Source: Ignisphaera sp.
GTDB lineage: Archaea > Thermoproteota > Thermoprotei_A > Sulfolobales > Ignisphaeraceae
Length of the DNA: 64,000 bases
Direction: 5' to 3'
Assembly: GCA_038831005.1 (NCBI GenBank)
Contig: JAWBKZ010000003.1
Coordinates: forward strand, 186,001 to 250,000
Positions within the stretch are counted from its first letter, which is position 1. Every line of letters starts with the position of its first letter. This document shows, one piece after another, positions 1 through 64,000 of this stretch. Position numbers and translations under genes: made by a program. The notes beneath the pieces were generated by a model that saw only the letters and a program-made list of their open reading frames with translations, was not told the DNA's origin and did not search any database.

Positions 1-644
1 CATTTATAGATAGAGGTGTCACCGTTGATCTACGTATTACTACAGTTGATGTTCCTAAACAAGAGGTTATAACTAAGGACAACGTAACTGTGACGGTTGA
101 TGCTGTAGTTTATTATCGTATTGTCGATCCTGAAAGTGCTGTTCTAAAAATTAAGGATCCACATTATTCTGTAGCACTTCTTACACAAACAACAATAAGA
201 GATGTTATAGGTCAAGTAGATCTAGATACTCTACTCACCCAAAGAGAAGAAATAGGCAAAACTATACAGTCTATTGTTGATAGAATTACAGAAGTTTGGG
301 GTGTGAAAATATCTCTACTAACACTAAAGGCTATAGAACTTCCTCAAGGACTTATAAGAGCTATGGCTAAACAAGCAGAAGCAGAAAGACTTCGAAGAGC
401 TAGAATTATTGAAGCAGAAGCAGAAAGAGAAGCCGCTAAGATACTATCTGAAGCCGCCATAGTGTATGAAACTCATCCGACTGCATTAAGGTTAAGAGAG
501 CTTCAGACATATACAGATATAGCTAGAGAAAAGAATCTAATAATAATAACAGAAGCCTCATCTAAATCAGCATCAACTGCTGCCGCCATATCTACAGCAT
601 TATCCGGTAGATATCCTTCTCAGGCTGAGAAGAGTGAAGAATAG
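1..644 (+). CDS. Stomatin/SPFH-family membrane protease partner, 5' end missing
   Basis: The frame is open from the window edge (first full codon at position 3) and ends at 644. The visible part starts inside the SPFH (band 7) domain with the family pattern of valine-rich strands and the conserved stretch VVYYRIVDPE, then a helical region rich in Ala, Glu and Arg (about AKQAEAERLRR to EAEREAAKIL) typical of the stomatin/slipin coiled coil, and a polar tail. Stomatins of this type oligomerise on the membrane and are cleaved by the NfeD-type protease encoded by the next gene, which overlaps this one by 11 bp. The gene pair order (stomatin with NfeD) is a well known archaeal operon. The N-terminal membrane anchor lies outside the window. 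Family assignment is firm; the substrate is not known. Confidence 0.93.
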   Translation, partial: FIDRGVTVDLRITTVDVPKQEVITKDNVTVTVDAVVYYRIVDPESAVLKIKDPHYSVALLTQTTIRDVIGQVDLDTLLTQREEIGKTIQSIVDRITEVWGVKISLLTLKAIELPQGLIRAMAKQAEAERLRRARIIEAEAEREAAKILSEAAIVYETHPTALRLRELQTYTDIAREKNLIIITEASSKSASTAAAISTALSGRYPSQAEKSEE

Positions 645-1965
645 CATTTGTCTCATTATTATGTCTATAATGATATTATGTTTTGATATACAATTTCTTA
701 CATTAGTTACTACGGATAGCTCTAATAACATTATTGAAGAAGCATTTGTTATAAAAATAGAAGGTTATACCTCGTTAATAGATACTCCTGTGCAAGAATA
801 TGTGACTAACGCTCTAAACATTGCTAAGAACAGAAATAAACCCTTAATAATATATATTGACACCTATGGAGGATATTTAGATTCTGCCCTCACGATATCG
901 AAAGTTTTGCTCGAAGTCGAAGTACCTGTCATAGTTTTCGTAAGAGATAAAGCATATAGTGCAGGAGCATTAATATCAATAGCGGCACACATTCTCGTTA
1001 TGAGGCCTACAGCTGTCATAGGAGCAGCACAACCTATATCAATAAATCCCGTTACAGGAGAAATAATTTTTATAAATGAAAGCAAAATTTTGAATCCAAT
1101 ATTAAAAAATATGGAATTATGTGCTGAAGCAAGGAAAAGGAATACCACAATTATCAAGCGCTTTGTCTATGAGAACCTTGTCTTATCTGGTAAAGAAGCT
1201 CTTCAGTATAAAGTCATAGACTATGTTGCCGATAGCATTGAGGAACTTCTATCACATCTTCAAGGTATAGAGGTAAACATATCGGGAGTTATCTGGAGAT
1301 TATATATAAATCGATACGAGGAACTTCCTCCAAGTCTAGACATATATGTCAAGATATTTCTTAGGAACTCTCTCGTAAATTCACTATTACTCTTTATAGG
1401 CATATTCGGAACACTAGGACTTCTATACACAGGTCGCATAGATCTTCTACCTATAACAATCATAGCGTTAATGTTGGCATTGTTTGGAAGCGATATAGAG
1501 GCTAAAGCTGTACCGGCGATACTTATAGCTTTAGGATCTATATTACTGTCAATAGAATTATTTGTAACTCCAGGTTTTGGTGTATTAGGAGTTTCAGGTA
1601 TAATTGCTATTATTATAGGATTATTATTAACACCGCTACCCTCAACTTTGTATACTGTAGGCATTGTAACCCTTTGGAGAATAATAACGGTTTTTGCAAT
1701 AGGTTTTGGAACACTATTTGTGTTCATACTTTATAAAGCTATACTGGTTATAAAGAAGCCTAGAAACATTAGATATGTACCAGAAGGTAAGGTAGTTGGA
1801 AAAGCTATAGACAGGCTAGAACCAGGTTTAAAAGGGTATGTATTAATCGATGGTGAATTATGGGAAGCAGAAAGCAATGAAGTAATAGAAGTTGGAGAAG
1901 AAGTAGAATTAATAGAAAGGAAGGGATTTATTGTAAGGGTTAAGAAGAGACCAAGAAATACATAA
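634..1965 (+). CDS. NfeD-family membrane-bound ClpP-class serine protease
   Basis: 443 residues with a GTG start inside the end of the stomatin gene, so the two are translationally coupled. A hydrophobic N-terminus (about residues 5-25) is followed by a ClpP/crotonase-like domain (about 35-215). YIDTYGGYLDSA, then Ser109 in YSAG and Lys151 in NESK, match the spacing of the Ser-Lys dyad of the Pyrococcus homologue PH1510. Next come several membrane helices (about 235-370), then a small OB-fold NfeD domain near the C-terminus (about 385-440, with VGKAI and GYVLIDGELWEAES). The protease site would face the outside and cut the hydrophobic tail of stomatin. Full family length. Identification is secure; the physiological role is inferred from the family. 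Confidence 0.93.
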   Translation: MKNSICLIIMSIMILCFDIQFLTLVTTDSSNNIIEEAFVIKIEGYTSLIDTPVQEYVTNALNIAKNRNKPLIIYIDTYGGYLDSALTISKVLLEVEVPVIVFVRDKAYSAGALISIAAHILVMRPTAVIGAAQPISINPVTGEIIFINESKILNPILKNMELCAEARKRNTTIIKRFVYENLVLSGKEALQYKVIDYVADSIEELLSHLQGIEVNISGVIWRLYINRYEELPPSLDIYVKIFLRNSLVNSLLLFIGIFGTLGLLYTGRIDLLPITIIALMLALFGSDIEAKAVPAILIALGSILLSIELFVTPGFGVLGVSGIIAIIIGLLLTPLPSTLYTVGIVTLWRIITVFAIGFGTLFVFILYKAILVIKKPRNIRYVPEGKVVGKAIDRLEPGLKGYVLIDGELWEAESNEVIEVGEEVELIERKGFIVRVKKRPRNT

Positions 1966-2067
1966 TGGCATTACTACCTACATATACTATATAAGCTTAT
2001 GCTATGTAAACTTACCTAGATGTACAAATATGTAATCATGAGAGTTCATCAATGAATAGGTGTCTCT

Positions 2068-3414
2068 ATGAAACTTATAAAGAATAAACATGAATTGATT
2101 AGGGGAGATCTACATAGAATTGTTATTGAAACAGTTGAGGAATCTTTTGATCATGTAGACCCTTATACTGCAATAATCAATAACGTGAAGCTTACAGATA
2201 GAGGTATTAGTGTGAAGGGTGTCAACATAGATGTTGGTGGGAAAATTCATGTTGTAGGTTTTGGTAAAGCTTCAAAGAGAATGGCTATGACAATAAATGA
2301 CATACTGGGTGATAAGATAGAAGGGGGGATAGTAATAACGCCCAACGAGGTTGGCAGAATAGGATCGATAATTTTAGTTAGGGGAGATCATCCTATTCCT
2401 GGAGAAAATACTGTAAAAGCATCCAAACAGCTTATAGAGTATCTCGAAAGAGTAGAAAATAATGATACATTACTTGTATTAGTTTCTGGTGGAGGTTCGG
2501 CTCTATTCGAAATTCCTGAAGATGATGTTTCACTTAACGATATAGGGTTTGTTACGAAAGAGCTTATGAACAGAGGAGCTGATATATATGAATTGAATAT
2601 TGTTAGGAAAAGGTTATCTAAGGTTAAAGGAGGCAAAATGTTAAGATACGTAAGTGCTAAGAACATTGTATCATTAATAATAAGCGATGTAGTAGGTGAC
2701 AAAATAGATACAATAGCTTCAGGACCCACAGCACCAGATGAGACAAGCTTTTTAGACGCTTACATGATATTAAAAAGATACGGTATTTGGGATAAAGTGC
2801 CAAACAGTATAAGAACTATAATTGATAAAGGAATTAAAGGAGAGATATCAGATACACCTAAGGCTTCTGAATCAATTTTCAGTAAAGTTATGAATATCAT
2901 TGTGGCTAGTAATGAAATTCTTCTCGAAGCACTAGCAGAAAAGCTATCGAAACGAGGGTTTAAGCCAATGATTCTTACATCTATGCTCGAAGGTGAGGCA
3001 AGAGAAGTGGGAAAAGTGTTGGCATCAATAATAAAGAGTATAGATAAATACTCGAAACCTGTAGCTCGACCTGTAGCATTATTAGCTGGTGGAGAAACCG
3101 TCGTAACTGTACTTGGTAAAGGAGTAGGTGGAAGGAATCAAGAGCTATGTTTATCGCTTTCCATATCTTTGAAAACAATTGAAAATTATTTAGCTCTCTG
3201 TATGGGAAGCGATGGAATAGATGGAATAAGTCCTGCCGCAGGCGCCATAGTCGATGAGAATGTACTTAAAGAAGCTACCCAGATGGAATTAAATCCCATC
3301 GAGTTTCTTGAAAATAATGATAGCTTCACATTTTTCTCTAAACTAGGTAGAGCTATATTTACGGATTACACAGGAACTAATGTAAACGACATATTTGTGG
3401 CGATAATTGTTTAA
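2068..3414 (+). CDS. Glycerate 2-kinase (MOFRL family)
   Basis: 448 residues, the usual size for archaeal 2-phosphoglycerate-forming glycerate kinases. Recognisable motifs are GFGKAS (residues 64-69), DHPIPG (107-112), SGGGSAL (140-146), and in the C-terminal MOFRL domain GGETVV, GGRNQEL and MGSDGIDG. The enzyme phosphorylates D-glycerate with ATP to 2-phosphoglycerate. In archaea it feeds the branched Entner-Doudoroff pathway. Its neighbours do not share the pathway. A TATA-like stretch (about 1983-1993) and an SD-like AGGTGT just before the ATG at 2068 fit an independent transcript. Older annotation calls this family hydroxypyruvate reductase; the archaeal enzymes tested are kinases. Confidence 0.9.
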   Translation: MKLIKNKHELIRGDLHRIVIETVEESFDHVDPYTAIINNVKLTDRGISVKGVNIDVGGKIHVVGFGKASKRMAMTINDILGDKIEGGIVITPNEVGRIGSIILVRGDHPIPGENTVKASKQLIEYLERVENNDTLLVLVSGGGSALFEIPEDDVSLNDIGFVTKELMNRGADIYELNIVRKRLSKVKGGKMLRYVSAKNIVSLIISDVVGDKIDTIASGPTAPDETSFLDAYMILKRYGIWDKVPNSIRTIIDKGIKGEISDTPKASESIFSKVMNIIVASNEILLEALAEKLSKRGFKPMILTSMLEGEAREVGKVLASIIKSIDKYSKPVARPVALLAGGETVVTVLGKGVGGRNQELCLSLSISLKTIENYLALCMGSDGIDGISPAAGAIVDENVLKEATQMELNPIEFLENNDSFTFFSKLGRAIFTDYTGTNVNDIFVAIIV

Positions 3415-3499
3415 ACCTACGATTATGCTAATGTTTGCTAAACAATAGTAAAATATGATAATATAAATACCGGTATTGTTAAAAATCTAGGGAGAAAAA

Positions 3500-3898
3500 A
3501 TGCTGCCCATGAATCCTCGAGAACTTCAAAAACAATTAAGACAGTTAAAGAAGTTAGGCATAAAGATAGATCAGCTTGTAGATGCTGAAGAAGTACATAT
3601 AGTGTTAAGCGACAGAAAATTGATCTTAGAGAAACCCGATGTGTTTATAGTCGAGTTTAGTGGACAAAAAATGTTCTATTTAGCTGCTCAAAACATTCGT
3701 GAAGAGTTAAGGAAAGATCAACAAATTACTTCAATACCTACACAGGTAGAGATATCCAATGATGATATACAATTTGTAGCTGAATACACACATGTATCAG
3801 TTGAAAAAGCTAGAGATGCTATATTAAAAGCAGGTGGTGATATAGCTAAAGCTATAGAGCTTATAGAATCTGAAAAGAAATCATCTCACACAACATGA
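3500..3898 (+). CDS. nac: Nascent polypeptide-associated complex protein (archaeal NAC)
   Basis: 132 residues. The N-terminal basic helix (PRELQKQLRQLKKLGIKID) and the NAC beta-barrel (about residues 20-75) precede a C-terminal UBA domain (about 90-128, with VSVEKARDAI and GDIAKAIELIES). Archaeal NAC is a homodimer that binds ribosomes and emerging chains. The start could be Met1 (3500) or Met4 (3509); GGGAGAAAAA before the first ATG supports 3500. An AT-rich element ATAATATAAATA (about 3460-3471) is a plausible TATA box. The 3' end overlaps the convergent gene on the minus strand by 18 bp. Confidence 0.95.
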   Translation: MLPMNPRELQKQLRQLKKLGIKIDQLVDAEEVHIVLSDRKLILEKPDVFIVEFSGQKMFYLAAQNIREELRKDQQITSIPTQVEISNDDIQFVAEYTHVSVEKARDAILKAGGDIAKAIELIESEKKSSHTT

Positions 3899-4228
3899 GT
3901 TTTCAAGATACTTACTAACACAAGGACATAAAATCTCTAAAACACTAAGAATGACGCTATTGTTTGCACAACTATACTCACCATGGAGGAAACGCACACC
4001 TAATTCAATTGACTTTCTCAAGATATCTTCTGGACAGATAATTCTTATATCATTATACTTGTTGATTGTTATAATTAGAATGGCTATAACAGTAAGTAAG
4101 TATCTGGATATGTAGTAGTTTACTCTATAATTAGTTACACCATTTATACTCGAGTTTATGATATCTTTACATAAATTCAAATACCATTTTAAACGTATGC
4201 AAATTTCTTCCATAGCGTAAAGATGCAT
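3881..4228 (-). CDS. Uncharacterised small protein, convergent to NAC
   Basis: I do not recognise this protein. A frame runs from 4306, but I place the start at the ATG at 4228 (115 residues) or the ATG at 4213, because a start at 4306 would lie inside the divergent membrane-protein gene and a TATA-like element sits just upstream of 4228. It looks helical, with a hydrophobic stretch around VNYYISRYLLTVIAILIITI and several cysteines in the C-terminal third. Codon use is ordinary for the window. It could be a lineage-specific protein; a chance frame is possible, but the divergent promoter arrangement argues for a real gene. Confidence 0.5.
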   Translation of the reverse strand: MHLYAMEEICIRLKWYLNLCKDIINSSINGVTNYRVNYYISRYLLTVIAILIITINKYNDIRIICPEDILRKSIELGVRFLHGEYSCANNSVILSVLEILCPCVSKYLENSCCVR

Positions 4229-4240
4229 AAATACTAAGTA

Positions 4241-4256
4241 GCTTAAATCTTTTATG
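4241..4256. promoter_or_regulatory. Shared TATA-like element for two divergent genes
   Basis: The stretch gcttaaatctttta reads as a TATA-like box on both strands. It lies about 20-32 bases before the ATG at 4274 on the plus strand and about 15-30 bases before the candidate ATGs at 4228 and 4213 on the minus strand. Transcription starts about 26 bases from the box would give leaderless or nearly leaderless mRNAs in both directions. This is seen in the sequence; use by both genes is inferred. Confidence 0.45.
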
Positions 4257-4273
4257 TATCTCGAGGCTCCAAT

Positions 4274-4819
4274 ATGGTTAAAGACGGTATAAATTATATC
4301 ATTCAAAGTATTTCAGTAGCGATATTCATGACTATCTTATTTGTAGCTTACATAAATGTTGTTGTAATTTGCGTACCTCCACCAGAAGGAATTAGAGAAG
4401 AGATCGTCGAATCTATCACCAGAATTAAAGAGATAGTATCTAATGCAACTATACCACAAGATATGTTTGTGTATATGATCAAAAACGGATTATATACAAT
4501 GTTGTATGTCTTTATACCGATAATAGGACTTATTAACTACATAGAGATTGTGACTAGATACGCATGGTTAATAGCTATAAACAGTCACACGAACTCCGAT
4601 GCTATAAACAGTCTACTCGTACTAATGTCTACACCAACATTGTATCTACACCTTTTATCGTATAGCTTGATTATGCTAGAGGGTAATAGAATACTCCTTG
4701 ATATCGTTAAGAAAAGGTATTATTTTAGGGTATGGTTCTATCATCTGTTTACCATGACCATAGCTATATCGATAATGTTGCTTTCCATAGTTCTAGAAGT
4801 CTTATTAACATTCTTTTAA
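4274..4819 (+). CDS. Multi-spanning membrane protein, possibly SpoIIM-like (DUF95)
   Basis: 181 residues. About four membrane helices are visible: near 12-36, near 72-92, near 112-138 and near 155-180. A polar, probably extracytoplasmic segment (about 37-70) carries PPPEGIREEIVES. The topology and size resemble archaeal SpoIIM/DUF95 proteins, but I see no decisive motif. The start is supported by the TATA element 20-32 bases upstream, which suggests a leaderless mRNA. Function unknown. Confidence 0.7.
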   Translation: MVKDGINYIIQSISVAIFMTILFVAYINVVVICVPPPEGIREEIVESITRIKEIVSNATIPQDMFVYMIKNGLYTMLYVFIPIIGLINYIEIVTRYAWLIAINSHTNSDAINSLLVLMSTPTLYLHLLSYSLIMLEGNRILLDIVKKRYYFRVWFYHLFTMTIAISIMLLSIVLEVLLTFF

Positions 4820-4985
4820 CTTTCAACTCAAAATACTAAATAAATACTATTTCTATAACATATCCAATATTTGTAGCTTTTAACAAACAAATAGTTATCT
4901 ATAGCATCTAGCTATAGCGCATTTTTATAAAGCAATACAATATACTTTTACTAAATGGAGGATTGCTTATACCATCTTAGAATAA

Positions 4986-5049
4986 ATAATTCAGTAAGAT
5001 TCGTACACATCATTCTTAGGTTCAGTAAGGATGCAGCTCATCATTTTAA
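4986..5049 (-). ncRNA. C/D box sRNA (2'-O-methylation guide)
   Basis: Read on the minus strand, this segment holds all four boxes in order: C box ATGATGA (5044-5038), a 12-nt guide, D' box CTGA (5025-5022), C' box ATGATGT (5013-5007), a second 12-nt guide, and D box CTGA (4994-4991). Spacings match archaeal dual-guide sRNAs. The D' guide reads GCTGCATCCTTA and the D guide GTACGAATCTTA. The modified nucleotide should pair with the fifth guide base upstream of each D box. Targets are not identified. The intergenic stretch 4820-5211 holds nothing else convincing. Confidence 0.85.
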
Positions 5050-5211
5050 TAGATTTATGAACATGTATGTCACATTATGTGATAGTGCGCAATCTCATCT
5101 ACTTACTATTTATAACCTCTCACATTTAAAATATTTATGTATATTGATCTTATAATGCATCCACACATAGAGCTATATACTAGGGATATTAATGCGTATA
5201 AGGTGAAATAA

Positions 5212-5892
5212 ATGCCTCGTGTGCCGGTTAAATTAGTTAGTTGGGACGATATTGTTGAATGGAGCTGGGGTCTAGCTAAGAAAATAGAATCTGATGGATA
5301 TATACCTGATGTAGTTATAGCTATTGCTAGAGGTGGTTATGTACCAGCAAGACTTTTATGCGATTTTCTAGGAATAGAAAATCTTATTTCAATACAATCA
5401 CAGCACTGGACAGAAGCGGCTAAGAAAGGAGAGAGAGCGTTAATAAAATTCGAATATACAATAGATCTATCAGACTATGTAGCACTGCTCGTTGATGATA
5501 TTATAGACACAGGAGAATCTGTTATATTAGCTAAAAGCTATATATTAAGTAATTGGAAACCGAAAGATCTTCGTGTAGCTGCACTCCAATGGATTTCACC
5601 TATAGCCAAAATAAAACCTGATTACTACTATATAGAAGTAAGAGATTGGGTGTGGTTCCAATATCCATGGACAAGACTTGAGGATATAGCACAATTCATA
5701 AAAAGGATATTAGTTGAGACAAAAAGAGATACAAGAAAAGACTCGTGGAACTTAGAGGAACTTCGTAATGCTTTTTACGAGTGGTATGGTATTAAAGTTA
5801 GTGAAAATTACTTTAGTGAAGCTATTCGACAACTACTGAAAAGGGGAGTACTAGTTCACGACATGGATAAGTATAGATATGTTGAAAAATAA
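5212..5892 (+). CDS. Purine-type phosphoribosyltransferase (type I PRTase)
   Basis: 226 residues. The PRPP-binding motif is clear: LLVDDIIDTGES (residues 92-103), with two acidic residues before the DTGES loop. AIARGGYVPARLLCDFLG (38-55) is the conserved N-terminal strand and turn of archaeal hypoxanthine/guanine or related PRTases. The C-terminal extension (about 170-226) looks like a winged-helix segment with LLKRGVLV. It transfers a nucleobase to PRPP in salvage; base specificity cannot be read from the sequence. SD-like AAGGTGA precedes the ATG, and a RecA-fold gene follows 5 bp downstream, so the two are probably co-transcribed. Confidence 0.85.
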   Translation: MPRVPVKLVSWDDIVEWSWGLAKKIESDGYIPDVVIAIARGGYVPARLLCDFLGIENLISIQSQHWTEAAKKGERALIKFEYTIDLSDYVALLVDDIIDTGESVILAKSYILSNWKPKDLRVAALQWISPIAKIKPDYYYIEVRDWVWFQYPWTRLEDIAQFIKRILVETKRDTRKDSWNLEELRNAFYEWYGIKVSENYFSEAIRQLLKRGVLVHDMDKYRYVEK

Positions 5893-5897
5893 TACTG

Positions 5898-6551
5898 ATG
5901 TATCTCAGGTTAGCCAAATTTATGAGATTCAGTACATGTAACGATTATCTAGACGAGCTGTTATTTTCAAAGCCTAAGAAAATCATAATATATGGTGAGG
6001 CAGCTACAGGTAAAACTAATATTCTTTTAAACACAATAAAATGTTCTTATAAATCTTTGGCTCAACATGAGGCTCTGTTCTTCATAAGTACAGAAGGATC
6101 CTCCTTTGCTACAAGAATGCATCTTTTAGACATAGACTCTAGAAATATCTTTTTTTCGATAGCTATAGATCAACAACATATCCTTAGCAATGTGTTAGAG
6201 ATTTTGAAGAATCTTGTTTCACTTAGACCTGTATGTATAATTATTGATAGTATTAATTATCACTATCGGATAGAATCTCTAACACCAATAGGTATAAAGT
6301 TTTTTGCAGAACTATTATCACTTCTTGATATACTTAATGAAAATGGTGTTTTCATTATTTCTTCAGCTCAAGTAAGAGCTAGCGAAGATGATACATTTCC
6401 CGGTTATGTATATCTTCACTACTGGGCCGATATAATTATAGAACTAGAACGTATATCTAAATCAAGAAGAGTTCTAAGGATCCTTAAACCCAAAATTGAT
6501 CGTATATTTCAATTCAATGTTTTAGTAGATGGTATTATATGGTTAAAATAG
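5898..6551 (+). CDS. RecA-fold ATPase, RadA paralogue (RadB/aRadC type)
   Basis: 217 residues. Walker A is GEAATGKT (33-40) after IIIYG, and Walker B is CIIIDS (113-118). SSAQVRA near residue 156 corresponds to the L2/sensor region of RecA-like proteins. Length and lack of an N-terminal HhH domain fit archaeal RadA paralogues that help RadA filament formation, rather than RadA itself. The gene follows the PRTase by 5 bp. The exact paralogue class is uncertain. Confidence 0.8.
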   Translation: MYLRLAKFMRFSTCNDYLDELLFSKPKKIIIYGEAATGKTNILLNTIKCSYKSLAQHEALFFISTEGSSFATRMHLLDIDSRNIFFSIAIDQQHILSNVLEILKNLVSLRPVCIIIDSINYHYRIESLTPIGIKFFAELLSLLDILNENGVFIISSAQVRASEDDTFPGYVYLHYWADIIIELERISKSRRVLRILKPKIDRIFQFNVLVDGIIWLK

Positions 6552-6576
6552 ATAATCCATATTGTGATACAACATG

Positions 6577-6762
6577 TTATTTTATAGTTTCTTTCTTCTT
6601 AAGTATTTCAGGATACTTAGTCTTTATTCTGTACTCCACATACTTATCTTCAGGCGAAAACCTTGGTGGATGAGGTGTATATGTTTTTGCACCACATTTG
6701 GGGCACCAATCCTTAAGTGTATAAACTTTGCAGTTTAAACATTTTCTTATTTTCCATTTCAT
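6577..6762 (-). CDS. nop10: Nop10, H/ACA ribonucleoprotein subunit
   Basis: 61 residues. CLNCKVYTL and CPKCGAKT form the rubredoxin-like zinc knot, followed by the conserved [11 protein letters not shown] segment that contacts Cbf5. Nop10 is part of the H/ACA pseudouridylation complex. It is the last gene of a minus-strand operon with aIF2-alpha, whose stop is 6 bp upstream; this pairing is widespread in archaea. The start is supported by GGAGGAT upstream of the ATG. Confidence 0.97.
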
Positions 6763-6768
6763 TAAATA

Positions 6769-7593
6769 TTATCCTCCTTTTTCTATCTCTTCACGTTCTA
6801 TTTCAAATTGATCTATTTCAAGCTCTTTTACTAAATTATGTAACATAATATTTACATGATTAAATATCTTTTCAGCATCTTTGTAGTGTGGTGCCATTAT
6901 TTCTATTCTATATCGTGGTGAACCAATGGTATAGACGTATATCTTAGTATTTTGAGGAAGCTCAATATTGTATATACTGGTAAGTATTTTCTTTATTCTT
7001 TCAATACCGTCTGATTTATATGATGCAATCTTCATGATAGCTCTGATCTTTACCATTTTTATCGATATGTGTTTCTTAGCCTCTTCACATATAGCAGTAG
7101 ACCAGTAACCTGGTATACCTTTTCTAATAAGTACTTCAGGACCTTCAAGTATGCATTGCTCAAGAATTGACAGGGGATCAATATCTTTTTCTAGTTTAGA
7201 CCATACCTCACTATAAGTATCATTTAAATTCTTCTTTATGTTCTTGGCAGCAAGTTCTACTATCTTTTGAGCTCTCTGTAGTCTCTTCCATCTCAAAATT
7301 TTGATCCTCTTCTCTCCTTCTAAAACTCTCTTAATAGAAATATCTATTTGTACCTTAGGGACTTTTTTATCGACCCTTATAACCTTACCTACAACAACTC
7401 GTCCTTCTTTGAGTACATCTCTTATGTCTTTTACATACCTTGTACTTACTTCACTCCATGGAATAAATGCTTCCTGTGCCTCATATTCAAGAAGGGTAGC
7501 ATAAGCTCCGTATTCGAAAACTTTATCGATTCTAGCTATAACTAACTCTCCAACTTCAGGTAGACCTTTTTTCCTAAATGGTATAACACTCAT
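6769..7593 (-). CDS. eif2A: Translation initiation factor 2, alpha subunit
   Basis: 274 residues, normal length. The N-terminal S1 domain (about 11-85) contains GELVIARIDKVFEYGAYATLLEY and VDKKVPKVQIDIS. A helical domain (about 90-170) with WKRLQRAQKIVELAAK follows, then the C-terminal alpha-beta domain (175-265) that binds the gamma subunit, with YTIGSPRYRIEIMAPHYKDAE (split here only for naming). It forms the aIF2 heterotrimer that delivers initiator Met-tRNA. It sits between S27e and Nop10, as in many crenarchaea. Confidence 0.97.
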   Translation of the reverse strand: MSVIPFRKKGLPEVGELVIARIDKVFEYGAYATLLEYEAQEAFIPWSEVSTRYVKDIRDVLKEGRVVVGKVIRVDKKVPKVQIDISIKRVLEGEKRIKILRWKRLQRAQKIVELAAKNIKKNLNDTYSEVWSKLEKDIDPLSILEQCILEGPEVLIRKGIPGYWSTAICEEAKKHISIKMVKIRAIMKIASYKSDGIERIKKILTSIYNIELPQNTKIYVYTIGSPRYRIEIMAPHYKDAEKIFNHVNIMLHNLVKELEIDQFEIEREEIEKGG

Positions 7594-7667
7594 ATCACGT
7601 CAACTTGAGTAAAGATTTCTTCTACTTAATTTTAGACTTACATCTATTTGATTAAGATAATGAAGCT

Positions 7668-7871
7668 CTAGTCTAGTGTCTTTACAACTTCAGCATTAAT
7701 GAGTTTTACTTTGCCTCCGGTTGGTTGAACAATTTGAGTTCCACACACGAGACATCTCGAAGGAAATGTTGCGTGATCGAATACCACTTGTTCGTTTCCA
7801 CATACTGTGCACTTAACTCTAATAAATCTCGATCTAGGTTCTGGTATCAATATTCTTTTCTTTTTAGCCAT
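7668..7871 (-). CDS. rps27e: Ribosomal protein S27e
   Basis: 67 residues from the ATG at 7871; a GTG nine bases upstream is also open, but the SD-like GGTGGGTGA lies at the right distance for 7871. The zinc ribbon CTVCGN and CLVCGT is intact. SRFIRVKC and TFPSRC are family signatures. It belongs to the small subunit and is co-transcribed with L44e just upstream (18 bp). Confidence 0.96.
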
Positions 7872-7889
7872 AACGTTCACCCACCGATT

Positions 7890-8165
7890 TTATGCTTGTT
7901 CAGCTTTCTTAATCCTTATTCCTGCTCTATGGTGTATAAATCCGCATTTTGAGCATTTAAGCTTCAGCACCACCTTTTTGGTTACTTTTGCGAATCTCTT
8001 TTGCTCTGGTTTACGTTTTGATCCATATCCTTCTTGTTTTCTTAAATATCTCCTTTGACCTTGGGCTAAGGTTCTACGTTTGCCGTGTTTATATATAGTT
8101 ATACTATGCTGTGTATGTGAACGACATTTAGGACAATATGTGTTTATAGTCTTTGGTATCTTCAA
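7890..8165 (-). CDS. rpl44e: Ribosomal protein L44e
   Basis: 91 residues. The zinc finger pairs [10 protein letters not shown] and CSKCGF frame the conserved basic segment [20 protein letters not shown]. It sits in the large subunit near the E site. It heads the L44e-S27e-aIF2-alpha-Nop10 run. A TATA-like stretch TTATAAAT lies upstream at about 8217-8224 (minus strand). Confidence 0.97.
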
Positions 8166-8313
8166 CTATCATCCCTTATGCAATCTTCTACTATGAGTAC
8201 ACTGATTTAGATCGATTTATAAGCCATAATGGTAAAACCAAGTATGTATATAGATAGAATAATATGAAGCTATGTCTAGTTGCTTTCCAACATAGATATC
8301 GATAACTTAGCTT

Positions 8314-8820
8314 TTATTTCCTGATTTGAACAGATATATAAACAGGTTCAACATAACCTAGTGCACTTAGAATTGTTGCTAGACTTATGTGGATAGGTGT
8401 TATGAATCCTTTTGCGATAACTATGTCGGATATCGATATAGGTTTCAATATCTTGCATAAAACTTTTTCACCATGTATTATAATTGAATTCTGAACAATG
8501 TTCTTTAAATTATTGTAAGTGCTTAAGAATAGATTGTAGAGCTTAGAAAGAACATCATTGCCTGATATTATTTTTCCTTCGATAAACCTTGTTTCTAAAA
8601 ACTTTAGAACGCTATCTATAACTTCATCTATTAACTTAAGATTTTCATTACATATACTATAGTATATTGGGTCATGTACATTAGATAAACACCATCCATT
8701 GAATATTATAACCATATCATTTATCTCTACTAGTGATTTGTACACATTCTCGATATCAACATCTCTAAATAAGATATCCTCAATTAATTTATACAAGATG
8801 TTTATATCATGCTTAGACAC
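8314..8820 (-). CDS. Probable GINS subunit (Gins15/Gins51 type)
   Basis: 168 residues, divergent. The first 115 residues are helical (YKLIEDILFRDVDIENVYKSL, then a long helix pair), and the last 45 look like the small GINS B domain: KILKPISIS, then ITPIHISLATILSALGYVEPV. The A-then-B order is that of Gins15. The strongest argument is context: the stop of priS lies 4 bp upstream, and in Sulfolobus gins15 also lies beside priS and a PCNA gene. GINS joins MCM and Cdc45/RecJ in the replicative helicase. The call is inference from fold pattern and neighbourhood. Confidence 0.55.
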   Translation of the reverse strand: MSKHDINILYKLIEDILFRDVDIENVYKSLVEINDMVIIFNGWCLSNVHDPIYYSICNENLKLIDEVIDSVLKFLETRFIEGKIISGNDVLSKLYNLFLSTYNNLKNIVQNSIIIHGEKVLCKILKPISISDIVIAKGFITPIHISLATILSALGYVEPVYISVQIRK

Positions 8821-8824
8821 ATTA

Positions 8825-10009
8825 TCACCTAACTACATTAACTATTGATGCTAGACCTTTATATACAAAGTATGATGCATATGGATACTCAAGAGAAGCT
8901 TCCTCACCTTTCTTAAAACTGAATTCTTCGTCTATTACCGTTACTCGCGGTATAGAGGTTAGGAATCTTATCTTAAGTTTAACGTCAGAGGCCGATAGGT
9001 TATGAGGTGATAGCTCAAAAGCATATACATCTGCGTTGTTAATTTGAATCACTCTCCAACCCGTTTTTCCATTTACACTATTTGAGACTCTAATTAAATG
9101 CGTAATATCTATTGTGACCTTAGCATCTATACAGACTGAAATAGCCTTAGCTACATCATTTAAATGTTGTATTAGATATTCATAAACTTTTTGTGCTACT
9201 TCAAAATTCAGTACGGATTTGGATCCCATTATGAATTCTCTAATCTCTTCGTCTACATAATTAGCTAGATATCTTGCTATTCGTCTTCTTATACCACCAT
9301 CAGTAACTCTTGGTGGAAGCACCACGTACTTCTTTGACTTCTTAATTATTTGATCTATGAATGCTTTCAACTGATAATCATCGACTTTTATGTAAGATAC
9401 TATTTCGCGCCTTTCATCTGGGGACATGTAACTATATGGTTCACCAAGTTCTACAATCACATGGAATCCTCTATGACCCGAAAACGTTGTGATTATCTTA
9501 GTAAAGCCTAAATCGTTTTCAAGTATATCGATAAGCTTTGCAACATGTTCTTTAGCTATATTGATACACTCTGGCTCGATATGTTCAAATTTGCTTAGTT
9601 CTTCTCCACATTGTGGACACGATTTAACGTCTAACTGTTGAATGTAGAAACCGCATTTCCTACAGAACTTCATCTGAACATACTTACCACTTTCTTGACA
9701 TTCGGATATTTCATTAGCATCAATATCGAACACTAGATCGCTTCCTAACCACTTTTTTTCATCCATAATAGGATTTGCAGGTTCTCTATAACGAGCTGAA
9801 GAATAGTAAAGATGCCTTGGAATAACATCAATTATATGTTTCTTCAGTTCTGAAAGTGATGAGAAAGATAAGTGACGCAGATATGTTTCACTATTGAATG
9901 GTTGTAGGGCTATTTCCCTAAGATAGAAATCTTGAGGAAATACTAGATCATTTTTTATATAGAATTCCTTTACAAGATTCGTAATTATACCTAATGTTTT
10001 TGTGTCTAT
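8825..10009 (-). CDS. priS: DNA primase small (catalytic) subunit PriS, non-canonical start
   Basis: The first ATG in frame (9766) would give 313 residues and cut off the front of the catalytic core. The same frame is open upstream to 10048 and encodes an unmistakable PriS N-terminus, including LREIALQPF and SSARYREPANP. The frame has no ATG, GTG or TTG there. The best start by alignment to Sulfolobus PriS is ATA at 10009 (394 residues), 10 bp after the PCNA stop; ATA at 9988 is an alternative. Catalytic Asp pair in LVFDIDA, zinc-binding CRKCGF and CPQCGEE, and SGHRGFHV for nucleotide binding are all present. It makes primers with PriL. Confidence is high in identity and moderate in the exact start. 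Confidence 0.9.
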   Translation of the reverse strand: MDTKTLGIITNLVKEFYIKNDLVFPQDFYLREIALQPFNSETYLRHLSFSSLSELKKHIIDVIPRHLYYSSARYREPANPIMDEKKWLGSDLVFDIDANEISECQESGKYVQMKFCRKCGFYIQQLDVKSCPQCGEELSKFEHIEPECINIAKEHVAKLIDILENDLGFTKIITTFSGHRGFHVIVELGEPYSYMSPDERREIVSYIKVDDYQLKAFIDQIIKKSKKYVVLPPRVTDGGIRRRIARYLANYVDEEIREFIMGSKSVLNFEVAQKVYEYLIQHLNDVAKAISVCIDAKVTIDITHLIRVSNSVNGKTGWRVIQINNADVYAFELSPHNLSASDVKLKIRFLTSIPRVTVIDEEFSFKKGEEASLEYPYASYFVYKGLASIVNVVR

Positions 10010-10019
10010 GGTTCGTCCC

Positions 10020-10781
10020 TTATTCTGATCTTGGTGCCACGTAGAGTTTCATTATGGAGCCTGAGATAAGATCTAAATCGAATTCACAAGGCATATCCCT
10101 ACCTAACTTAATAGTGACGATTTCCGCTATCCTAGATATCGTTGATAATATCGATAAATACTCCATAGAATAAGCATTGATAAATTCTTCGATATCTTGT
10201 AGAGATTGATAATCTATTAACGTTCCTGCAGGTATTGTTAACGCTATCTCTGCTTCACCAAGCTCCGACGTAGATATAAGTGATATACCTTCTTTATAGA
10301 CCTTTATCTTTAGAATTTCACCTACATCCTCTAGAATACTCAAAGATGATGCCAATGTAATTCCTGTAGTCTTTGCCTGGACATCGAATTCCAGTGATAG
10401 TTCCGGTATTTCTTCATAACTTCCTGAGAGAAGAGGTAATGTAAAGATCCTCTCTGTATTTCCTCTAGATACGAGACCTATAGTGAGTTTTAGACCGTCA
10501 CTTGTAATCATTAGTTTATCGCCTCTTCCAGCTCTACGTAAAACCTTCGATACAGGTTCTAATGGTATTATTAGAGTGGACTCTTCATTTACGTTATATT
10601 CTTCAAATGCTGAAGAAGGTATAGATAGATCTACAAGCACAACATGACTAGGATCCATAGCTTTAAGACGTGCACCTTCAGAAGGATGGAACCTTATTCC
10701 GACCGACTCCACGAATTGTGAAAGCTCTCTTAATATATATCGCCACAGCCTTGCATCAAGGAATACAGTTCTCAAATTCAT
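10020..10781 (-). CDS. pcn: DNA polymerase sliding clamp (PCNA), first copy
   Basis: 253 residues from the ATG at 10781, which has SD-like GGTGAGG four bases upstream; an open extension to 10856 is rejected. DARLWRYILREL opens the first clamp domain, MDPSHVVLVDLSIPSSAF is the typical first-domain strand, and SGSIMKLYVAPRSE is the C-terminal strand with its acidic end. Crenarchaea use three different PCNA chains as a heterotrimer; a second chain is encoded 480 bp upstream (11262-12023). Which PCNA class each represents cannot be told without an alignment. Confidence 0.95.
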   Translation of the reverse strand: MNLRTVFLDARLWRYILRELSQFVESVGIRFHPSEGARLKAMDPSHVVLVDLSIPSSAFEEYNVNEESTLIIPLEPVSKVLRRAGRGDKLMITSDGLKLTIGLVSRGNTERIFTLPLLSGSYEEIPELSLEFDVQAKTTGITLASSLSILEDVGEILKIKVYKEGISLISTSELGEAEIALTIPAGTLIDYQSLQDIEEFINAYSMEYLSILSTISRIAEIVTIKLGRDMPCEFDLDLISGSIMKLYVAPRSE

Positions 10782-10856
10782 TAACCTCACCCACACTCTA
10801 TAGTAGATCTGCACAGTACTAATACTATTTATAGTATTATGGTTATAAATTACCAT

Positions 10857-11210
10857 CTAGATTTCAGTACAATTAACAGATTTAGTAGAGCTAAGCATGG
10901 TCTGTTCAACATTATCTGGATTCTTCAATAAAATGTTACACCTATATAGACTACAGTTTTGAATGTCTTCGCATACACATTTAACACTAATAAGATCTAC
11001 TCCGCTAATCAGCCTCACCATATCGTCTCTAGTGATGATGCCTAAACATTCAATTACTTTATCTCGAAGCATTCTTATCTCTATAACTTTCCTATCTTCA
11101 TCTACATTCATAATAACGTTACTTCCTTCACTAATATCCAGAATGAGTCTTGCATACGATGGTATAGTTATTCTTCCTTTGCCATCAATCTTAACTACTT
11201 CAATATACAT
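10857..11210 (-). CDS. AbrB/SpoVT-type transcriptional regulator
   Basis: 117 residues. The N-terminus is a swapped-hairpin AbrB DNA-binding domain: EVVKIDGKGRITIPSYAR followed by LDISEGSNVIM (residues 3-35). The C-terminal half has five cysteines (two in VKCVCED, three in NCSLYRCNI region), which may bind metal or form disulfides. It lies between two PCNA genes on the same strand. The arrangement suggests control of or co-expression with the clamp genes, but that is inference. Confidence 0.85.
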   Translation of the reverse strand: MYIEVVKIDGKGRITIPSYARLILDISEGSNVIMNVDEDRKVIEIRMLRDKVIECLGIITRDDMVRLISGVDLISVKCVCEDIQNCSLYRCNILLKNPDNVEQTMLSSTKSVNCTEI

Positions 11211-11261
11211 GTCTATATCCTCAGATCCTACAACTTAGTTACCTACTTACCTGTCATTAAT

Positions 11262-12023
11262 TCAACCTCTTGGGGCTATCCATGCAGTAATCTTTCCTCC
11301 ACCAGCAACATTTAATGAAATCTTCAGAGGCTTCTCAGGACCAAAAGCTATTGTACAGTCATCAGCTAAATCCAGTAACTTTGACAATGATTTAAGATGC
11401 TCTACACCATACTTTACTATGACACTCCCTATAGATGATTCCAAATACGTTAATGGTTGAAACTGCCTTAATACTGTAGTGTATTCCGCTAGCTCACCGT
11501 GTCCCGACACCTTTAAAGCGTTCATATCTGACGAATACACAAACATTATCTCATCTCCAACTAACACTACATCCTTTATGACCTCCACCAGTTCTGATGT
11601 GGGTAACGATGCCTGGACTTCGTAAGATATATTAATTTCGCCTAATCTTTCGAAACCTATTTCTGATAGCGATACTGCATGCTCTCTCTCAATACCCGAC
11701 CTTACATTTAGTATCTTAATCTTGAGTTCTCTAGAACCTTCAAGATACTCAAATACAACTCTATCCCGTTTTGATGCTCTTCTAAATGCTTTAATATATT
11801 CATCTCTATCAGCTACTATACTAACATTACCTGTAACAGTATATTCCTCAAAAGCTGTTGAAGGAAGCTCGAAAACAACCATTGTGACTTTATCTGGACT
11901 TAATGCCTCTATAATAAAACCCTCTAAACTAAAGAACATAGGCACTTGATCAACTACTCCTTTAAGCGCTACCATAATCTTTTTAAATACTACTCCACTT
12001 GGATAAACTGCTTTCACACTCAT
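11262..12023 (-). CDS. pcn: DNA polymerase sliding clamp (PCNA), second copy
   Basis: 253 residues, same length as the other clamp but only distantly similar. VVFELPSTAFEEYTV, KIKILNVRSGIEREH and GGGKITAWIAPRG are typical clamp strands; the C-terminal APRG matches the end of crenarchaeal PCNA chains. It is probably another subunit of the heterotrimeric clamp. Transcription likely starts near 12028 from TTTAAAG at about 12052-12058 (minus strand), immediately beside a perfect palindrome at 12060-12074. Confidence 0.95.
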   Translation of the reverse strand: MSVKAVYPSGVVFKKIMVALKGVVDQVPMFFSLEGFIIEALSPDKVTMVVFELPSTAFEEYTVTGNVSIVADRDEYIKAFRRASKRDRVVFEYLEGSRELKIKILNVRSGIEREHAVSLSEIGFERLGEINISYEVQASLPTSELVEVIKDVVLVGDEIMFVYSSDMNALKVSGHGELAEYTTVLRQFQPLTYLESSIGSVIVKYGVEHLKSLSKLLDLADDCTIAFGPEKPLKISLNVAGGGKITAWIAPRG

Positions 12024-12059
12024 TGGGACACCACTACTTCTCTTTTTTTACAAACTTTA

Positions 12060-12074
12060 AAATTGTTACAATTT
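12060..12074. promoter_or_regulatory. Palindrome in the PCNA divergent promoter region
   Basis: aaattgt-t-acaattt is a perfect 7-bp inverted repeat around one central base. It lies directly upstream of the likely TATA box of the minus-strand PCNA gene and 36 bp before the plus-strand gene at 12110. The position fits an operator. The half-site GTTACAA recurs in the palindrome at 29807-29829. Confidence 0.4.
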
Positions 12075-12109
12075 ATTAAGTATATCATAAATCATTTGAG
12101 TGAAGATTC

Positions 12110-12484
12110 ATGACTAAAAAAGTTAAAGTATATAAAACTATCGGTGACTACGTGGCATTAGTAATGTTTGCTGAAGATGTTGTTGAAATCCTCAATATAT
12201 TGCAGAGAAGCTTGAATAAAGGTGAGGAAGATGTTGAAGATGCCATACGTATGATTAATTATTTTGATACATTCTATAACATCATGAAGAAGAAATTTAA
12301 GGAATACCTAACACCTAAAAAGAATGTAAGTGATATTATCAGAAAGAGGGTTCTTATAGACAAAATAAAATTGATTAAGATAGATGAAACAAGAATGGTT
12401 GAGGTTATTTTAGATAGATCTATATCGCTAGATGAAGTTTTAGAAATACTTGTTAGTAATAATATAGAAGTAGAAAAAGCTTAA
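12110..12484 (+). CDS. Uncharacterised protein
   Basis: 124 residues, not recognised. It is mostly helical and charged: a first helix pair (about 20-75, with VVEILNILQRSL and MINYFDTFYNIMKKKF) and a C-terminal alpha-beta part with RMVEVILDRSISLDEVLEIL. No signal peptide, membrane segment or cysteine. The gene is divergent from PCNA and its 3' end overlaps the convergent rpo13 gene by 4 bp. Confidence 0.65.
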   Translation: MTKKVKVYKTIGDYVALVMFAEDVVEILNILQRSLNKGEEDVEDAIRMINYFDTFYNIMKKKFKEYLTPKKNVSDIIRKRVLIDKIKLIKIDETRMVEVILDRSISLDEVLEILVSNNIEVEKA

Positions 12485-12744
12485 GATTTTCTTTTACGCG
12501 ATCTCTTTGATACCTTTTTTGTTGTCTCTTGCAATGATTTGGATGATGGAAACGAATCTAGGGCTTCATTAATAGTTATTCTATTCTGTAAAAGTCCATT
12601 CCATATTTCAGCTCTAGTTAGAAATAACTCGATCTCTGATACACTTATGTTTCCTATATCGATCTCCTCCTCTCCTAGGTAGTCTGCCTCTTCTCTTCTA
12701 CTTTCTTCTTCGATTACCTCACTTGTAACCTCCTCATCAAACAT
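12481..12744 (-). CDS. rpo13: RNA polymerase subunit Rpo13
   Basis: 87 residues from the ATG at 12744 (SD-like GGTGG ten bases upstream); a longer frame to 12807 is rejected. The central segment ISVSEIELFLTRAEIW followed by NGLLQNRITINEAL matches the helix-turn-helix core of Sulfolobus Rpo13 (there IQDIELLMKNTEIW then a similar NGKISVDEA). As in Rpo13, an acidic N-terminus (about 1-35, many Glu) and a Lys/Arg-rich tail (KKVSKRSRKRKS) surround it. Rpo13 is a crenarchaeal subunit near the downstream DNA. The match is from memory, but the pattern is specific. Confidence 0.85.
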   Translation of the reverse strand: MFDEEVTSEVIEEESRREEADYLGEEEIDIGNISVSEIELFLTRAEIWNGLLQNRITINEALDSFPSSKSLQETTKKVSKRSRKRKS

Positions 12745-12855
12745 GATTTCCACCAATTCACAAATTGCTCTAAATACGTGATTATAACGCTTGATAACAT
12801 AAGACAAAATAGCAAACTTTTATATCTTTCGTTCTTAGCACACCTTAACGACTTT

Positions 12856-13533
12856 CTAGCCCAACCTTTTTAGAGTGTGACTGTTTTCACATTCTTTAGT
12901 GTACCGTGGAATGAGTATTCCAAAAGGTGGTATTGCAGACAATAGTATTTCAATGCCATAGTTTTTTGATATGCAACTTAATCGATAACATATTACCATA
13001 AGAGTTATGTAGATCGCTACTGTAGCAATGTTTACAGGTATTATGTAAGAGTACAGTATGTGAATACCTAGGCAAATCCCTGAAATAAATATGATTAATC
13101 CACGAGATTTAGGTTCTGAATCACATTCTCTACTTAACGATAAGCATATTTGGTTATCATTACTTGAGACACATTTGTCTGCAATCTTCAGCAGCGCATA
13201 GGATATCACAATGTGTATAAACACCACCTCTATACACCATAAATAAGGTATCAATAAAACGGATTCAAACAGCAATACTGATCTTGTATTTAGTATAGAT
13301 ATTCGAAGTGTTTCGACAAATATTAAGATAAACAGTAAAACTGTACACTTAATATTCATTGATAAGGACATCAATATATTGATAACTCTACTCCAGATAC
13401 CCATTTTGAAGAATATATCTAGCGTAGTGTTAACGTAACCATTAACAATGTGGGAGAAGATACAGAGTAAACAAGGACCATATATAGCTGGATAGAGGAA
13501 CAGAAAGCTATATTTAGCTTTTTCAAGGATCAT
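12856..13533 (-). CDS. Polytopic membrane protein of unknown function
   Basis: 225 residues with about six hydrophobic segments (near 8-28, 48-75, 82-115, 145-165, 170-188 and possibly 197-210). Between segments three and four is a polar loop with DKCVSSNDNQ and SEPKS. No motif recognised. It ends with a charged tail. It is a lone gene on the minus strand between Rpo13 and the Lhr-like helicase. Confidence 0.6.
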   Translation of the reverse strand: MILEKAKYSFLFLYPAIYGPCLLCIFSHIVNGYVNTTLDIFFKMGIWSRVINILMSLSMNIKCTVLLFILIFVETLRISILNTRSVLLFESVLLIPYLWCIEVVFIHIVISYALLKIADKCVSSNDNQICLSLSRECDSEPKSRGLIIFISGICLGIHILYSYIIPVNIATVAIYITLMVICYRLSCISKNYGIEILLSAIPPFGILIPRYTKECENSHTLKRLG

Positions 13534-13723
13534 ATATTTGAACCCCAGGTCATCTCTATATAATGGTCACAAATACTATAAAATCATTCTGTACCTTAAT
13601 AATCCGTACGGAAGATAATAAGGAAATTAGCTTATTATCTGTATATCATATCGTGTAAAGTAGGTAAATACAAATACATTAGCTACGATGTTTACACCAT
13701 TTAAGTATAAGAGATGATAGAAT

Positions 13724-16609
13724 ATGATGGAAGTTCTGGGAGAAGATGGTATTAAACGATTGTTAAATATTGTGGGATTCGATTCTCCAACTCTTGTTCA
13801 AAAAATTGCGATACCGAGGATACTAGGTCACGATCTAGATGTAATAATAGTTGCTCCTACAGGTAGTGGTAAGACTGAAGCTGCTTTTTTGCCCCTTATG
13901 TATAAGTTAACATTAAAAGGTATGAATGATAGTAGTGGTATTAAAGTACTTTACATAACTCCTTTGAGAGCTCTAAATAGAGATATATATCGTAGAATTG
14001 AACGGATTGCATCGATTTTTAAGCTAAATGTAGGTATATGGCACGGTGATACTTCTCCAAGTGCTAGAAAAAGAGTTCTAAAGAATCCACCTAGTATATT
14101 GATTACTACTCCAGAAAGTCTCCAAATATTGTTAATTAAGGATAGAATAAGAGATAACTTCCGCAGACTGTATGCCGTTGTAGTAGACGAAGCTCAAGAT
14201 ATTTTACCGAACAAACGAGGAGCAGAACTTGCTGTAGCTCTTGAGAGACTCGATGAAATTGTCGGTAGACATGTGAGAAGATTGCTCATTTCTTCTCCAT
14301 TAGGGAATGTGGATTCCATTGCTCATTACTTTTTCTCGGGCAGAAGATACGATATAGTGTACGTTAAAGGTGCTAAGAAATATGATATAGAGGTGATGGT
14401 TTCAGATAATTCATACAGTGATGGTGTATTTGATACTGATAATGTTGTATCATTCTTATGTAACAAAATCTTAGGTACTGAAGTCCCTGGACAAGTGCTT
14501 TTGTTTGCTAACACACGTGTCATGGCAGAAGAACTTGGTTATAGCCTATCTAAGTGTTTAGGTAAGAATGATATAGCCTTGCATCATAGTTCCTTATCTA
14601 GAGATATAAGAGAATTGGTTGAAGGGATGTTCAAAAGAGGAAACCTACATGTCGTCGTTGCTACCTCTAGTCTCGAATTAGGTATAGATGTAGGTGGTGT
14701 AGATATGGTTATACAGTACATGTCTCCTAGACAAGCATTAAAACTTATTCAAAGAGTTGGTAGATCTGGACATCGAGAACAAGCTATATCTAGAGGAATT
14801 ATAGTGGTTCCACCACTTGTGACAGAGCTAATGGAATCCTTAATTATATCTCGTAGAGCCATGAGAGGTTTCCTAGAACGTTTAAACTATCACTTGGCAC
14901 CACTTGACGTACTTGCTCATCAAATAGTAGGTATAATTCTAGAGAGAAGACATGCTAATATAGAGGAGATATGGAGAATAATTACAAAAGCTATGCCGTT
15001 CAACTCTATGACGTTATCACAGTTTGAAGCTGTAATAGATTTCCTCAACACAATTGGTATGATCAAGTGTAAAAGTAGAGAATGTGCATACACTAAGAGG
15101 GGACTTATATATTATGTATCAACAAACATGATTCCCGACACTAATCATTACGAAGCTAAATCTCTCCTAGATAGAAAAACTATGGGATTACTTGATGAAG
15201 AATTTGCATTAACGTGTAATGAAGATGATGTTATTGTTTTGGCGGGTAGGTTATGGAAGATAGTCAGAGTTGATACCGAGAAGAGAGAGGTGGTAGTTTT
15301 ACCCATAGAATCATCTGATAAAGAGGTTCTACCTAAATGGATTGGCGAAACTATACCGGTTCATAGAAATGTTGCACGTGAAGTATGTGCCTTTGCCAGA
15401 AGATTCTGTACCTGTGATACCGATATTTGTGTAGATAAGTTAATGGATGAGTATAAAGCCAATGAGGTCATAAGAGAATTCTTTAAAAAGAATAGAGAAA
15501 AGATTTGCCGAATATACCCTAGGGATGACGCTATTATTGTAGAATTATTTCGTGTACAAAAAGAGAATACGTCATTACTTGCCTTCTATACATGCCTAGG
15601 TACGAAAGCCTCAGAAGCTTTTTCCCTATTGATAGAGTATCTAATAAAATATGAATTAGGTGTATCAGTAGCATATAAATCGCATCAGTTAGGTACGGTT
15701 CTCCTCATCAATAGTCTACTTGGCAAGGACGACTTAATCAAGATTTTTAAGAGGCTTCATCAAATAGCTAGAGCCCCTGATGAAGTAACAGAAATTATTA
15801 AGAACGTAGTTAAGAGCAGTTCTTTGTTTAAATGGAGGCTAGTAAATGTCGCTAAGAAACTAGGCATCATAGGTAAGGAAGTTGAAGCAACTAACGTGAA
15901 AAGAATTATTGAAGGTTTATCTAACATTGATATTGTTGTTTCAGAGGCTTTAAGAGAACTTTATGTAGAGAAAATCGATATAGATGAGCTTTTAAGATTT
16001 CTTCAAAATTTTGTTAATGGTAAAATCAAAGTCAAAATAATAGTCTCTTCAAAGGCATCACCATTTATTGAGGAAATTACTGCATTAGGCGTATTCAGAA
16101 CCTTAGTCAAATATTCAATACTTCCTCGCGAAACTATAATCGAAATCGTCAAGAGAAGGCTCCTTGAAACCGAAATCAAATTGTTTTGCACCTCTTGCTA
16201 CAATACATGGAATATAAACTTGAAAGAGAAGCTAAATTCGTGTAATTCGTTATTCTCTTGCTCTATAGTATGTCCCTACTGTGGATCCATGGCTATAACA
16301 TTAGTTAATCAAGCTGATGAAACACGCTTACTCAAGAGAGTGTTTGAAAAACTTAAGAGAAGTAGCCACGAAAATATTAAGTTTCTACAAATCGAAAAAG
16401 AAGCTTTAGATAGACATCGGAAACTAGTAGATTTCATTATGAACCATGGAGTGGCAGGAATTATAGCTCTTCGAGGTATTGGTATAGGTACTGAGACCGC
16501 AAAACGTATTATAGCTAAGTCTTCAGATCTTAATACACTAATAATGAATATCATAGATCAGGAAAAGACATTCTTAAGGACTGCAAGATATTGGAGAAAT
16601 ACAGAATAA
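13724..16609 (+). CDS. Lhr-like superfamily 2 helicase with C-terminal zinc finger and HhH
   Basis: 961 residues. Motif I is APTGSGKT (44-51), motif II is VVDEAQDI (DEAQ, where Lhr proteins usually have DEVH-like boxes), and VGRSGHRE near 345 is motif VI. IWHGDTSPSARKR and TTPESLQILL are typical Lhr features, and a long Lhr-core-like region follows the helicase domains. About residues 822-857 carry a Cys4-type finger (CTSC and CPYC), and residues about 905-935 read as a helix-hairpin-helix (GIIALRGIGIGTETAKRII). The family unwinds or anneals nucleic acids in repair; this tail could give structure-specific DNA binding. Two Met codons (13724, 13727) could start. Confidence 0.85.
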   Translation: MMEVLGEDGIKRLLNIVGFDSPTLVQKIAIPRILGHDLDVIIVAPTGSGKTEAAFLPLMYKLTLKGMNDSSGIKVLYITPLRALNRDIYRRIERIASIFKLNVGIWHGDTSPSARKRVLKNPPSILITTPESLQILLIKDRIRDNFRRLYAVVVDEAQDILPNKRGAELAVALERLDEIVGRHVRRLLISSPLGNVDSIAHYFFSGRRYDIVYVKGAKKYDIEVMVSDNSYSDGVFDTDNVVSFLCNKILGTEVPGQVLLFANTRVMAEELGYSLSKCLGKNDIALHHSSLSRDIRELVEGMFKRGNLHVVVATSSLELGIDVGGVDMVIQYMSPRQALKLIQRVGRSGHREQAISRGIIVVPPLVTELMESLIISRRAMRGFLERLNYHLAPLDVLAHQIVGIILERRHANIEEIWRIITKAMPFNSMTLSQFEAVIDFLNTIGMIKCKSRECAYTKRGLIYYVSTNMIPDTNHYEAKSLLDRKTMGLLDEEFALTCNEDDVIVLAGRLWKIVRVDTEKREVVVLPIESSDKEVLPKWIGETIPVHRNVAREVCAFARRFCTCDTDICVDKLMDEYKANEVIREFFKKNREKICRIYPRDDAIIVELFRVQKENTSLLAFYTCLGTKASEAFSLLIEYLIKYELGVSVAYKSHQLGTVLLINSLLGKDDLIKIFKRLHQIARAPDEVTEIIKNVVKSSSLFKWRLVNVAKKLGIIGKEVEATNVKRIIEGLSNIDIVVSEALRELYVEKIDIDELLRFLQNFVNGKIKVKIIVSSKASPFIEEITALGVFRTLVKYSILPRETIIEIVKRRLLETEIKLFCTSCYNTWNINLKEKLNSCNSLFSCSIVCPYCGSMAITLVNQADETRLLKRVFEKLKRSSHENIKFLQIEKEALDRHRKLVDFIMNHGVAGIIALRGIGIGTETAKRIIAKSSDLNTLIMNIIDQEKTFLRTARYWRNTE

Positions 16610-16663
16610 TTATTAACATCATCACAATTCCTTATAGCATCCATCAAACTATAGCACAGCTAC

Positions 16664-16676
16664 ACTTTATATACTG
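16664..16676 (+). promoter_or_regulatory. TATA box of the Ced-like cluster
   Basis: actttatatactg centres about 27 bases before the ATG at 16697. Transcription would start at or next to that ATG, giving a leaderless mRNA. This is why I prefer the ATG at 16697 over the TTG at 16685. Confidence 0.5.
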
Positions 16677-16696
16677 AATCAGTATTGTGGGAGACA

Positions 16697-16969
16697 ATGG
16701 ATATAGTGGAACTAATTAGAGACCTAATAGGAAAAATAGTTGTAATTTCGTGGATGTTATTCCTATTAACGTGGATAATTGGATGGGCTATCAAGGGATC
16801 CCCCATACCTTCAGGCAAAATTAGAAGAGTAGGACAAGGTTTAATAGAAGACGCTATTTGGGGCGCCTTTTGGGTTGCTATTGGGACCTCTATCTTTTGG
16901 TTAATATCGTACATATCTTCAGCCATCGGAAATGTACTGCCAAAAGCCCCTGTACCTGAACTACCTTAA
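16697..16969 (+). CDS. Two-helix membrane protein, CedA1/VirB2-like pilin candidate
   Basis: 90 residues with two hydrophobic helices (about 13-32 and 52-75) joined by a short cationic loop KGSPIPSGKIRRVGQG (33-48) and a Pro-rich tail. This layout is that of VirB2-type conjugative pilins and of CedA1, the pilin-like part of the crenarchaeal DNA-import system. The loop pattern PIP-x-G-K-x-x-x-x-G, then LI-x-DA, recurs at the N-terminus of the next gene product (YALPIPITGLKRWGPRLINDA), which suggests a shared ancestry or interface. The next gene follows after 17 bp. I see no ATPase (CedB/HerA-like) in the window. The Ced call is inference. Confidence 0.5.
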   Translation: MDIVELIRDLIGKIVVISWMLFLLTWIIGWAIKGSPIPSGKIRRVGQGLIEDAIWGAFWVAIGTSIFWLISYISSAIGNVLPKAPVPELP

Positions 16970-16986
16970 CATCAATAGGTGTTATA

Positions 16987-18369
16987 ATGCATCTACTTCT
17001 AACATCATTTTATTTATCAATTCTTACATTCTATCTAGGTGTTCTCATTTATGCTTTACCTATACCCATAACTGGGCTCAAGAGATGGGGCCCTAGATTG
17101 ATAAATGATGCATTCTTTGTAGCCATTCTTTCTACAACCATAGATAGTATCATAAGTTTTGCTGACTACTTAAGACATACGCTAGGAGGTAATTGGACAT
17201 ATTATATACATACAGTTAGAGGTCTGATAATGTATAGAACAACCCTCATAACTGTTTTAAGTATATTGAAAGACTATATATTGAAAGTTATTCCGGGTCT
17301 ATCTAGACTTCTGTCGATAGGTATAAACATCATTACGGCATCACTATATGCGTTACTGCTCATGTACTTCCTCGCCTTACTGGTTTATCATAATATTGGG
17401 GTACTTTCATCGTTAGGTATAACATTAATGGCTATACCATTCAGAATAGCTAGAAGTGCAGGTGCATTCCTTCTATCATTTACACTTGTGCTTTATTTAG
17501 CTTTACCCTTGTATCCGAATTTCGTATCAATTCTGTCTACACCGGTTTCACATTCATTTCTAGATGTCACCATAATATACGGTAATGTTGTTACTGATCT
17601 AGGCTATAGAGTTCTAGAAGGGTATGTGGGTCTTGAAGTAGAGGATAAATATGTGGGTCCAGCAAAACTTGCACCTAATGGACATATGCTTCTAATAGTC
17701 AGTAAAAAGTACTTAGAAAAACCATCAACATTATATTTTGATGCATCTAGTCATAGATTCTATACGAACTTAACAAACGTCATTCTATCAAATCTATGTT
17801 TAGATCGGTCTACATTAAGTATGTGCAGAATAGATGTATCAATTAGAGGATTACTCTACTATAGAAAAGGCATGACTATACATGCGGCGCCTCAACCACA
17901 TTTCCTAGAGATATCAGAAATAGAAAGTAACTCCATCTCTTTTAAGGTTGAGCTTCCATCACATGGAAGTCTCTATCTCTCTATAGTAGATCAATACAAA
18001 ATAGATCTAGTATCTATAAACAATACAATAAGTATAGATGATTTAACAAAATACAAAGCATATAGTTGGATATGGTACAATGTTCCAGGAAATACATACG
18101 TAATTCCACTATCGCCAGGGATCCACACCATATATTTAAGGTTTGAGGTACGTTCTTTAGAGGAACTAGAACCATCTACAGAACATTTGTATCCTATCAA
18201 TATATATGAACTACATCCAAATACCGTAGGCGATATTATGGATATACTTACTTACACCTCATATGTAGAAATCATTTCATCTCTATTATATATCTCGTTA
18301 CTCATGTCAGCATCTTATGGTTTATCGAAACTATTAGGTGGTGTTACAAAACTCAGGTTGATACCATGA
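16987..18369 (+). CDS. Large membrane protein, CedA-like channel candidate
   Basis: 460 residues. The N-terminus (about 4-62) has two helices around ALPIPITGLKRWG, echoing the small protein encoded before it. Three or four further helices follow (about 85-180), then a long beta-rich domain (about 185-420) that is probably outside the cell, and a final membrane helix (about 426-450). Sulfolobus CedA is shorter (about 260 residues), so the extracytoplasmic domain would be an addition. The stop codon overlaps the ATG of a third small membrane protein. Membrane topology is seen; a role in DNA import is inferred from the pairing. Confidence 0.5.
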   Translation: MHLLLTSFYLSILTFYLGVLIYALPIPITGLKRWGPRLINDAFFVAILSTTIDSIISFADYLRHTLGGNWTYYIHTVRGLIMYRTTLITVLSILKDYILKVIPGLSRLLSIGINIITASLYALLLMYFLALLVYHNIGVLSSLGITLMAIPFRIARSAGAFLLSFTLVLYLALPLYPNFVSILSTPVSHSFLDVTIIYGNVVTDLGYRVLEGYVGLEVEDKYVGPAKLAPNGHMLLIVSKKYLEKPSTLYFDASSHRFYTNLTNVILSNLCLDRSTLSMCRIDVSIRGLLYYRKGMTIHAAPQPHFLEISEIESNSISFKVELPSHGSLYLSIVDQYKIDLVSINNTISIDDLTKYKAYSWIWYNVPGNTYVIPLSPGIHTIYLRFEVRSLEELEPSTEHLYPINIYELHPNTVGDIMDILTYTSYVEIISSLLYISLLMSASYGLSKLLGGVTKLRLIP

Positions 18370-18536
18370 TATTAAACGAACTTCGCAACAAAATAATTCT
18401 ATTTAACTTAGTAATGGTGATTTTATTCGCTATAATTATGATTAAACATAACGAAGGTTTCAATCTAGTTAATCTTCTTCTACTATTAGGAGTATCAATA
18501 TCATCTTACGTACTTTTAGAAAAATATAGAAGATGA
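18366..18536 (+). CDS. Small two-helix membrane protein, third gene of the Ced-like cluster
   Basis: 56 residues, overlapping the previous stop as ATGA, so translation is probably coupled. Two hydrophobic segments (about 10-26 and 33-49) are separated by KHNEG; the ends are charged (MILNELRNK and LEKYRR). Sulfolobales Ced clusters include two small two-helix proteins (CedA1 and CedA2); this one could be the second, but it is too short for a firm call. Confidence 0.5.
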   Translation: MILNELRNKIILFNLVMVILFAIIMIKHNEGFNLVNLLLLLGVSISSYVLLEKYRR

Positions 18537-18669
18537 TGATTCGATCTTTTCGTAATGAAGAATGTGCTTCTTAACCATGAACACTTAATAACTAATTTAA
18601 TTTAAGATCTATGTAACGCATAATCGAACTAAAATCTGTAAATCCCCGTATGCACTTGTACTTAAATTA

Positions 18670-18726
18670 GAGTTGATGAATCTACCCGAAATCTGATAGG
18701 TGATGAATTTGCCAAGTTCTGAAACG
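18670..18726 (+). ncRNA. C/D box sRNA (2'-O-methylation guide)
   Basis: All four boxes are present in order: C box TTGATGA (18673-18679), guide ATCTACCCGAAAT, D' box CTGA (18693-18696), C' box GTGATGA (18700-18706), guide ATTTGCCAAGTT, D box CTGA (18719-18722). D' and C' are separated by three bases, which is standard. The D guide is complementary to AACUUGGCAAAU, which resembles a conserved 23S rRNA segment as I remember it; the target is unverified. The rest of the gap 18537-18810 holds no other clear feature. Confidence 0.88.
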
Positions 18727-18810
18727 TATTAGCTGATAACTGAAACAGTTATTATTCTTAGTATATAATAGTGCTACTTGCTGATCGTCAGACAACAAGG
18801 TGCATCATCT

Positions 18811-19101
18811 ATGTCTACTCAAAATGTTAAGAATGTTAAGAAAGAGAAATATATCAACATATTTGTTTTACTTAAAGAGAGTGAACGTCTTAATGACTTG
18901 GTTAGGCTCATAGATAGTTTTTGTATACCTGAGTTATGTAAATACGATATAAAGAAGAGCTTTATAGACAACTTCATCTACATAAAGATATATAACGGTG
19001 ATATACCATTGAAAGACTTCAAGCAAGATGTAGAGAAAGCTCTAGAGAGACTTAAGGACTATATATCATGGATGAAAGTAGAGGTCATTGAAGTCAGATA
19101 A
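18811..19101 (+). CDS. Uncharacterised small protein
   Basis: 96 residues from the ATG at 18811 (a TTG at 18778 is also open). After a polar, Lys/Asn-rich start it has an alpha-beta pattern: YINIFVLLKESERLNDLVRLI, then CIPELCKYDIKKSF, FIYIKIYNGDIPLKDF, and a last helix and strand KALERLKDYISWMKVEVIEV. It may be a small ferredoxin-like fold. Not recognised. Confidence 0.6.
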   Translation: MSTQNVKNVKKEKYINIFVLLKESERLNDLVRLIDSFCIPELCKYDIKKSFIDNFIYIKIYNGDIPLKDFKQDVEKALERLKDYISWMKVEVIEVR

Positions 19102-19407
19102 GCTCTCTGCAGATTCTGTTTCATTACAAGAAAGATTGATGTTCATTTAATCCTTAGTAATTCCATAGAAATCCGTAAATCCTCTATATTCAACTACATA
19201 TCTTGTGCTATCCTTTAGACAATTAAAGTACTAGACCTTAATTCCATAAAGCATACAATAATGTCTCAGGTTCACATCATTCTCTATACTAAATCGTATA
19301 TATGATATTACTCTGAATACAATGATAACGAAAGAAACTGTATAGATCGACATGAAAACCCTATGGATATGAATACCTATTATCTAACATTAGGGTAGCA
19401 ATTATAC
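19102..19407. other. Intergenic stretch with no identifiable gene
   Basis: About 300 bp between a plus-strand gene and the 3' end of a minus-strand gene. Partial C/D-like boxes on the minus strand (AATGATG then CTGA) are only five bases apart, too close for a guide. I see no protein, tRNA or repeat here. Confidence 0.5.
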
Positions 19408-19791
19408 TCAATATTCCTCTAATTCATAGTTTCGTAAGACAATCCTTTTTTCTACACGCTTAGGCCTTAATGATGATGCTATAAAGTTGAATGCTTTTTC
19501 TGGATCTGTATGAGTACCACAACTATATACATCAACCGTGGCAAACGAGTATTCAGGCCAAGTATGTATAGATATGTGACTCTCCAACACAATACCAAAC
19601 ACGCTAACGCCAAACCCTATTTTCCAGGATTTTATATCAAGTAATGTCATGTTACCAACAATTGCTGCTTCTCTCACTAGATTTACGAGATACAATACAT
19701 CATTTAGCTTATCTTCTTCACATTCATAGAGATCTCCTACAATATGTTTCCCATATACTAACACCTTTTTTTCTAGTAATGAGGCCTCCAT
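19408..19791 (-). CDS. SpeD-family pyruvoyl decarboxylase (AdoMet or arginine decarboxylase)
   Basis: 127 residues. The self-cleavage site is [20 protein letters not shown]: the chain is cut before the Ser of ESH, which becomes the pyruvoyl group. [11 protein letters not shown] is the conserved Cys-containing loop. Crenarchaea have two paralogues of this family, one an S-adenosylmethionine decarboxylase for spermidine and one an arginine decarboxylase that makes agmatine; both share this site, and I cannot separate them by eye. Agmatine is also the substrate of TiaS, encoded at 31965-33386. A TATA-like TTTATAAATA lies at about 19829-19838 upstream. Confidence 0.92.
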
Positions 19792-20041
19792 TTTAGTTCC
19801 AGAGAGATTTGGTTATGTACTATTTATAAATATTTCTATAATTAATTAATTGACTAGACTAAAAAACCCTATATAAACCTACTAAACAGTTATGTGAGTG
19901 AAAAATCCTCTACCTTAAAAATCGTCATTCATATCTACACACTAGCGCATTGTGTTTAACAACTATTTATCGATTTTGATTGAGATTTAATAATTAGTTA
20001 CTGTGTATTAAGTATTTTGATTAGGAAGGTTTGAATACACT

Positions 20042-20347
20042 ATGAGTAAATACGAACTAATAGATAAGATATCTAAGTATCTTAGCAAAGACATTCTACA
20101 AATTGTCCAAGGTCTTGAAGAAGACGAGAAAAAAGTACTCGACTACTTTCTCCAAAATGTATCCGTAGGTACTATTATCTCTATAAGAGAGCTGAAGGCT
20201 CTGTATAAAGTAGACGATCCTAGATCAGTGATAAGGAAGCTTATAGATAAAGGTCTTATTGAACAAGGTTATGGATGTTATAATTTATCTAAACCATTGC
20301 GTGAAGCATTATTTATGCTTATTGTTTCACCGAGTAAAAAAGCTTAA
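20042..20347 (+). CDS. Small winged-helix protein
   Basis: 101 residues. Helices 1-40 lead into a winged helix: DEKKVLDYFLQN, ISIRELKALYKVDDPRSVIRKL as the recognition helix, and DKGLIEQGYGCYNLS as the wing. The C-terminus is a short helix and basic tail. A DNA-binding regulator is likely; no ligand domain is visible. SD-like AGGAAGG lies upstream of the start. Confidence 0.65.
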   Translation: MSKYELIDKISKYLSKDILQIVQGLEEDEKKVLDYFLQNVSVGTIISIRELKALYKVDDPRSVIRKLIDKGLIEQGYGCYNLSKPLREALFMLIVSPSKKA

Positions 20348-20443
20348 AAGTATTAAGGTGTAGCAACATCTATCTAACAAATTATAGAGTTATTATATAA
20401 TCTAATTTAGAGAAATCGCGTCGCATATAGATTACTGATAGAA

Positions 20444-20749
20444 TCACTGAAACATTCTCGATATCGATCTAATGATGTTATTTAATTCATCCATAACACA
20501 TCTATCGATACATTCTCCATAGCATTTTCTGATCCTCTTGCCATTACCATCTCTACAATTGAGATCACATTCCTTTTCGCATGCCTCGGAATCTATTCCA
20601 AGTATCGTATATCCGTTTAGTCTACGTATATGGAATAACTGCAATAGCCCAGAATTTTTTAACATATCTACTATATCTATGTTTTTAGAATCCAAGATAA
20701 CAAATCCAAAGAGTTTTAATGTGTTCAAAAATCTGGTTAGTTTGTTCAT
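20444..20749 (-). CDS. Small protein with a doubled CX3CX3C motif
   Basis: 101 residues from the ATG at 20749; the GTG at 20758 is also possible. The first half is an alpha-beta segment with FGFVILDSKNID. The second half carries CEKECDLNC and, ten residues later, CYGECIDRC, so six Cys spaced C-x3-C-x3-C twice. Such spacing suggests a helical hairpin with disulfides or a metal site. Family not recognised. SD-like GGTGTG precedes the ATG. Confidence 0.6.
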   Translation of the reverse strand: MNKLTRFLNTLKLFGFVILDSKNIDIVDMLKNSGLLQLFHIRRLNGYTILGIDSEACEKECDLNCRDGNGKRIRKCYGECIDRCVMDELNNIIRSISRMFQ

Positions 20750-20963
20750 AAATTTCACACCATGTACTATATGAGTTAAATTAGTGTGGACACCTTAAGC
20801 CTTCATGCTGTTTCATCTAGGTTCATAGATTAAATCCATACAGCATCAGTAATGACCTTGTAATCTAGACCACATAGTTACCGACATGATTTAATTTAGA
20901 TCTTCGTGTTTATAGTTCTATAACTAATGTTATCCATGGATGTTCTATACGTGTTATCAATGT

Positions 20964-21239
20964 TCATATATTCAATGATTTCGCTATATTGCTATCAGAT
21001 TCCACCCTCAAGATCGAACCTACTTGCACAATCCTTATGTCACTTGTTTCAACATTAATACACATCATTTGCGTAGCTATATCTTTCATAGGTATCCTTG
21101 TAATTCCTTCTATGTTAATTAATTCAATTCCACAGTACTTTTTGTCATGTGTGTTTCTTCCTTCATGATTATATATCTTTATATGAGCACACCTAGATTT
21201 ATAATCAATACATATCTGAGTAGTGACCTCTATATCCAT
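20964..21239 (-). CDS. Uncharacterised small protein
   Basis: 91 residues, probably all beta with short helices: EVTTQICIDYKSRCAHIKIYN, then KKYCGIELINIEGI, then a C-terminal strand pair VQVGSILRVESD. Four Cys are scattered. No signal peptide or membrane segment. It is divergent from the adenosine-specific kinase gene at 21386. No function can be offered. Confidence 0.5.
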   Translation of the reverse strand: MDIEVTTQICIDYKSRCAHIKIYNHEGRNTHDKKYCGIELINIEGITRIPMKDIATQMMCINVETSDIRIVQVGSILRVESDSNIAKSLNI

Positions 21240-21385
21240 ATCTATTACCGTGATATGATGATTTATGCTTATCTATTGAACTGATCTTGATTGTAGTCTA
21301 AACATGAACTACGCTAACAATATATAAGCGTTACAGTAGTAGTTAATAAAACTAGATCATAGGGAATATATAGGGTGTAAGCCAA

Positions 21386-21877
21386 ATGACTCAAATCAAG
21401 CTAGAGGTAGTAGATGTTCCTATACCTTCTGGATGTAATGTGATTATAGGACAGAGCCACTTTATAAAGACTGTCGAAGATATCTACGAAGTTCTTGTAA
21501 CATCTGTTCCTAACATGAGGTTTGGATTAGCTTTTAATGAAGCTAGTGGTAAGAGATTGGTGAGATATGAAGGTAATGAAGAAGAACTTGTTAAGCTTGC
21601 AATAGATGTAGCTAAGAAAATTGGTGCAGGACATGTATTTGTGCTCTACATAAAAAATGCGTGGCCTATAAATATATTGAATGCTCTTAAGAATGTGCAA
21701 GAGGTTGTGAGAATTTATGTTGCTACAGCTAATTCTCTTCAAGTAATTGTGGCTGAAACGAATCAAGGTAGAGGCATCATAGGTGTAGTAGATGGACATC
21801 CACCTTTAGGTATCGAAAATGAGGAAGATAAAAAAGAGCGATATCAATTCTTAAGAAAGATAGGGTACAAAAAATGA
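21386..21877 (+). CDS. Adenosine-specific kinase (DUF355 family)
   Basis: 163 residues, full length. [56 protein letters not shown] and [17 protein letters not shown] are the conserved blocks of this archaeal/bacterial family (a Pyrobaculum member has been studied structurally and named adenosine-specific kinase). A TATA-like AATATATAAG lies at about 21320-21329. The next gene overlaps the stop by 4 bp. Confidence 0.93.
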
Positions 21878-22527
21878 GTAAAAATAACAATGATACAATA
21901 GTAATCGAGTACTATAAGCCCTACGATATAGAGATACCGGATGTGTGTATTATAACACTATACAGAAGAGATAACGTAGAAACTGTAGTGCAGTCTAAGG
22001 ACTTCATATCAAGTTTAGTAAGTGACGAAGATCTATTCCTATCATGGCTTACAAGCTTAAGTTCATCAAAACATTATCCCTTAGCAAGAGCTATTGTTAA
22101 GGTTAATGGTATTGGTTATGAAGCTATGTATACATCAATTAGATCTGATAATGTTCTGAATTTTCCATATATATCAAGAGTGAAACGCATACACCTATTT
22201 ACACAACTGAAACCTCAAGAATTTCAATTAGAAATAGGTGAGATAATACTAAAACCTAATCAAAACAGTACATCTATTCTCTCACACGATCTTTCACATG
22301 ATGAACTCTACATGTTCTATAGCCCAATAAGAATATTAAATCAATCAAAAGTAGCTGCATTAGCTATAGAGGTTGATGAAGGTATTTTCTATGTTAAAGT
22401 AGAAGAACTTATATCAAAAAGCATACCATCAAGAAGTAGAAGGAGGTCTACTAAAAGTAGTAAAAAAAGGAAGAGGAAAAGAAGGAAAAAGAAAAAGATA
22501 CGTAGAGTGAAACGCTCTTCAACTTAA
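21874..22527 (+). CDS. Uncharacterised protein with very basic tail
   Basis: 217 residues, overlapping the previous gene by ATGA, so co-translated with it. Residues 1-185 look alpha-beta with no recognised motif. The last 30 residues are nearly all Lys, Arg and Ser (starting [16 protein letters not shown]), suggesting nucleic-acid or ribosome contact. The 3' end overlaps convergent argF by 9 bp. Function unknown. Confidence 0.65.
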
Positions 22528-23466
22528 AATACAAGCTAGAACGGCTTTAGCCGTATGTAATCGATTCTCTGCCTGTAACCATACTACAGAATTCTTTGAC
22601 TCTATAACATCATCAGTAACTTCTTCACCTCTATGTGCTGGTAAACAATGCATAAATATGTAATCTTTTTTAGCATGAGAAACAAGTTGTGTATTAACTT
22701 GATAAGGTTTTAGATCTTTAATTCTTTTGTCACGTTCTGATTCTTGACCCATACTAATCCACACATCAGTATATATGACATCAGCATCTTTTACCGCCTC
22801 TATAGGATCTCTAACTATATTTATTTCGGCACCTGTTTCAGTAGCTATTTCATAAGCCATACTCAATATTTCGCTACGTGGTTCATAACCTTTAGGAGAA
22901 GCTATATACAGTTTTCCACCGAGCATTGCTATAGCTAGCATAAAGCTGTGAAGAACGTTATCACTTCCATCTCCTATAAACACTATCTTGAGGTCTACTA
23001 TCTTTCCTTTAGTTTCAATAATAGTCATTACATCAGCTATCGCTTGAAGAGGATGCTCAATATTGCTTAACGCATTTATTACCGGTTTACTAGAATATTC
23101 CGCTAGTTCAACTAGATTTTCATGTTTATAGACCCTAGCCACTATACCATCTACATAACGCTCTAAAACTCTAGCAGTATCTTTTATAGGTTCTCCTCTA
23201 GCTAGTTGAAGTTCTTGAGATGATAGATATAGAGATGTACCTCCAAGTTGATGCATAGCAACCTGCAAACTTACACGCGTACGCGTACTATGTTTCTCGA
23301 ATATCAGTGCTAGTACTTTTCCAGATAGTATAGGGATTATTGCTTCACCTTTGTAGAACCTGTCCTTCAACTCGAAGCTGAGATTTACCAATTTTTCTAA
23401 CTCTACTTTAGAACAATCTGCTATAGATAGAAGATCTCTACCCCTCAAACTATCAACAATGTTCAT
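22519..23466 (-). CDS. argF: Ornithine carbamoyltransferase
   Basis: 315 residues, normal length. The carbamoyl-phosphate site is FEKHSTRTRVSLQ, the ornithine/anabolic signature is MHCLPAHRGEEVTDDVIE, and DVWISMGQE is also typical. It makes citrulline from ornithine and carbamoyl phosphate in arginine synthesis. SD-like GGTGAAACATC immediately precedes the ATG. No other arg gene is in the window. Confidence 0.96.
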   Translation of the reverse strand: MNIVDSLRGRDLLSIADCSKVELEKLVNLSFELKDRFYKGEAIIPILSGKVLALIFEKHSTRTRVSLQVAMHQLGGTSLYLSSQELQLARGEPIKDTARVLERYVDGIVARVYKHENLVELAEYSSKPVINALSNIEHPLQAIADVMTIIETKGKIVDLKIVFIGDGSDNVLHSFMLAIAMLGGKLYIASPKGYEPRSEILSMAYEIATETGAEINIVRDPIEAVKDADVIYTDVWISMGQESERDKRIKDLKPYQVNTQLVSHAKKDYIFMHCLPAHRGEEVTDDVIESKNSVVWLQAENRLHTAKAVLACILS

Positions 23467-23810
23467 GATGTTTCACCAAATAGCATATTGATCCTTCTGG
23501 ATACACAATATTTATACTTTATCACAAAGGCTTTCTACAATGCATATCAACTGTCCACGTTCTACTGAATACTGAGCATTTATCTCGCTCTATTAATCCA
23601 TGAGTTTTTATCTTGAAGCTTTTAGTTACAATTTAAAATTAATAATGTGATTAACAGGCTTGAGTAACCATTATATCATAGAATGTTTTTAAATACTTGA
23701 ACTGTTGTAGGATTGCGCTTGACTCATGAACAGTTATAACCTTGAGGATCAATCTTCTCAGTATATAGTGATTATTGCACATATTAAGTAAGGTCGTAGG
23801 TAATACTCTC
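23467..23810. other. Divergent intergenic region between argF and aspS
   Basis: Holds the argF promoter (ATATTTATACTTTATC at about 23508-23523, read on the minus strand) and, farther right, a TATA-like TTTTTAAATACTT (about 23689-23701). It contains one copy of the 11-mer gtgattaacag (23647-23657) that recurs in two other intergenic regions. A leader of about 80-100 bases before aspS has no recognised structure. Confidence 0.4.
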
Positions 23811-25118
23811 ATGACATCTCGGTATAAGACACACAGATGTGTAGATGTAACTAAAGAACTAGTAGGAAAGGAGATAATCTTAGCTGGATGGGTTCACCAG
23901 ATTAGAGATTTGGGGGGCAAAAAGTTTATTGTACTTAGAGATGGTAGTGGCTATATACAGATAACTATATCGAAAGATTCAGTATCTAGTGATATCCTTG
24001 CATCAATACAAGATCTCACTTTTGAAACTGTGCTACAGGTGAAAGGTACCGTTAAAGAAGATCCTAGGGCTCCTAGAGGTGTAGAGGTAGTACCTATACA
24101 AATAAACATACTGAACAAAGCTATATCCCCTCTACCTCTAGATGTAAGTGGTAAGGTTAAAGCAGATCTAGACACTAGGCTAAGGGAACGTGTACTAGAT
24201 CTCAGAAGAGCTGAGATGCGTGCAATAGTAATGATAATGAATACCGCTATCAGAACTATACGTAACGTACTAATATCTAAAGGTTTCGTAGAAGTATTTA
24301 CACCGAAAATTATAGCTACAGCTACAGAAGGAGGTGCAAATCTGTTTCCAGTCATATACTTTGGGAAAGAAGCTTTTCTAGCTCAAAGTCCACAACTATA
24401 TAAGGAACTACTGGCAGCATCACTTGAACGCGTATTCGAAATAGGGCATGCATGGAGGGCTGAAGAAAGTGATACACCATATCATTTATCAGAGTTCATA
24501 AGTGTTGATATAGAGGCAGCTTTTCTCGATTATAGAGATGTTATGTCAATACTTGAAGAATTAGTTTACACAGTATTCAAATCCGTTGAAAAAGAAAATG
24601 CAGAAGATTTGAAGATCCTTAGGCATAGCTTGCCTGAAGTATCTATTCCTTTCCCTAGAATACCCTACACAGAAGCTCTCGATATATTGAGAAGAAAAGG
24701 ACTGGATATAAAGTTTGGCGACGATCTAGGAACTCCCGAACTAAGGATCCTGTCATCAGAAATAGCGTCTCCACTATACTTTGTAATAGAGTTTCCGACA
24801 AAAACAAGGGCATTCTATACCAAACCAAAAGATAGTGCTCCAGAATTGAGCGAAAGCTTTGACCTCATATGGCAACATCTAGAGCTTGCCTCCGGTAGTT
24901 CCAGAATCCATGTTAGAGAAATGCTTATAGAAGCTCTAAAAAGTAGGGGACTCAATCCCGATAACTTCCAGTACTTCATAAAGTGGTTTGACTATGGAAT
25001 GCCTCCTCATGCCGGTTGGGGACTTGGATTAGCAAGATTCTTATTGTTACTTACAGGTAGAACCAATGTTAAAGAAGTAACGTTATTCCCGAGAGATAAG
25101 AAGAGATTATCTCCGTAG
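23811..25118 (+). CDS. aspS: Aspartyl-tRNA synthetase (archaeal type)
   Basis: 435 residues from the ATG at 23811; a TTG at 23775 would add 12 residues with no family support. N-terminal OB-fold anticodon-binding domain ([19 protein letters not shown]), then class II core: motif 1 around [19 protein letters not shown], motif 2 [10 protein letters not shown], and motif 3 [10 protein letters not shown]. Archaeal enzymes of this type may be non-discriminating (also charging tRNA-Asn); I cannot decide from sequence. Confidence 0.96.
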
Positions 25119-25127
25119 TACAACAAT

Positions 25128-26312
25128 TTATGTAACTAGTAGAGGATTCGACCTAACTATTTCACGTATAAAAATCGAAGCATAACTTCCTCTATCTAGT
25201 ATGAAACTAATTTTTATCTCATTTCTTTCAGAATCTACACAAATATCTCTAGCATACGCTATGCTTTCTCTAAAATCTCCTCTAGACTCTATTCCTAGCT
25301 CCTTCAATATAAAGTCCTTAGGTTCTATGCCCTCGACATCAAGAACTTCTTCAGCCACCTCCTTGATGCCTGGCTGCTGAATGTTAATCCTACTCCCAAC
25401 TATAGGCATATATCTATAGGTACTATTCATAACACTTAATGTGTTTTCTATACTTCTATTACTTAACATCTCTATCCATAGCTTCGATAGTACCACATTG
25501 AATAGGTATGACTGATATGCCTCAATAAACAATCTGAGGTAGTCCCTAGGTATTGCCTTCTTTATGAATGTTAAAGGATCTTCATATCTGTACCGAAGAT
25601 TACAGAAAGTATATCCTCTTTTGTTGGCAACTAGATATTGTGTAGAAAATGAATATTTACACAGTATCTCAATAAATAAATCCCAATTCTTTTTAACCAA
25701 AAGTTTGCCTAACATATGTGTTATAGGTCTTCTTGATCCGAACCGTTGGTAACCGAAGAAATTTAGAAACCTTCCCCCGTATTTCTTCACAACATCTAGT
25801 CTATCCATAATTACATTTACATTATCTGGATCCACTGACAACTTTATCATAAACTTGTTACCATTGTGTATAACTTCAGTATCGCATTGCCATAGAAATG
25901 CCTCGATATACCTTTCTTTCATTTCTAATCTCAGCTCTTTGACAGGAGCTCTACATCCATACAGTATCACAATTTGGTGTGCTACAGCTTCAGTATCTTT
26001 CAAACCTAGTATTTCAGAAGATCTGCATCTGAGTCTCTTCTTAAGTAATCTACATAGTGTATAGCTATCCACATTGATTTTCTTCACCACATATATGTAT
26101 TTATTGTGACATAAATCAACAGATCCGTAATCTCTACTTAGAACATCTAGACCAATCCCATTAACTATCTCATACACCATAAATCCATATGATCTAGGTA
26201 TCGAAACCTCTATTTCCATATCACTAGCTTCGGGATACGTATATGTGTACATACCTAAAGCTATATCAAGAAAGTGCTTCGACACAAGATGCTTAATCAT
26301 GTGAATCTCCAT
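25128..26312 (-). CDS. truD: tRNA pseudouridine synthase TruD
   Basis: 394 residues. The catalytic motif GLKDTEAVAHQ contains Asp106; NFFGYQRFGSRRPITH is the second TruD signature. The archaeal family modifies tRNA U13. The start overlaps the stop of pth2 (TAATG). Convergent with aspS, 9 bp apart. Confidence 0.93.
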   Translation of the reverse strand: MEIHMIKHLVSKHFLDIALGMYTYTYPEASDMEIEVSIPRSYGFMVYEIVNGIGLDVLSRDYGSVDLCHNKYIYVVKKINVDSYTLCRLLKKRLRCRSSEILGLKDTEAVAHQIVILYGCRAPVKELRLEMKERYIEAFLWQCDTEVIHNGNKFMIKLSVDPDNVNVIMDRLDVVKKYGGRFLNFFGYQRFGSRRPITHMLGKLLVKKNWDLFIEILCKYSFSTQYLVANKRGYTFCNLRYRYEDPLTFIKKAIPRDYLRLFIEAYQSYLFNVVLSKLWIEMLSNRSIENTLSVMNSTYRYMPIVGSRINIQQPGIKEVAEEVLDVEGIEPKDFILKELGIESRGDFRESIAYARDICVDSERNEIKISFILDRGSYASIFIREIVRSNPLLVT

Positions 26313-26686
26313 TAAAGTAGAGGTAGAGATCCTGTAACTCTATCAATAGATTCTGAAGAAGCTGGACCTACACCGAGAGCTGTGACCGTTCCTGGTGGAA
26401 GTTCTGTCAATCCCGCATCAGCTATTAAAGCAGTTACAATACCGTGTTCTTCAGCAAGCTTTTTTATCTTAAGCAATTCATCAATAGAGTTAACCTTTAC
26501 CACAATCTTCTTCTGGCCTTGTGATCTCCATAATTCAACATTTCTACGACATCGAATATCCTCAATACATTTAACAACAGCTTCTACAGCTGCATGTGCA
26601 ACCTGTACTGCTAGCTTCCCTTTACTCATCTTTATATCGGTTCTCACAACAATTACTTGCTTAAATTCTCTATCTACACAACACAT
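26312..26686 (-). CDS. pth2: Peptidyl-tRNA hydrolase, Pth2 type
   Basis: 124 residues from the ATG at 26686 (an upstream in-frame start at 26704 is weaker). [26 protein letters not shown] and [18 protein letters not shown] are the family signatures, with the catalytic Asp in IADAGLTEL. It recycles peptidyl-tRNA. Overlaps truD, so the two are an operon. Confidence 0.96.
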
Positions 26687-26798
26687 TTTGAGCACCCACA
26701 ACAAAATAGAGGTATAAGTTCAATATTACCTCTAGTCGCCTCTGAAATATAGGGTCTCTTCAGTGAGATAGCGAAATATTACTACATAATTGGTAATC

Positions 26799-28106
26799 CT
26801 ATTCTTTTTCGATAAGCTTTTCTAAGAGTCTATCTACCTCTATCTCCTCTTGACTCCACCTTTCCATATCCTTAACTGTTACCACATTTCTCTCAATTTC
26901 CCTCTTACCGATAATTATGACATGTTTAAATGAATATTTTGAAGCGTATTCTAACCATCTACTCAGCTTACTGACTGATGAAGACACCTCTAACTGAACA
27001 GTAAATCCTTTATTTCTAAGCTCTTTTGCAATACGATATATTTTTGCAAATGCTTTCATGTCATCTACAAGCAGTATAAGGAGAACTCGTTTGCCATGTA
27101 GTGGCACACTCTTTATCCCTCTGCTCATTAACGCCAACATAGTTCTTTCAACACCTATAGCAAAACCTGTTGTCGAGAGATTTTCACCACCATAGATTGT
27201 TGTCAAGTTGTTGTATCTACCTCCACCAGCTATACTTATACTCATTGATGGTACTACAACCTCGAATATAATGTCTGTATAGTATGCTATACCTCTAGCA
27301 AACAATGGTTCTACAATAACATCAGCACCTATACCTCTAACCATCTCGATGTATCTTTCTAGTAGTTCAACATGTCTCATGATCCTGCTGTTGTCTTTAG
27401 TGTTGCTCAATACTTCCCTTAATACATTCATAGCATCTTGCGATTCGCTCTTAGGTTTTGCCAGAATTTCTAATATTTTGGCTTCTTCATATGATCCTTT
27501 CGCAATGAACAGCTCTATTGCCTTATCATATACACCTTTATCCAGATAGTGAAGAAATCTATCTACATCACTATCCTCTATACCAGCTCTATTAGCTAAT
27601 TCCCTGAATATACCCACATTATTAACCTTATACTTTCTGTCTCTGAGATCTATAGCGTCATAGAACTCCTCTAGGAGTTCGATAAGTTCTACATCATAAT
27701 ATACTTCATCTCCCCCTAAGATCTCTACACCTGCTTGAGTAAACTCTCTGTATCTACCGAACTGAGGTTCATCATATCTAAACACATTACCTATGTAGTA
27801 GATCCTTATGGGCTTTGACCAATGTCTCAATTCCTTTAAGTAAACCCTAACTATACTTGGGGTTATTTCTGGTCTAAGAGCTACTTCTCTTCCAGCCTTA
27901 TCTTTGAATACAAACATTGATTCCCTTATCTCTTCACCAGATTTAAGCGCAAAAATTTGGAAACTCTCTACAGTAGGCGTTCTTACCTCTATATAACCAA
28001 AACGCTTAACTACTTCTGCAAAAGTCTGGCATACCCATGTCAAGAGCTCGCTCTCAGGTGGTATATAGTCTCTGAATCCGCGTACAGGTTCATAAGATAT
28101 GTGCAT
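26799..28106 (-). CDS. hisS: Histidyl-tRNA synthetase
   Basis: 435 residues, full length. Class II motifs: RGFRDYIPPE near the start, FVFKDKAGREVALRPE (motif 2 region), YRYDEPQFGRYREF, and the His-specific RGIAYYTD and GGGRYNNL. A C-terminal anticodon-binding domain starts about residue 335. SD GGAGGTGAAGTT lies directly before the ATG. The endA subunit gene lies 4 bp upstream, so they share an mRNA. Confidence 0.97.
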   Translation of the reverse strand: MHISYEPVRGFRDYIPPESELLTWVCQTFAEVVKRFGYIEVRTPTVESFQIFALKSGEEIRESMFVFKDKAGREVALRPEITPSIVRVYLKELRHWSKPIRIYYIGNVFRYDEPQFGRYREFTQAGVEILGGDEVYYDVELIELLEEFYDAIDLRDRKYKVNNVGIFRELANRAGIEDSDVDRFLHYLDKGVYDKAIELFIAKGSYEEAKILEILAKPKSESQDAMNVLREVLSNTKDNSRIMRHVELLERYIEMVRGIGADVIVEPLFARGIAYYTDIIFEVVVPSMSISIAGGGRYNNLTTIYGGENLSTTGFAIGVERTMLALMSRGIKSVPLHGKRVLLILLVDDMKAFAKIYRIAKELRNKGFTVQLEVSSSVSKLSRWLEYASKYSFKHVIIIGKREIERNVVTVKDMERWSQEEIEVDRLLEKLIEKE

Positions 28107-28110
28107 AACT

Positions 28111-28602
28111 TCACCTCCTCTCTATTCTAGGAAAGTCTGTTTTATTAACTTCATAATATGTAACTTCACCATTAATATCAACTACAGCTACAACTAATCT
28201 GTAGCCCTGCTTAATAGCTCTATCAACAATTTTGTAAAGTTCTTCTGCAACTATGTATGAATCTTCATCAAGTACGTATATCTTGATCTTCTCATCAATA
28301 ATCACAAGCTCGTTGTGGATCTCTCCAACACCGACCTTCCTTCCTCTCTTAACAAGGTCATAAAGTACTATGAACATAGAGAATGTATTAGCATTCTTTA
28401 ATGATTTTACCAAGTCTCTAAACCCTATTCTCTCCCCTTTCTCATTAACTATCTCAGCAACACCTGTATACACTAGATACAAAAGAATGGGTAACGGAAC
28501 CTCTTTCTCTTCTGATAATCCGAATCTCTCTTTAAGGTCAGATGATGCTCTAACTAGATATGCTTTACCCTCTACATATTTCACAAATGTGTTTACAACC
28601 AT
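28111..28602 (-). CDS. endA: tRNA-splicing endonuclease, non-catalytic (structural) subunit
   Basis: 163 residues. The C-terminal domain keeps the fold signature YRLVVAVVDINGEVTYYEV, and the N-terminal domain the usual LSEEKEVPLP pattern. The three active-site residues seem lost: the KFG-x-DF-x-x-Y tyrosine loop is absent, the HA-x-Y histidine is replaced around HNELVII, and the lysine before LVLA is Arg or Tyr (GYRLVVA). Crenarchaeal enzymes are heterotetramers of catalytic and structural subunits, so this should be the structural one; the catalytic partner lies elsewhere. The tRNA introns in this window are the expected substrates. Confidence 0.88.
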   Translation of the reverse strand: MVVNTFVKYVEGKAYLVRASSDLKERFGLSEEKEVPLPILLYLVYTGVAEIVNEKGERIGFRDLVKSLKNANTFSMFIVLYDLVKRGRKVGVGEIHNELVIIDEKIKIYVLDEDSYIVAEELYKIVDRAIKQGYRLVVAVVDINGEVTYYEVNKTDFPRIERR

Positions 28603-28688
28603 CTATATACCACAATGTGTGCATACTGTGATTAACAGGATATTAATTTATATCGAATTCTTCACATAGATGTTTAGGTAGAACAACC

Positions 28689-29744
28689 ATGCATGTACCT
28701 TATCCAATAAAGGTAAAAGCTCTTGAATGGGTTAATGGGAAAGTTAGATGGCTAAATACGAAACTTTTACCAGAGATAGAAATATATGAAGAGAGTAATG
28801 ATTACGAGAGAGTCGCAAGAGCTATAGAGGATATGGAGATAAGAGGAGCACCGGCAATAGGTGTAGCAGCAGCTTTAGCTGTAGCTTCTACGGCTTACAA
28901 TACATCTACAGATAGTGTTGAAGATCTACAAAAGAGGTTGCTTAAGGCTATAGATAGGCTTAGAAAGACTAGACCAACTGCATATAATCTCTTTTGGTCA
29001 TTAAATCAACTTGAAGAGATAGTAAACAGATTCTATACGAATGCTGAAGCACTTAGAAAAGCTGTTGTAGATAAAGCTCTAGAGCTATATGAAACAGATA
29101 TAAAGGTTAATACAATTATAGGTGAGTATGGAGAGAAACTAATAGAAGATGGAGATACTATTCTAACTCACTGTAATGCAGGTGCTCTAGCTACTGTGGC
29201 TATGGGTACAGCTCTAGCTATTATAAGGATTGCATGGTATAAAGGTAAGAAGATAAAGGTTATAGCAACAGAGACAAGACCTGTACTTCAGGGAGCTCGA
29301 TTAACTGTTTGGGAACTCATAAAGGAAGGTATACCTGTAACTCTTGTAACAGATAACATGGTTGGCTACATAATGTATAGAGGATTAGTGGATAAGGTCA
29401 TAGTTGGTGCAGATAGAATTCTTCCTGATGGACACGTAATTAACAAAATAGGTACCTATACTGTAGCCATAGTCGCTAAGAAACATAACGTACCTTTCTA
29501 CGTAGCTGCACCAACTTCAACAATAGATTCTTACGCTAAACTAAGTGATGTAGTTATAGAAGAACGTAACCCTGATGAAGTTAGGAAAATAATGAACAAA
29601 CTAATAATAACAGTAGAAAATGTTCCTGTGTATAATCCTTCATTCGATATAACACCACCTGAACTAGTTACAGCCATTGTAACAGAAAAAGGTATTATAA
29701 CGCCCCCATATATAGAAAACATCAGGAAACTGTTACAGGATTAA
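28689..29744 (+). CDS. mtnA: Methylthioribose-1-phosphate isomerase (MtnA/eIF2B-like)
   Basis: 351 residues. RGAPAIGVAAALAVA (52-66), THCNAGALATVAMGTAL and TETRPVLQGARLT, with GADRILPDGHVINKIGTY, are the MtnA blocks, including the conserved Cys and Asp of the active site. It isomerises methylthioribose-1-phosphate in methionine salvage or, in archaea, related ribose-phosphate metabolism; a ribose-1,5-bisphosphate isomerase is the main alternative but lacks this N-terminus (KALEWVNGKVRWLNTKLLP). One copy of gtgattaacag lies upstream near a TATA-like TTAATTTATA. Confidence 0.9.
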   Translation: MHVPYPIKVKALEWVNGKVRWLNTKLLPEIEIYEESNDYERVARAIEDMEIRGAPAIGVAAALAVASTAYNTSTDSVEDLQKRLLKAIDRLRKTRPTAYNLFWSLNQLEEIVNRFYTNAEALRKAVVDKALELYETDIKVNTIIGEYGEKLIEDGDTILTHCNAGALATVAMGTALAIIRIAWYKGKKIKVIATETRPVLQGARLTVWELIKEGIPVTLVTDNMVGYIMYRGLVDKVIVGADRILPDGHVINKIGTYTVAIVAKKHNVPFYVAAPTSTIDSYAKLSDVVIEERNPDEVRKIMNKLIITVENVPVYNPSFDITPPELVTAIVTEKGIITPPYIENIRKLLQD

Positions 29745-29806
29745 CCTATATAGGTTCCTTTCAATAGGACTCTATATAGCATAATGTTGTACAAAATATA
29801 GAATAC

Positions 29807-29829
29807 AATATTGTAACAGTTACAATATT
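29807..29829. repeat. 23-bp perfect palindrome between convergent genes
   Basis: aatattgtaac-a-gttacaatatt is an 11-bp perfect inverted repeat around one base. It touches the stop codon of the minus-strand GGGP synthase gene and lies 63 bp after the mtnA stop. A second palindrome, aacctatataggtt, overlaps the end of mtnA (about 29742-29755). They may act as terminators for both sides or as a protein-binding site. Confidence 0.6.
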
Positions 29830-30580
29830 ATCTATGTTTTAGCATCGATATTATTTCTACAGCTTTTCGAAGATCTTTTTCTACAATAGTGCCTGTGACA
29901 ATAATATCGGCACCTGCTTCAGCAAGATCTTTGGCTGCTTCTTTGTCTCGTATACCTCCACCAACAATAACCATAACATCTTCAACAACTTTCTTAACAA
30001 TACTGACAGTTCTAGAGGGTACAGGTTGTTTTGCACCTGAACCTGCTTCGAGATACACAAACTTCATTCCCATATATTTGGCTGTCAAAGCATATGCTGC
30101 AACTATAGAGGGTTTATCTAATGGTATAGGTCTTGCTCTACCCATAAAACTTACAGAGGTATTAAAGGAACCTATAACTATGTATCCTGTAGGTAAGACC
30201 TCTAGTCCAAACCTCTTTATAAGTGGAGCAGCAGAGATCTGTGCACCAATAACATAATATATGTTATCTGAATTAAGTAGCGATATGAATAGAAGTGCAT
30301 CAGCATAGGGAGAGAGACCTGCTATACTACCGGGAAAGAGTATTGAAGGTTTATCGAATTCTTCAACTATTTTAGCTATAGCTGTAACATCATCACTAAA
30401 TACCTGGAGACTTCCACCCACTAGTATAGCATCAGTACCTGCATCTACAACCAATTTCAAGGTCTTTCTAATTTCGTTTGATTCTCTAACTTTCTCAGGA
30501 TCGATAAGAGTAAAATGCACTTTTGTGTCATTCTTAACCATATCCTCTAGATATCTATAGACTCTACCTCTCCACTTCAA
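29828..30580 (-). CDS. Geranylgeranylglyceryl phosphate synthase
   Basis: 250 residues; TTG start with SD-like GGTGTTCAG. TIM-barrel signatures: HFTLIDPEK, DAILVGGSL, LFPGS, YLEAGSGAKQPV and VGGGIRDKEAA. It joins sn-glycerol-1-phosphate and geranylgeranyl diphosphate in the first step of archaeal membrane lipid synthesis. It precedes no other lipid gene here. Confidence 0.95.
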   Translation of the reverse strand: MKWRGRVYRYLEDMVKNDTKVHFTLIDPEKVRESNEIRKTLKLVVDAGTDAILVGGSLQVFSDDVTAIAKIVEEFDKPSILFPGSIAGLSPYADALLFISLLNSDNIYYVIGAQISAAPLIKRFGLEVLPTGYIVIGSFNTSVSFMGRARPIPLDKPSIVAAYALTAKYMGMKFVYLEAGSGAKQPVPSRTVSIVKKVVEDVMVIVGGGIRDKEAAKDLAEAGADIIVTGTIVEKDLRKAVEIISMLKHR

Positions 30581-30601
30581 TTCTGAACACCTACTAAGCT
30601 A

Positions 30602-30973
30602 TTATTGGTGCACCTTTAATAGCTTTCTCAAAGTCGATGAAAATCCATCATATATTACTTCCTCAACAATTTTAGCTAAAATTTTTGGATCTACTTCTAG
30701 TTCCACAACCTTATTGACTGTTTCAGCTATCTTGAATCCTACAACATGATAACAAGGATTTTCTCTTTTTCTGGACAAATAATTTACTACAAAATCGTCA
30801 CAGGTACAGAATCTGCAAGGTGCAACTATGTAGTCTTTCTTTAACCCCTTAAATACATAGAATTTGAATCCTCTACATTTTATCACAATGAAACGTCTGT
30901 TATTGAGAGCTTCCTCAATCTTATCGTAACCCGTAAACTTGTTGAGTATTTGTTCTCCACAGAGATACTCCAT
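30602..30973 (-). CDS. SWIM zinc-finger protein
   Basis: 123 residues. The SWIM motif C-x-C-x(n)-C-x-H is present: CRFCTCDDFVVNYL then NPCYHVVGFKIA (residues about 53-83). The rest is a short alpha-beta domain before and two helices after it. Archaeal SWIM proteins have been linked to RadA-paralogue partners (Sws1-like), which makes the RadA paralogue at 5898-6551 a possible partner; that is speculation. It lies 21 bp upstream of the GGGP synthase start and may be the first gene of that operon. Confidence 0.8.
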   Translation of the reverse strand: MEYLCGEQILNKFTGYDKIEEALNNRRFIVIKCRGFKFYVFKGLKKDYIVAPCRFCTCDDFVVNYLSRKRENPCYHVVGFKIAETVNKVVELEVDPKILAKIVEEVIYDGFSSTLRKLLKVHQ

Positions 30974-31049
30974 ATATATCTGTGCTTCTATGTCTACTAA
31001 AATAGTTTAAATAGTCTCTACAAAATATCGGAGATCTGGTGAAGAGATT

Positions 31050-31223
31050 ATGTCTAGATCGAGTAAGAAAGGTCGTAGAGCTGTTGGTGTCTCAAGTTAC
31101 GTGGGACTTGTTAGATTCTATGAAGAAGTAGAAGAACAGATAAAGATTCCTCCACACATAATACTACTACTAGCGTATATAACATCGGTAGTCATTCTAG
31201 CACTTAGGATACTCTTACATTGA
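31050..31223 (+). CDS. secG: Preprotein translocase subunit Sec61-beta (SecG)
   Basis: 57 residues: basic, polar cytoplasmic N-terminus (MSRSSKKGRRAVGVSSYVGL), acidic linker, and one membrane helix (about 36-54) with IILLLAYITSVVILALRIL. This is the small subunit of the SecYE-beta channel. SD GGTGAAGAGATT precedes the ATG, and TAGTTTAAATAG at about 31005-31016 is a likely TATA box. Confidence 0.93.
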   Translation: MSRSSKKGRRAVGVSSYVGLVRFYEEVEEQIKIPPHIILLLAYITSVVILALRILLH

Positions 31224-31317
31224 GTGTCAAGGTTCACTATATTCCACACTTTTATCAACCCTTATGGTCTGTATACTGGATATAGACATTTAATCGATAA
31301 AACAAAACAGTTACTTG

Positions 31318-31645
31318 CTAGGCCCGATTCACAGGTAGCTACGGAGCCTAGAGCTCCGAGGAAACACCGCCCTCTACATGGATCCGGAGCTCTGTAAGGA
31401 GCCGGGGTAAAACTCCGGGCTCTGGCACAGAAACGACATGTCCATAAACCAATGAAGATGATGCGGTGAGGATCCCCAGGTAACTGGGGGTCGGTCAACC
31501 CGTTGATGAGGTTTATGGGAGCAGTGAAACGGCCAACCTCCGGAGAGTAAGGTTCAATCTCTATGAGTTCCATGCGAGAGATTGAGAATCCGCTTAGCCA
31601 AATGCTACCGAATACAAAAGGCGGGTTACTGTGGATCGGGCCTAG
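31318..31645 (+). ncRNA. rnpB: RNase P RNA
   Basis: Ends pair to form P1: ctaggcccgat (31318-31328) with atcgggcctag (31635-31645). The universal core is visible: GAGGAAACACCGCCC near 31357 (CR-I type), ACAGAAAC near 31430, and the 3' segment GAATACAAAAGGCGGGTTAC near 31610. GC is much higher than in the flanks, as expected for a structured RNA of a hyperthermophile. About 328 nt fits archaeal type A-like RNAs. A TATA-like CATTTAATCG lies about 27 bases before the 5' end. This RNA removes tRNA 5' leaders. The exact ends are set by the P1 pairing only. Confidence 0.93.
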
Positions 31646-31663
31646 CTTGATTTTGTTAACACT

Positions 31664-31690
31664 TTTCTATAGGAAACAGAGGGGTCAGTA
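31664..31690 (+). repeat. Short dispersed repeat, copy 1 (downstream of RNase P RNA)
   Basis: TTCTATAGGAAACAGAGGGGT is shared almost exactly with 31961-31982 (one C/T change) and in part with 31920-31936. It starts 19 bases after the RNase P RNA. Its AGAGGGGTC could pair with GACCCCT at 31745-31751, giving a long-range hairpin. Confidence 0.55.
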
Positions 31691-31916
31691 ATACCTAGTT
31701 CAAGCATAGAGTGTAATATTATTTGGTTCTTTTTTAATCATAAAGACCCCTTAGATGATGTACAACCATCGTATATAATAGTCTTAAAATAATATTAATT
31801 ATATTATAAGTTTGTATAATTGTGCTATCACATTAATAATCAAGCTTAACATAACATCATTATCTGTTATCAACTTCTACCATCAACTGATATATCATGA
31901 TCTACGATACAATTTC

Positions 31917-31937
31917 TTCACTAGAAACAGAGGGGTA
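31917..31937 (+). repeat. Short dispersed repeat, copy 2
   Basis: TTCACTAGAAACAGAGGGGTA is a shorter, diverged copy of the 31664 element. It lies 47 bp before copy 3. The spacing is too short and the copies too few for a CRISPR array. Confidence 0.45.
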
Positions 31938-31959
31938 CCCAGATATGTGGGACAAATGT

Positions 31960-31984
31960 GTGCTCTATAGGAAATAGAGGGGTT
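31960..31984 (+). repeat. Short dispersed repeat, copy 3, overlapping the end of tiaS
   Basis: CTCTATAGGAAATAGAGGGGTT overlaps the last codons and stop of the minus-strand tiaS gene (its encoded end is TEPLYFL). The repeat may therefore have reshaped the C-terminus of TiaS. Confidence 0.5.
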
Positions 31985-33386
31985 CCGTAAGTGTGCTTAC
32001 AGTAGCTACAGAAAGCGATATTTGTGGAGGATGAGTAGAACGCTCTCTCCCATATCTCTTTAATGGTTTAACAAGATGTTTTAGTTCGCTTGGTGGCGGT
32101 ATATAAAGTCCTTCAACTATATCTCTTGTAATTATAGTGCATTCAAGAGACACGTTGTGAGCAATATATCGACATTTTTTGCAGCTGTAACCTTTACCGA
32201 ATCCTTTCTTAGTCATTCTCTTTCTACAGATGGGGCATCTCGGAGCTTTACATACGTATAACGGAGCTAGTTTTTCTACAAATATTTTCTCTACATGTAG
32301 ATAGGGTATATTGTACCAAGATTTTACATGTCCTTGTACTACAACAGTATCTCCAGGAATAAGTCTTCTAGCTACAGACACTAGTCCCGAAGGTTTGAAG
32401 AACACAATATCTATCGATCCAGAGTCATCAATTCCTTTAACAATAACATGTCCTCCTTGTATGATTTTAGGAAATCCAGAGATCCTCAACTTGATTTTTG
32501 CAGTCCTATAGATCCTTAGATCAGATATCCTTCTACTAACAGCATGTGCATCTGTTGCTTGATTTGTTCGAAATATTGTCCAAGCAGCTACAGGTTCGCA
32601 TGGCTTTATTATGTCTAGAGCCTTTTTAATATCATAAACATCGTCACCTCTAACGCCATAGAGGACAGGATCATATCCATGGGACGTTATTAGAACTCTG
32701 TTCGTTTCGTAATCTATATTGTTAAACGTTGTAGTATTTGTTGTATTGTCAAAAAGTCTAACAGAATCTGTATCTATACATCGATCCATATTGTAGAATT
32801 GTTTAGAACGGTACACAATTAACTCATATGTGTAATCAGAATCTGTAGCAAGCCAGCCAATAGCTGCTACAGCACCAACAATTCCTCGACCACGGAATAC
32901 ATTACTCACATACACCTTCTCTTCTTCTGAAAACTTCAAAAGTTTTTCGAGCACCATAGATGGTAGAACAACATCCGTCAATGAATTCAGATATATTCTA
33001 GAGAATATGGGGGGTATAGAACCCAATACTATAATAGCGCCAGGCTCTTCATAGTAGAGATACATATCTATATCTAAGGCTTCGCCAAGCTTTTTATAAT
33101 ATTCTAGAAGAATATTGTCTATAACATCAGATACTTTGTCTACATATGAGCAAGGGATTTTGATATGTAAGGCTACAGCACCATTTCCCCGAGTCTTCCA
33201 CGGAATTGAAGGATTTAATCTAACTAGATTTGGATAATCAATGAAGATGGGAGCTATGTAGCTGATGAGTTTGTGTATGAGAAATGTAGCAGTATGTGTT
33301 GTACATCCATAGCGATGCAGATCAAAATCATCTAAACCTATGTGTAGTGTACATAAATGATCTTTGTATTCTGCTTCTGGCATCAC
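31965..33386 (-). CDS. tiaS: tRNA(Ile2) 2-agmatinylcytidine synthetase TiaS
   Basis: 473 residues. LHIGLDDFDLHRYGCTTHTA is the N-terminal signature, followed by the NPSIPWKTRGNGAVAL block and GRGIVGAVAAIGW. Then come an OB-fold (about 285-375, VIVKGIDDSGSIDIVFF) and a zinc ribbon (CPICRKR and CKKCRY). It ligates agmatine to C34 of tRNA-Ile(CAU) using ATP, so that AUA codons are read. Agmatine may come from a SpeD-family arginine decarboxylase such as the gene at 19408-19791. The Lrp-like gene upstream overlaps the start. The C-terminal end lies in a short repeat. Confidence 0.94.
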   Translation of the reverse strand: MMPEAEYKDHLCTLHIGLDDFDLHRYGCTTHTATFLIHKLISYIAPIFIDYPNLVRLNPSIPWKTRGNGAVALHIKIPCSYVDKVSDVIDNILLEYYKKLGEALDIDMYLYYEEPGAIIVLGSIPPIFSRIYLNSLTDVVLPSMVLEKLLKFSEEEKVYVSNVFRGRGIVGAVAAIGWLATDSDYTYELIVYRSKQFYNMDRCIDTDSVRLFDNTTNTTTFNNIDYETNRVLITSHGYDPVLYGVRGDDVYDIKKALDIIKPCEPVAAWTIFRTNQATDAHAVSRRISDLRIYRTAKIKLRISGFPKIIQGGHVIVKGIDDSGSIDIVFFKPSGLVSVARRLIPGDTVVVQGHVKSWYNIPYLHVEKIFVEKLAPLYVCKAPRCPICRKRMTKKGFGKGYSCKKCRYIAHNVSLECTIITRDIVEGLYIPPPSELKHLVKPLKRYGRERSTHPPQISLSVATVSTLTEPLYFL

Positions 33387-33649
33387 TATTGCACAAGCAG
33401 TGCTTCATTCTTTATATTACTTGATACAACGACCATGGTTATAGTCGATCTAACCTTTGGTGTTCTTCTTATTTTTGATGTCACTATATCCTTGAGTTTC
33501 TCAATAGTATCAGCCTCTATCTCTATGAATAAATCATATATGCCGTAAACAAGGCTAACGTTTTTAACACCTTCAATATTCTTTATACTGGCCAACACCT
33601 CTTCTTCAGCACCTACATCAGTATTCACTAGCACCAATGCTCTTGGCAT
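33386..33649 (-). CDS. Stand-alone Lrp/AsnC ligand-binding (RAM) domain protein
   Basis: 87 residues from the ATG at 33649 (SD GGTG ten bases upstream); the ATG at 33658 is possible. LVLVNTDVGAEEEVLASIKNI, GVKNVSLVYGIYDLFIEIEAD and STITMVVVSS follow the beta-alpha-beta-beta-alpha-beta RAM fold. There is no helix-turn-helix, so it would sense a small molecule or modulate full-length Lrp proteins. The end overlaps tiaS. Confidence 0.85.
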   Translation of the reverse strand: MPRALVLVNTDVGAEEEVLASIKNIEGVKNVSLVYGIYDLFIEIEADTIEKLKDIVTSKIRRTPKVRSTITMVVVSSNIKNEALLVQ

Positions 33650-33772
33650 AACCTTCATACACCTTAGCGTACTAGCATAAAAAGGGTATAAAAACACATT
33701 TGAATCTAAGATAATAGAGCTTTAGATGACCGAACCAAAATTACTGTTTAGTGTATTTATAGGTAACGATGT

Positions 33773-34351
33773 ATGATTAAGATATATGTGGTAACGAGAG
33801 GAGAAGACAACCCAGATATGTGTACAGGTGAAAAGCTGATTAAGAGGGGGTTAGCTACACGATTAACAAACTTGAGACAACTACCGGATTGCGCAATTGT
33901 ATTAAATCCCCTCGCTTATACGTATATTAAATACAGCGATAGAATTTTTGTAGAGAAATGTGGTTTAGTGGCTATAGATGTTTCATGGAAAAGAGGTATA
34001 GAGCTCTTGAGGATCATAAAGAGAGGAAACCATAGAGTTTTACCTGTACTCATAGCGGCCAATCCTACAAACTACGGTAAACCATTCAAACTTAGTACAG
34101 TAGAAGCTATTGCTGGAGCCCTATACATAACAGGTTATAGCAGTTATGCAGACACAATATTGAGGTATTTCAGATGGGGAGAACAGTTTATAGAGATTAA
34201 CAGAGCTAAGCTAGAGAAATACTCGCAAGCCGAAAACGATGAAAAGATCGAGATTATACAGATGGAGCTATTAGGTATGAATAGAGACATGTTAAAAGGC
34301 TTAAAACTTATAGACATCCTACATAGAATTATTATGCAAGAAATCCCGTAG
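33773..34351 (+). CDS. tsr3: Tsr3, rRNA aminocarboxypropyltransferase (DUF367)
   Basis: 192 residues. DNPDMCTGEKLIKRGLA, NPLAYTYIKYSDR, GLVAIDVSWKRG, and RVLPVLIAANPTNYGKPFKLSTVEAIAGALYI are the family blocks of this SPOUT-like enzyme. It transfers the aminocarboxypropyl group of AdoMet to a small-subunit rRNA nucleotide. A TATA-like element (tagtgtatttata) is about 15-25 bases upstream, so the mRNA is short-leadered. Confidence 0.94.
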   Translation: MIKIYVVTRGEDNPDMCTGEKLIKRGLATRLTNLRQLPDCAIVLNPLAYTYIKYSDRIFVEKCGLVAIDVSWKRGIELLRIIKRGNHRVLPVLIAANPTNYGKPFKLSTVEAIAGALYITGYSSYADTILRYFRWGEQFIEINRAKLEKYSQAENDEKIEIIQMELLGMNRDMLKGLKLIDILHRIIMQEIP

Positions 34352-34422
34352 AAACCAATAGATGTGATTAACAGTAAGATCAAGTAAAGCTTAATTTCCG
34401 TCTTCTACTACTGAACATGATG

Positions 34423-34496
34423 GGGCCCGTCGTCTAGCCTGGTAGGACGCCGCCCTCACAAGGCGGAGGTCCGGGGTTCAAATCCCCGCGGGCCCA
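34423..34496 (+). tRNA. tRNA-Val (anticodon CAC)
   Basis: Acceptor GGGCCCG (34423-34429) pairs with CGGGCCC (34489-34495), followed by discriminator A. The anticodon arm CCGCC-CTCACAA-GGCGG gives CAC, and the T arm is CCGGG-GTTCAAAT with CCCCG. No intron; CCA is not encoded. Differs from the Val(UAC) gene at 42593-42666 at only two positions. AAGCTTAATTT about 27 bases upstream is a likely TATA box. Confidence 0.97.
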
Positions 34497-34684
34497 TTAT
34501 CTGCATGTATATTAAATTGCATATAAATTTTGTTAGAATAGCATAAACGCATTAAGGTTCATATGTCTCTAACCATATTGTGTATCATGATGTATGTGGA
34601 ATAGGATGGAGTAGTCTAGTTGATTGTAGAGTAATCTTGTACGAGATCTATACAAGCTTATATTTTCAGTCTACATGGAAGTAG

Positions 34685-34906
34685 ATGGTGCTAGAGAATA
34701 TGAGTAGCTCGACAGTGCTATTACCTATATTTGAGCCAGCAGTTATGAGGTTGTGTTCAAGTTGCAAGAAGACTATAGAACCTCATGAGAAAGCTGTAAG
34801 CTTTAAGTGTCCTAACTGTGGTGCTGTAACTATCTGGAGATGCCAGAGGTGTAGAAGTCTTTCATTACCGTACAAGTGTCCTAATTGTGGATTTGAAGGC
34901 CCTTAG
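34685..34906 (+). CDS. Small double zinc-ribbon protein (HVO_2753-like)
   Basis: 73 residues. Four CxxC knuckles: CSSCKK, CPNCGA, CQRCRS and CPNCGF. The last two form a ribbon ending in FEGP. Similar small proteins are encoded next to EF-1-beta in many archaea, as here (10 bp apart). The TATA-like AAGCTTATATTTT (about 34652-34664) lies 26 bases before the first ATG, supporting this start. Confidence 0.85.
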
Positions 34907-34916
34907 GTGAAGTAGC

Positions 34917-35198
34917 ATGCCTGCAATGGTTTTAGCAGTTATTAGAGCATATCCGAAAGAACTTATGGATAATATGTCAGAACTTGTTGCAAAGGTTCAA
35001 GGTGTTCTAAAAGAGAAAGGATACGATTTATTGAGATGGGAGGCTGTAGATATAGCGTTTGGATACAAAGCTGTGGATCTCTATGTAATAATGCCTGAGG
35101 AACAGGAAAGAGGAACAGAGGATGCTGAAGAAGCTATTAAGTCTGTAGATGAGATAGATAATGTTGATGTAGTTTACGTAACAAGAATAAGTACATAA
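34917..35198 (+). CDS. ef1B: Elongation factor 1-beta
   Basis: 93 residues, full archaeal length. VLAVIRAYPKELMDNMSELV at the start, EAVDIAFGYKAVDLYVIMPE in the middle, and DEIDNVDVVYVTRIS at the end match the ferredoxin-like nucleotide-exchange domain. It reloads EF-1-alpha with GTP. Follows the zinc-ribbon gene with SD AGGTGAAG. Confidence 0.95.
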   Translation: MPAMVLAVIRAYPKELMDNMSELVAKVQGVLKEKGYDLLRWEAVDIAFGYKAVDLYVIMPEEQERGTEDAEEAIKSVDEIDNVDVVYVTRIST

Positions 35199-35211
35199 GG
35201 GCAATCCATAC

Positions 35212-35433
35212 TTGTTCTTTAGAAGAAAAATAGATTTTAAGATTCTTGAATACTTGAAAGCAAAAGGTAAGGTTACGGATAGAGAGCTCTACGATGTTCT
35301 ATCAAAAGAATTTAATATTTCGTATAACCAGTTGTTGTCCATAATAATGCAGTTAGAGATAGAGGGTTTTATTAGCGTTGCCTTTAGTAGAGACTACATG
35401 ACTATAATGCTCAAAAAGATTTTAACTACTTAA
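35212..35433 (+). CDS. Small winged-helix protein
   Basis: 73 residues with a TTG start 13 bp after the EF-1-beta stop. FKILEYLKAKGKVTDRELYDVLSKEF and YNQLLSIIMQLEIEGFISVAF form a winged helix, with a short strand at the end. A nucleic-acid-binding role in the translation operon is possible. The start codon is not certain. Confidence 0.65.
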   Translation: MFFRRKIDFKILEYLKAKGKVTDRELYDVLSKEFNISYNQLLSIIMQLEIEGFISVAFSRDYMTIMLKKILTT

Positions 35434-35485
35434 GCACCATAAAAATGTAGAAACTCATGTTAGTTAATTATCAGTGGTTGTATTT

Positions 35486-36550
35486 ATGGGTGTGAACCTA
35501 AAGGACATAATACCTTCTTCATGTCGTCAAGAAGTAGATGATTTGAAGGCACTAGCCCAAAGAGTTATAGCACTTGATGCATACAATGCTCTATACCAGT
35601 TTTTAGCTGCCATAAGACAACCTGATGGAACTCCACTTATGGATAGCAAAGGCAATGTAACAAGTCATTTAAGCGGTCTCTTCTATAGAACGATAAACCT
35701 TATGGAATGCGGTATAAAACCTATCTATGTATTCGATGGGAAACCTCCAGAACTTAAGAGAGAAGAACTTGAAAGACGACGTACAAGGAAAGAAAAAGCT
35801 TTAGAAATGGCTGTAAAAGCATATAGCGAAGGATTAAAGAAAGAAGCAGCTAAATATGCTGTTCAAGCATTATACCTTACAGAATCAATGGTACATGATT
35901 CGAAAAGGCTTCTAGAAGCTATGGGTGTACCGTACGTTGAAGCTATAGGTGAAGGTGAAGCTCAGGCAGCTTATATGGCTAAAAAAGGATTGGCATGGGG
36001 TACAGGTAGCCAGGATTATGATTCACTACTTTTTGGTGCACCTAGACTTGTGAGGAACCTCACTATCACGGGTAAGAGAAAGCTTCCAGGAAGAGATGTA
36101 TATGTAGAGGTAAGAGCTGAGGTAATAGAGCTAGATAAGTTGTTGAAGGCTCTGGGCATTACTAGAGAACAGTTGATAGATGTAGCTATACTCATAGGTA
36201 CAGACTATAATCCTGATGGTGTAGAAGGTATAGGTCCAAAAACAGCTCTTCAGTTGATTAAAAGCCACGGAACAATAGAAAAAGTCATTAAACTACTACA
36301 AAAATCACAGTTTCCTGAAGATCCTTTAAAGATAAGAGGGTATTTCCTTAACCCACCTGTAGTAGATGTACATAGTGTAGAGTGGAGGGAGTCTGATGAA
36401 CAAGCCATCATAGAGATCTTGGTTAAGGAACATGATTTCTCTATAGATAGAGTTGAGAATGGGTTAAAGAGGTTAGAGAAAGCATATAGAGAATACGTTA
36501 GAGGTACTAAAGCCACCCTAGACCAATGGTTTACTACTTCAAAAAAGTAG
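35486..36550 (+). CDS. fen: Flap endonuclease FEN1
   Basis: 354 residues from the ATG at 35486, which gives the family-typical MGVNLKDIIP; the frame opens earlier, but those residues are not conserved. ALDAYNALYQFL, VFDGKPPELKREELERRR, YVEAIGEGEAQAAYMAKKG, GSQDYDSLLFGAP and IGTDYNPDGVEGIGPKTAL carry the metal-binding acidic residues and HhH. The end TLDQWF is a PIP-like box for PCNA, encoded elsewhere in this window. It cuts 5' flaps at Okazaki fragments. Confidence 0.96.
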   Translation: MGVNLKDIIPSSCRQEVDDLKALAQRVIALDAYNALYQFLAAIRQPDGTPLMDSKGNVTSHLSGLFYRTINLMECGIKPIYVFDGKPPELKREELERRRTRKEKALEMAVKAYSEGLKKEAAKYAVQALYLTESMVHDSKRLLEAMGVPYVEAIGEGEAQAAYMAKKGLAWGTGSQDYDSLLFGAPRLVRNLTITGKRKLPGRDVYVEVRAEVIELDKLLKALGITREQLIDVAILIGTDYNPDGVEGIGPKTALQLIKSHGTIEKVIKLLQKSQFPEDPLKIRGYFLNPPVVDVHSVEWRESDEQAIIEILVKEHDFSIDRVENGLKRLEKAYREYVRGTKATLDQWFTTSKK

Positions 36551-36581
36551 AACAGAGATTAGTCAAAATTTTCTCTGAACA

Positions 36582-37145
36582 TTAGTAGCTTATCTTTACT
36601 CTGTAAATCTCATTATATATTGTACTAAGAAGTGTTTCAATCTCATTTGTCTTAAGCGGCAATAGTTTTGCATCTGATTTAGGTATTCTAACTATATGTT
36701 GAACCGAGCCATCAGGAGTCCATACACTATCTATTCCCTGTATACGGGCAGGAGATATGAGTTGCGCTATAAATGTCTTAGGGTCAGCCGTTCTTTGAAC
36801 AATTCTTACCCGCACACCAATTCTCTCACTTAATGTTTTTCCAAGCCTTATTATTGCAGATCTAGGTACATCTTCTTGAAATTCTAGAACTACTATAATT
36901 AATGAATCTATCTTATAGCTTTTTACATAACTCGAGTTCTTCATGAACCTAAAGTTACCTTCATTCTCGATATCGAGGAGGTGCTTCATAACCTCTACTT
37001 CAAATTCTGAATGTTCCCCACTTTCAACTATTCTTCTACATCTAGGACATAAAATCCCGCTTCTTATACAGATACTGTCCAATGGTATTCTCATACCATT
37101 GCTGTCCCTCAGCAAACCTGTGTCCATTTCTGGTTTACTTTTCAT
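36582..37145 (-). CDS. Conserved crenarchaeal-type protein with zinc knuckle, possibly KH-like
   Basis: 187 residues. One CPRC knuckle near residue 33 (ILCPRCRRIVESGEHSEF), with CIRSG just before it, may bind zinc. An alpha-beta region (about 80-130) contains VVLEFQEDVPRSAIIRLGKTLSERIGVRVRIV, split here for naming, which looks like a KH-type fold. The C-terminal half, with ISPARIQGIDSVWTPDGS and HIVRIPKSD, is conserved-looking but unassigned. A NusA-like or RNA-binding role is possible. Divergent from L40e, sharing an AT-rich promoter region. Confidence 0.6.
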   Translation of the reverse strand: MKSKPEMDTGLLRDSNGMRIPLDSICIRSGILCPRCRRIVESGEHSEFEVEVMKHLLDIENEGNFRFMKNSSYVKSYKIDSLIIVVLEFQEDVPRSAIIRLGKTLSERIGVRVRIVQRTADPKTFIAQLISPARIQGIDSVWTPDGSVQHIVRIPKSDAKLLPLKTNEIETLLSTIYNEIYRVKISY

Positions 37146-37233
37146 TTAAGCCTTTACAACCGTTCAGCTTATAAATTTAAGTATTCCTTTTATCATCCAC
37201 TATGTATGGGTCTGTAGATATCTGGTGAAAAAT

Positions 37234-37401
37234 ATGCCTCTAGCTGATCCTGAACTAGTGAAAATCGTAGAAAAGAGGCTCCTAGACAAAAAAATATGTA
37301 GAAAATGTGGAGCATTAAATCCTCCAACAGCTACACGTTGCAGGAGATGTAGAAGCGATAACCTAAGGCCTAAGAAGAAAGCCGTCGCCATGAAGAAGTA
37401 A
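37234..37401 (+). CDS. rpl40e: Ribosomal protein L40e
   Basis: 55 residues. [20 protein letters not shown], then [20 protein letters not shown] with two CxxC pairs, and basic tail [11 protein letters not shown]. Archaeal L40e is free of the ubiquitin fused to it in eukaryotes. SD GGTGA at 37224-37228 before the ATG. Confidence 0.95.
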
Positions 37402-37415
37402 GGCTGTAAAGGTGT

Positions 37416-37985
37416 ATCGTAACGTACACTATTAGACATGTTGCAAAAGTTCTAGCACAGCTGAAGGATATAGGTATAGACGGCATAATTATAGGAAGTA
37501 CATGTCTGTCTATAGCTCTAGGCAATACCGATATCGAAGGAGATATAGATCTATTTACAACATCTGTAAGTCCCTTCTTCGATGGAGAAAGGATAAGACA
37601 GATAGCTTATCAGAAAGGATGGTCTACTGGCATAACAGAGCTTGGTACACCATCTATAACACTTAATGTTGATGAAGTAGACATAACTGTGGAGCTATAT
37701 GAGAACATACTTGATTTCTATATACCTTCAGAATCTATAGACATTTGTCGACAGAATATAGAAGTAGATGGGACTGAAATTACGTATGTTGCAGTAGAGT
37801 GCTGGATCGTCCTTAAAGCTAGAAGAGGATCTGATAAAGATGTGGCATCGCTTTCAACGATTAAACAGCTTGTAGATGAAGGTACACTATCTATAGATAG
37901 AACGCTCTTAGAGAAAATGATCGAACTATATGAAGACGATAAAAGGTATATATATAACAGGTTAAAGAGCTTGAACTTGATTTAG
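37416..37985 (+). CDS. Nucleotidyltransferase-fold protein without a canonical start codon
   Basis: The first ATG/GTG/TTG in frame is the GTG at 37689, but the frame is open from 37410 and the part before 37689 is clearly coding: HVAKVLAQLKDIGID, then the nucleotidyltransferase motif IIIGSTCLSIALGNTDIEGDIDLF with GS and the D-x-D pair, and the third acidic strand VDITVELY. An SD-like AAAGGTG (37408-37414) lies at the 5' edge. Possible non-standard starts are ATC 37416, ACG 37422 or ATT 37431, giving about 185-189 residues. It follows L40e by 14 bp. The substrate is unknown; similar small archaeal proteins act on RNA or as toxins or adenylylators. Confidence 0.75.
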   Translation: MVTYTIRHVAKVLAQLKDIGIDGIIIGSTCLSIALGNTDIEGDIDLFTTSVSPFFDGERIRQIAYQKGWSTGITELGTPSITLNVDEVDITVELYENILDFYIPSESIDICRQNIEVDGTEITYVAVECWIVLKARRGSDKDVASLSTIKQLVDEGTLSIDRTLLEKMIELYEDDKRYIYNRLKSLNLI

Positions 37986-38185
37986 CCTAGATTAATCAAG
38001 ACTCAAGATTTAATCCTCATAATAATTCTGGCACAATAATTCTTTAAGCATTGTTCTGGAAACCAGAGATATCTTTCATTTTCTATGATACCTTAAGTAC
38101 ATAGTGAGATTGTGGCGAGTTATGCTGATGATGATATAGATATTTGTAAGCTACTTAAACATAGATGTTTATCGATAGGTGATTA

Positions 38186-39115
38186 GTGGTGAAGGAAAGA
38201 GTAAAGGATGTGAGATTATGGAAAGACATGAGTGTAGAGGATTTGGTTAAGATTTATGGTGATATACATGGATTTATGGCTGGTCATCTCTATGAAGCAG
38301 TAGAGGTTGTAAAAGAGATTGTCAGAAAATGTGATATAAGGTTTCTAAGTTTTACAGGTAATCTTGTTGCTACAGGTCTCAGAGGTATCTTGGCCCAAAT
38401 TATAGAGAACAGATCATTTAATGTTATTGTAACTACTTGTGGAGCTATAGATCATGATATAGCCAGAAGTTTTGGTGGTACGTACGGTAAGGGATTTTTT
38501 GATGCTGATGATGTTCAACTCCGTCGTGGGGGTATACATAGACTGGGTAATGTGTTTATACCTGTGGAGAGTTATGGGCCACTCATAGAGAGTGTTGTTA
38601 GAGATGTACTTAATGAAATAAGCAGAAGTATTCCTAACAAAGTTTGGAGTATACGTGAAATCCTACAAGAATTGGGTAAAAGGATTCCTGATGAGAACTC
38701 TATAATTAGAGCATCATATAGAGCTAAGGCACCTATCTTCGTTCCGGGATTTCTTGATGGTGCCTTTGGCACAGCTTTGTTTATGTTTAAACAATTCAAT
38801 GATCTTAAAGTGGATGTCTTCTTGGACGAGAAAGAGCTTGCAGATATAGTGTTTAGTGCTAAGTCTATTGGTGCTCTAATTGTTGGTGGAGGTATAAGTA
38901 AGCATCATACATTGTGGTGGGCTCAATTTAGAGAAGGTTTAGATTACGTAGTATATGTATCTACAGCTATAGAATGGGATGGCTCGCTTAGTGGTGCTAG
39001 ACCTAAGGAGGCTATTACATGGGGTAAACTAAAGGATAGATCTAGACATGTATTTGTATACGGAGATGCATCTATAATTCTCCCTATAATGGTATACAGT
39101 ATACTATTTACATAA
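38186..39115 (+). CDS. dys: Deoxyhypusine synthase
   Basis: 309 residues; two adjacent GTG codons (38186 and 38189) may start. FMAGHLYEAVEVV, SFTGNLVATGLRGI, TTCGAIDHDIAR, GGGISKHHTLWWAQFREG and GARPKEAITWGKLK carry the NAD site and catalytic lysine (in WGKLK). It modifies a lysine of aIF5A with the aminobutyl group of spermidine. Confidence 0.94.
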   Translation: MVKERVKDVRLWKDMSVEDLVKIYGDIHGFMAGHLYEAVEVVKEIVRKCDIRFLSFTGNLVATGLRGILAQIIENRSFNVIVTTCGAIDHDIARSFGGTYGKGFFDADDVQLRRGGIHRLGNVFIPVESYGPLIESVVRDVLNEISRSIPNKVWSIREILQELGKRIPDENSIIRASYRAKAPIFVPGFLDGAFGTALFMFKQFNDLKVDVFLDEKELADIVFSAKSIGALIVGGGISKHHTLWWAQFREGLDYVVYVSTAIEWDGSLSGARPKEAITWGKLKDRSRHVFVYGDASIILPIMVYSILFT

Positions 39116-39244
39116 CAGTAGAGAAGTTATCTACGTGAAGCTTAATAACTGTAGTTATATATAGCGATATTTATAGGTAAGCGAAGAGCTACAGCTATAT
39201 ACATAGGATTAGTATAGCACTCTTTACGTGAGGAGTAACAGAAG

Positions 39245-40831
39245 ATGAGCATAGGTACAGAGAAGTTCAGGAGTATAAGTCCGGCTGAATTCTTTTATAG
39301 AAACAAAGAGATAGCTGGTTTCGCGAATCCCGTTAGAGCTATGTATCAATCTGTTAGAGAGCTTGTAGAAAACGCTCTAGATGCTACAGATGGTCATGGT
39401 ATACTACCTAATGTGGAGATATCGATAGAGGCTCATCCAGAGAAAGCGTTTGCCTATAGAATAACCGTGAAAGATAATGGTATAGGTATACCAGCTGAAT
39501 ACATACCTGACGCATTTGGTAGGGTTCTATTTAGCTCTAAATATGTTCTAAGACAGACTAGAGGTCTCTTTGGTTTAGGCGCAAAAATGGTTGTTCTCTA
39601 TGGACAGATAACTGTTGGAGAGCCTACGGAAATTGTTTCAGCATCTATAGGGTCAAAGAAAGTGTATATGTATAGAGTGGCTATAGATGTAAAAGAGAAT
39701 AGACCTATAGTTCTGTATAAAGCTGTATGGCCTAATAGTTCAGATTGGCATGGAACTATAGTTAAGGTTGCTATAGAGGGTGATTGGGGTAGAGCTAAAC
39801 AGAGGGTCGTAGACTACGTGAGGAGAACAGCTATAGTTGCTCCCTATGCCAACATAATCATGAAGACACCGGATGGAGAGGTCTATATATATCCAAGAGT
39901 TGTGGAGATAGTTCCTCCTCCACCTAGAGAAGTTAGACCCCATCCGCATGGTGTTGATATAGAGATGTTTAAATCAATGATTGAGGATACTGGAGCGGAA
40001 ACAATTATAGAATTTCTCTCGACAGAGTTTCAAGGAGTTGGGGAGATAACGGCTCAAAGGTTTCTGCAACTCTATGGTTTTGATCCTTTAAAGAAGGTTA
40101 AAGAGTTTACTCAAGAAGAAATTGAGCATCTAGTTAAAGCATTGAAAGAATTTACAGAGTTTAAGAAACCTAGAGCAGATCACCTATCGCCTATAGGTGC
40201 AGACTTGATAAAAATAGGTTTGAGAGAAACACTTAGACCAGAGTTTGTAGAAGCTATTACAAGAAAACCTGTAGTATATGAGGGCCACGCCATAATAGTT
40301 GAAGTAGGTATAGGATACGGAGGAGCTATACCTCAATCAGATCAACCTATTCTGCTTAGGTATGCCAACAAGATACCTTTGCTATATGACGAGAAAAGCG
40401 ATGTAGCGTGGAAAGTTATTTCAGAGAACATAGATTGGAGCTACTATGAGTTAGAGTTTCCTGCACCAATGGCTATTCTTGTGCATATCTGTGGAACAAA
40501 GATACCCTACAAAGGTGTTGGAAAGGAGAGTATAGCTGATGTACCTGCTATAGAGCATGAGATAGAGGAAGGTGTGAGATATGTTGCTAGAACCTTGAAG
40601 CTTTATCTATCTCGAAAACAGAGAGAAGAGGAGGCTTTAAGGAAAGCCTTCACTATAATAAAGTACATACCTGAGGTAGTGTCCTCCTTAAGCGTTTTCA
40701 GTGCGGCAAATCCTGTTAAGGTTGATTCCTCTACTATCGAGAACAAGTTGTTTGAAATGGTTAAGTCTAGATATGGTGAAGCACTGAAATCTGTATCATC
40801 GGTTAAAGATGTGGTTCTGCATACGGAGTAG
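39245..40831 (+). CDS. top6B: DNA topoisomerase VI subunit B
   Basis: 528 residues. GHKL ATPase motifs: SVRELVENALDAT (N box), VKDNGIGIP (G1), and RGLFGLGAKMVVLYGQ (G2). H2TH region near TEFQGVGEITAQRFLQLYG and transducer domain after it (IVEVGIGYGG). It is fused to no other domain. SD-like GTGAGG is upstream. Overlaps top6A. Confidence 0.97.
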   Translation: MSIGTEKFRSISPAEFFYRNKEIAGFANPVRAMYQSVRELVENALDATDGHGILPNVEISIEAHPEKAFAYRITVKDNGIGIPAEYIPDAFGRVLFSSKYVLRQTRGLFGLGAKMVVLYGQITVGEPTEIVSASIGSKKVYMYRVAIDVKENRPIVLYKAVWPNSSDWHGTIVKVAIEGDWGRAKQRVVDYVRRTAIVAPYANIIMKTPDGEVYIYPRVVEIVPPPPREVRPHPHGVDIEMFKSMIEDTGAETIIEFLSTEFQGVGEITAQRFLQLYGFDPLKKVKEFTQEEIEHLVKALKEFTEFKKPRADHLSPIGADLIKIGLRETLRPEFVEAITRKPVVYEGHAIIVEVGIGYGGAIPQSDQPILLRYANKIPLLYDEKSDVAWKVISENIDWSYYELEFPAPMAILVHICGTKIPYKGVGKESIADVPAIEHEIEEGVRYVARTLKLYLSRKQREEEALRKAFTIIKYIPEVVSSLSVFSAANPVKVDSSTIENKLFEMVKSRYGEALKSVSSVKDVVLHTE

Positions 40832-40844
40832 GTGTGTGGTGTTT

Positions 40845-42011
40845 ATGCCGAGTCCTCACTACTCATCTAAGGTTGATCAAAAAGCGAGACTCTTAGCTGC
40901 TGAAAAACTTAAATCACATTTCGAGAAGCTCGTTAAGGATATAATTGATGGCGAAGAACCTAAGCTGATTATACCTAAAAGAACTTTATCGAATACCATA
41001 TTTGATAGCAAGAGAAAGCTTCTGCTCCTGGGTTCGGAAGTTTTTGAGAGAAGGTTCCTTGACGTCCATGAAGCTAGAAAGTTTATGCAGACCCTGCTTA
41101 TGGGCAAGATAATATACGAGGCTCTAATTAATAACGAGTATCCAACGATAAGAGATCTCTACTATAGAGGTAAGCATACGATACGTTTTAAATCGTATAA
41201 AGGTAAAATTGAAGAGGAGAACACATGGGATGAACAGAAAGAGAGTGACTCAGTTTTAAGGGATATAGAGGTTTACGCGGACCTACTTAGAGAAGATATG
41301 CTTATACTAAGCAAAGAGAAGGGTAAAGTTGTGGGGGATATGAGGATAAGGTCTGGTGATGATGTTATAGATCTCAGCAAGATGGGTCATGGTGCATACG
41401 CTATAGAGCCCACACCAGACTTGATAGAGTTTGTTGATGTAGATGCAGAACTTGTTATGGTTGTAGAGAAAGATGCTGTTTTCCAGCAGCTTCATAGAGC
41501 AGGTTTCTGGAGGAAGTATAGAGCTATACTGATAACGAGTGCAGGTCAACCAGATAGAGCTACAAGAAGATTTGTTCGTAGACTAAATGAAGAGTTAAAG
41601 CTACCTGTATTCATATTGACTGATGCAGATCCCTATGGATGGTACATATACAGTGTCTTCAGAATAGGCTCTATAACCTTGTCCTATGAATCTGAAAGAT
41701 TAGCGACACCAGAAGCAAAGTTCTTGGGCGTGAGCATGACTGATATCTTTGGGGAAAAGGGTAAGAAGCCGTATCTAAATGAATCAGAGAGAAGAAACTT
41801 CATAATAAAGGCAAAGAAGACAGACATAAAGAGAGCACAAGAACTCCTGAATTACGAATGGTTTAAAACCGAGAAATGGGTAAAAGAGATAAATCTGTTC
41901 CTAGAGAAACAGAGCAAACTAGAAATAGAGGCACTCACAGGTAAAGGTCTATACTTCCTCATAGACACCTACATACCAACAAAAATACAGACAAAAGACT
42001 TCATAGAATAA
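40845..42011 (+). CDS. top6A: DNA topoisomerase VI subunit A (Spo11-like)
   Basis: 388 residues from the ATG at 40845; the frame opens at 40809, but those 12 residues are not needed. Catalytic Tyr in TIRDLYYRGK (Tyr106 or Tyr107); Toprim Asp residues in LTDADPYGWYI. Together with Top6B it relaxes and decatenates DNA by double-strand passage. It starts after a 3-bp-scale junction with top6B, so the two are one operon. Confidence 0.97.
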   Translation: MPSPHYSSKVDQKARLLAAEKLKSHFEKLVKDIIDGEEPKLIIPKRTLSNTIFDSKRKLLLLGSEVFERRFLDVHEARKFMQTLLMGKIIYEALINNEYPTIRDLYYRGKHTIRFKSYKGKIEEENTWDEQKESDSVLRDIEVYADLLREDMLILSKEKGKVVGDMRIRSGDDVIDLSKMGHGAYAIEPTPDLIEFVDVDAELVMVVEKDAVFQQLHRAGFWRKYRAILITSAGQPDRATRRFVRRLNEELKLPVFILTDADPYGWYIYSVFRIGSITLSYESERLATPEAKFLGVSMTDIFGEKGKKPYLNESERRNFIIKAKKTDIKRAQELLNYEWFKTEKWVKEINLFLEKQSKLEIEALTGKGLYFLIDTYIPTKIQTKDFIE

Positions 42012-42090
42012 CACCCCATGAAGTTACACATTGCGTGCAAAGTACATAAAGTTATAAAACCAGCTATATTAAACAATCTGTTAGGGTAAA

Positions 42091-42179
42091 GCCGCCGTAG
42101 CTCAGCTGGGAGAGCGCCCGGCTGAAGAGAAAAGATCCCAGGTACCGGGAAGTCGGGGGTTCAAGTCCCCCCGGCGGCA
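42091..42179 (+). tRNA. tRNA-Phe (anticodon GAA) with intron
   Basis: Acceptor GCCGCCG (42091-42097) pairs with CGGCGGC (42172-42178), then discriminator A. The anticodon arm CCCGG-CTGAAG is followed by an intron (about 42128-42143, 16 nt) and A-CCGGG. This is the canonical site 37/38. The T arm is GGGGG-TTCAAGT-CCCCC. CCA is not encoded. Intron removal needs the EndA complex. Confidence 0.95.
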
Positions 42180-42249
42180 TATATTCTTAAACTTAAAAGC
42201 TTCTGATACACAAACTATCCACCTAGATAAAATAAACAAAAAATTTTGA

Positions 42250-42357
42250 GCCGGGGTGGCCGAGAGGTCTAAGGCGGCGGGCTGCAGTAACAAGATTCCG
42301 GCTTTAGACCGCCTGTCGAGACCCGTTAACTCCCGGGTTCGAATCCCGGCCCCGGCT
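42250..42357 (+). tRNA. tRNA-Cys (anticodon GCA) with long intron; CCA encoded after it
   Basis: Acceptor GCCGGGG pairs with CCCCGGC (42350-42356), discriminator T (the Cys identity base), and CCA follows in the DNA (42358-42360). The anticodon loop is CT-GCA-G, split by an intron at about 42288-42320 (33 nt), then A and the stem CCCGT. U33 is in place only if the anticodon is GCA, ruling out a Leu reading despite a D arm that resembles class II tRNAs. Intron ends are estimates. Confidence 0.88.
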
Positions 42358-42398
42358 CCAATTCTCTACACGAGTTAATAATGTCTGTATTCAGCTAT

Positions 42399-42434
42399 AT
42401 ACTTTAGTATAGAGAAATACTTTAGTATAGAGAA
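42399..42434 (+). repeat. 18-bp tandem duplication between tRNA genes
   Basis: atactttagtatagagaa occurs twice head to tail without mismatch. A shorter tandem (aattatagt twice) follows at about 42465. These simple duplications are in the 230-bp gap between tRNA-Cys and tRNA-Val; no gene is affected. Confidence 0.8.
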
Positions 42435-42592
42435 AGAACCAAGTCAGAGCACGCAATTATAGTAATTATAGTAAGTGTGAATCTAGATATTTATAGGGAT
42501 TGAACATCTAGACATAGCTATGATAATGATAAGTTGCGGTAGAACAAGGTGTATTATCCCTCTATTATTTATATCGACTATACCAGCTTTGA

Positions 42593-42666
42593 TGGGCCCG
42601 CGGGGATTTGAACCCCGGACCTCCGCCTCGTAAGGGCGGCGTCCTACCAGGCTAGACGACGGGCCC
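42593..42666 (-). tRNA. tRNA-Val (anticodon UAC)
   Basis: Read on the minus strand: acceptor GGGCCCG (42666-42660), anticodon arm CCGCC-CTTACGA-GGCGG giving TAC, T arm CCGGG-GTTCAAAT, acceptor CGGGCCC and discriminator A at 42593. No intron, no encoded CCA. It differs from tRNA-Val(CAC) at 34423 only in the wobble base and the base after the anticodon. Confidence 0.97.
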
Positions 42667-43378
42667 GCTTAATAGCATCTATATAGGTATATCATAGAGT
42701 GTTTATTTGTTTATGATCTACATTATCCTACACCCAGTTTGAGGATTTAAGTTTATCTGATCGTTATAGCTAATGTGTTGAAATCGATAACTATTCTAGT
42801 CACAACCTCTAGGGCGCATCTAATCAATTAATTTACATCTTCTTCTGTATGTGGATCTGTGTGGATATTCGTGATGTTTATTTAGGTTTATCTAGCTGTT
42901 TTAAGTAGCATGGGTATTATATATGGATATTATCACTACATGTTTCCTCCTCAACATCTATTCACTTCGTCATAAGGTCATCGAGAGCTACATAGATCAG
43001 CACCACTAAGCCCTTGAGGAACAGATGTATATCTTCTCACTCCTGATTGCTATCCAGTTGTCATTGATATGAGGCACCTCCTCCAAGTACCTACAGTAGC
43101 TAAAACAGATTAAAACATCTACAGAGGATGCTATTTTCATCGATATTTTATGGTCTTGAGATCATCAATGTATACTGGATACAGTTATTGAACCCATCAT
43201 ATCCTTAGATAAACAATCTTTAGCTGGGGTTGTTAAGTTAACACAATATGTATTATTTATGGAATAATGCATCTAGTAGAGTTTGAGATAGATGCCTTTT
43301 ACCACATATCTAAATTGTTTTTTGTCTATGGATATACAGTAAAGCTTAAAGCTATGACATGTTTATAGTATTGATTAA
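42667..43378. other. Long intergenic stretch without a protein gene
   Basis: About 710 bp between tRNA-Val and the possible sRNA. I see no reading frame of note on either strand, no tRNA or repeat. Base composition is like other intergenic DNA here. Decayed coding sequence or an unrecognised RNA cannot be excluded. Confidence 0.5.
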
Positions 43379-43436
43379 TAGATGATGAGTTACGCAGGTC
43401 TTGAGATTGATGATGTAGACTCCTTTATCTGATGAA
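43379..43436 (+). ncRNA. Possible C/D box sRNA with a variant D' box
   Basis: C box GATGATGA (43381-43388), 12-nt guide GTTACGCAGGTC, a D'-like TTGA (43401-43404, variant of CTGA), C' box TTGATGA (43407-43413), guide, and D box CTGA (43429-43432). The spacing is right for an archaeal guide RNA. It overlaps the 3' end of the convergent minus-strand gene by about 10 bp. The imperfect D' box lowers confidence. Confidence 0.5.
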
Positions 43437-44546
43437 GGCTGTATTCAGTTTTATGAGTTCTACCATATGTAGATATGTATTGCTTGTTGCGAAAACTGTT
43501 ATTGTTGAGTTTACTGGTTTGCTGTACCGTGTTGAAGGAAATCCTAATGATGTTTTCGTGGCATTATATGGATAGAATTCTATTGAATATATATCGTATA
43601 TGAGTCTCTTTATGTATATCTTTATACTTCTGGCGTTGATTAGCCATACACCTTTTATGTTTCTTCCAGCTACATCACTATATAGTGTTGAATGAGTCTC
43701 GAAGTATCTACATGTATTGTTTGATATAGCTATATACATGTATCCTCCTTGTGCTCCACCTCTATTCACCATATATACATAGAACCATCCTCTAGTTATT
43801 TCATCAAAATTTATACATATTTCTAGTTCTGCAATAGTAGAGTACATTATTATACCGGCGGTAGAGTCATCGTGATCCATGAGTTTCGATAAATCAAGAA
43901 TTGTATAATCATATAGTGTGATAGCTATGTAGTTTTTGTTCTCTATATCTGATGTATTATCATTCAGATATATAGAGAACTTATTGAGAATTTCTTCAGA
44001 ATCTATAACTATTGTGGTATATCCTTCAGATGTAGTGTATATGTGGAAATATGTTTCAGGTGCTACAACTCTCTTCACTCTATAAGGTACATGATTTACA
44101 GTACTGAAACCTAGATATGTTGGTGGAATTCTTTCAAAATACATAAAGTCTCTATATGAATCGCTATCTGATGCTCTGTGGCTACAGAACGTGTTACCGT
44201 TTCTAGTCTCTATACAGACCTTCTCTACATCATTAACATCTAGAGCAATAGCTATCTCTCCTCCACCAGCTAGAGATACATTAGTATCTCTAATGATTAT
44301 GGTTCTATTCACAAGCTCTATGTACATTAGATCAAGATAGCATTTCTTAATTCCTCTATTCACTATACGTATCGAGGAGCTCTCTAGATAGATGTCTAGA
44401 ACTTCTCTAGTCTTCTCTATATTGTTAACAGCTTCTCTAGCAACACTACCTATAGTATACATCCACTCGGTAGATAGATACGTAATCAAAATGGTTAATA
44501 GGATCAAGAGAGTTGCTCCTATATACTCACTTTGACCACGGTTCAT
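43425..44546 (-). CDS. Secreted pilin-like protein with class III signal peptide
   Basis: 373 residues. The start MNRG-QSEYIG then a hydrophobic helix (about 9-30) is a type IV prepilin signal: PibD-like peptidase would cut after Gly4. The remainder is beta-rich with several N-x-S/T sites and a few Cys. It is much longer than ordinary pilins, so a minor pilin or surface adhesin is more likely. It overlaps by 20 bp the gene for a second protein with a similar signal. Confidence 0.65.
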   Translation of the reverse strand: MNRGQSEYIGATLLILLTILITYLSTEWMYTIGSVAREAVNNIEKTREVLDIYLESSSIRIVNRGIKKCYLDLMYIELVNRTIIIRDTNVSLAGGGEIAIALDVNDVEKVCIETRNGNTFCSHRASDSDSYRDFMYFERIPPTYLGFSTVNHVPYRVKRVVAPETYFHIYTTSEGYTTIVIDSEEILNKFSIYLNDNTSDIENKNYIAITLYDYTILDLSKLMDHDDSTAGIIMYSTIAELEICINFDEITRGWFYVYMVNRGGAQGGYMYIAISNNTCRYFETHSTLYSDVAGRNIKGVWLINARSIKIYIKRLIYDIYSIEFYPYNATKTSLGFPSTRYSKPVNSTITVFATSNTYLHMVELIKLNTAFIR

Positions 44547-44946
44547 AGACCTTCACCTCAAAAACAACAAAAACATTGTTGCTAGAGCTATAGATGTAGA
44601 GAGGAAGTTTATCTAGAAAAACAATACATTTATCATCGATATAGAGATGATCTACATATTCATCAAATACTATAGTTAGGTTAATCGGTCTATAGAATCT
44701 AAATACACAGAAATACCTTGGTGAATCACTATACCTACATACCTCAGCATCATCTACTACAACTCTATAGTTAGACAAATTATAGCATACAGCATGTTCA
44801 TGAACATGAATAGCTCTAGGTTTAACTACAGTATATATATCAATAGATTTGATGTATATATGTAGAGCAACAACAGTAGCTAAAGCAATCATTACAGCTA
44901 GTGCCACAAAGCTAGAGATACCTCTACAAAACACAGACAACCCCAA
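44527..44946 (-). CDS. Small secreted pilin-like protein with class III signal peptide
   Basis: 139 residues. CRG-ISSFVALAVMIALATVVAL (residues 7-29) fits a prepilin signal: positive residue and Gly directly before a hydrophobic helix. The mature part has three further Cys (in AVCYNL, EVCRY and YFCVF) plus one in DKCIVF, so disulfides are possible. It precedes and overlaps the 373-residue protein; both are divergent from the S-layer-type gene. Confidence 0.65.
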   Translation of the reverse strand: MGLSVFCRGISSFVALAVMIALATVVALHIYIKSIDIYTVVKPRAIHVHEHAVCYNLSNYRVVVDDAEVCRYSDSPRYFCVFRFYRPINLTIVFDEYVDHLYIDDKCIVFLDKLPLYIYSSSNNVFVVFEVKVYEPWSK

Positions 44947-45044
44947 ACAAAAACATAGCTAAAAAAGAGAGAAACACATATAGATACATATGTACACAAA
45001 TATACACAGATATATACACATGTTTATACATATGTAGACAAATA

Positions 45045-45054
45045 CCTTAAATAG
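45045..45054 (+). promoter_or_regulatory. TATA box of the S-layer-type gene
   Basis: CCTTAAATAG would place the RNA start near 45078, with SD GGGTGA (45083-45088) nine bases before the ATG at 45098. Upstream, 44975-45040, is a low-complexity run of acata/tatac-type repeats typical of an AT-rich strong promoter flank. Confidence 0.55.
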
Positions 45055-45097
45055 GGATGCCAATACAGTATATACCCAGAATGGGTGAACATAACTC

Positions 45098-48000
45098 ATG
45101 TCGAAACCAAGATACATATCCACATATCTAATACTATCACTGCTCATGATATCAGTAATAGCCCCAATAATATCAATACTATACTCACAACAACAAATAA
45201 TAGTAGCACAAATAATAGATGTAGAGCACAGTATAGTGTATCCAGGAGAAACAGCTAAAGTAAAGGTAGCAGTATTCTTTGGAGGTGTGACAATAACAGT
45301 AAGACTAACCAATGCATCAATGGGACCGGCATGGTCTGAAAGATCGTTACACGCATTATCGCCAGGAGAATATGAAGTACTAGTACCACTACCGGAAAAA
45401 TTACCCGGTGCAAGAGACACTATTGATCCAATTGGGCTTGTGGATTTAGTTGTAGAAGTATGGGCAATAGGTCAGAGACAAGATCATAGAAACATTTCTG
45501 TTGGTCCAAAGATAGTTGTTACACCACCTGTTTCAACAATCGTAGATCCCTATGGCAATCCAAGTAATGTGACTGTAAACTTCTATGGATTTGTACCAGG
45601 AACCACTATAAGTGAACTAAGATTCATCAACAAGGTATCACAAGAACCTTATGATTATGATATTGAAGATGTTGTCATAGGTGGAGATGCCAGTAGCTCC
45701 ACAGAAGTATCTCTATATGTTTCAGGATTTCTAGGTTTGCCTAAAGGAGAATACTATGTCAACTGTTTAGCAACCGGAACAAATATTAACTATCTTAGGC
45801 CTGGTTCTCTAAGAATTGAGCCACAAGTAGTTATATCACCAACTGAAAGCCATGGTAGATGTGAACTACGTACTGGTGGTGAATGCGAAACTACTGGTCT
45901 AACGATTAAGGGTTACGGTTTTGATGCAGGTCTCAGCATAGTTAGCCTAAAGCTGCTTAACATAAACTTCACAAACGTTTACTACAATGTTCCAGTACAA
46001 GCACAAGTAGATGATAGAGGTAATTTTGAAGCATCTACAAATGAGTTCAAAACAAATATGACTGCAGGTCTATACATACCCGAAGTCAAGCTAGCTCCAG
46101 CACCCCAAGACTTTGCCAACGATACGACCATAAATCTAAACACCAGAGGATGGGTTGCTATAACGCCAGGTGCTACTGAACCAGCTCTAGGCGTTAAAGT
46201 ACTAATTAATGCAACATCTTATGTTAAAGGAACCCTAGGCTATATACCTAAGTACACAAACGATTCTTTCACATTAACAGAAGTTCTAAAGATCAACATA
46301 CCTATTGGCAACAAGATCTATCAGCTTGCAGCAAATAGAGACAATGATGGAACAGTATGGTTTGTATTATACAATCTAACGACGCTACCACCAATAGTAT
46401 TGTCTTTGGTAAATATAACTTCAGATGAGCAAACATACAATGAAACATTAGGTGCATATGTAGCTGATGTTTCGTTCAATATAGCTCCAGATCAAATGCA
46501 TCCCAACGTGCCTTCCATTCCTGGAGAATATGGTTACTGGGCAACATTCTACACATACCCCAACAAGATAGTGTTACTACTTAGAGAATATGGTCTCTAT
46601 GTAGAAGATGCAAATCTAACAATAGTATATAGAAGAGATACAGTTATTAAATCATACTACTATGTGTATCCACAAAACATGACTGTCACAGGATTCACGA
46701 TAAGCATACCTGCAGCTATATCTCTCACAGATACAGATGCAAATATCGATTGGTCCATAAACTGGCGATATAATGCCAGTAATAGAATGGCAATAATTAC
46801 TGCTAGAGCTACACCTAAAGAAGGTCCTACATATAGATTTACTAATGTATACCACATTGTTAGACCATTACTGGTAATTGTAGCTCCTGTTGGTCAAGTC
46901 ATTAAACCTGGTGACAAAGTTACTGTAGCTGCCTATGGCTATGGACCTGGATATGACTGGGGTTATGGAGACAATACTTTAACGGTATATTGGGAGAAAG
47001 CACAAAAGCTTACTGAAGTTAGTCTAGGAAAAGATGGTAACAAGACCTTCGATATAGTTATACCAAGTGATGCTACATATGGTGTTCACTATCTATGGGG
47101 TGTAGATAAGTGGAGCTATGAATACTCATTGGCAATCATAATTGGTGCTAAAGCGTATTGGGAGAAAGTTGTAGATGATCCAAGACTTATAATAGATCCT
47201 ACAACAAACAAGGTTTCAGCTGGATACAAAGATGAAAGATTTGTTGTATGTCCATGTCCTGAAAGCGAAAATGTTGTTGCTGTAAAGTATTGTGGTGTAT
47301 GTGCCGTATATGCAGCTAGATGTGACTATCTAGGAGATAAGATTAGAGTTACACTTTCAGGTCTCTATCCAGGTGAAAGAATAGATATATACTTTGCAGA
47401 CAAGAAAGTCAAAACCATAAAAGCTAATTCATCTGTAGAAACTACAGACTTTGTTGTACCAACTCTACGTGCAGGTACCTACACCATATACGCTGTAGGT
47501 AGTGTATCGGGATACATATCTATAGACCTATTCTACAATACAACAGACTTCATATCAGTATCACCAGTAGTTGTGCCTAAGATACTTGTACTCGATCTAC
47601 AGAGGAACTATGTACCTATACTTGTTGGTCCAGGACTTGTTAGAGTTATTGGAACAGGATTTGCTCCTGGTGTAGCTGTAGAAGCAGTACTATTTAATGG
47701 AACTGATGCTATGGTTAAATTCAATGAGCATGTAACCAAATGGTACTCTGATGATAAAGGAGTTTTATCAAGTCCATATACAGATGTACTAGGTATATAT
47801 GTACCAGCTCTAGAACCTGGAGCATATGAAGTAAAGCTAGTCTATTTTGCAGGTCCTGTAGCTCAAAGAGAATACTCAATGCCGAGTTATGTATTCGTTA
47901 TAAACAATATGAGTATAGTGTCAACAAAACACGATATAGATAAACTAAGAACAGTACTGATGAATAGATTAGCAGAAATAGAAACAGCTGTAGGAGCAGC

Positions 48001-48673
48001 ACGTGATGCAGCAAGTAGAGCAGAATCAGCTGTAGCTGCTCTACGTAAATGGCTAGAGACTAATATAGATGAGCTAAAGAACTCTATAGCTGATCTTGGT
48101 AAGAGTGTTGCTACTAAGAGTGATGTAGATAGTGTATCTAAGAAAGTTGATGCACTTGCTACAAAGATTAGCGAAGTTGGTAGCGTAATTGATAGAATAG
48201 ATAAGGCTGTAGCTGATCTTGGTAAGAGTGTTGCTACTAAGAGTGATGTAGATAGTGTATCTAAGAAAGTTGATGCACTTGCTACAGCTCTAGATGAAGG
48301 TGTAAAGAAACTAGATGAAGTAAGTAGAATAGTTAAAGAACTTAAAGACGTAATACCTGTAGACCAGATAAGTGAGATAAGTGCAAACGTGAAATCGGCT
48401 ACTGAAGCACTTCAAAAAGCTAGAGACGATATAACGCAAATAAGAAACGATATCAGTAGCTTGAGAACAGATGTCACAGGTCTTAAAACTGATGTAAGTG
48501 CAATCAAATCTGATGCAGGAAGGATATCAGCTATTGATTCAAGTGTTAAGAGTCTTGAGGATAGTGTTGGCACAATAAGAACACTAGTCATAATAGCACT
48601 AGTATTTGCTGTTGTAGCTGCAGCTGCAGCAATCTATGCAACAATATCTATCTCAAGAGCATTAGCAAAATAA
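45098..48673 (+). CDS. Large secreted S-layer/stalk-type surface protein
   Basis: 1191 residues. A signal peptide (about 1-30, ending before QQQIIVAQ) is followed by about 930 residues of beta-rich domains with many N-x-S/T sites and repeated motifs of the kind PGE/PGAYEV (for example YPGETAKV, SPGEYEVL, RAGTYTIYAV, EPGAYEVKLV), which look like tandem Ig-like units. Residues about 950-1160 are a heptad-rich coiled coil containing two exact copies of a 25-residue unit. A final membrane helix (about 1163-1184) and short basic end anchor it. The plan (head, stalk, anchor) resembles tetrabrachion/SlaB-like crenarchaeal S-layer stalk proteins. Two pairs of Cys (CPCPE and YCGVC) occur near residue 725. 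Confidence 0.8.
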   Translation: MSKPRYISTYLILSLLMISVIAPIISILYSQQQIIVAQIIDVEHSIVYPGETAKVKVAVFFGGVTITVRLTNASMGPAWSERSLHALSPGEYEVLVPLPEKLPGARDTIDPIGLVDLVVEVWAIGQRQDHRNISVGPKIVVTPPVSTIVDPYGNPSNVTVNFYGFVPGTTISELRFINKVSQEPYDYDIEDVVIGGDASSSTEVSLYVSGFLGLPKGEYYVNCLATGTNINYLRPGSLRIEPQVVISPTESHGRCELRTGGECETTGLTIKGYGFDAGLSIVSLKLLNINFTNVYYNVPVQAQVDDRGNFEASTNEFKTNMTAGLYIPEVKLAPAPQDFANDTTINLNTRGWVAITPGATEPALGVKVLINATSYVKGTLGYIPKYTNDSFTLTEVLKINIPIGNKIYQLAANRDNDGTVWFVLYNLTTLPPIVLSLVNITSDEQTYNETLGAYVADVSFNIAPDQMHPNVPSIPGEYGYWATFYTYPNKIVLLLREYGLYVEDANLTIVYRRDTVIKSYYYVYPQNMTVTGFTISIPAAISLTDTDANIDWSINWRYNASNRMAIITARATPKEGPTYRFTNVYHIVRPLLVIVAPVGQVIKPGDKVTVAAYGYGPGYDWGYGDNTLTVYWEKAQKLTEVSLGKDGNKTFDIVIPSDATYGVHYLWGVDKWSYEYSLAIIIGAKAYWEKVVDDPRLIIDPTTNKVSAGYKDERFVVCPCPESENVVAVKYCGVCAVYAARCDYLGDKIRVTLSGLYPGERIDIYFADKKVKTIKANSSVETTDFVVPTLRAGTYTIYAVGSVSGYISIDLFYNTTDFISVSPVVVPKILVLDLQRNYVPILVGPGLVRVIGTGFAPGVAVEAVLFNGTDAMVKFNEHVTKWYSDDKGVLSSPYTDVLGIYVPALEPGAYEVKLVYFAGPVAQREYSMPSYVFVINNMSIVSTKHDIDKLRTVLMNRLAEIETAVGAARDAASRAESAVAALRKWLETNIDELKNSIADLGKSVATKSDVDSVSKKVDALATKISEVGSVIDRIDKAVADLGKSVATKSDVDSVSKKVDALATALDEGVKKLDEVSRIVKELKDVIPVDQISEISANVKSATEALQKARDDITQIRNDISSLRTDVTGLKTDVSAIKSDAGRISAIDSSVKSLEDSVGTIRTLVIIALVFAVVAAAAAIYATISISRALAK
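48087..48286 (+). repeat. Two identical 77-bp repeats inside the coiled coil of the surface protein
   Basis: 48087-48163 and 48210-48286 are identical over 77 bases with a 123-bp (41-codon) offset, so the frame is kept. The encoded unit is ADLGKSVATKSDVDSVSKKV and a few more residues. The absence of any silent change implies a recent duplication or gene conversion. Confidence 0.92.
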
Positions 48674-48689
48674 ATAAAGCATAAAATAT

Positions 48690-48716
48690 AATATATTTTT
48701 ATAATCTTTTTACATA
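48690..48716 (+). terminator. T-rich terminator after the surface protein gene
   Basis: atatatttttataatctttttac, starting about 17 bases after the stop codon, has two runs of five T, as in archaeal intrinsic terminators. The convergent aminotransferase gene ends 11 bases later. Confidence 0.45.
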
Positions 48717-48726
48717 CTCTATCTAT

Positions 48727-50085
48727 CTAGCTTGATCTTCTGGCTATTATTGATAAGAATTGTTCTAGCATTTCTATGAATCTTGATATCTGTGTTTCGC
48801 TATGAGCCATCGACGGTAATAAGTGCGGCATTTTCTCACTTAAGTACACAATATTGTTTGTAACCATGAATAAGTGAAGCGCTTTGTATACTTTTTCACT
48901 CCATCTATTCATGTATGCTTCAGCTATATTTCTTGGTTTTTTCGAGGTGAAGTGTATCCCTATCATACTTCCTGTAGAAGTTATCCAGCAAATTCTATTG
49001 TATTCTTCACAAATTTTATCCATCTTTTTAGCTACATACCACCATCTATTGTTAAATACTTCATATAGTGATCTATTTCTAGCTAGATATTCTATTGTTG
49101 TATAACCTGCAACCATTGTTATAGGGTTACCTACGAAAGTACCTCCATGGAATACCCTTTGCCGAGGGCTTGGATACTTTATATGGTTTAGAAGCTCCAT
49201 GTACTCTCTTTTGCCTGCAAAAGCACCTGCACCAGGATATCCACCTCCAATAATCTTTCCAAAAACAACAATATCTGCTTTAACGTTAAAGTATTCTTGT
49301 GCACCACCTAGCGATAATCTAAATCCTGTTATAACTTCATCGAATATGAGTAGAGCTCCATAGGCATCAGCAATACGTCTAACTTCTTTAAGATAGTTTT
49401 CCTCTGGCTCAATACATCCACCTGCACCAGGAACAGGCTCTATAACTATAGCCGCTACATCAAATCTTCTAGCAACTTTCTCTAGATCCTCGATATCGTT
49501 GTAGGGAACAGCAACAGTATATTTAACAAAATCATTTGGTATTCCTAGAGATTCTGGTTCCGTGAAAGGAGGTGTGAGAGCTACATGAAGTTGATCTAGA
49601 GATCCATGCCAACCACCCTCAATTTTCACGATGTATCTCTTCTTAGTATATGCACGAGCAAGTCTAACAGCATACATGTTAGCTTCTGTACCACTATTAC
49701 AGAATCTAGTCATCTCTATATTTGGCACTACCTTAGTTAAAAGCTCTGCATATTCAACAGCATAAATATTTTCAAAACCAAAATGAGTACCATCTCTAGA
49801 GATCTTGTTAACAGCTTCTACAACAAAATCAGGTGAATGACCGAGGATATGTGCTCCATGGCCCATCCAATAATCATCATATTCATTTCCATCTACATCC
49901 CAAACAATAGATCCTTTAGCTCTTGATACATATATTGGGTAAGGCTCTAGATACCTTATATGGTATGTAACACCTCCAGGAAAAATCTTCAAAGCTCTTT
50001 CAAACATCTCTCTACTTCTTCTTGTTTTCTCTAAATATCTACTAGACAGTCTCAATATTATATCATCTAGATCACGTAAAATCAT
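48727..50085 (-). CDS. Class III aminotransferase, glutamate-1-semialdehyde aminomutase-like
   Basis: 452 residues. PLP-fold signatures: IFPGGVTYHIRYLEPYPIY, DVDGNEYDDYWMGHGAHILGH, RFCNSGTEANMYAVRLARA, AIVIEPVPGAG, LLIFDEVITGFRLSLGGAQE and GKIIGGGYPGAGAFAG (PLP lysine in FGKIIGGG). The closest well-known family is HemL, which makes 5-aminolevulinate, but no other heme gene is near and some HemL-like enzymes have other substrates. A function in tetrapyrrole synthesis is therefore only possible. Confidence 0.85.
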   Translation of the reverse strand: MILRDLDDIILRLSSRYLEKTRRSREMFERALKIFPGGVTYHIRYLEPYPIYVSRAKGSIVWDVDGNEYDDYWMGHGAHILGHSPDFVVEAVNKISRDGTHFGFENIYAVEYAELLTKVVPNIEMTRFCNSGTEANMYAVRLARAYTKKRYIVKIEGGWHGSLDQLHVALTPPFTEPESLGIPNDFVKYTVAVPYNDIEDLEKVARRFDVAAIVIEPVPGAGGCIEPEENYLKEVRRIADAYGALLIFDEVITGFRLSLGGAQEYFNVKADIVVFGKIIGGGYPGAGAFAGKREYMELLNHIKYPSPRQRVFHGGTFVGNPITMVAGYTTIEYLARNRSLYEVFNNRWWYVAKKMDKICEEYNRICWITSTGSMIGIHFTSKKPRNIAEAYMNRWSEKVYKALHLFMVTNNIVYLSEKMPHLLPSMAHSETQISRFIEMLEQFLSIIARRSS

Positions 50086-50335
50086 GGTTCTTCACAAGCT
50101 ATAAAGTCGCTACACAGCACATATATGTACTTTGAAGCTTACTTCATGCTGATGAACCATACGACATGTACTCTAGTGTAGCAGGTATATACGAAAACCT
50201 TATAACTCTAGTCCAGAAAAGCTTTAAGCAAAGGATATCGTGAAACATATAGAAGAAACAATACCTATAGAAAGCTATAGAAACCTAGTACACATAGATA
50301 ACATTGATGTGCATTATTCTTGTGGTGAGTAGCCA

Positions 50336-51355
50336 ATGCCTCTAGCTGTTGTTGTTGGCGGATTCTTTGGAGATGAAGGTAAAGGAAAAATAGCAGCATA
50401 CTTAGGATACATAGATAAACCAGCTATAGCAGTTAGATGTGGTTCTATAAATGCTGGACATACAGTGGTTTTCAATGGAACTGTATGGAAGCTTAGGATA
50501 GTGCCATCATTCTTCTTAGGTAAGAACGTAAAACTGTTAATAGCACCAGGAGCTCTAATAAGATTAGATGTATTATTTAAAGAAATTGAGGAGACCAATG
50601 TCAAGAACAGATTATATGTGGATAGGAATACAGGTGTGATAGAGGATAAGCATCTAGAGATAGAAAGAAACGATGAGTTTCTTGTCAGAATAGTTGGATC
50701 TACACTTCAGGGCGTTGGAGCAGCTATGGTTGATAGAGTTCTTAGAAGACTTAAAGTGGCTAAAGATATAGATGTTCTGAGGGATATGGTTATCGATGTA
50801 GCTCTAGAGGTTAATGAAGCCCTAGATAGAGAAGAGCTAGTCTATATAGAAGGTGTCCAAGGGACATACCTAAGTCTCTACCACGGCACCTATCCATACG
50901 TAACAAGTAGGGATACCATAGCTTCGGCTTTTCTATCGGAAGTTGGCGTAGGTCCTAAGAGAGTTGATCACGTTATAGTTGTGTTCAAATCTTATGTAAC
51001 AAGAGTTGGTGGAGGTCCTCTAGAGAACGAAATGAGTGTTGAAGAAGCTCAGAAACTCGGGCTTCTAGAAACAGGTACTGTTACAGGTAGAGTTAGACGT
51101 GTAGCTCCATTCAATATAGGTCTAGCTAGAAGAGCTGTAATGCTTAATTCAGCCACACAGATAGCTTTAACCAGATTAGATTCGCTCTTCAGACAAGATA
51201 AATGTGTTAAAGAGTGGCATAAGCTTTCACAAGAGGCTAGAAAATGGATAGAAGATATAGAGGATAAGCTAAAGACCCCTATTACTATAGTTGGTACAGG
51301 TGAAGATGTTCTATGCACAATAGATAGAAGGAAAGAGCTGGGAATGTTTTGGTGA
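50336..51355 (+). CDS. purA: Adenylosuccinate synthetase (archaeal short form)
   Basis: 339 residues, shorter than the bacterial enzyme as usual for archaea. GGFFGDEGKGKIAAYLG (P-loop-like), RCGSINAGHTVVFNGT, EGVQGTYLSLYHGTYPYVTSRDT and GTVTGRVRRV are the signatures. It converts IMP, Asp and GTP to adenylosuccinate. SD GGTGAG precedes the ATG. The FAD protein follows 7 bp later. The gap 50086-50335 holds the purA promoter and no clear gene. Confidence 0.95.
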   Translation: MPLAVVVGGFFGDEGKGKIAAYLGYIDKPAIAVRCGSINAGHTVVFNGTVWKLRIVPSFFLGKNVKLLIAPGALIRLDVLFKEIEETNVKNRLYVDRNTGVIEDKHLEIERNDEFLVRIVGSTLQGVGAAMVDRVLRRLKVAKDIDVLRDMVIDVALEVNEALDREELVYIEGVQGTYLSLYHGTYPYVTSRDTIASAFLSEVGVGPKRVDHVIVVFKSYVTRVGGGPLENEMSVEEAQKLGLLETGTVTGRVRRVAPFNIGLARRAVMLNSATQIALTRLDSLFRQDKCVKEWHKLSQEARKWIEDIEDKLKTPITIVGTGEDVLCTIDRRKELGMFW

Positions 51356-51362
51356 ATCTGAT

Positions 51363-52799
51363 ATGGAGAATGATGTGGAGAAGGAATTCGATGTAGCTAT
51401 TGTTGGAGGTGGAGTAGCAGGTCTATTTGCTGCATATGAACTAGCGATACATAACAAAAAGAAGCTTAAGATAGTGATTATAGAAATGGGTAGTGGGAAT
51501 CCTTTTAGAACATGCCCTATGCTGAACTTAAAGAAACTTGCAAGAGATAGAGATTGTGTAAACTGTAGCCCATGCCATGTTATGACAGGTATAGGTGGAG
51601 CAATAACATTTAGTAGCGGTACAATGAATCTTAGACCAGATATCGGTGGAGATCTAGATAAACTTATAGGTAGTTGGGAAGAAGCGGAAAACATTATCCA
51701 TTATGCAGATAGTGTACTTGTTAAATTTGGTGCACCACATAACATGTATTCAATAGATGGTGAACAAGCATCAGAGCTAGAACGTCTAGCAGCAAAAGCT
51801 GGTGCAAAATTCATACCGACACCTCAGAGGTTGATAGGTTCAGACAATATGCCGAAGGTCATAGCAAACATTGCGAGGTTTTTAGAAGAAGAAGGTGTGT
51901 ACCTGATAGACATGTGCCAGGTAGAGGATCTACAGCCTTCGACTAAGAGCTACAAGCTCAAGATATGTGAAGGAATTATAGAAAGTAGATACGTGGTTCT
52001 TGCGCCAGGGAGAGTAGGAGCTGAGTGGTTCTCAGAATTAGCTAGGAGAAGAGGTATAGAGATAGAGCCAGGTCCCCTGGACATAGGGGTAAGGGTAGAG
52101 GTTCCATCATACGTTATGGAACCTTTAACGAAACTTGTTAGAGATCCAAAGATAGTTATGTATACCAAAAGTTATGATGATAAGGTAAGAACGTTTTGCA
52201 CAAATCCTTATGGGCTTGTGGTTGAAGAGAAGTATCCTGATGGATCTGTTGGTGTGAATGGAGAAAGCTTTACAAACATAAAGACAAAGAGTACAAACTT
52301 TGCTCTTCTTGTAACATTAAGGCTCACAGATCCATTTGAAGACACAATAGCTTACGGGAAAAGTATATCCAGATTAGCAACAAAACTTGGTGGAGGTAAA
52401 CCAATCATCCAGAGATTCGGAGATTTAGAAGCTGGCAGAAGAAGCACATGGGGAAGAATAGAGAGAAGCGTAGTAGATCCAACATTAAAGAGCGTAACTC
52501 CTGGAGATATAGCTATGGCTTATCCATACCGAGTAGTAGTAAATATAGTAGAAGCTCTAAGAAGATTGGATACAATAGTTCCTGGTGTAGCATCTCCACA
52601 AACACTACTATATGCTCCCGAGATAAAGTTCTATAGTGTGAAAGCCAGAATATCTAGAGAACTCGAAACAAACTTCAGAAACCTGTTTGTAGCTGGAGAT
52701 GGTGTAGGGCTATCGAGAGGTATGAATGTGGCGGCAGCTACAGGCATAGTCGTGGCTAGAGCTATACTAGAAAGAGAAGGTATAGAAGTAACGGCATAG
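51363..52799 (+). CDS. FAD-dependent dehydrogenase (COG2509-type)
   Basis: 478 residues. Rossmann FAD motif VAIVGGGVAGLFAAYEL (residues about 11-27), a Cys pair DRDCVNCSPCHVM (about 57-69), IGGAITFSSGTMNL, and C-terminal FVAGDGVGLSRGMNVAAATG that closes the FAD site. The family is widespread in archaea and many bacteria, without a firm function. Probably co-transcribed with purA. Confidence 0.82.
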   Translation: MENDVEKEFDVAIVGGGVAGLFAAYELAIHNKKKLKIVIIEMGSGNPFRTCPMLNLKKLARDRDCVNCSPCHVMTGIGGAITFSSGTMNLRPDIGGDLDKLIGSWEEAENIIHYADSVLVKFGAPHNMYSIDGEQASELERLAAKAGAKFIPTPQRLIGSDNMPKVIANIARFLEEEGVYLIDMCQVEDLQPSTKSYKLKICEGIIESRYVVLAPGRVGAEWFSELARRRGIEIEPGPLDIGVRVEVPSYVMEPLTKLVRDPKIVMYTKSYDDKVRTFCTNPYGLVVEEKYPDGSVGVNGESFTNIKTKSTNFALLVTLRLTDPFEDTIAYGKSISRLATKLGGGKPIIQRFGDLEAGRRSTWGRIERSVVDPTLKSVTPGDIAMAYPYRVVVNIVEALRRLDTIVPGVASPQTLLYAPEIKFYSVKARISRELETNFRNLFVAGDGVGLSRGMNVAAATGIVVARAILEREGIEVTA

Positions 52800-52932
52800 C
52801 TAGAGCTACACGTTTATACTACATTACAGATAATCTGACACGGCATGTTTATGACAATAACATCATCTTTGGTTTTACCGATTCAATATTTATAAACTTT
52901 CAGAGGATGTGTAGGTATGTGGGTGTGGATAG

Positions 52933-53220
52933 ATGGTTAAGGTATCGAAAACTATATCCGTGAAAGACGAGGTAGCATTCCTAAGCAAGGGGATTAAGGC
53001 TCTTAGATACTCAACTGTTACAAAACTTCTCAAAGTATTCAAGAATCCCCAGCTTGGTGCTGAACTCGGTGAGTACCTCGATAAGGGGCCAGTCTATATA
53101 GTCAAGTACGATAAATACACAGTTGTTCTGCTACCAGAGCATTCACATGTTATCGAGGCCAAAGATGTAGCAGAAGCAGAAAAAGTAGTAGAGAATCTAA
53201 GCAGAACAATATCGAAGTAA
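52933..53220 (+). CDS. Uncharacterised small protein
   Basis: 95 residues: SKTISVKDEVAFLSKGIKALRYSTVTKLLKVF (helical) then a beta segment GPVYIVKYDKYTVVLLPEHSHVIEA and a last helix. Family not recognised. TATA-like ATATTTATAAAC lies at about 52888-52899, and SD-like GGGTGTGG precedes the start. Confidence 0.65.
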   Translation: MVKVSKTISVKDEVAFLSKGIKALRYSTVTKLLKVFKNPQLGAELGEYLDKGPVYIVKYDKYTVVLLPEHSHVIEAKDVAEAEKVVENLSRTISK

Positions 53221-53339
53221 CGATCTATCAAGAAAGAGATAGTCCAGAACTGCAGAGACCGTCAATCTAATCAAGTCTAATTAATCAATCAAGTAATTGG
53301 ATCAAATTAAAAGCACATATCTCTAGGCAAGTTACTATA

Positions 53340-54401
53340 CTATCGCTTTTTTTCTGCATATGTGCATATTGTGGGGAGTGCTTGAGCTAGAACCACGTTG
53401 ATTCTATTGAGCGTTCCCGCCAGATTCACATACATGTTAACAGTTGATGGATACACAAGTGCTGTATATCCCTGCCCCATGATCTTGATCCTGTTGCCCT
53501 GGGAAGAGGCTTTCTCGAATCTAGATAAAGTTTGGAGATTTATCTTGAACGGCATCTTGACTATGACTGTGGCTATCATGGGTAAGGGCTTCGAGAGCTC
53601 TACACCCAACCTTCTCGATAGATAGTCCACAGCTTCTGCCACGATACTCTCTTCACCGTACCTCGACGATATATCGATCTTAGTCGATGTTATCTGTACA
53701 CCTAGTCCACGGGTCTTCACCACGAGATACACAACATTTCTAAGCTTCTTGGGCTCTACGTTAAATACACGTACAGCATAATCCATATCTATGGCATTGT
53801 CAATGGGTTTAGAGATCCACCTAATCAAGGCACTTTGCTTCCCAGTCCTAATCGATGTAAACAGATCTCTCACTAGGATGTATGTGTAGCTATCTCTAGG
53901 CTCAGAGCTCTCAACAAAGCTTTTTATGGCCTCAACAACAGAGTTTTCATCAAGTCCGGTATTCTTCAAGCATCTGAATACTGTTAAGCCATCTAGTCCC
54001 GCCAAATCGTATGCTTGTGACTCCGGTAGAGACATGGTAAGTCTTCTCTCTATAACCCCTCTAACGATCTCTGCACCCACATTACCCCAGAGAGAGGAAA
54101 GGAAACGGTACACCTCATCTCTATTAGCACTACACAAGCTCTTCCTCAAGTACACCTTGAGTATCTCGACGAGCCCTGGTATCATCTGTGAAATTATTCT
54201 CTCAGCAACTCCGTCGTCTACGCAGAGCCTGTTTTCATATATTTTCTGTAGTGGTTCGTAGTGAGCCTTTCTTTGATATTCTTCATAGCTGTAGGCTCTG
54301 TACTCAGGATGCTCAAAATCTATAGCTGTATCATCCAGAACCTCGCCACTCTCTTCATCAACTATAAAGCCTTCTGGGGTTCGCACTTTTTTCTTAGGCA
54401 T
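53340..54401 (-). CDS. TFB-like/TBP-like hybrid protein (novel arrangement)
   Basis: 353 residues from the ATG at 54401; an open frame to 54440 is rejected because a TATA-like GTTTAACTTATTA lies at 54444-54456. In numbering from the 54440 frame, residues 23-64 read like the B-reader and linker of transcription factor B (GFIVDEESGEVLDDTAI, then HPEYRAYSYEEYQRKA, compare TFB GEV...D...PEWRAF), but no zinc ribbon precedes it. Residues about 70-200 are helical. Residues about 205-366 can be aligned by eye with the two-fold TBP domain: NVEPKKLRNVVYLV, TSTKIDISS (TBP SGKMVVTG), a helix, KPLPMIATVIVKMPFKINL (TBP KPKIQIQNIVASANL), and ALVYPSTVNMYVNLAG. The TBP intercalating Phe pairs are not obvious. 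Lone gene, GC about 46% in my count of five lines. Confidence 0.6.
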   Translation of the reverse strand: MPKKKVRTPEGFIVDEESGEVLDDTAIDFEHPEYRAYSYEEYQRKAHYEPLQKIYENRLCVDDGVAERIISQMIPGLVEILKVYLRKSLCSANRDEVYRFLSSLWGNVGAEIVRGVIERRLTMSLPESQAYDLAGLDGLTVFRCLKNTGLDENSVVEAIKSFVESSEPRDSYTYILVRDLFTSIRTGKQSALIRWISKPIDNAIDMDYAVRVFNVEPKKLRNVVYLVVKTRGLGVQITSTKIDISSRYGEESIVAEAVDYLSRRLGVELSKPLPMIATVIVKMPFKINLQTLSRFEKASSQGNRIKIMGQGYTALVYPSTVNMYVNLAGTLNRINVVLAQALPTICTYAEKKR

Positions 54402-54537
54402 TGCTGTATCCCACTTGCTGTCTACTAAACTTTTCAGCATTAATAAGTTAAACAGGTTGATGAAAGGGATTTTAATATGTAATTGTTTGGAGAACTTTGT
54501 AAGCTGTTTGAAGTTATTGAGTATTCATTTGAATGGT

Positions 54538-55443
54538 TTAGAGAAACAATTTGTAGGCTAGGGCAAATATGATAGATATAGTTGTTATGAATAATGTTAT
54601 GTATTTTAAAGCTATAGCTGTTTCGTTGTATACTATTCTACTTAAAGCTATTGATGTGAGAGGTGTTAGTACGAGTATGAGTGTATAGTAATAGGATAGA
54701 ACTCTAGCTATATCTACTCGACTCTGTGGCGTAGTAGATATAGGTATAGGGCTCATCCTAGCAACATAAGACACAAGTACAGTTGTAACTATGGCGCTAA
54801 CAGTAAACGCCATTAATGCTAGAATCAGTATGGCTTTGTATCCCTCTAAGCGGTTCTTTCTCATTTCTTCCAATCTACTCATTTGGTTTAGATATTTCTC
54901 AGCAGTTGAGAGTACATCATGAACACGTCCACCACTAGCCATAGCCACAGCTATGGATAGATACACCGATAGGACATCTCGTGGAATACCCTTAATTATG
55001 TTGCGCATTGATTCCTCAGGACTATACCCAAGTTTAACAAGTTCTACAAACCTAGTTAAATACGATTTAGTGGGATCACCAACAAAATTAGTGGCATTCT
55101 CTACAGCTGTTAGGATAGGTGTCCCAGTTCTAACATACGAAACCACTAACGGAACCATCGATTGAATCTGTTCTCTAAGTTTCATACGCATGTACACAGA
55201 ATCTCTATACAGCATATAGAGACAAAAAGCTATAGCCCCATAAACAAAACCAATAAATAGATAGACATCACTAGATCTATAGACAGGTATAGGGAGAACA
55301 TCATTTGAGATATCTATACATATACCCCATATTCCATTGAAGAGATCTAAACCTAATAATCTAGATATTGTGGGAGCCACGTATATAGGAATGATTAGAA
55401 TAAATGAGGTACCTAGAGCTATAACCAAAGCCTTCTTTAGCAT
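54538..55443 (-). CDS. Type IV pilus assembly membrane protein (GspF/TadC family), second of pair
   Basis: 301 residues. N-terminal helices (about 5-25, 55-75), then a cytoplasmic F domain: VPLVVSYVRTGTPILTAVENA, GYSPEESMRNIIKGIP, and MASGGRVHDVLSTAEKYL. C-terminal helices (about 205-230, 255-275, 280-298). GspF-type proteins form the inner-membrane platform for pili. Its start is 2 bp after the stop of the preceding paralogue. Confidence 0.85.
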   Translation of the reverse strand: MLKKALVIALGTSFILIIPIYVAPTISRLLGLDLFNGIWGICIDISNDVLPIPVYRSSDVYLFIGFVYGAIAFCLYMLYRDSVYMRMKLREQIQSMVPLVVSYVRTGTPILTAVENATNFVGDPTKSYLTRFVELVKLGYSPEESMRNIIKGIPRDVLSVYLSIAVAMASGGRVHDVLSTAEKYLNQMSRLEEMRKNRLEGYKAILILALMAFTVSAIVTTVLVSYVARMSPIPISTTPQSRVDIARVLSYYYTLILVLTPLTSIALSRIVYNETAIALKYITLFITTISIIFALAYKLFL

Positions 55444-55445
55444 GG

Positions 55446-56339
55446 CTAAGGCCTCAATCTAGATACAATAGTATCAGCTAAAACTATTATTACAGCAGAC
55501 GGTATGGGTATCAATATAAACGTTACTAGAGCCATGAAAGCTTCAAAAGATATTCCTGCTATAGGTGATAGAATGAATAAAACAGCTGTAGATCCAGCCA
55601 AAACGGGAACCAGGAGCGATACAGCTACATATACCTCCATATACACATTTAGATTATTTACAGCCTTCTCAATCATAAGCTCGTATCTGGATACATATCT
55701 ATCAAACATAGATCTAATAAAGGACCCTATATCACCTCCAATAACAGAAATCGATGAAAGACCTAGAAGAAGTTCTCTAAACGATTGTGAAGGGGTTAAA
55801 TGAGCTACATACCTTAAAGCTTCTTCAAGTGGTACACCTATACGTGTATATGATCTAACTATATCTAGTTCTACAGAGAAGAACCTATAGTCATCACCAA
55901 GAAATGTATATATTTTAGAAACTATCTCATGTAGAGATAGACCAGCGGAAGAAAGAAAAGCCATAGCCGATAACAGTATAGGCATCTTAGATTCCACAAT
56001 AGATCCCCTATTAGAATACATAAACTTAGGTAAAACAATTGAAAATGCAATAGATATAGGTAACGCAATAGATAGATCAAACACAAATGATATAGCTGTA
56101 GAGAGATAGAGGTCCAAACCATAAATACTGTATAGAAAAATCGATACAATCAAAGACATAGAAGCTAATATGCAGATAATAAGTTTAAAAACAATAGATA
56201 CGTATCTCTCTAGACTAGGTGAAAGACCAGAACCAACAACAAATCTATCAACATCCAACCCCCTATAGAAACTATGCAAAAAGCTATACATAACCCCATA
56301 CAACCTATACAAAAAACTAGAGACAGAACCCAATACCAA
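55446..56339 (-). CDS. Type IV pilus assembly membrane protein (GspF/TadC family), first of pair
   Basis: 297 residues. Two N-terminal helices (about 50-100), F-domain motif MPILLSAMAFLSSAGLSLHEIV and RIGVPLEEALRYVAHLTPSQ, GLSSISVIGGDIGSFIRSMF, and two C-terminal helices (about 230-255, 265-290). With the next gene it makes a TadB/TadC-like pair. The secretion ATPase that should drive them is not in this window. Divergent from the pilin gene at 56526. Confidence 0.85.
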   Translation of the reverse strand: MVLGSVSSFLYRLYGVMYSFLHSFYRGLDVDRFVVGSGLSPSLERYVSIVFKLIICILASMSLIVSIFLYSIYGLDLYLSTAISFVFDLSIALPISIAFSIVLPKFMYSNRGSIVESKMPILLSAMAFLSSAGLSLHEIVSKIYTFLGDDYRFFSVELDIVRSYTRIGVPLEEALRYVAHLTPSQSFRELLLGLSSISVIGGDIGSFIRSMFDRYVSRYELMIEKAVNNLNVYMEVYVAVSLLVPVLAGSTAVLFILSPIAGISFEAFMALVTFILIPIPSAVIIVLADTIVSRLRP

Positions 56340-56525
56340 TTAGCATCACCTACTCTCTACACCAAGCACCTAGATAGTCGAGAAACCTAATAAATACAGA
56401 ACATAAAGCGAAAACAAATCACAAAAAGATCTCTAGTAGAAACCATATACACGTATATAGAACATTAGGCATCTAGCTCACTAGTCGCTTCTAAAGCCCA
56501 ACAATAATATCCAGCAACTATAGAC

Positions 56526-56966
56526 ATGGATTTGGTGAAACCTATGTGGGTGAAGAAAGGTATCTCACCTATAGTAGCAACAGTAATACTTGTAATGATA
56601 GCAGTAGCAGCAGGAGTACTCTTATGGACATGGGTATCAGGGGCAGTAGCTAGAGCACCATCATCAGAACAACAAGCATTACAAGAAAGAATAAGAATAA
56701 CAGGGATAAATTATTCAAGTACCAGTAAAACTGTTACTGTCTATGTTCTTAATCTCGGTTCAGTAAATGTAGATATAGTTTATGCTGCAGTATTAGATAA
56801 CAACGGCCAAACAGTATGTTCATCAAGCTCTGGAGCAACACCTGTAAATGCTAAAAATAGTGGTTTACTAACTATCTCTGAATGTTCTTTAACCTCTGGA
56901 AATGTTTATGAGGTTATTGTGATTACTGCAAGAGGTACTGAAGCTAGATATACATTTACTGTATAA
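56526..56966 (+). CDS. Type IV pilin
   Basis: 146 residues. KKG-ISPIVATVILVMIAVAAGVLLWTWV: prepilin signal with cleavage after Gly12, then the hydrophobic assembly helix with the family ISPIVATVIL pattern. The mature domain is beta-rich with two Cys (in TVCSSS and SECSLT) that may form a disulfide. Divergent from the GspF/TadC pair, which probably builds this pilus. Start at 56526 or the later Met at 56544. Confidence 0.9.
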   Translation: MDLVKPMWVKKGISPIVATVILVMIAVAAGVLLWTWVSGAVARAPSSEQQALQERIRITGINYSSTSKTVTVYVLNLGSVNVDIVYAAVLDNNGQTVCSSSSGATPVNAKNSGLLTISECSLTSGNVYEVIVITARGTEARYTFTV

Positions 56967-57193
56967 ACATATTATCTGTTTTTAGATCTTTTCAACGCAT
57001 ATTTTTCAATCTCTTATTTATAGAGCTTTATAATAGGAATTTAGCTGTGTAGGTGTTGTTATTTAGATGTGTTTTTGTATTCAATAAAATCTTGTCTTCA
57101 ATAAGTATGTTATTCTTTGATTTACTCGATGTATTTGTTAAAGCTAGGTTAAATTTTTATGTAGATTTATTGTGTCTACAATATTGGTGATGT

Positions 57194-58552
57194 ATGTTGA
57201 TGTCGATATCCTTTATTAGCTACTTGTTTTTCTTTTTATCAATATTTCTTTCAACAATTTATCCTGCTTTAATAATACTCCGATGCTCTAGACTTGATAC
57301 TGTAGATTTTATAGAGAACGAGCAAGATAATTCTAGAAGTCTTTCTGTTGTTGTACCTTCTAGGAATGAGCCTAGAGATCTGGTTGTTAGGGATTTGGTT
57401 ATTTTATCTGGGATTGAGTGTATTGATGATGTTGTGGTTGTTTTTGATGATAGTATTAATTATGTTGTTAGTGTTGTTTCTTCTATGGATTCTATGTTTT
57501 TCTCTAGAGGTATCGTGGTTGCTAGATTCAATAGTTTTGGTGGTAGAAATAGTGCTTTATCTGATGGTGCTAGACTATCTCAAGGCGATGTAGTGTTTAT
57601 AGCTGATGTAGATACAGTTCCATCGAAAGAGCTTCTGTGTAAAGCTAAGAGATGTATAGATGTGTGTGTAGGTATTTGGAATCCCTACATAGATTCTTAT
57701 ACAAAAGTTGAAGAAGGTATGGCATATATAACTAGATTCGGTAGCTGGATTTACTACGAGCTTAGATTAAGACTTAACCTCTTCATATATCCTCTGGGGT
57801 CTGGAACAGCTATAGATAAAGAATTGCTTAAATCTATAGGTTTCTGGAGAATCGATGTGATTCAAGACGATATTTGGCTTGGTTTCGAATTTATGTATAG
57901 AGGCATAAGGCCTAGATTAATCAACAGCTATATAGATGTCGGTGTCCCCAAGACACTTAATGCAGCTAGAGTTCAGCAATGTAGATGGAGTTACGGTGCC
58001 ATGAATATTGTTTCAAGATTTCTCGATAGAGTTGTTGAAGCTCCTATAGATCTTTGGAAGAAGCTAGAAGCTTTACTCTATGTTTTTCAACCCATTTCCA
58101 GTATATTTGCGTTACTTGCTTTTTCAATAGCTTTAATATGCTCTATAATGGAGAGAGGTGTTGATGTAAATCCAACATATTTATTGCCTATAGCTGTAAC
58201 TCTCTCTATCCAATTACTGGTATTTAATACCTATAGCAATAAGGTGCTCAAGATAGATAGATGGAAGAGAATATATTTCTCTGGAAGAGTTGGAGCAATA
58301 TATACACTTCTATCACCTTTGCTGGGGATATATGCATTAAGAGGTCTATTTAGATTAAGTTATAGGTATAGGGTAACTCCTAAGGTCTTTTCTTCTAGAT
58401 CTAGATTCGATGTTTCTGAAGTACTAGCCTTATCTTTATCTCTACCAACAGTGGTTATGTCTTTTGTTCATAAAAACTATGTATCACTAGTTATAGCGTT
58501 TCCTCTACTTCTATCATCACTCTACAGTTTAATTAGGCTAGAGAAAGGGTAA
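57194..58552 (+). CDS. Membrane glycosyltransferase, family 2
   Basis: 452 residues. One N-terminal membrane helix (about 8-30), a GT-A domain with SVVVPSRNEPRDLV, VVVFDDS, FIADVDTVPS (D-x-D) and QQCRWSYGA (Q-x-x-RW), then several C-terminal helices (about 290-345, 375-395, 410-450). This arrangement is that of processive or polyprenyl-linked sugar transferases in the membrane. It follows a pilin gene, and surface-protein glycosylation or polysaccharide synthesis is possible. Start at 57194 or Met3. Confidence 0.82.
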   Translation: MLMSISFISYLFFFLSIFLSTIYPALIILRCSRLDTVDFIENEQDNSRSLSVVVPSRNEPRDLVVRDLVILSGIECIDDVVVVFDDSINYVVSVVSSMDSMFFSRGIVVARFNSFGGRNSALSDGARLSQGDVVFIADVDTVPSKELLCKAKRCIDVCVGIWNPYIDSYTKVEEGMAYITRFGSWIYYELRLRLNLFIYPLGSGTAIDKELLKSIGFWRIDVIQDDIWLGFEFMYRGIRPRLINSYIDVGVPKTLNAARVQQCRWSYGAMNIVSRFLDRVVEAPIDLWKKLEALLYVFQPISSIFALLAFSIALICSIMERGVDVNPTYLLPIAVTLSIQLLVFNTYSNKVLKIDRWKRIYFSGRVGAIYTLLSPLLGIYALRGLFRLSYRYRVTPKVFSSRSRFDVSEVLALSLSLPTVVMSFVHKNYVSLVIAFPLLLSSLYSLIRLEKG

Positions 58553-58586
58553 TTCAATTCTCTAGTAGAATACAAAATCAATGGAG

Positions 58587-59270
58587 TTAACGATAGCTGT
58601 ATTCATTTATGTATTTTGTAACCATGTCTACTGCTCTTCTTACTGAGCTAAAGCTCTTTCTTCCGTAGTCTAGGATTGCGATATCGGTACTCATTTTCGA
58701 TTTCTTGAAGCTTTCGAGAAGTATTGCTTTATGGTGTTTTGGGAGTACTGCTACTATCTTCTTATGATACTTTAGCTTAGGTAGAATAATAGATAGAAGT
58801 GATATAAATTTTTCTCTATATTCTTCAGAAAGCTCATATATTGGATACTCATAGTTTGCAAAAGGATAGTATATATCTAGTTCTCTAGGTACTATAACCA
58901 TGGGTTCAGAAAGCACATAGATCTGGGTATAATGATCTAGTCTAAGTCTATATAGTGTGGAATCTACTATTCTGTGTGTTGCAGATAACCTATAGGGTTT
59001 AATTGGGGTACATGGCATAAGTATGGCGTAGGGCTTACTGGTGTATTCTGGATTAAAGTACCTTAGTAGAAATTTGTGCCACAAAACTATATGTGGATGA
59101 TCAAATAGGTTACTTTTTGTGTTGTTCCTAAGTATCTTGAGGCCTGGAGGTATATTCATTACCTCTTCTACAACATCTGGTTCAAGTTCACTATATAAGA
59201 AATCTATGTACATTTTTACCAATAGATTCAAAGAGGAGTCACCAAAGGAGATGTAGAGATCGAGAAACAC
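58587..59270 (-). CDS. Stand-alone DUF5591 (archaeosine synthase-like) protein
   Basis: 227 residues. ILMPCTPIKPYRLSATHRIV, YVLSEPMVIVPRELDIYYPFANYEYPIYEL and EYREKFI are the signature of the DUF5591 domain that forms the catalytic core of ArcS/TgtA2. Here no TGT or PUA domain is attached. The euryarchaeal ArcS makes archaeosine at tRNA G15; many crenarchaea use QueF-like or Gat-QueC instead, so this short form may have another role. Confidence 0.7.
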   Translation of the reverse strand: MFLDLYISFGDSSLNLLVKMYIDFLYSELEPDVVEEVMNIPPGLKILRNNTKSNLFDHPHIVLWHKFLLRYFNPEYTSKPYAILMPCTPIKPYRLSATHRIVDSTLYRLRLDHYTQIYVLSEPMVIVPRELDIYYPFANYEYPIYELSEEYREKFISLLSIILPKLKYHKKIVAVLPKHHKAILLESFKKSKMSTDIAILDYGRKSFSSVRRAVDMVTKYINEYSYR

Positions 59271-59371
59271 ATAAACTATAGAGCTCTACATACAGTAAAA
59301 TGTGTTTCAATAAGTTATATTAGATAGGGTTATTAAGATACTGAGTATCTTCATTGTAGAGGGCTGTAATT

Positions 59372-60700
59372 GTGGTTACACAGAATATCGTGGACGAGGA
59401 GATCAGATCTATAGCATTGAAAGAGAAAGTTGATGTAGATAAGATCATCAGAGGTATGAAAACTGGTAGAATAGTTGTTCTAAGGAATATAAAGAGGAAA
59501 AATGTAACTCCAGTAGCTCTTGGAGAAGGACTGAGCACAAAAGTTAATGTTAATGTTGGGACTAGCGGATCTTATGTAGATTTAGATCTAGAGGTTGAAA
59601 AGGTTAAGGTAGCAATGCTCTATGGAGCAGATAGTATTATGGATCTTAGTACAGGTGGAGATATTGATGAAATTAGAAGAAAACTTCTATCTATAGCTAG
59701 CTCTATACCTTTTGGTACAGTGCCTACGTATCAAGCATGGATAGATGGTGTAAAAAAATTCAGGTCTACAGCATTTCCTTCTGACTGGTATATATCTATT
59801 GTAGAGAAACATCTAAAAGATGGTGTAGACTTCATGACTATACATGCAGGCCTAACCAGAGAGTTGGCTGAAAAATCTATGAGAAGTAATAGACTGATGC
59901 CTATAGTTAGTAGAGGAGGCTCTATGCTTGCTGTATGGATGCTTGAGAATTCTGAAGAGAATCCGTATCTAAAGCATTGGGAGTATCTTCTCGAACTCTT
60001 CAAAGAATATGAAGCAGCAATAAGTTTGGGAGACGCGCTTAGACCTGGAACAATAGTTGATGCACATGATTATCTTCAGATAGCTGAATTATTAAATAAC
60101 TCGAGACTTGCACGAGATGCTATCGCTAAAGGTGTTAAAGTCATTATCGAAGGACCTGGTCACATGACATTAGATAAAATTGTTGCAGATATAAAGCTCA
60201 TGAAGAGCTTAAGCGGGGGTGTTCCATACTTCGTTTTAGGACCTCTTGTAACAGATATAGCTCTAGGGTACGACCATATAGCCACAGCAATAGGTGCAGC
60301 TATAGCTGCAGCAGCAGGTGCAGACTTTATATGCTATCTAACACCATCTGAACATCTATCTCTACCAAATGTGGAACAAGTCAAGGAAGGACTTATAGCA
60401 ACAAAAATAGCTGCACATGCTGGAGACATAATTAAACGTGGTTCTATAGCAGCTCTACATGATATAGAGATGAGCTTAGCTAGAGCAAATCTAGATTGGG
60501 AGAAACAGATAGAGCTTAGTCTAGATCCAGAAAAAGCTAGAAGCATACATACACAGTTTAGAGAGAGTGTTAAAAGCTGCACTATGTGTGGACAGTTCTG
60601 CGTATTTATTATCATTGAGAGGTACACAAAAGACAGAAATATACCATCTGTTCAAGATCTTCTAAAGAGATTCAATAAAAACACAACACTAAATGTATAG
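59372..60700 (+). CDS. thiC: Phosphomethylpyrimidine synthase ThiC
   Basis: 442 residues with a GTG start. [53 protein letters not shown] and [17 protein letters not shown]-like segment (here [12 protein letters not shown]) are the ThiC blocks; the SCTMCGQFC near the end binds the [4Fe-4S] cluster as C-x2-C-x3-C. It makes HMP-P for thiamine from AIR. No upstream riboswitch was seen in the 100 bp before the gene. Confidence 0.96.
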
Positions 60701-60744
60701 ATAAACTATATGGGATAGAACGAGGTGGACCATATATAGCCAGA

Positions 60745-61170
60745 ATGGTTGATGTTAGCAATAAAGAGGAAGTCTATAGGGTTTCAGTAGCCAGAGGATG
60801 TATAAAACTTAAACCTGAGACCCTAGGGAAAGTGACAAATGGTAAGGTAGAGAAAGGAGATGTATTTACGGTTACACAGGTAGTAGCCATAGAGGGGGCT
60901 AAGAAAACTTCTTTACTATTGCCATTTTGTCACCAAATAAGAATAGACCATGTTGAACCACATATAATGTTGGAAAACAATAGAATATGTGTAGAGGTCA
61001 CAGTAAAAGCCAGAGAAAGAACAGGCGTTGAGATGGAAGCTCTTACAGCCGTAGCCTTAGCACTTCTAAATATATGGGATATGGTTAAAAAGTATGAAAA
61101 AGATGAAAGAGGCCTTTATCCCTATACAGTAATAGAGAATATCATTGTTGTAGATAAACAGAAAACATAG
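60745..61170 (+). CDS. moaC: Cyclic pyranopterin monophosphate synthase MoaC
   Basis: 141 residues. MVDVSNKEEVYRVSVARG, KTSLLLPFCHQIRIDHVE and RTGVEMEALTAVALALLNIWDMVKKYEKD carry the family active-site residues. It completes the molybdopterin precursor Z step. Follows thiC by 44 bp; possibly co-transcribed. A hairpin at 61173-61187 follows. Confidence 0.96.
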   Translation: MVDVSNKEEVYRVSVARGCIKLKPETLGKVTNGKVEKGDVFTVTQVVAIEGAKKTSLLLPFCHQIRIDHVEPHIMLENNRICVEVTVKARERTGVEMEALTAVALALLNIWDMVKKYEKDERGLYPYTVIENIIVVDKQKT

Positions 61171-61172
61171 AT

Positions 61173-61187
61173 CCCTAAATGTTAGGG
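61173..61187 (+). terminator. Short hairpin after moaC
   Basis: ccctaa-atg-ttaggg forms a 6-bp stem with a 3-nt loop three bases after the moaC stop, followed by a T-rich stretch (catattttcttgtt). Confidence 0.4.
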
Positions 61188-61218
61188 CATATTTTCTTGT
61201 TATATGTTCAACAGAATT

Positions 61219-61262
61219 AACTTGGTATCGAGAAGAATAAAACTTTCTTCTAAAACCAAGTT
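61219..61262. other. Long bipartite hairpin in the moaC downstream region
   Basis: aacttggt pairs with accaagtt (8 bp, outer), and agaagaa pairs with ttcttct (7 bp, inner), with short asymmetric bulges. It is the only structured element I see in the gap 61171-61486, which otherwise holds no gene. It could be part of a small RNA or of the 3' end of either flanking transcript. Confidence 0.4.
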
Positions 61263-61486
61263 ATATAGAAATTGATATACTATGTGACACATGAGTTAGA
61301 GACAATACCTCAATTATTTTATAATCAAAATGCTCAAGAGAACGAATAATTTGGCTCGAGTCAGATAATACGAACACCTTTAGTGGTAGTTCTATACATT
61401 TAACGAGATTTAATTCAGACAATTAATACCTTTGATATGGAGACTAGTATTTGTATTAATATTCGTGCTCTAAATATCTTTATAAC

Positions 61487-61747
61487 CTATTCCTCATCTA
61501 TAAGTTTTTCAAGTTCACACATATGGTTCTTTACTAGATGCGATACCAGAGCTGAAGATCTTAAAAACTTCTTTCTACAGAATGGACATATACGGAGACC
61601 TCTATATGGAACAAGTTTCTCGATAGCTTTTTTAGCAGAAGAATATTTTTCAAAGTAGTGTTTATCACCAAAAGAAGGTTTTAGACCTGCAAGCCATCGA
61701 GCAATAGACTTAATCACCTTATCGCGATCCCGAGTATTAAGAGCCAT
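61487..61747 (-). CDS. Small C2H2 zinc-finger protein
   Basis: 86 residues. CPFCRKKFLRSSALVSHLVKNH (split: Cys pair then His pair with H-x4-H spacing) near residues 55-75 is a classical C2H2 finger; the first half is helical and basic. Such single-finger proteins are common in crenarchaea and probably bind DNA. Ends with acidic ELEKLIDEE. Confidence 0.75.
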   Translation of the reverse strand: MALNTRDRDKVIKSIARWLAGLKPSFGDKHYFEKYSSAKKAIEKLVPYRGLRICPFCRKKFLRSSALVSHLVKNHMCELEKLIDEE

Positions 61748-61938
61748 GAGTACACCTCTTCTGCTCTTCTTACTATTTACGCTAGGTGCTACTTAAAATC
61801 CTTTTTGGAAATAAGTATGAAACAGTTACAATAACATGGGAATAAGGAATATGTACTCATTTTGTGAGCAACATATATAAATTCTTGCAGAAATGAGGAC
61901 AAATGCTATAACGGAGACGTAAGAGGTGCTGTGATGTT

Positions 61939-64000
61939 ATGGGTATTGATATAAGAGCTCTTCTGTCTCTAATACTTGTATTAGCAATAATCTTTAGCCA
62001 TGGTTGTGTTGTTACTGATAAATACGAACTAGATGAATTTAGGCATGTTACTGTGGTAGCGGTTTCAACAAATGCAAATGGTAGTTATGTAGGTGTTTCT
62101 GCAGATCTCTATGTACGTGTAGTATATCCTGGTAATGGTCATGTGTATGTTGAGACACTTCCATTAAGCCAGCTAGATCTACAAGCATCAACAAGAATAG
62201 CTGCGTTAGTAGCTAGTTATGTAGCTGGTGTAAACTTTAATCACTACGATTTCTATGCCTCTATAAAAGCTAATACACCGATAATTGGAGGCCCTAGTGC
62301 AAGTGGTGTTACAGCAGTAGCTTTTGCTGCAGCATTACTAAAATTACCTCTCAATAGCTCGATAGTTATGACTGGCATGATCATGCCTGATGGGAGTATA
62401 GGTCCTGTAGGTGGAATTAAGTACAAACTTGATGCAGCTTATAGTCGTGGTGCAAAATTGTTTATAGTTCCTTATGGACAAACAGTAGACTATATACAGA
62501 AGGTGGTTACAGAAAGAATAGGTCCTCTAATTGTTACCAGAACAGTAACAGAAGCTATTAACTTGAGTGAGTATGGGGCTGGAATTGGTGTAAGGGTAGT
62601 TCCTGTAACTAATGTATATGAAGCTCTTGAGATATTTACAGATGGTAGATACAATGTCAGGATAAGTGATTTAGATGCTGATATGATGAATAAGGTATAT
62701 TCTTCAATTAAGTATATAGTAGAGAACTGGGTGAGGAAATTAAAGGAGGAGGTGATAGATATAATGAATAAGAGTAAAGAAATAGAGGAAGAGGCTCTAG
62801 CAAAAGCTAGAGCTATGTACACAACATACACATACAGATACCTTTTGGGGTTTCTGAAATCCATAGATAACAATATATATAATCTAAGTAGAGAAGCTGA
62901 GTATATGGTAAATAGAGACAGCCTTTATTCAGCTGCATCTATTTATTTCCAGGTACTTACATATGCATATACAAGGCTTTATCTGCTCAATACAATACTG
63001 GATCCAAACTTCGTGAGAAGTTTCAGTTCATCGCTAAACAGATCCATATACGAATTCATAAATAGTGTACGTCAGAAGCCTATTCCCAGTAAAGCAGAGC
63101 TCTTAGTGGCTATAAATGTTCTCGATAGAGTATATGAAGCAGCTATATACATTAACAGAAGTCTGAAAGCAAGTGATTTAGAAAACGCTGTAAATTACTT
63201 AGCATACGCTTCTGCAAGACTCTATACAGCTAAATTATGGAGCGAATTAGCTAATGTAACAGATATGTATAGCGGTACGATAGATTTACACAATATCAAA
63301 GCTATGGCTATGTATATACACACATTAGCTCAAAACGTATACGCATATATAATGGCGTTCTCAGCCTCTTTGGGAAATCTACCCACAGTATTTGATGATG
63401 TTGAAGCTAGGTACAACATTCTTCAGAAAACAGATAACGATCTAGATAAACTCACCCTAGGCATAAGCTCCATAAGCTACATGTACTTAACCCTAGTCTC
63501 TATGTTCATACAATCTACGGAAGCTACAATATATACATTAAATAGAACTCTACACATAAATTTAAACATGTTAGGTAATTATATACCAATAGATGTCCCT
63601 CTCTATATCGAAATTATAGAAAACCTTGAAAACAATCCATATTCACAAATCATTATGTTGTCAAAACTTTCAATGATATTAACAATATACAGATCCATTA
63701 TTTTGATAACAGAAAACAAATCCATTAACCGCAATACAATAAGTAGTGAAACTGTCACACAAATTCCGATTGGGGGAACAATACAAACAGCAACACAAAC
63801 AATTATCATAACCCATACTATTACGGTAACACAAGAAAAATCAGGTTACAGTAAAGAATATGTAACAGTAGATAGTACCACAGCCAATTTATTGGATGTT
63901 GTTGCTTCTCTCCTTACAATAGTTGTGACAGTCATATTAGCAATACTTGTAGTCATATTCATAAAATTCATCGGTAAAAAGAACTATCAATATGCAATTT
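61939..64000 (+). CDS. Secreted/membrane Lon-like (S16) serine protease, 3' end beyond window
   Basis: An open frame to the window edge encodes at least 687 residues. A hydrophobic signal or anchor (about 6-22, with a Cys at 23) is followed by a S16 Lon-type domain (about 35-190): IIGGPSASGVTAVAFAAALL with catalytic Ser120, and GPVGGIKYKLDAAYSRGAK with the dyad Lys (about 163). No AAA+ domain precedes it. About 200-600 is helical with many N-x-S/T sites, then a Thr-rich segment and a membrane helix (LLTIVVTVILAILVVIFIKF) near the end. A TATA-like ACATATATAAATT lies at about 61868-61880. ATG 61934 is in a different frame. Likely an extracytoplasmic protease. Confidence 0.85.
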   Translation, partial: MGIDIRALLSLILVLAIIFSHGCVVTDKYELDEFRHVTVVAVSTNANGSYVGVSADLYVRVVYPGNGHVYVETLPLSQLDLQASTRIAALVASYVAGVNFNHYDFYASIKANTPIIGGPSASGVTAVAFAAALLKLPLNSSIVMTGMIMPDGSIGPVGGIKYKLDAAYSRGAKLFIVPYGQTVDYIQKVVTERIGPLIVTRTVTEAINLSEYGAGIGVRVVPVTNVYEALEIFTDGRYNVRISDLDADMMNKVYSSIKYIVENWVRKLKEEVIDIMNKSKEIEEEALAKARAMYTTYTYRYLLGFLKSIDNNIYNLSREAEYMVNRDSLYSAASIYFQVLTYAYTRLYLLNTILDPNFVRSFSSSLNRSIYEFINSVRQKPIPSKAELLVAINVLDRVYEAAIYINRSLKASDLENAVNYLAYASARLYTAKLWSELANVTDMYSGTIDLHNIKAMAMYIHTLAQNVYAYIMAFSASLGNLPTVFDDVEARYNILQKTDNDLDKLTLGISSISYMYLTLVSMFIQSTEATIYTLNRTLHINLNMLGNYIPIDVPLYIEIIENLENNPYSQIIMLSKLSMILTIYRSIILITENKSINRNTISSETVTQIPIGGTIQTATQTIIITHTITVTQEKSGYSKEYVTVDSTTANLLDVVASLLTIVVTVILAILVVIFIKFIGKKNYQYAI

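Follow-up and report, generated by a model that had tools for sequence, protein, structure and literature searches.

Ced is a machine by which thermophilic archaea acquire DNA from neighboring cells. The genetics of Ced, CedD and UpsX have been studied in Sulfolobaceae (PMC11868833, PMC3892339), and the filament structure of the CedA1 pilin has been solved for A. pernix (PMC9905601). A relation between CedA1 and CedA has already been published (PMC9905601), while the second CedA paralog, CedE, is known from Saccharolobus only and is not expected elsewhere (PMC11868833). Loss of UpsX leaves Ups pili and aggregation intact and lowers DNA transfer, and part of the UpsX protein moves to the membrane after UV treatment (PMC3892339). 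Acidianus keeps upsX and upsE, and is missing upsF, upsA and upsB (PMC11868833). Outside Sulfolobaceae, Ups pilus genes have been stated to be absent from Crenarchaea (PMC11868833).

The window that we analyzed is a stretch of 64,000 nucleotides from an Ignisphaera sp. genome of 1.70 Mb in 9 contigs (G000:C3:186001-250000). The initial annotation had placed a candidate Ced-type cluster of three overlapping or closely spaced membrane-protein genes at positions 16697-18536 of this window. All three open reading frames (ORFs) are present there on the + strand, and the Ced assignment is upheld by strong similarity to Ced families and by CedB and CedD homologs in the same genome. The cluster adds a member to Ced, and the surrounding system is a new variant in which a split CedB lies beside a relative of UpsX.

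Genes of the cluster and their neighbors

The first gene, cedA1 (16697-16969, +), encodes a 90-aa protein with two hydrophobic helices and an SPIPSGKIRR loop between them. In a phmmer search it matches 8dfu, the CedA1 pilin of A. pernix (E 5.7e-26; 40 of 80 residues identical, 50%), and it passes the equivalog cut-off of the NCBIfam CedA1 model (NF041797; 107.5 bits, cut-off 100). Judged by homology, what had been described as a two-helix, VirB2-like protein with a cationic loop is a CedA1 pilin. CedA1 is detected in 159 of the 197 genomes of the class, which makes this an ordinary kind of cluster, and the gene order cedA1-cedA-small gene-(cedB) is common across the class.

The cedA ORF (16987-18369, +) begins 18 bases past the cedA1 ORF, the ATG of the third gene (18366-18536, +) and the stop of cedA share a 4-base overlap, and a TATA box recognized by sequence inspection (TTTATATA; 16666-16673, +) precedes the cedA1 ATG by 31 bases; the three genes are therefore likely carried on one transcript that is separate from that of the upstream helicase gene. 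Most of 13 Ignisphaera-family loci have a TATA-like box at -30 to -34, and cedA1 probably has its own promoter and little or no leader. A TTG at 16685 was set aside as the cedA1 start in favor of the best-placed ATG at 16697. The UV-response hexamer ANTTTC is absent upstream of cedA1, and damage induction is therefore unsupported at this gene. A Pfam search with the three cluster proteins returned noise only.

The third gene encodes a 56-aa protein with two helices, as originally described. It fits CedA2 in position and topology, and is too short for a homology test. An ORF of 38-90 aa with two transmembrane (TM) helices comes after cedA, at a distance of -15 to +40 bases, in 47 of 77 loci, versus 2 of 322 control genes. 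This small gene is missing in Acidilobaceae and Aeropyrum, the latter in agreement with the published absence of CedA2 from A. pernix.

The DNA helicase gene that the cluster had been noted to follow (13724-16609, +) is of the Lhr type (Pfam DEAD, Helicase_C, WH_Lhr and DEAD_assoc) and is a conserved neighbor: in each of the 13 Ignisphaera-family loci it lies immediately 5′ of cedA1, as it does in several loci of Pyrodictiaceae. This helicase may be connected with DNA import, and we do not claim it as a Ced component. Elsewhere in the window, translations of positions 10020-12023 contain two nearby sliding-clamp (PCNA-like) genes with an AbrB-like ORF between them, and the ORF at 12481-12807 (-) has a weak match to RNA polymerase subunit Rpo13 (E 0.002, under the Pfam cut-off).

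CedA and its beta domains

The 460-aa product of the second gene, a CedA/VirB6-like protein and putative membrane pore, matches the NCBIfam CedA model NF041796 over residues 2-190 (E 7e-39), with a score of 133.9 bits that is below the equivalog cut-off of 330 bits. The CedA and CedA1 profile searches suggested by the initial annotation thus gave matches, CedA1 above and CedA below its cut-off. The CedA model has 259 positions, equal in length to the short form of Sulfolobaceae, and the sub-cut-off score weakens equivalence to Sulfolobus CedA, not homology.

At its N terminus, CedA has two helices linked by LPIPITGLKRWG. This CedA1-like part, with its PIPxxGLKR loop (16987-17166, +), is matched by the NCBIfam CedA1 model (CedA residues 6-57, E 8e-6), and the CedA model likewise matches the 90-aa pilin (E 5e-8). 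A profile built from 28 CedA sequences also matches 8dfu (E 3e-8). Because the two NCBIfam models match each other's proteins, we regard the similarity as real homology, and the proposed repetition of the PIP motif of the small protein in the large one holds.

In an AlphaFold2 model of CedA built with 28 sequences (mean pLDDT 87), helices fall within residues 2-184, beta strands occupy residues 194-388 (17566-18150, +) and a last helix spans residues 414-449. The beta region sits between TM6 and TM7, folds as two tandem beta-sandwich domains, contains Cys271 and Cys280, and is predicted from loop charges to be outside the cell. Its best Foldseek matches, to the sortase-assembled tandem Ig-like pilin BcpA, are weak (E 1.5e-3 to 3.2e-3), and some CedA relatives match CarboxypepD_reg under the cut-off.

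To survey named genomes, CedA1 was used as the query; CedA as the query gave no matches there, because its sequence is too divergent. Among the 77 CedA genes adjoining CedA1, 75 encode proteins of at least 400 aa, one from Aeropyrum included. The other two are short, and their nearest CedA1 places both in the Ignisphaera family. Short CedA proteins of 281 and 326 aa that lack the beta domains are seen in Ignisphaera-family loci L053/L187 and L188. Two CedA genes were read in family f5, which we take as Sulfolobaceae because UpsX passes the NCBI cut-off in f5 only; they encode 261 aa (L066) and 288 aa, the start of the latter possibly being overlong. CedA with beta domains is therefore the usual form outside Sulfolobaceae, and the domains appear to have been lost at least twice. 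Of the initial proposal that a long extracytoplasmic beta domain was an addition, the region itself stands, but the domains are not peculiar to this cluster. No mention of CedA beta domains was found in the Ced literature searched (PMC9905601, PMC11868833). The Sulfolobus CedA, which serves as the experimental model, is thus a shortened form.

A split CedB beside a relative of UpsX

The genome encodes five HerA-like ATPases. The gene for CedD lies 25 kb upstream of the cluster (C3:176152-177648) and matches NF053655 with E 5e-70 and 236.6 bits, not reaching the cut-off of 600. CedB, which the initial annotation had suggested looking for elsewhere in the genome, is found on another contig as two genes. 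Its ATPase gene, at about 140.5-141.6 kb of C4, has CedB as the best family (E 2e-42), at a score under the NCBI cut-off of 700 bits. The two ORFs encode the N-terminal domain (191 aa) and the ATPase (about 376 aa), and an alignment of the N-terminal gene to single-ORF CedB has a profile probability of 97.6% over 167 columns. Both the Ced similarity and the CedB/HerA-like partner whose absence had been named as counterevidence are thus in place. A search of the window genome for CedE gave no convincing further CedA-like gene.

CedB is split in all 16 Ignisphaera-family loci read (16 genomes) and in all four f10 loci read. Every genome of the window genus has the split gene as its best match to CedB. 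In a tree of the ATPase part, CedB proteins of f1, f8, f10 and f5 form one clade (100/99), apart from CedB proteins whose genes follow cedA.

The split CedB is preceded by a gene for an 813-aa protein (C4:137507-139948) without Pfam or NCBIfam matches; its counterparts before CedB are 760-814 aa long. A profile of this family finds an f5 protein annotated by NCBIfam as UpsX (570.9 bits, cut-off 550). In profile-profile comparisons with 22 Sulfolobaceae UpsX proteins, the Ignisphaera-family protein reaches 98.3% over 508 columns and the f8 version 98.4% over 644 columns, while ten control comparisons give 0-0.3%. On these profile matches, the protein before the split CedB is a full-length UpsX relative. 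A structure model covers its C-terminal part only (mean pLDDT 75), and we did not use the Foldseek matches of that part (DUF3823 and Ig-like folds, all at E 5e-4 or weaker and with TM-scores close to 0.2). A profile search of the PDB with UpsX-like proteins returned keratin matches only, which we took as noise. The occurrence of the CedB split throughout the Ignisphaera family, with both genes after a full-length UpsX relative, is new.

Among the f8, f1 and f10 genomes in which both places were tabulated, UpsX adjoins CedB in 31 of 31 (f8, 18/18; f1, 9/9; f10, 4/4). Nothing lies between the two genes in f8, and only the N-terminal CedB gene separates UpsX from the ATPase in f1 and f10. All 14 complete f8 loci read have the order pilin-E-F-UpsX-CedB, and in f10 pilin-E-F-UpsX is followed by the split CedB. 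The F proteins of these f8 and f10 operons compare with Sulfolobaceae UpsF at 97.0% and 93.6%. Their E proteins compare with UpsE at 100% but resemble other archaeal pilus ATPases about equally well, and the description "Ups-like" hence depends chiefly on UpsX and on the order of the genes. Ups-like genes and CedB therefore share one operon outside Sulfolobaceae, which alters the published view of Ups absence from other Crenarchaea (PMC11868833). In f5, UpsX and CedB are adjacent in none of 27 genomes. They are 14-26 kb apart in nine genomes of two genera, a linkage that we set aside as proof, as it holds in those two genera only. In families f3, f4 and f9, where cedB follows cedA, no UpsX relative was found within the reach of this profile. 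Pilin, E and F genes of the Ups type are absent from the UpsX-CedB locus itself in the window genus.

Several loci depart from these arrangements. In L118 and L119 (f8, genus g33) and in L124 (G121, a genus of its own), a UpsX-like gene is near a VirB4-like ATPase gene of ~600-635 aa and type IV pilus genes; CedA1 is not detectable in the g33 genomes. In L168, L171, L172, L174, L176 and L181, the E-type ATPase ORF that precedes UpsX-CedB has a length of 826-887 aa rather than about 440 aa, perhaps through fusion.

Because UpsX promotes DNA transfer and can be lost without effect on pili or aggregation, Acidianus keeps upsX in a reduced gene set, and the window genus keeps UpsX-CedB without pilin, E and F genes at the locus, we conclude that UpsX follows the motor rather than the pilus. 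UpsX had no assigned function, and its fixed place beside CedB in three families predicts a contact between the two proteins, with UpsX as a putative partner of the CedB motor. We put at about even odds a broader proposal: that UpsX is a cytoplasmic partner of CedB and not a pilus protein; that Ups and Ced are one machine, once encoded in a single pilin-E-F-UpsX-CedB operon that Sulfolobaceae split up; and that the window family retains no more than the UpsX-CedB core, with a two-polypeptide motor working under a pore crowned by Ig-like domains.

Proposed mechanism and relation to known systems

The best explanation of the cluster, to which we assign a probability of roughly 0.87, is that it encodes the membrane components of a Ced apparatus for DNA exchange, one half of the machine, with the ATPases encoded elsewhere and UpsX proposed to dock CedB. 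Such an apparatus would be related, in domesticated form, to type IV secretion systems. CedA1 subunits, pulled from the membrane with lipids, would polymerize into a mating pilus, with the cationic loop lining its lumen. CedA would act as a VirB6-like pore and pilus base, its CedA1-like N terminus seating the first ring of pilins, and its two outward beta-sandwich domains may stabilize the base of the pilus or attach to the S-layer or to a partner cell. The 56-aa protein may be a small accessory subunit in the role of CedA2. DNA would be pulled in by CedD and by a two-polypeptide CedB (N-terminal domain plus ATPase), with the UpsX-like protein docking this motor at the membrane. The direction, import rather than export, is suggested by the genetics of Sulfolobaceae.

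The most serious competitor, which we nonetheless consider unlikely, is that the CedA1 pilus and CedA serve DNA export, two-way transfer or mere adhesion here. CedA1 and CedE matter for export too in Saccharolobus (PMC11868833), DNA import by Ced has been assayed in Sulfolobaceae alone, and the extracytoplasmic beta domains of CedA resemble Ig-like modules of pilins; against this, the genome retains both CedB and CedD, whose Saccharolobus counterparts act on import only (PMC11868833). Less probable still is that the UpsX-CedB operon stands outside Ced, the split ATPase driving an Ups-like type IV pilus and resembling CedB through a shared ATPase fold. Pilin, E and F genes do accompany UpsX-CedB in f8 and f10, and the ATPase scores under the NCBI CedB cut-off. 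However, such a pilus is already served by the E ATPase, and in each genome of the window genus no gene matches CedB better than the split one. UpsX and CedB also remain neighbors in that genus although pilin, E and F have gone from the locus, and Sulfolobaceae CedB, with its proven Ced function, nests in the same clade as split CedB.

Two further explanations concern the data themselves. An assembly or sequencing error could mimic a CedB split, as the two frames in the window genome overlap by 35-47 bases, such as a single indel could give. We rejected this very improbable reading on the recurrence of the split across families, in the Ignisphaera-family and f10 loci described above, where the two genes often have a gap of up to 46 bases and their own start codons. 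Finally, short hydrophobic proteins easily give false matches, and the cluster could consist of unrelated small membrane proteins that are Ced-like by composition; the chance of this is negligible, being refuted by the matches to 8dfu and to NCBIfam models, by the extent of identity with the A. pernix pilin, and by conserved synteny and the conserved PIP loop.

Taken as encoding a Ced apparatus, the window genome shares with Sulfolobaceae Ced the CedA1 and CedA genes, a small two-TM gene directly after cedA, and homologs of CedB and CedD. It differs from that system in the length of CedA, with its two extra beta domains (460 aa, versus 261 aa in L066), and in a CedB encoded by two genes in an operon with a UpsX relative; no CedE was found. 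Its pilin is 50% identical over 80 residues to that of the A. pernix CedA1 pilus (8dfu; PMC9905601), and a CedA of Aeropyrum is also long (455 aa), but Aeropyrum has a single-ORF cedB immediately behind cedA, with no small gene separating the two. The Ted system of Thermoproteales (TedA, TedB and TedC) follows the same VirB2/VirB6/VirB4-like logic, whereas TedC has no sequence similarity to CedA1 and has a cleaved signal peptide (PMC9905601). With the Sulfolobaceae Ups operon (upsX-E-F-A-B) the window genome shares a UpsX homolog, to which f8 and f10 add homologs of the pilin, E and F. In f1, f8 and f10 this operon ends in CedB, whereas in Sulfolobaceae cedB is separate from it, at 14-26 kb in two genera and far away in others.
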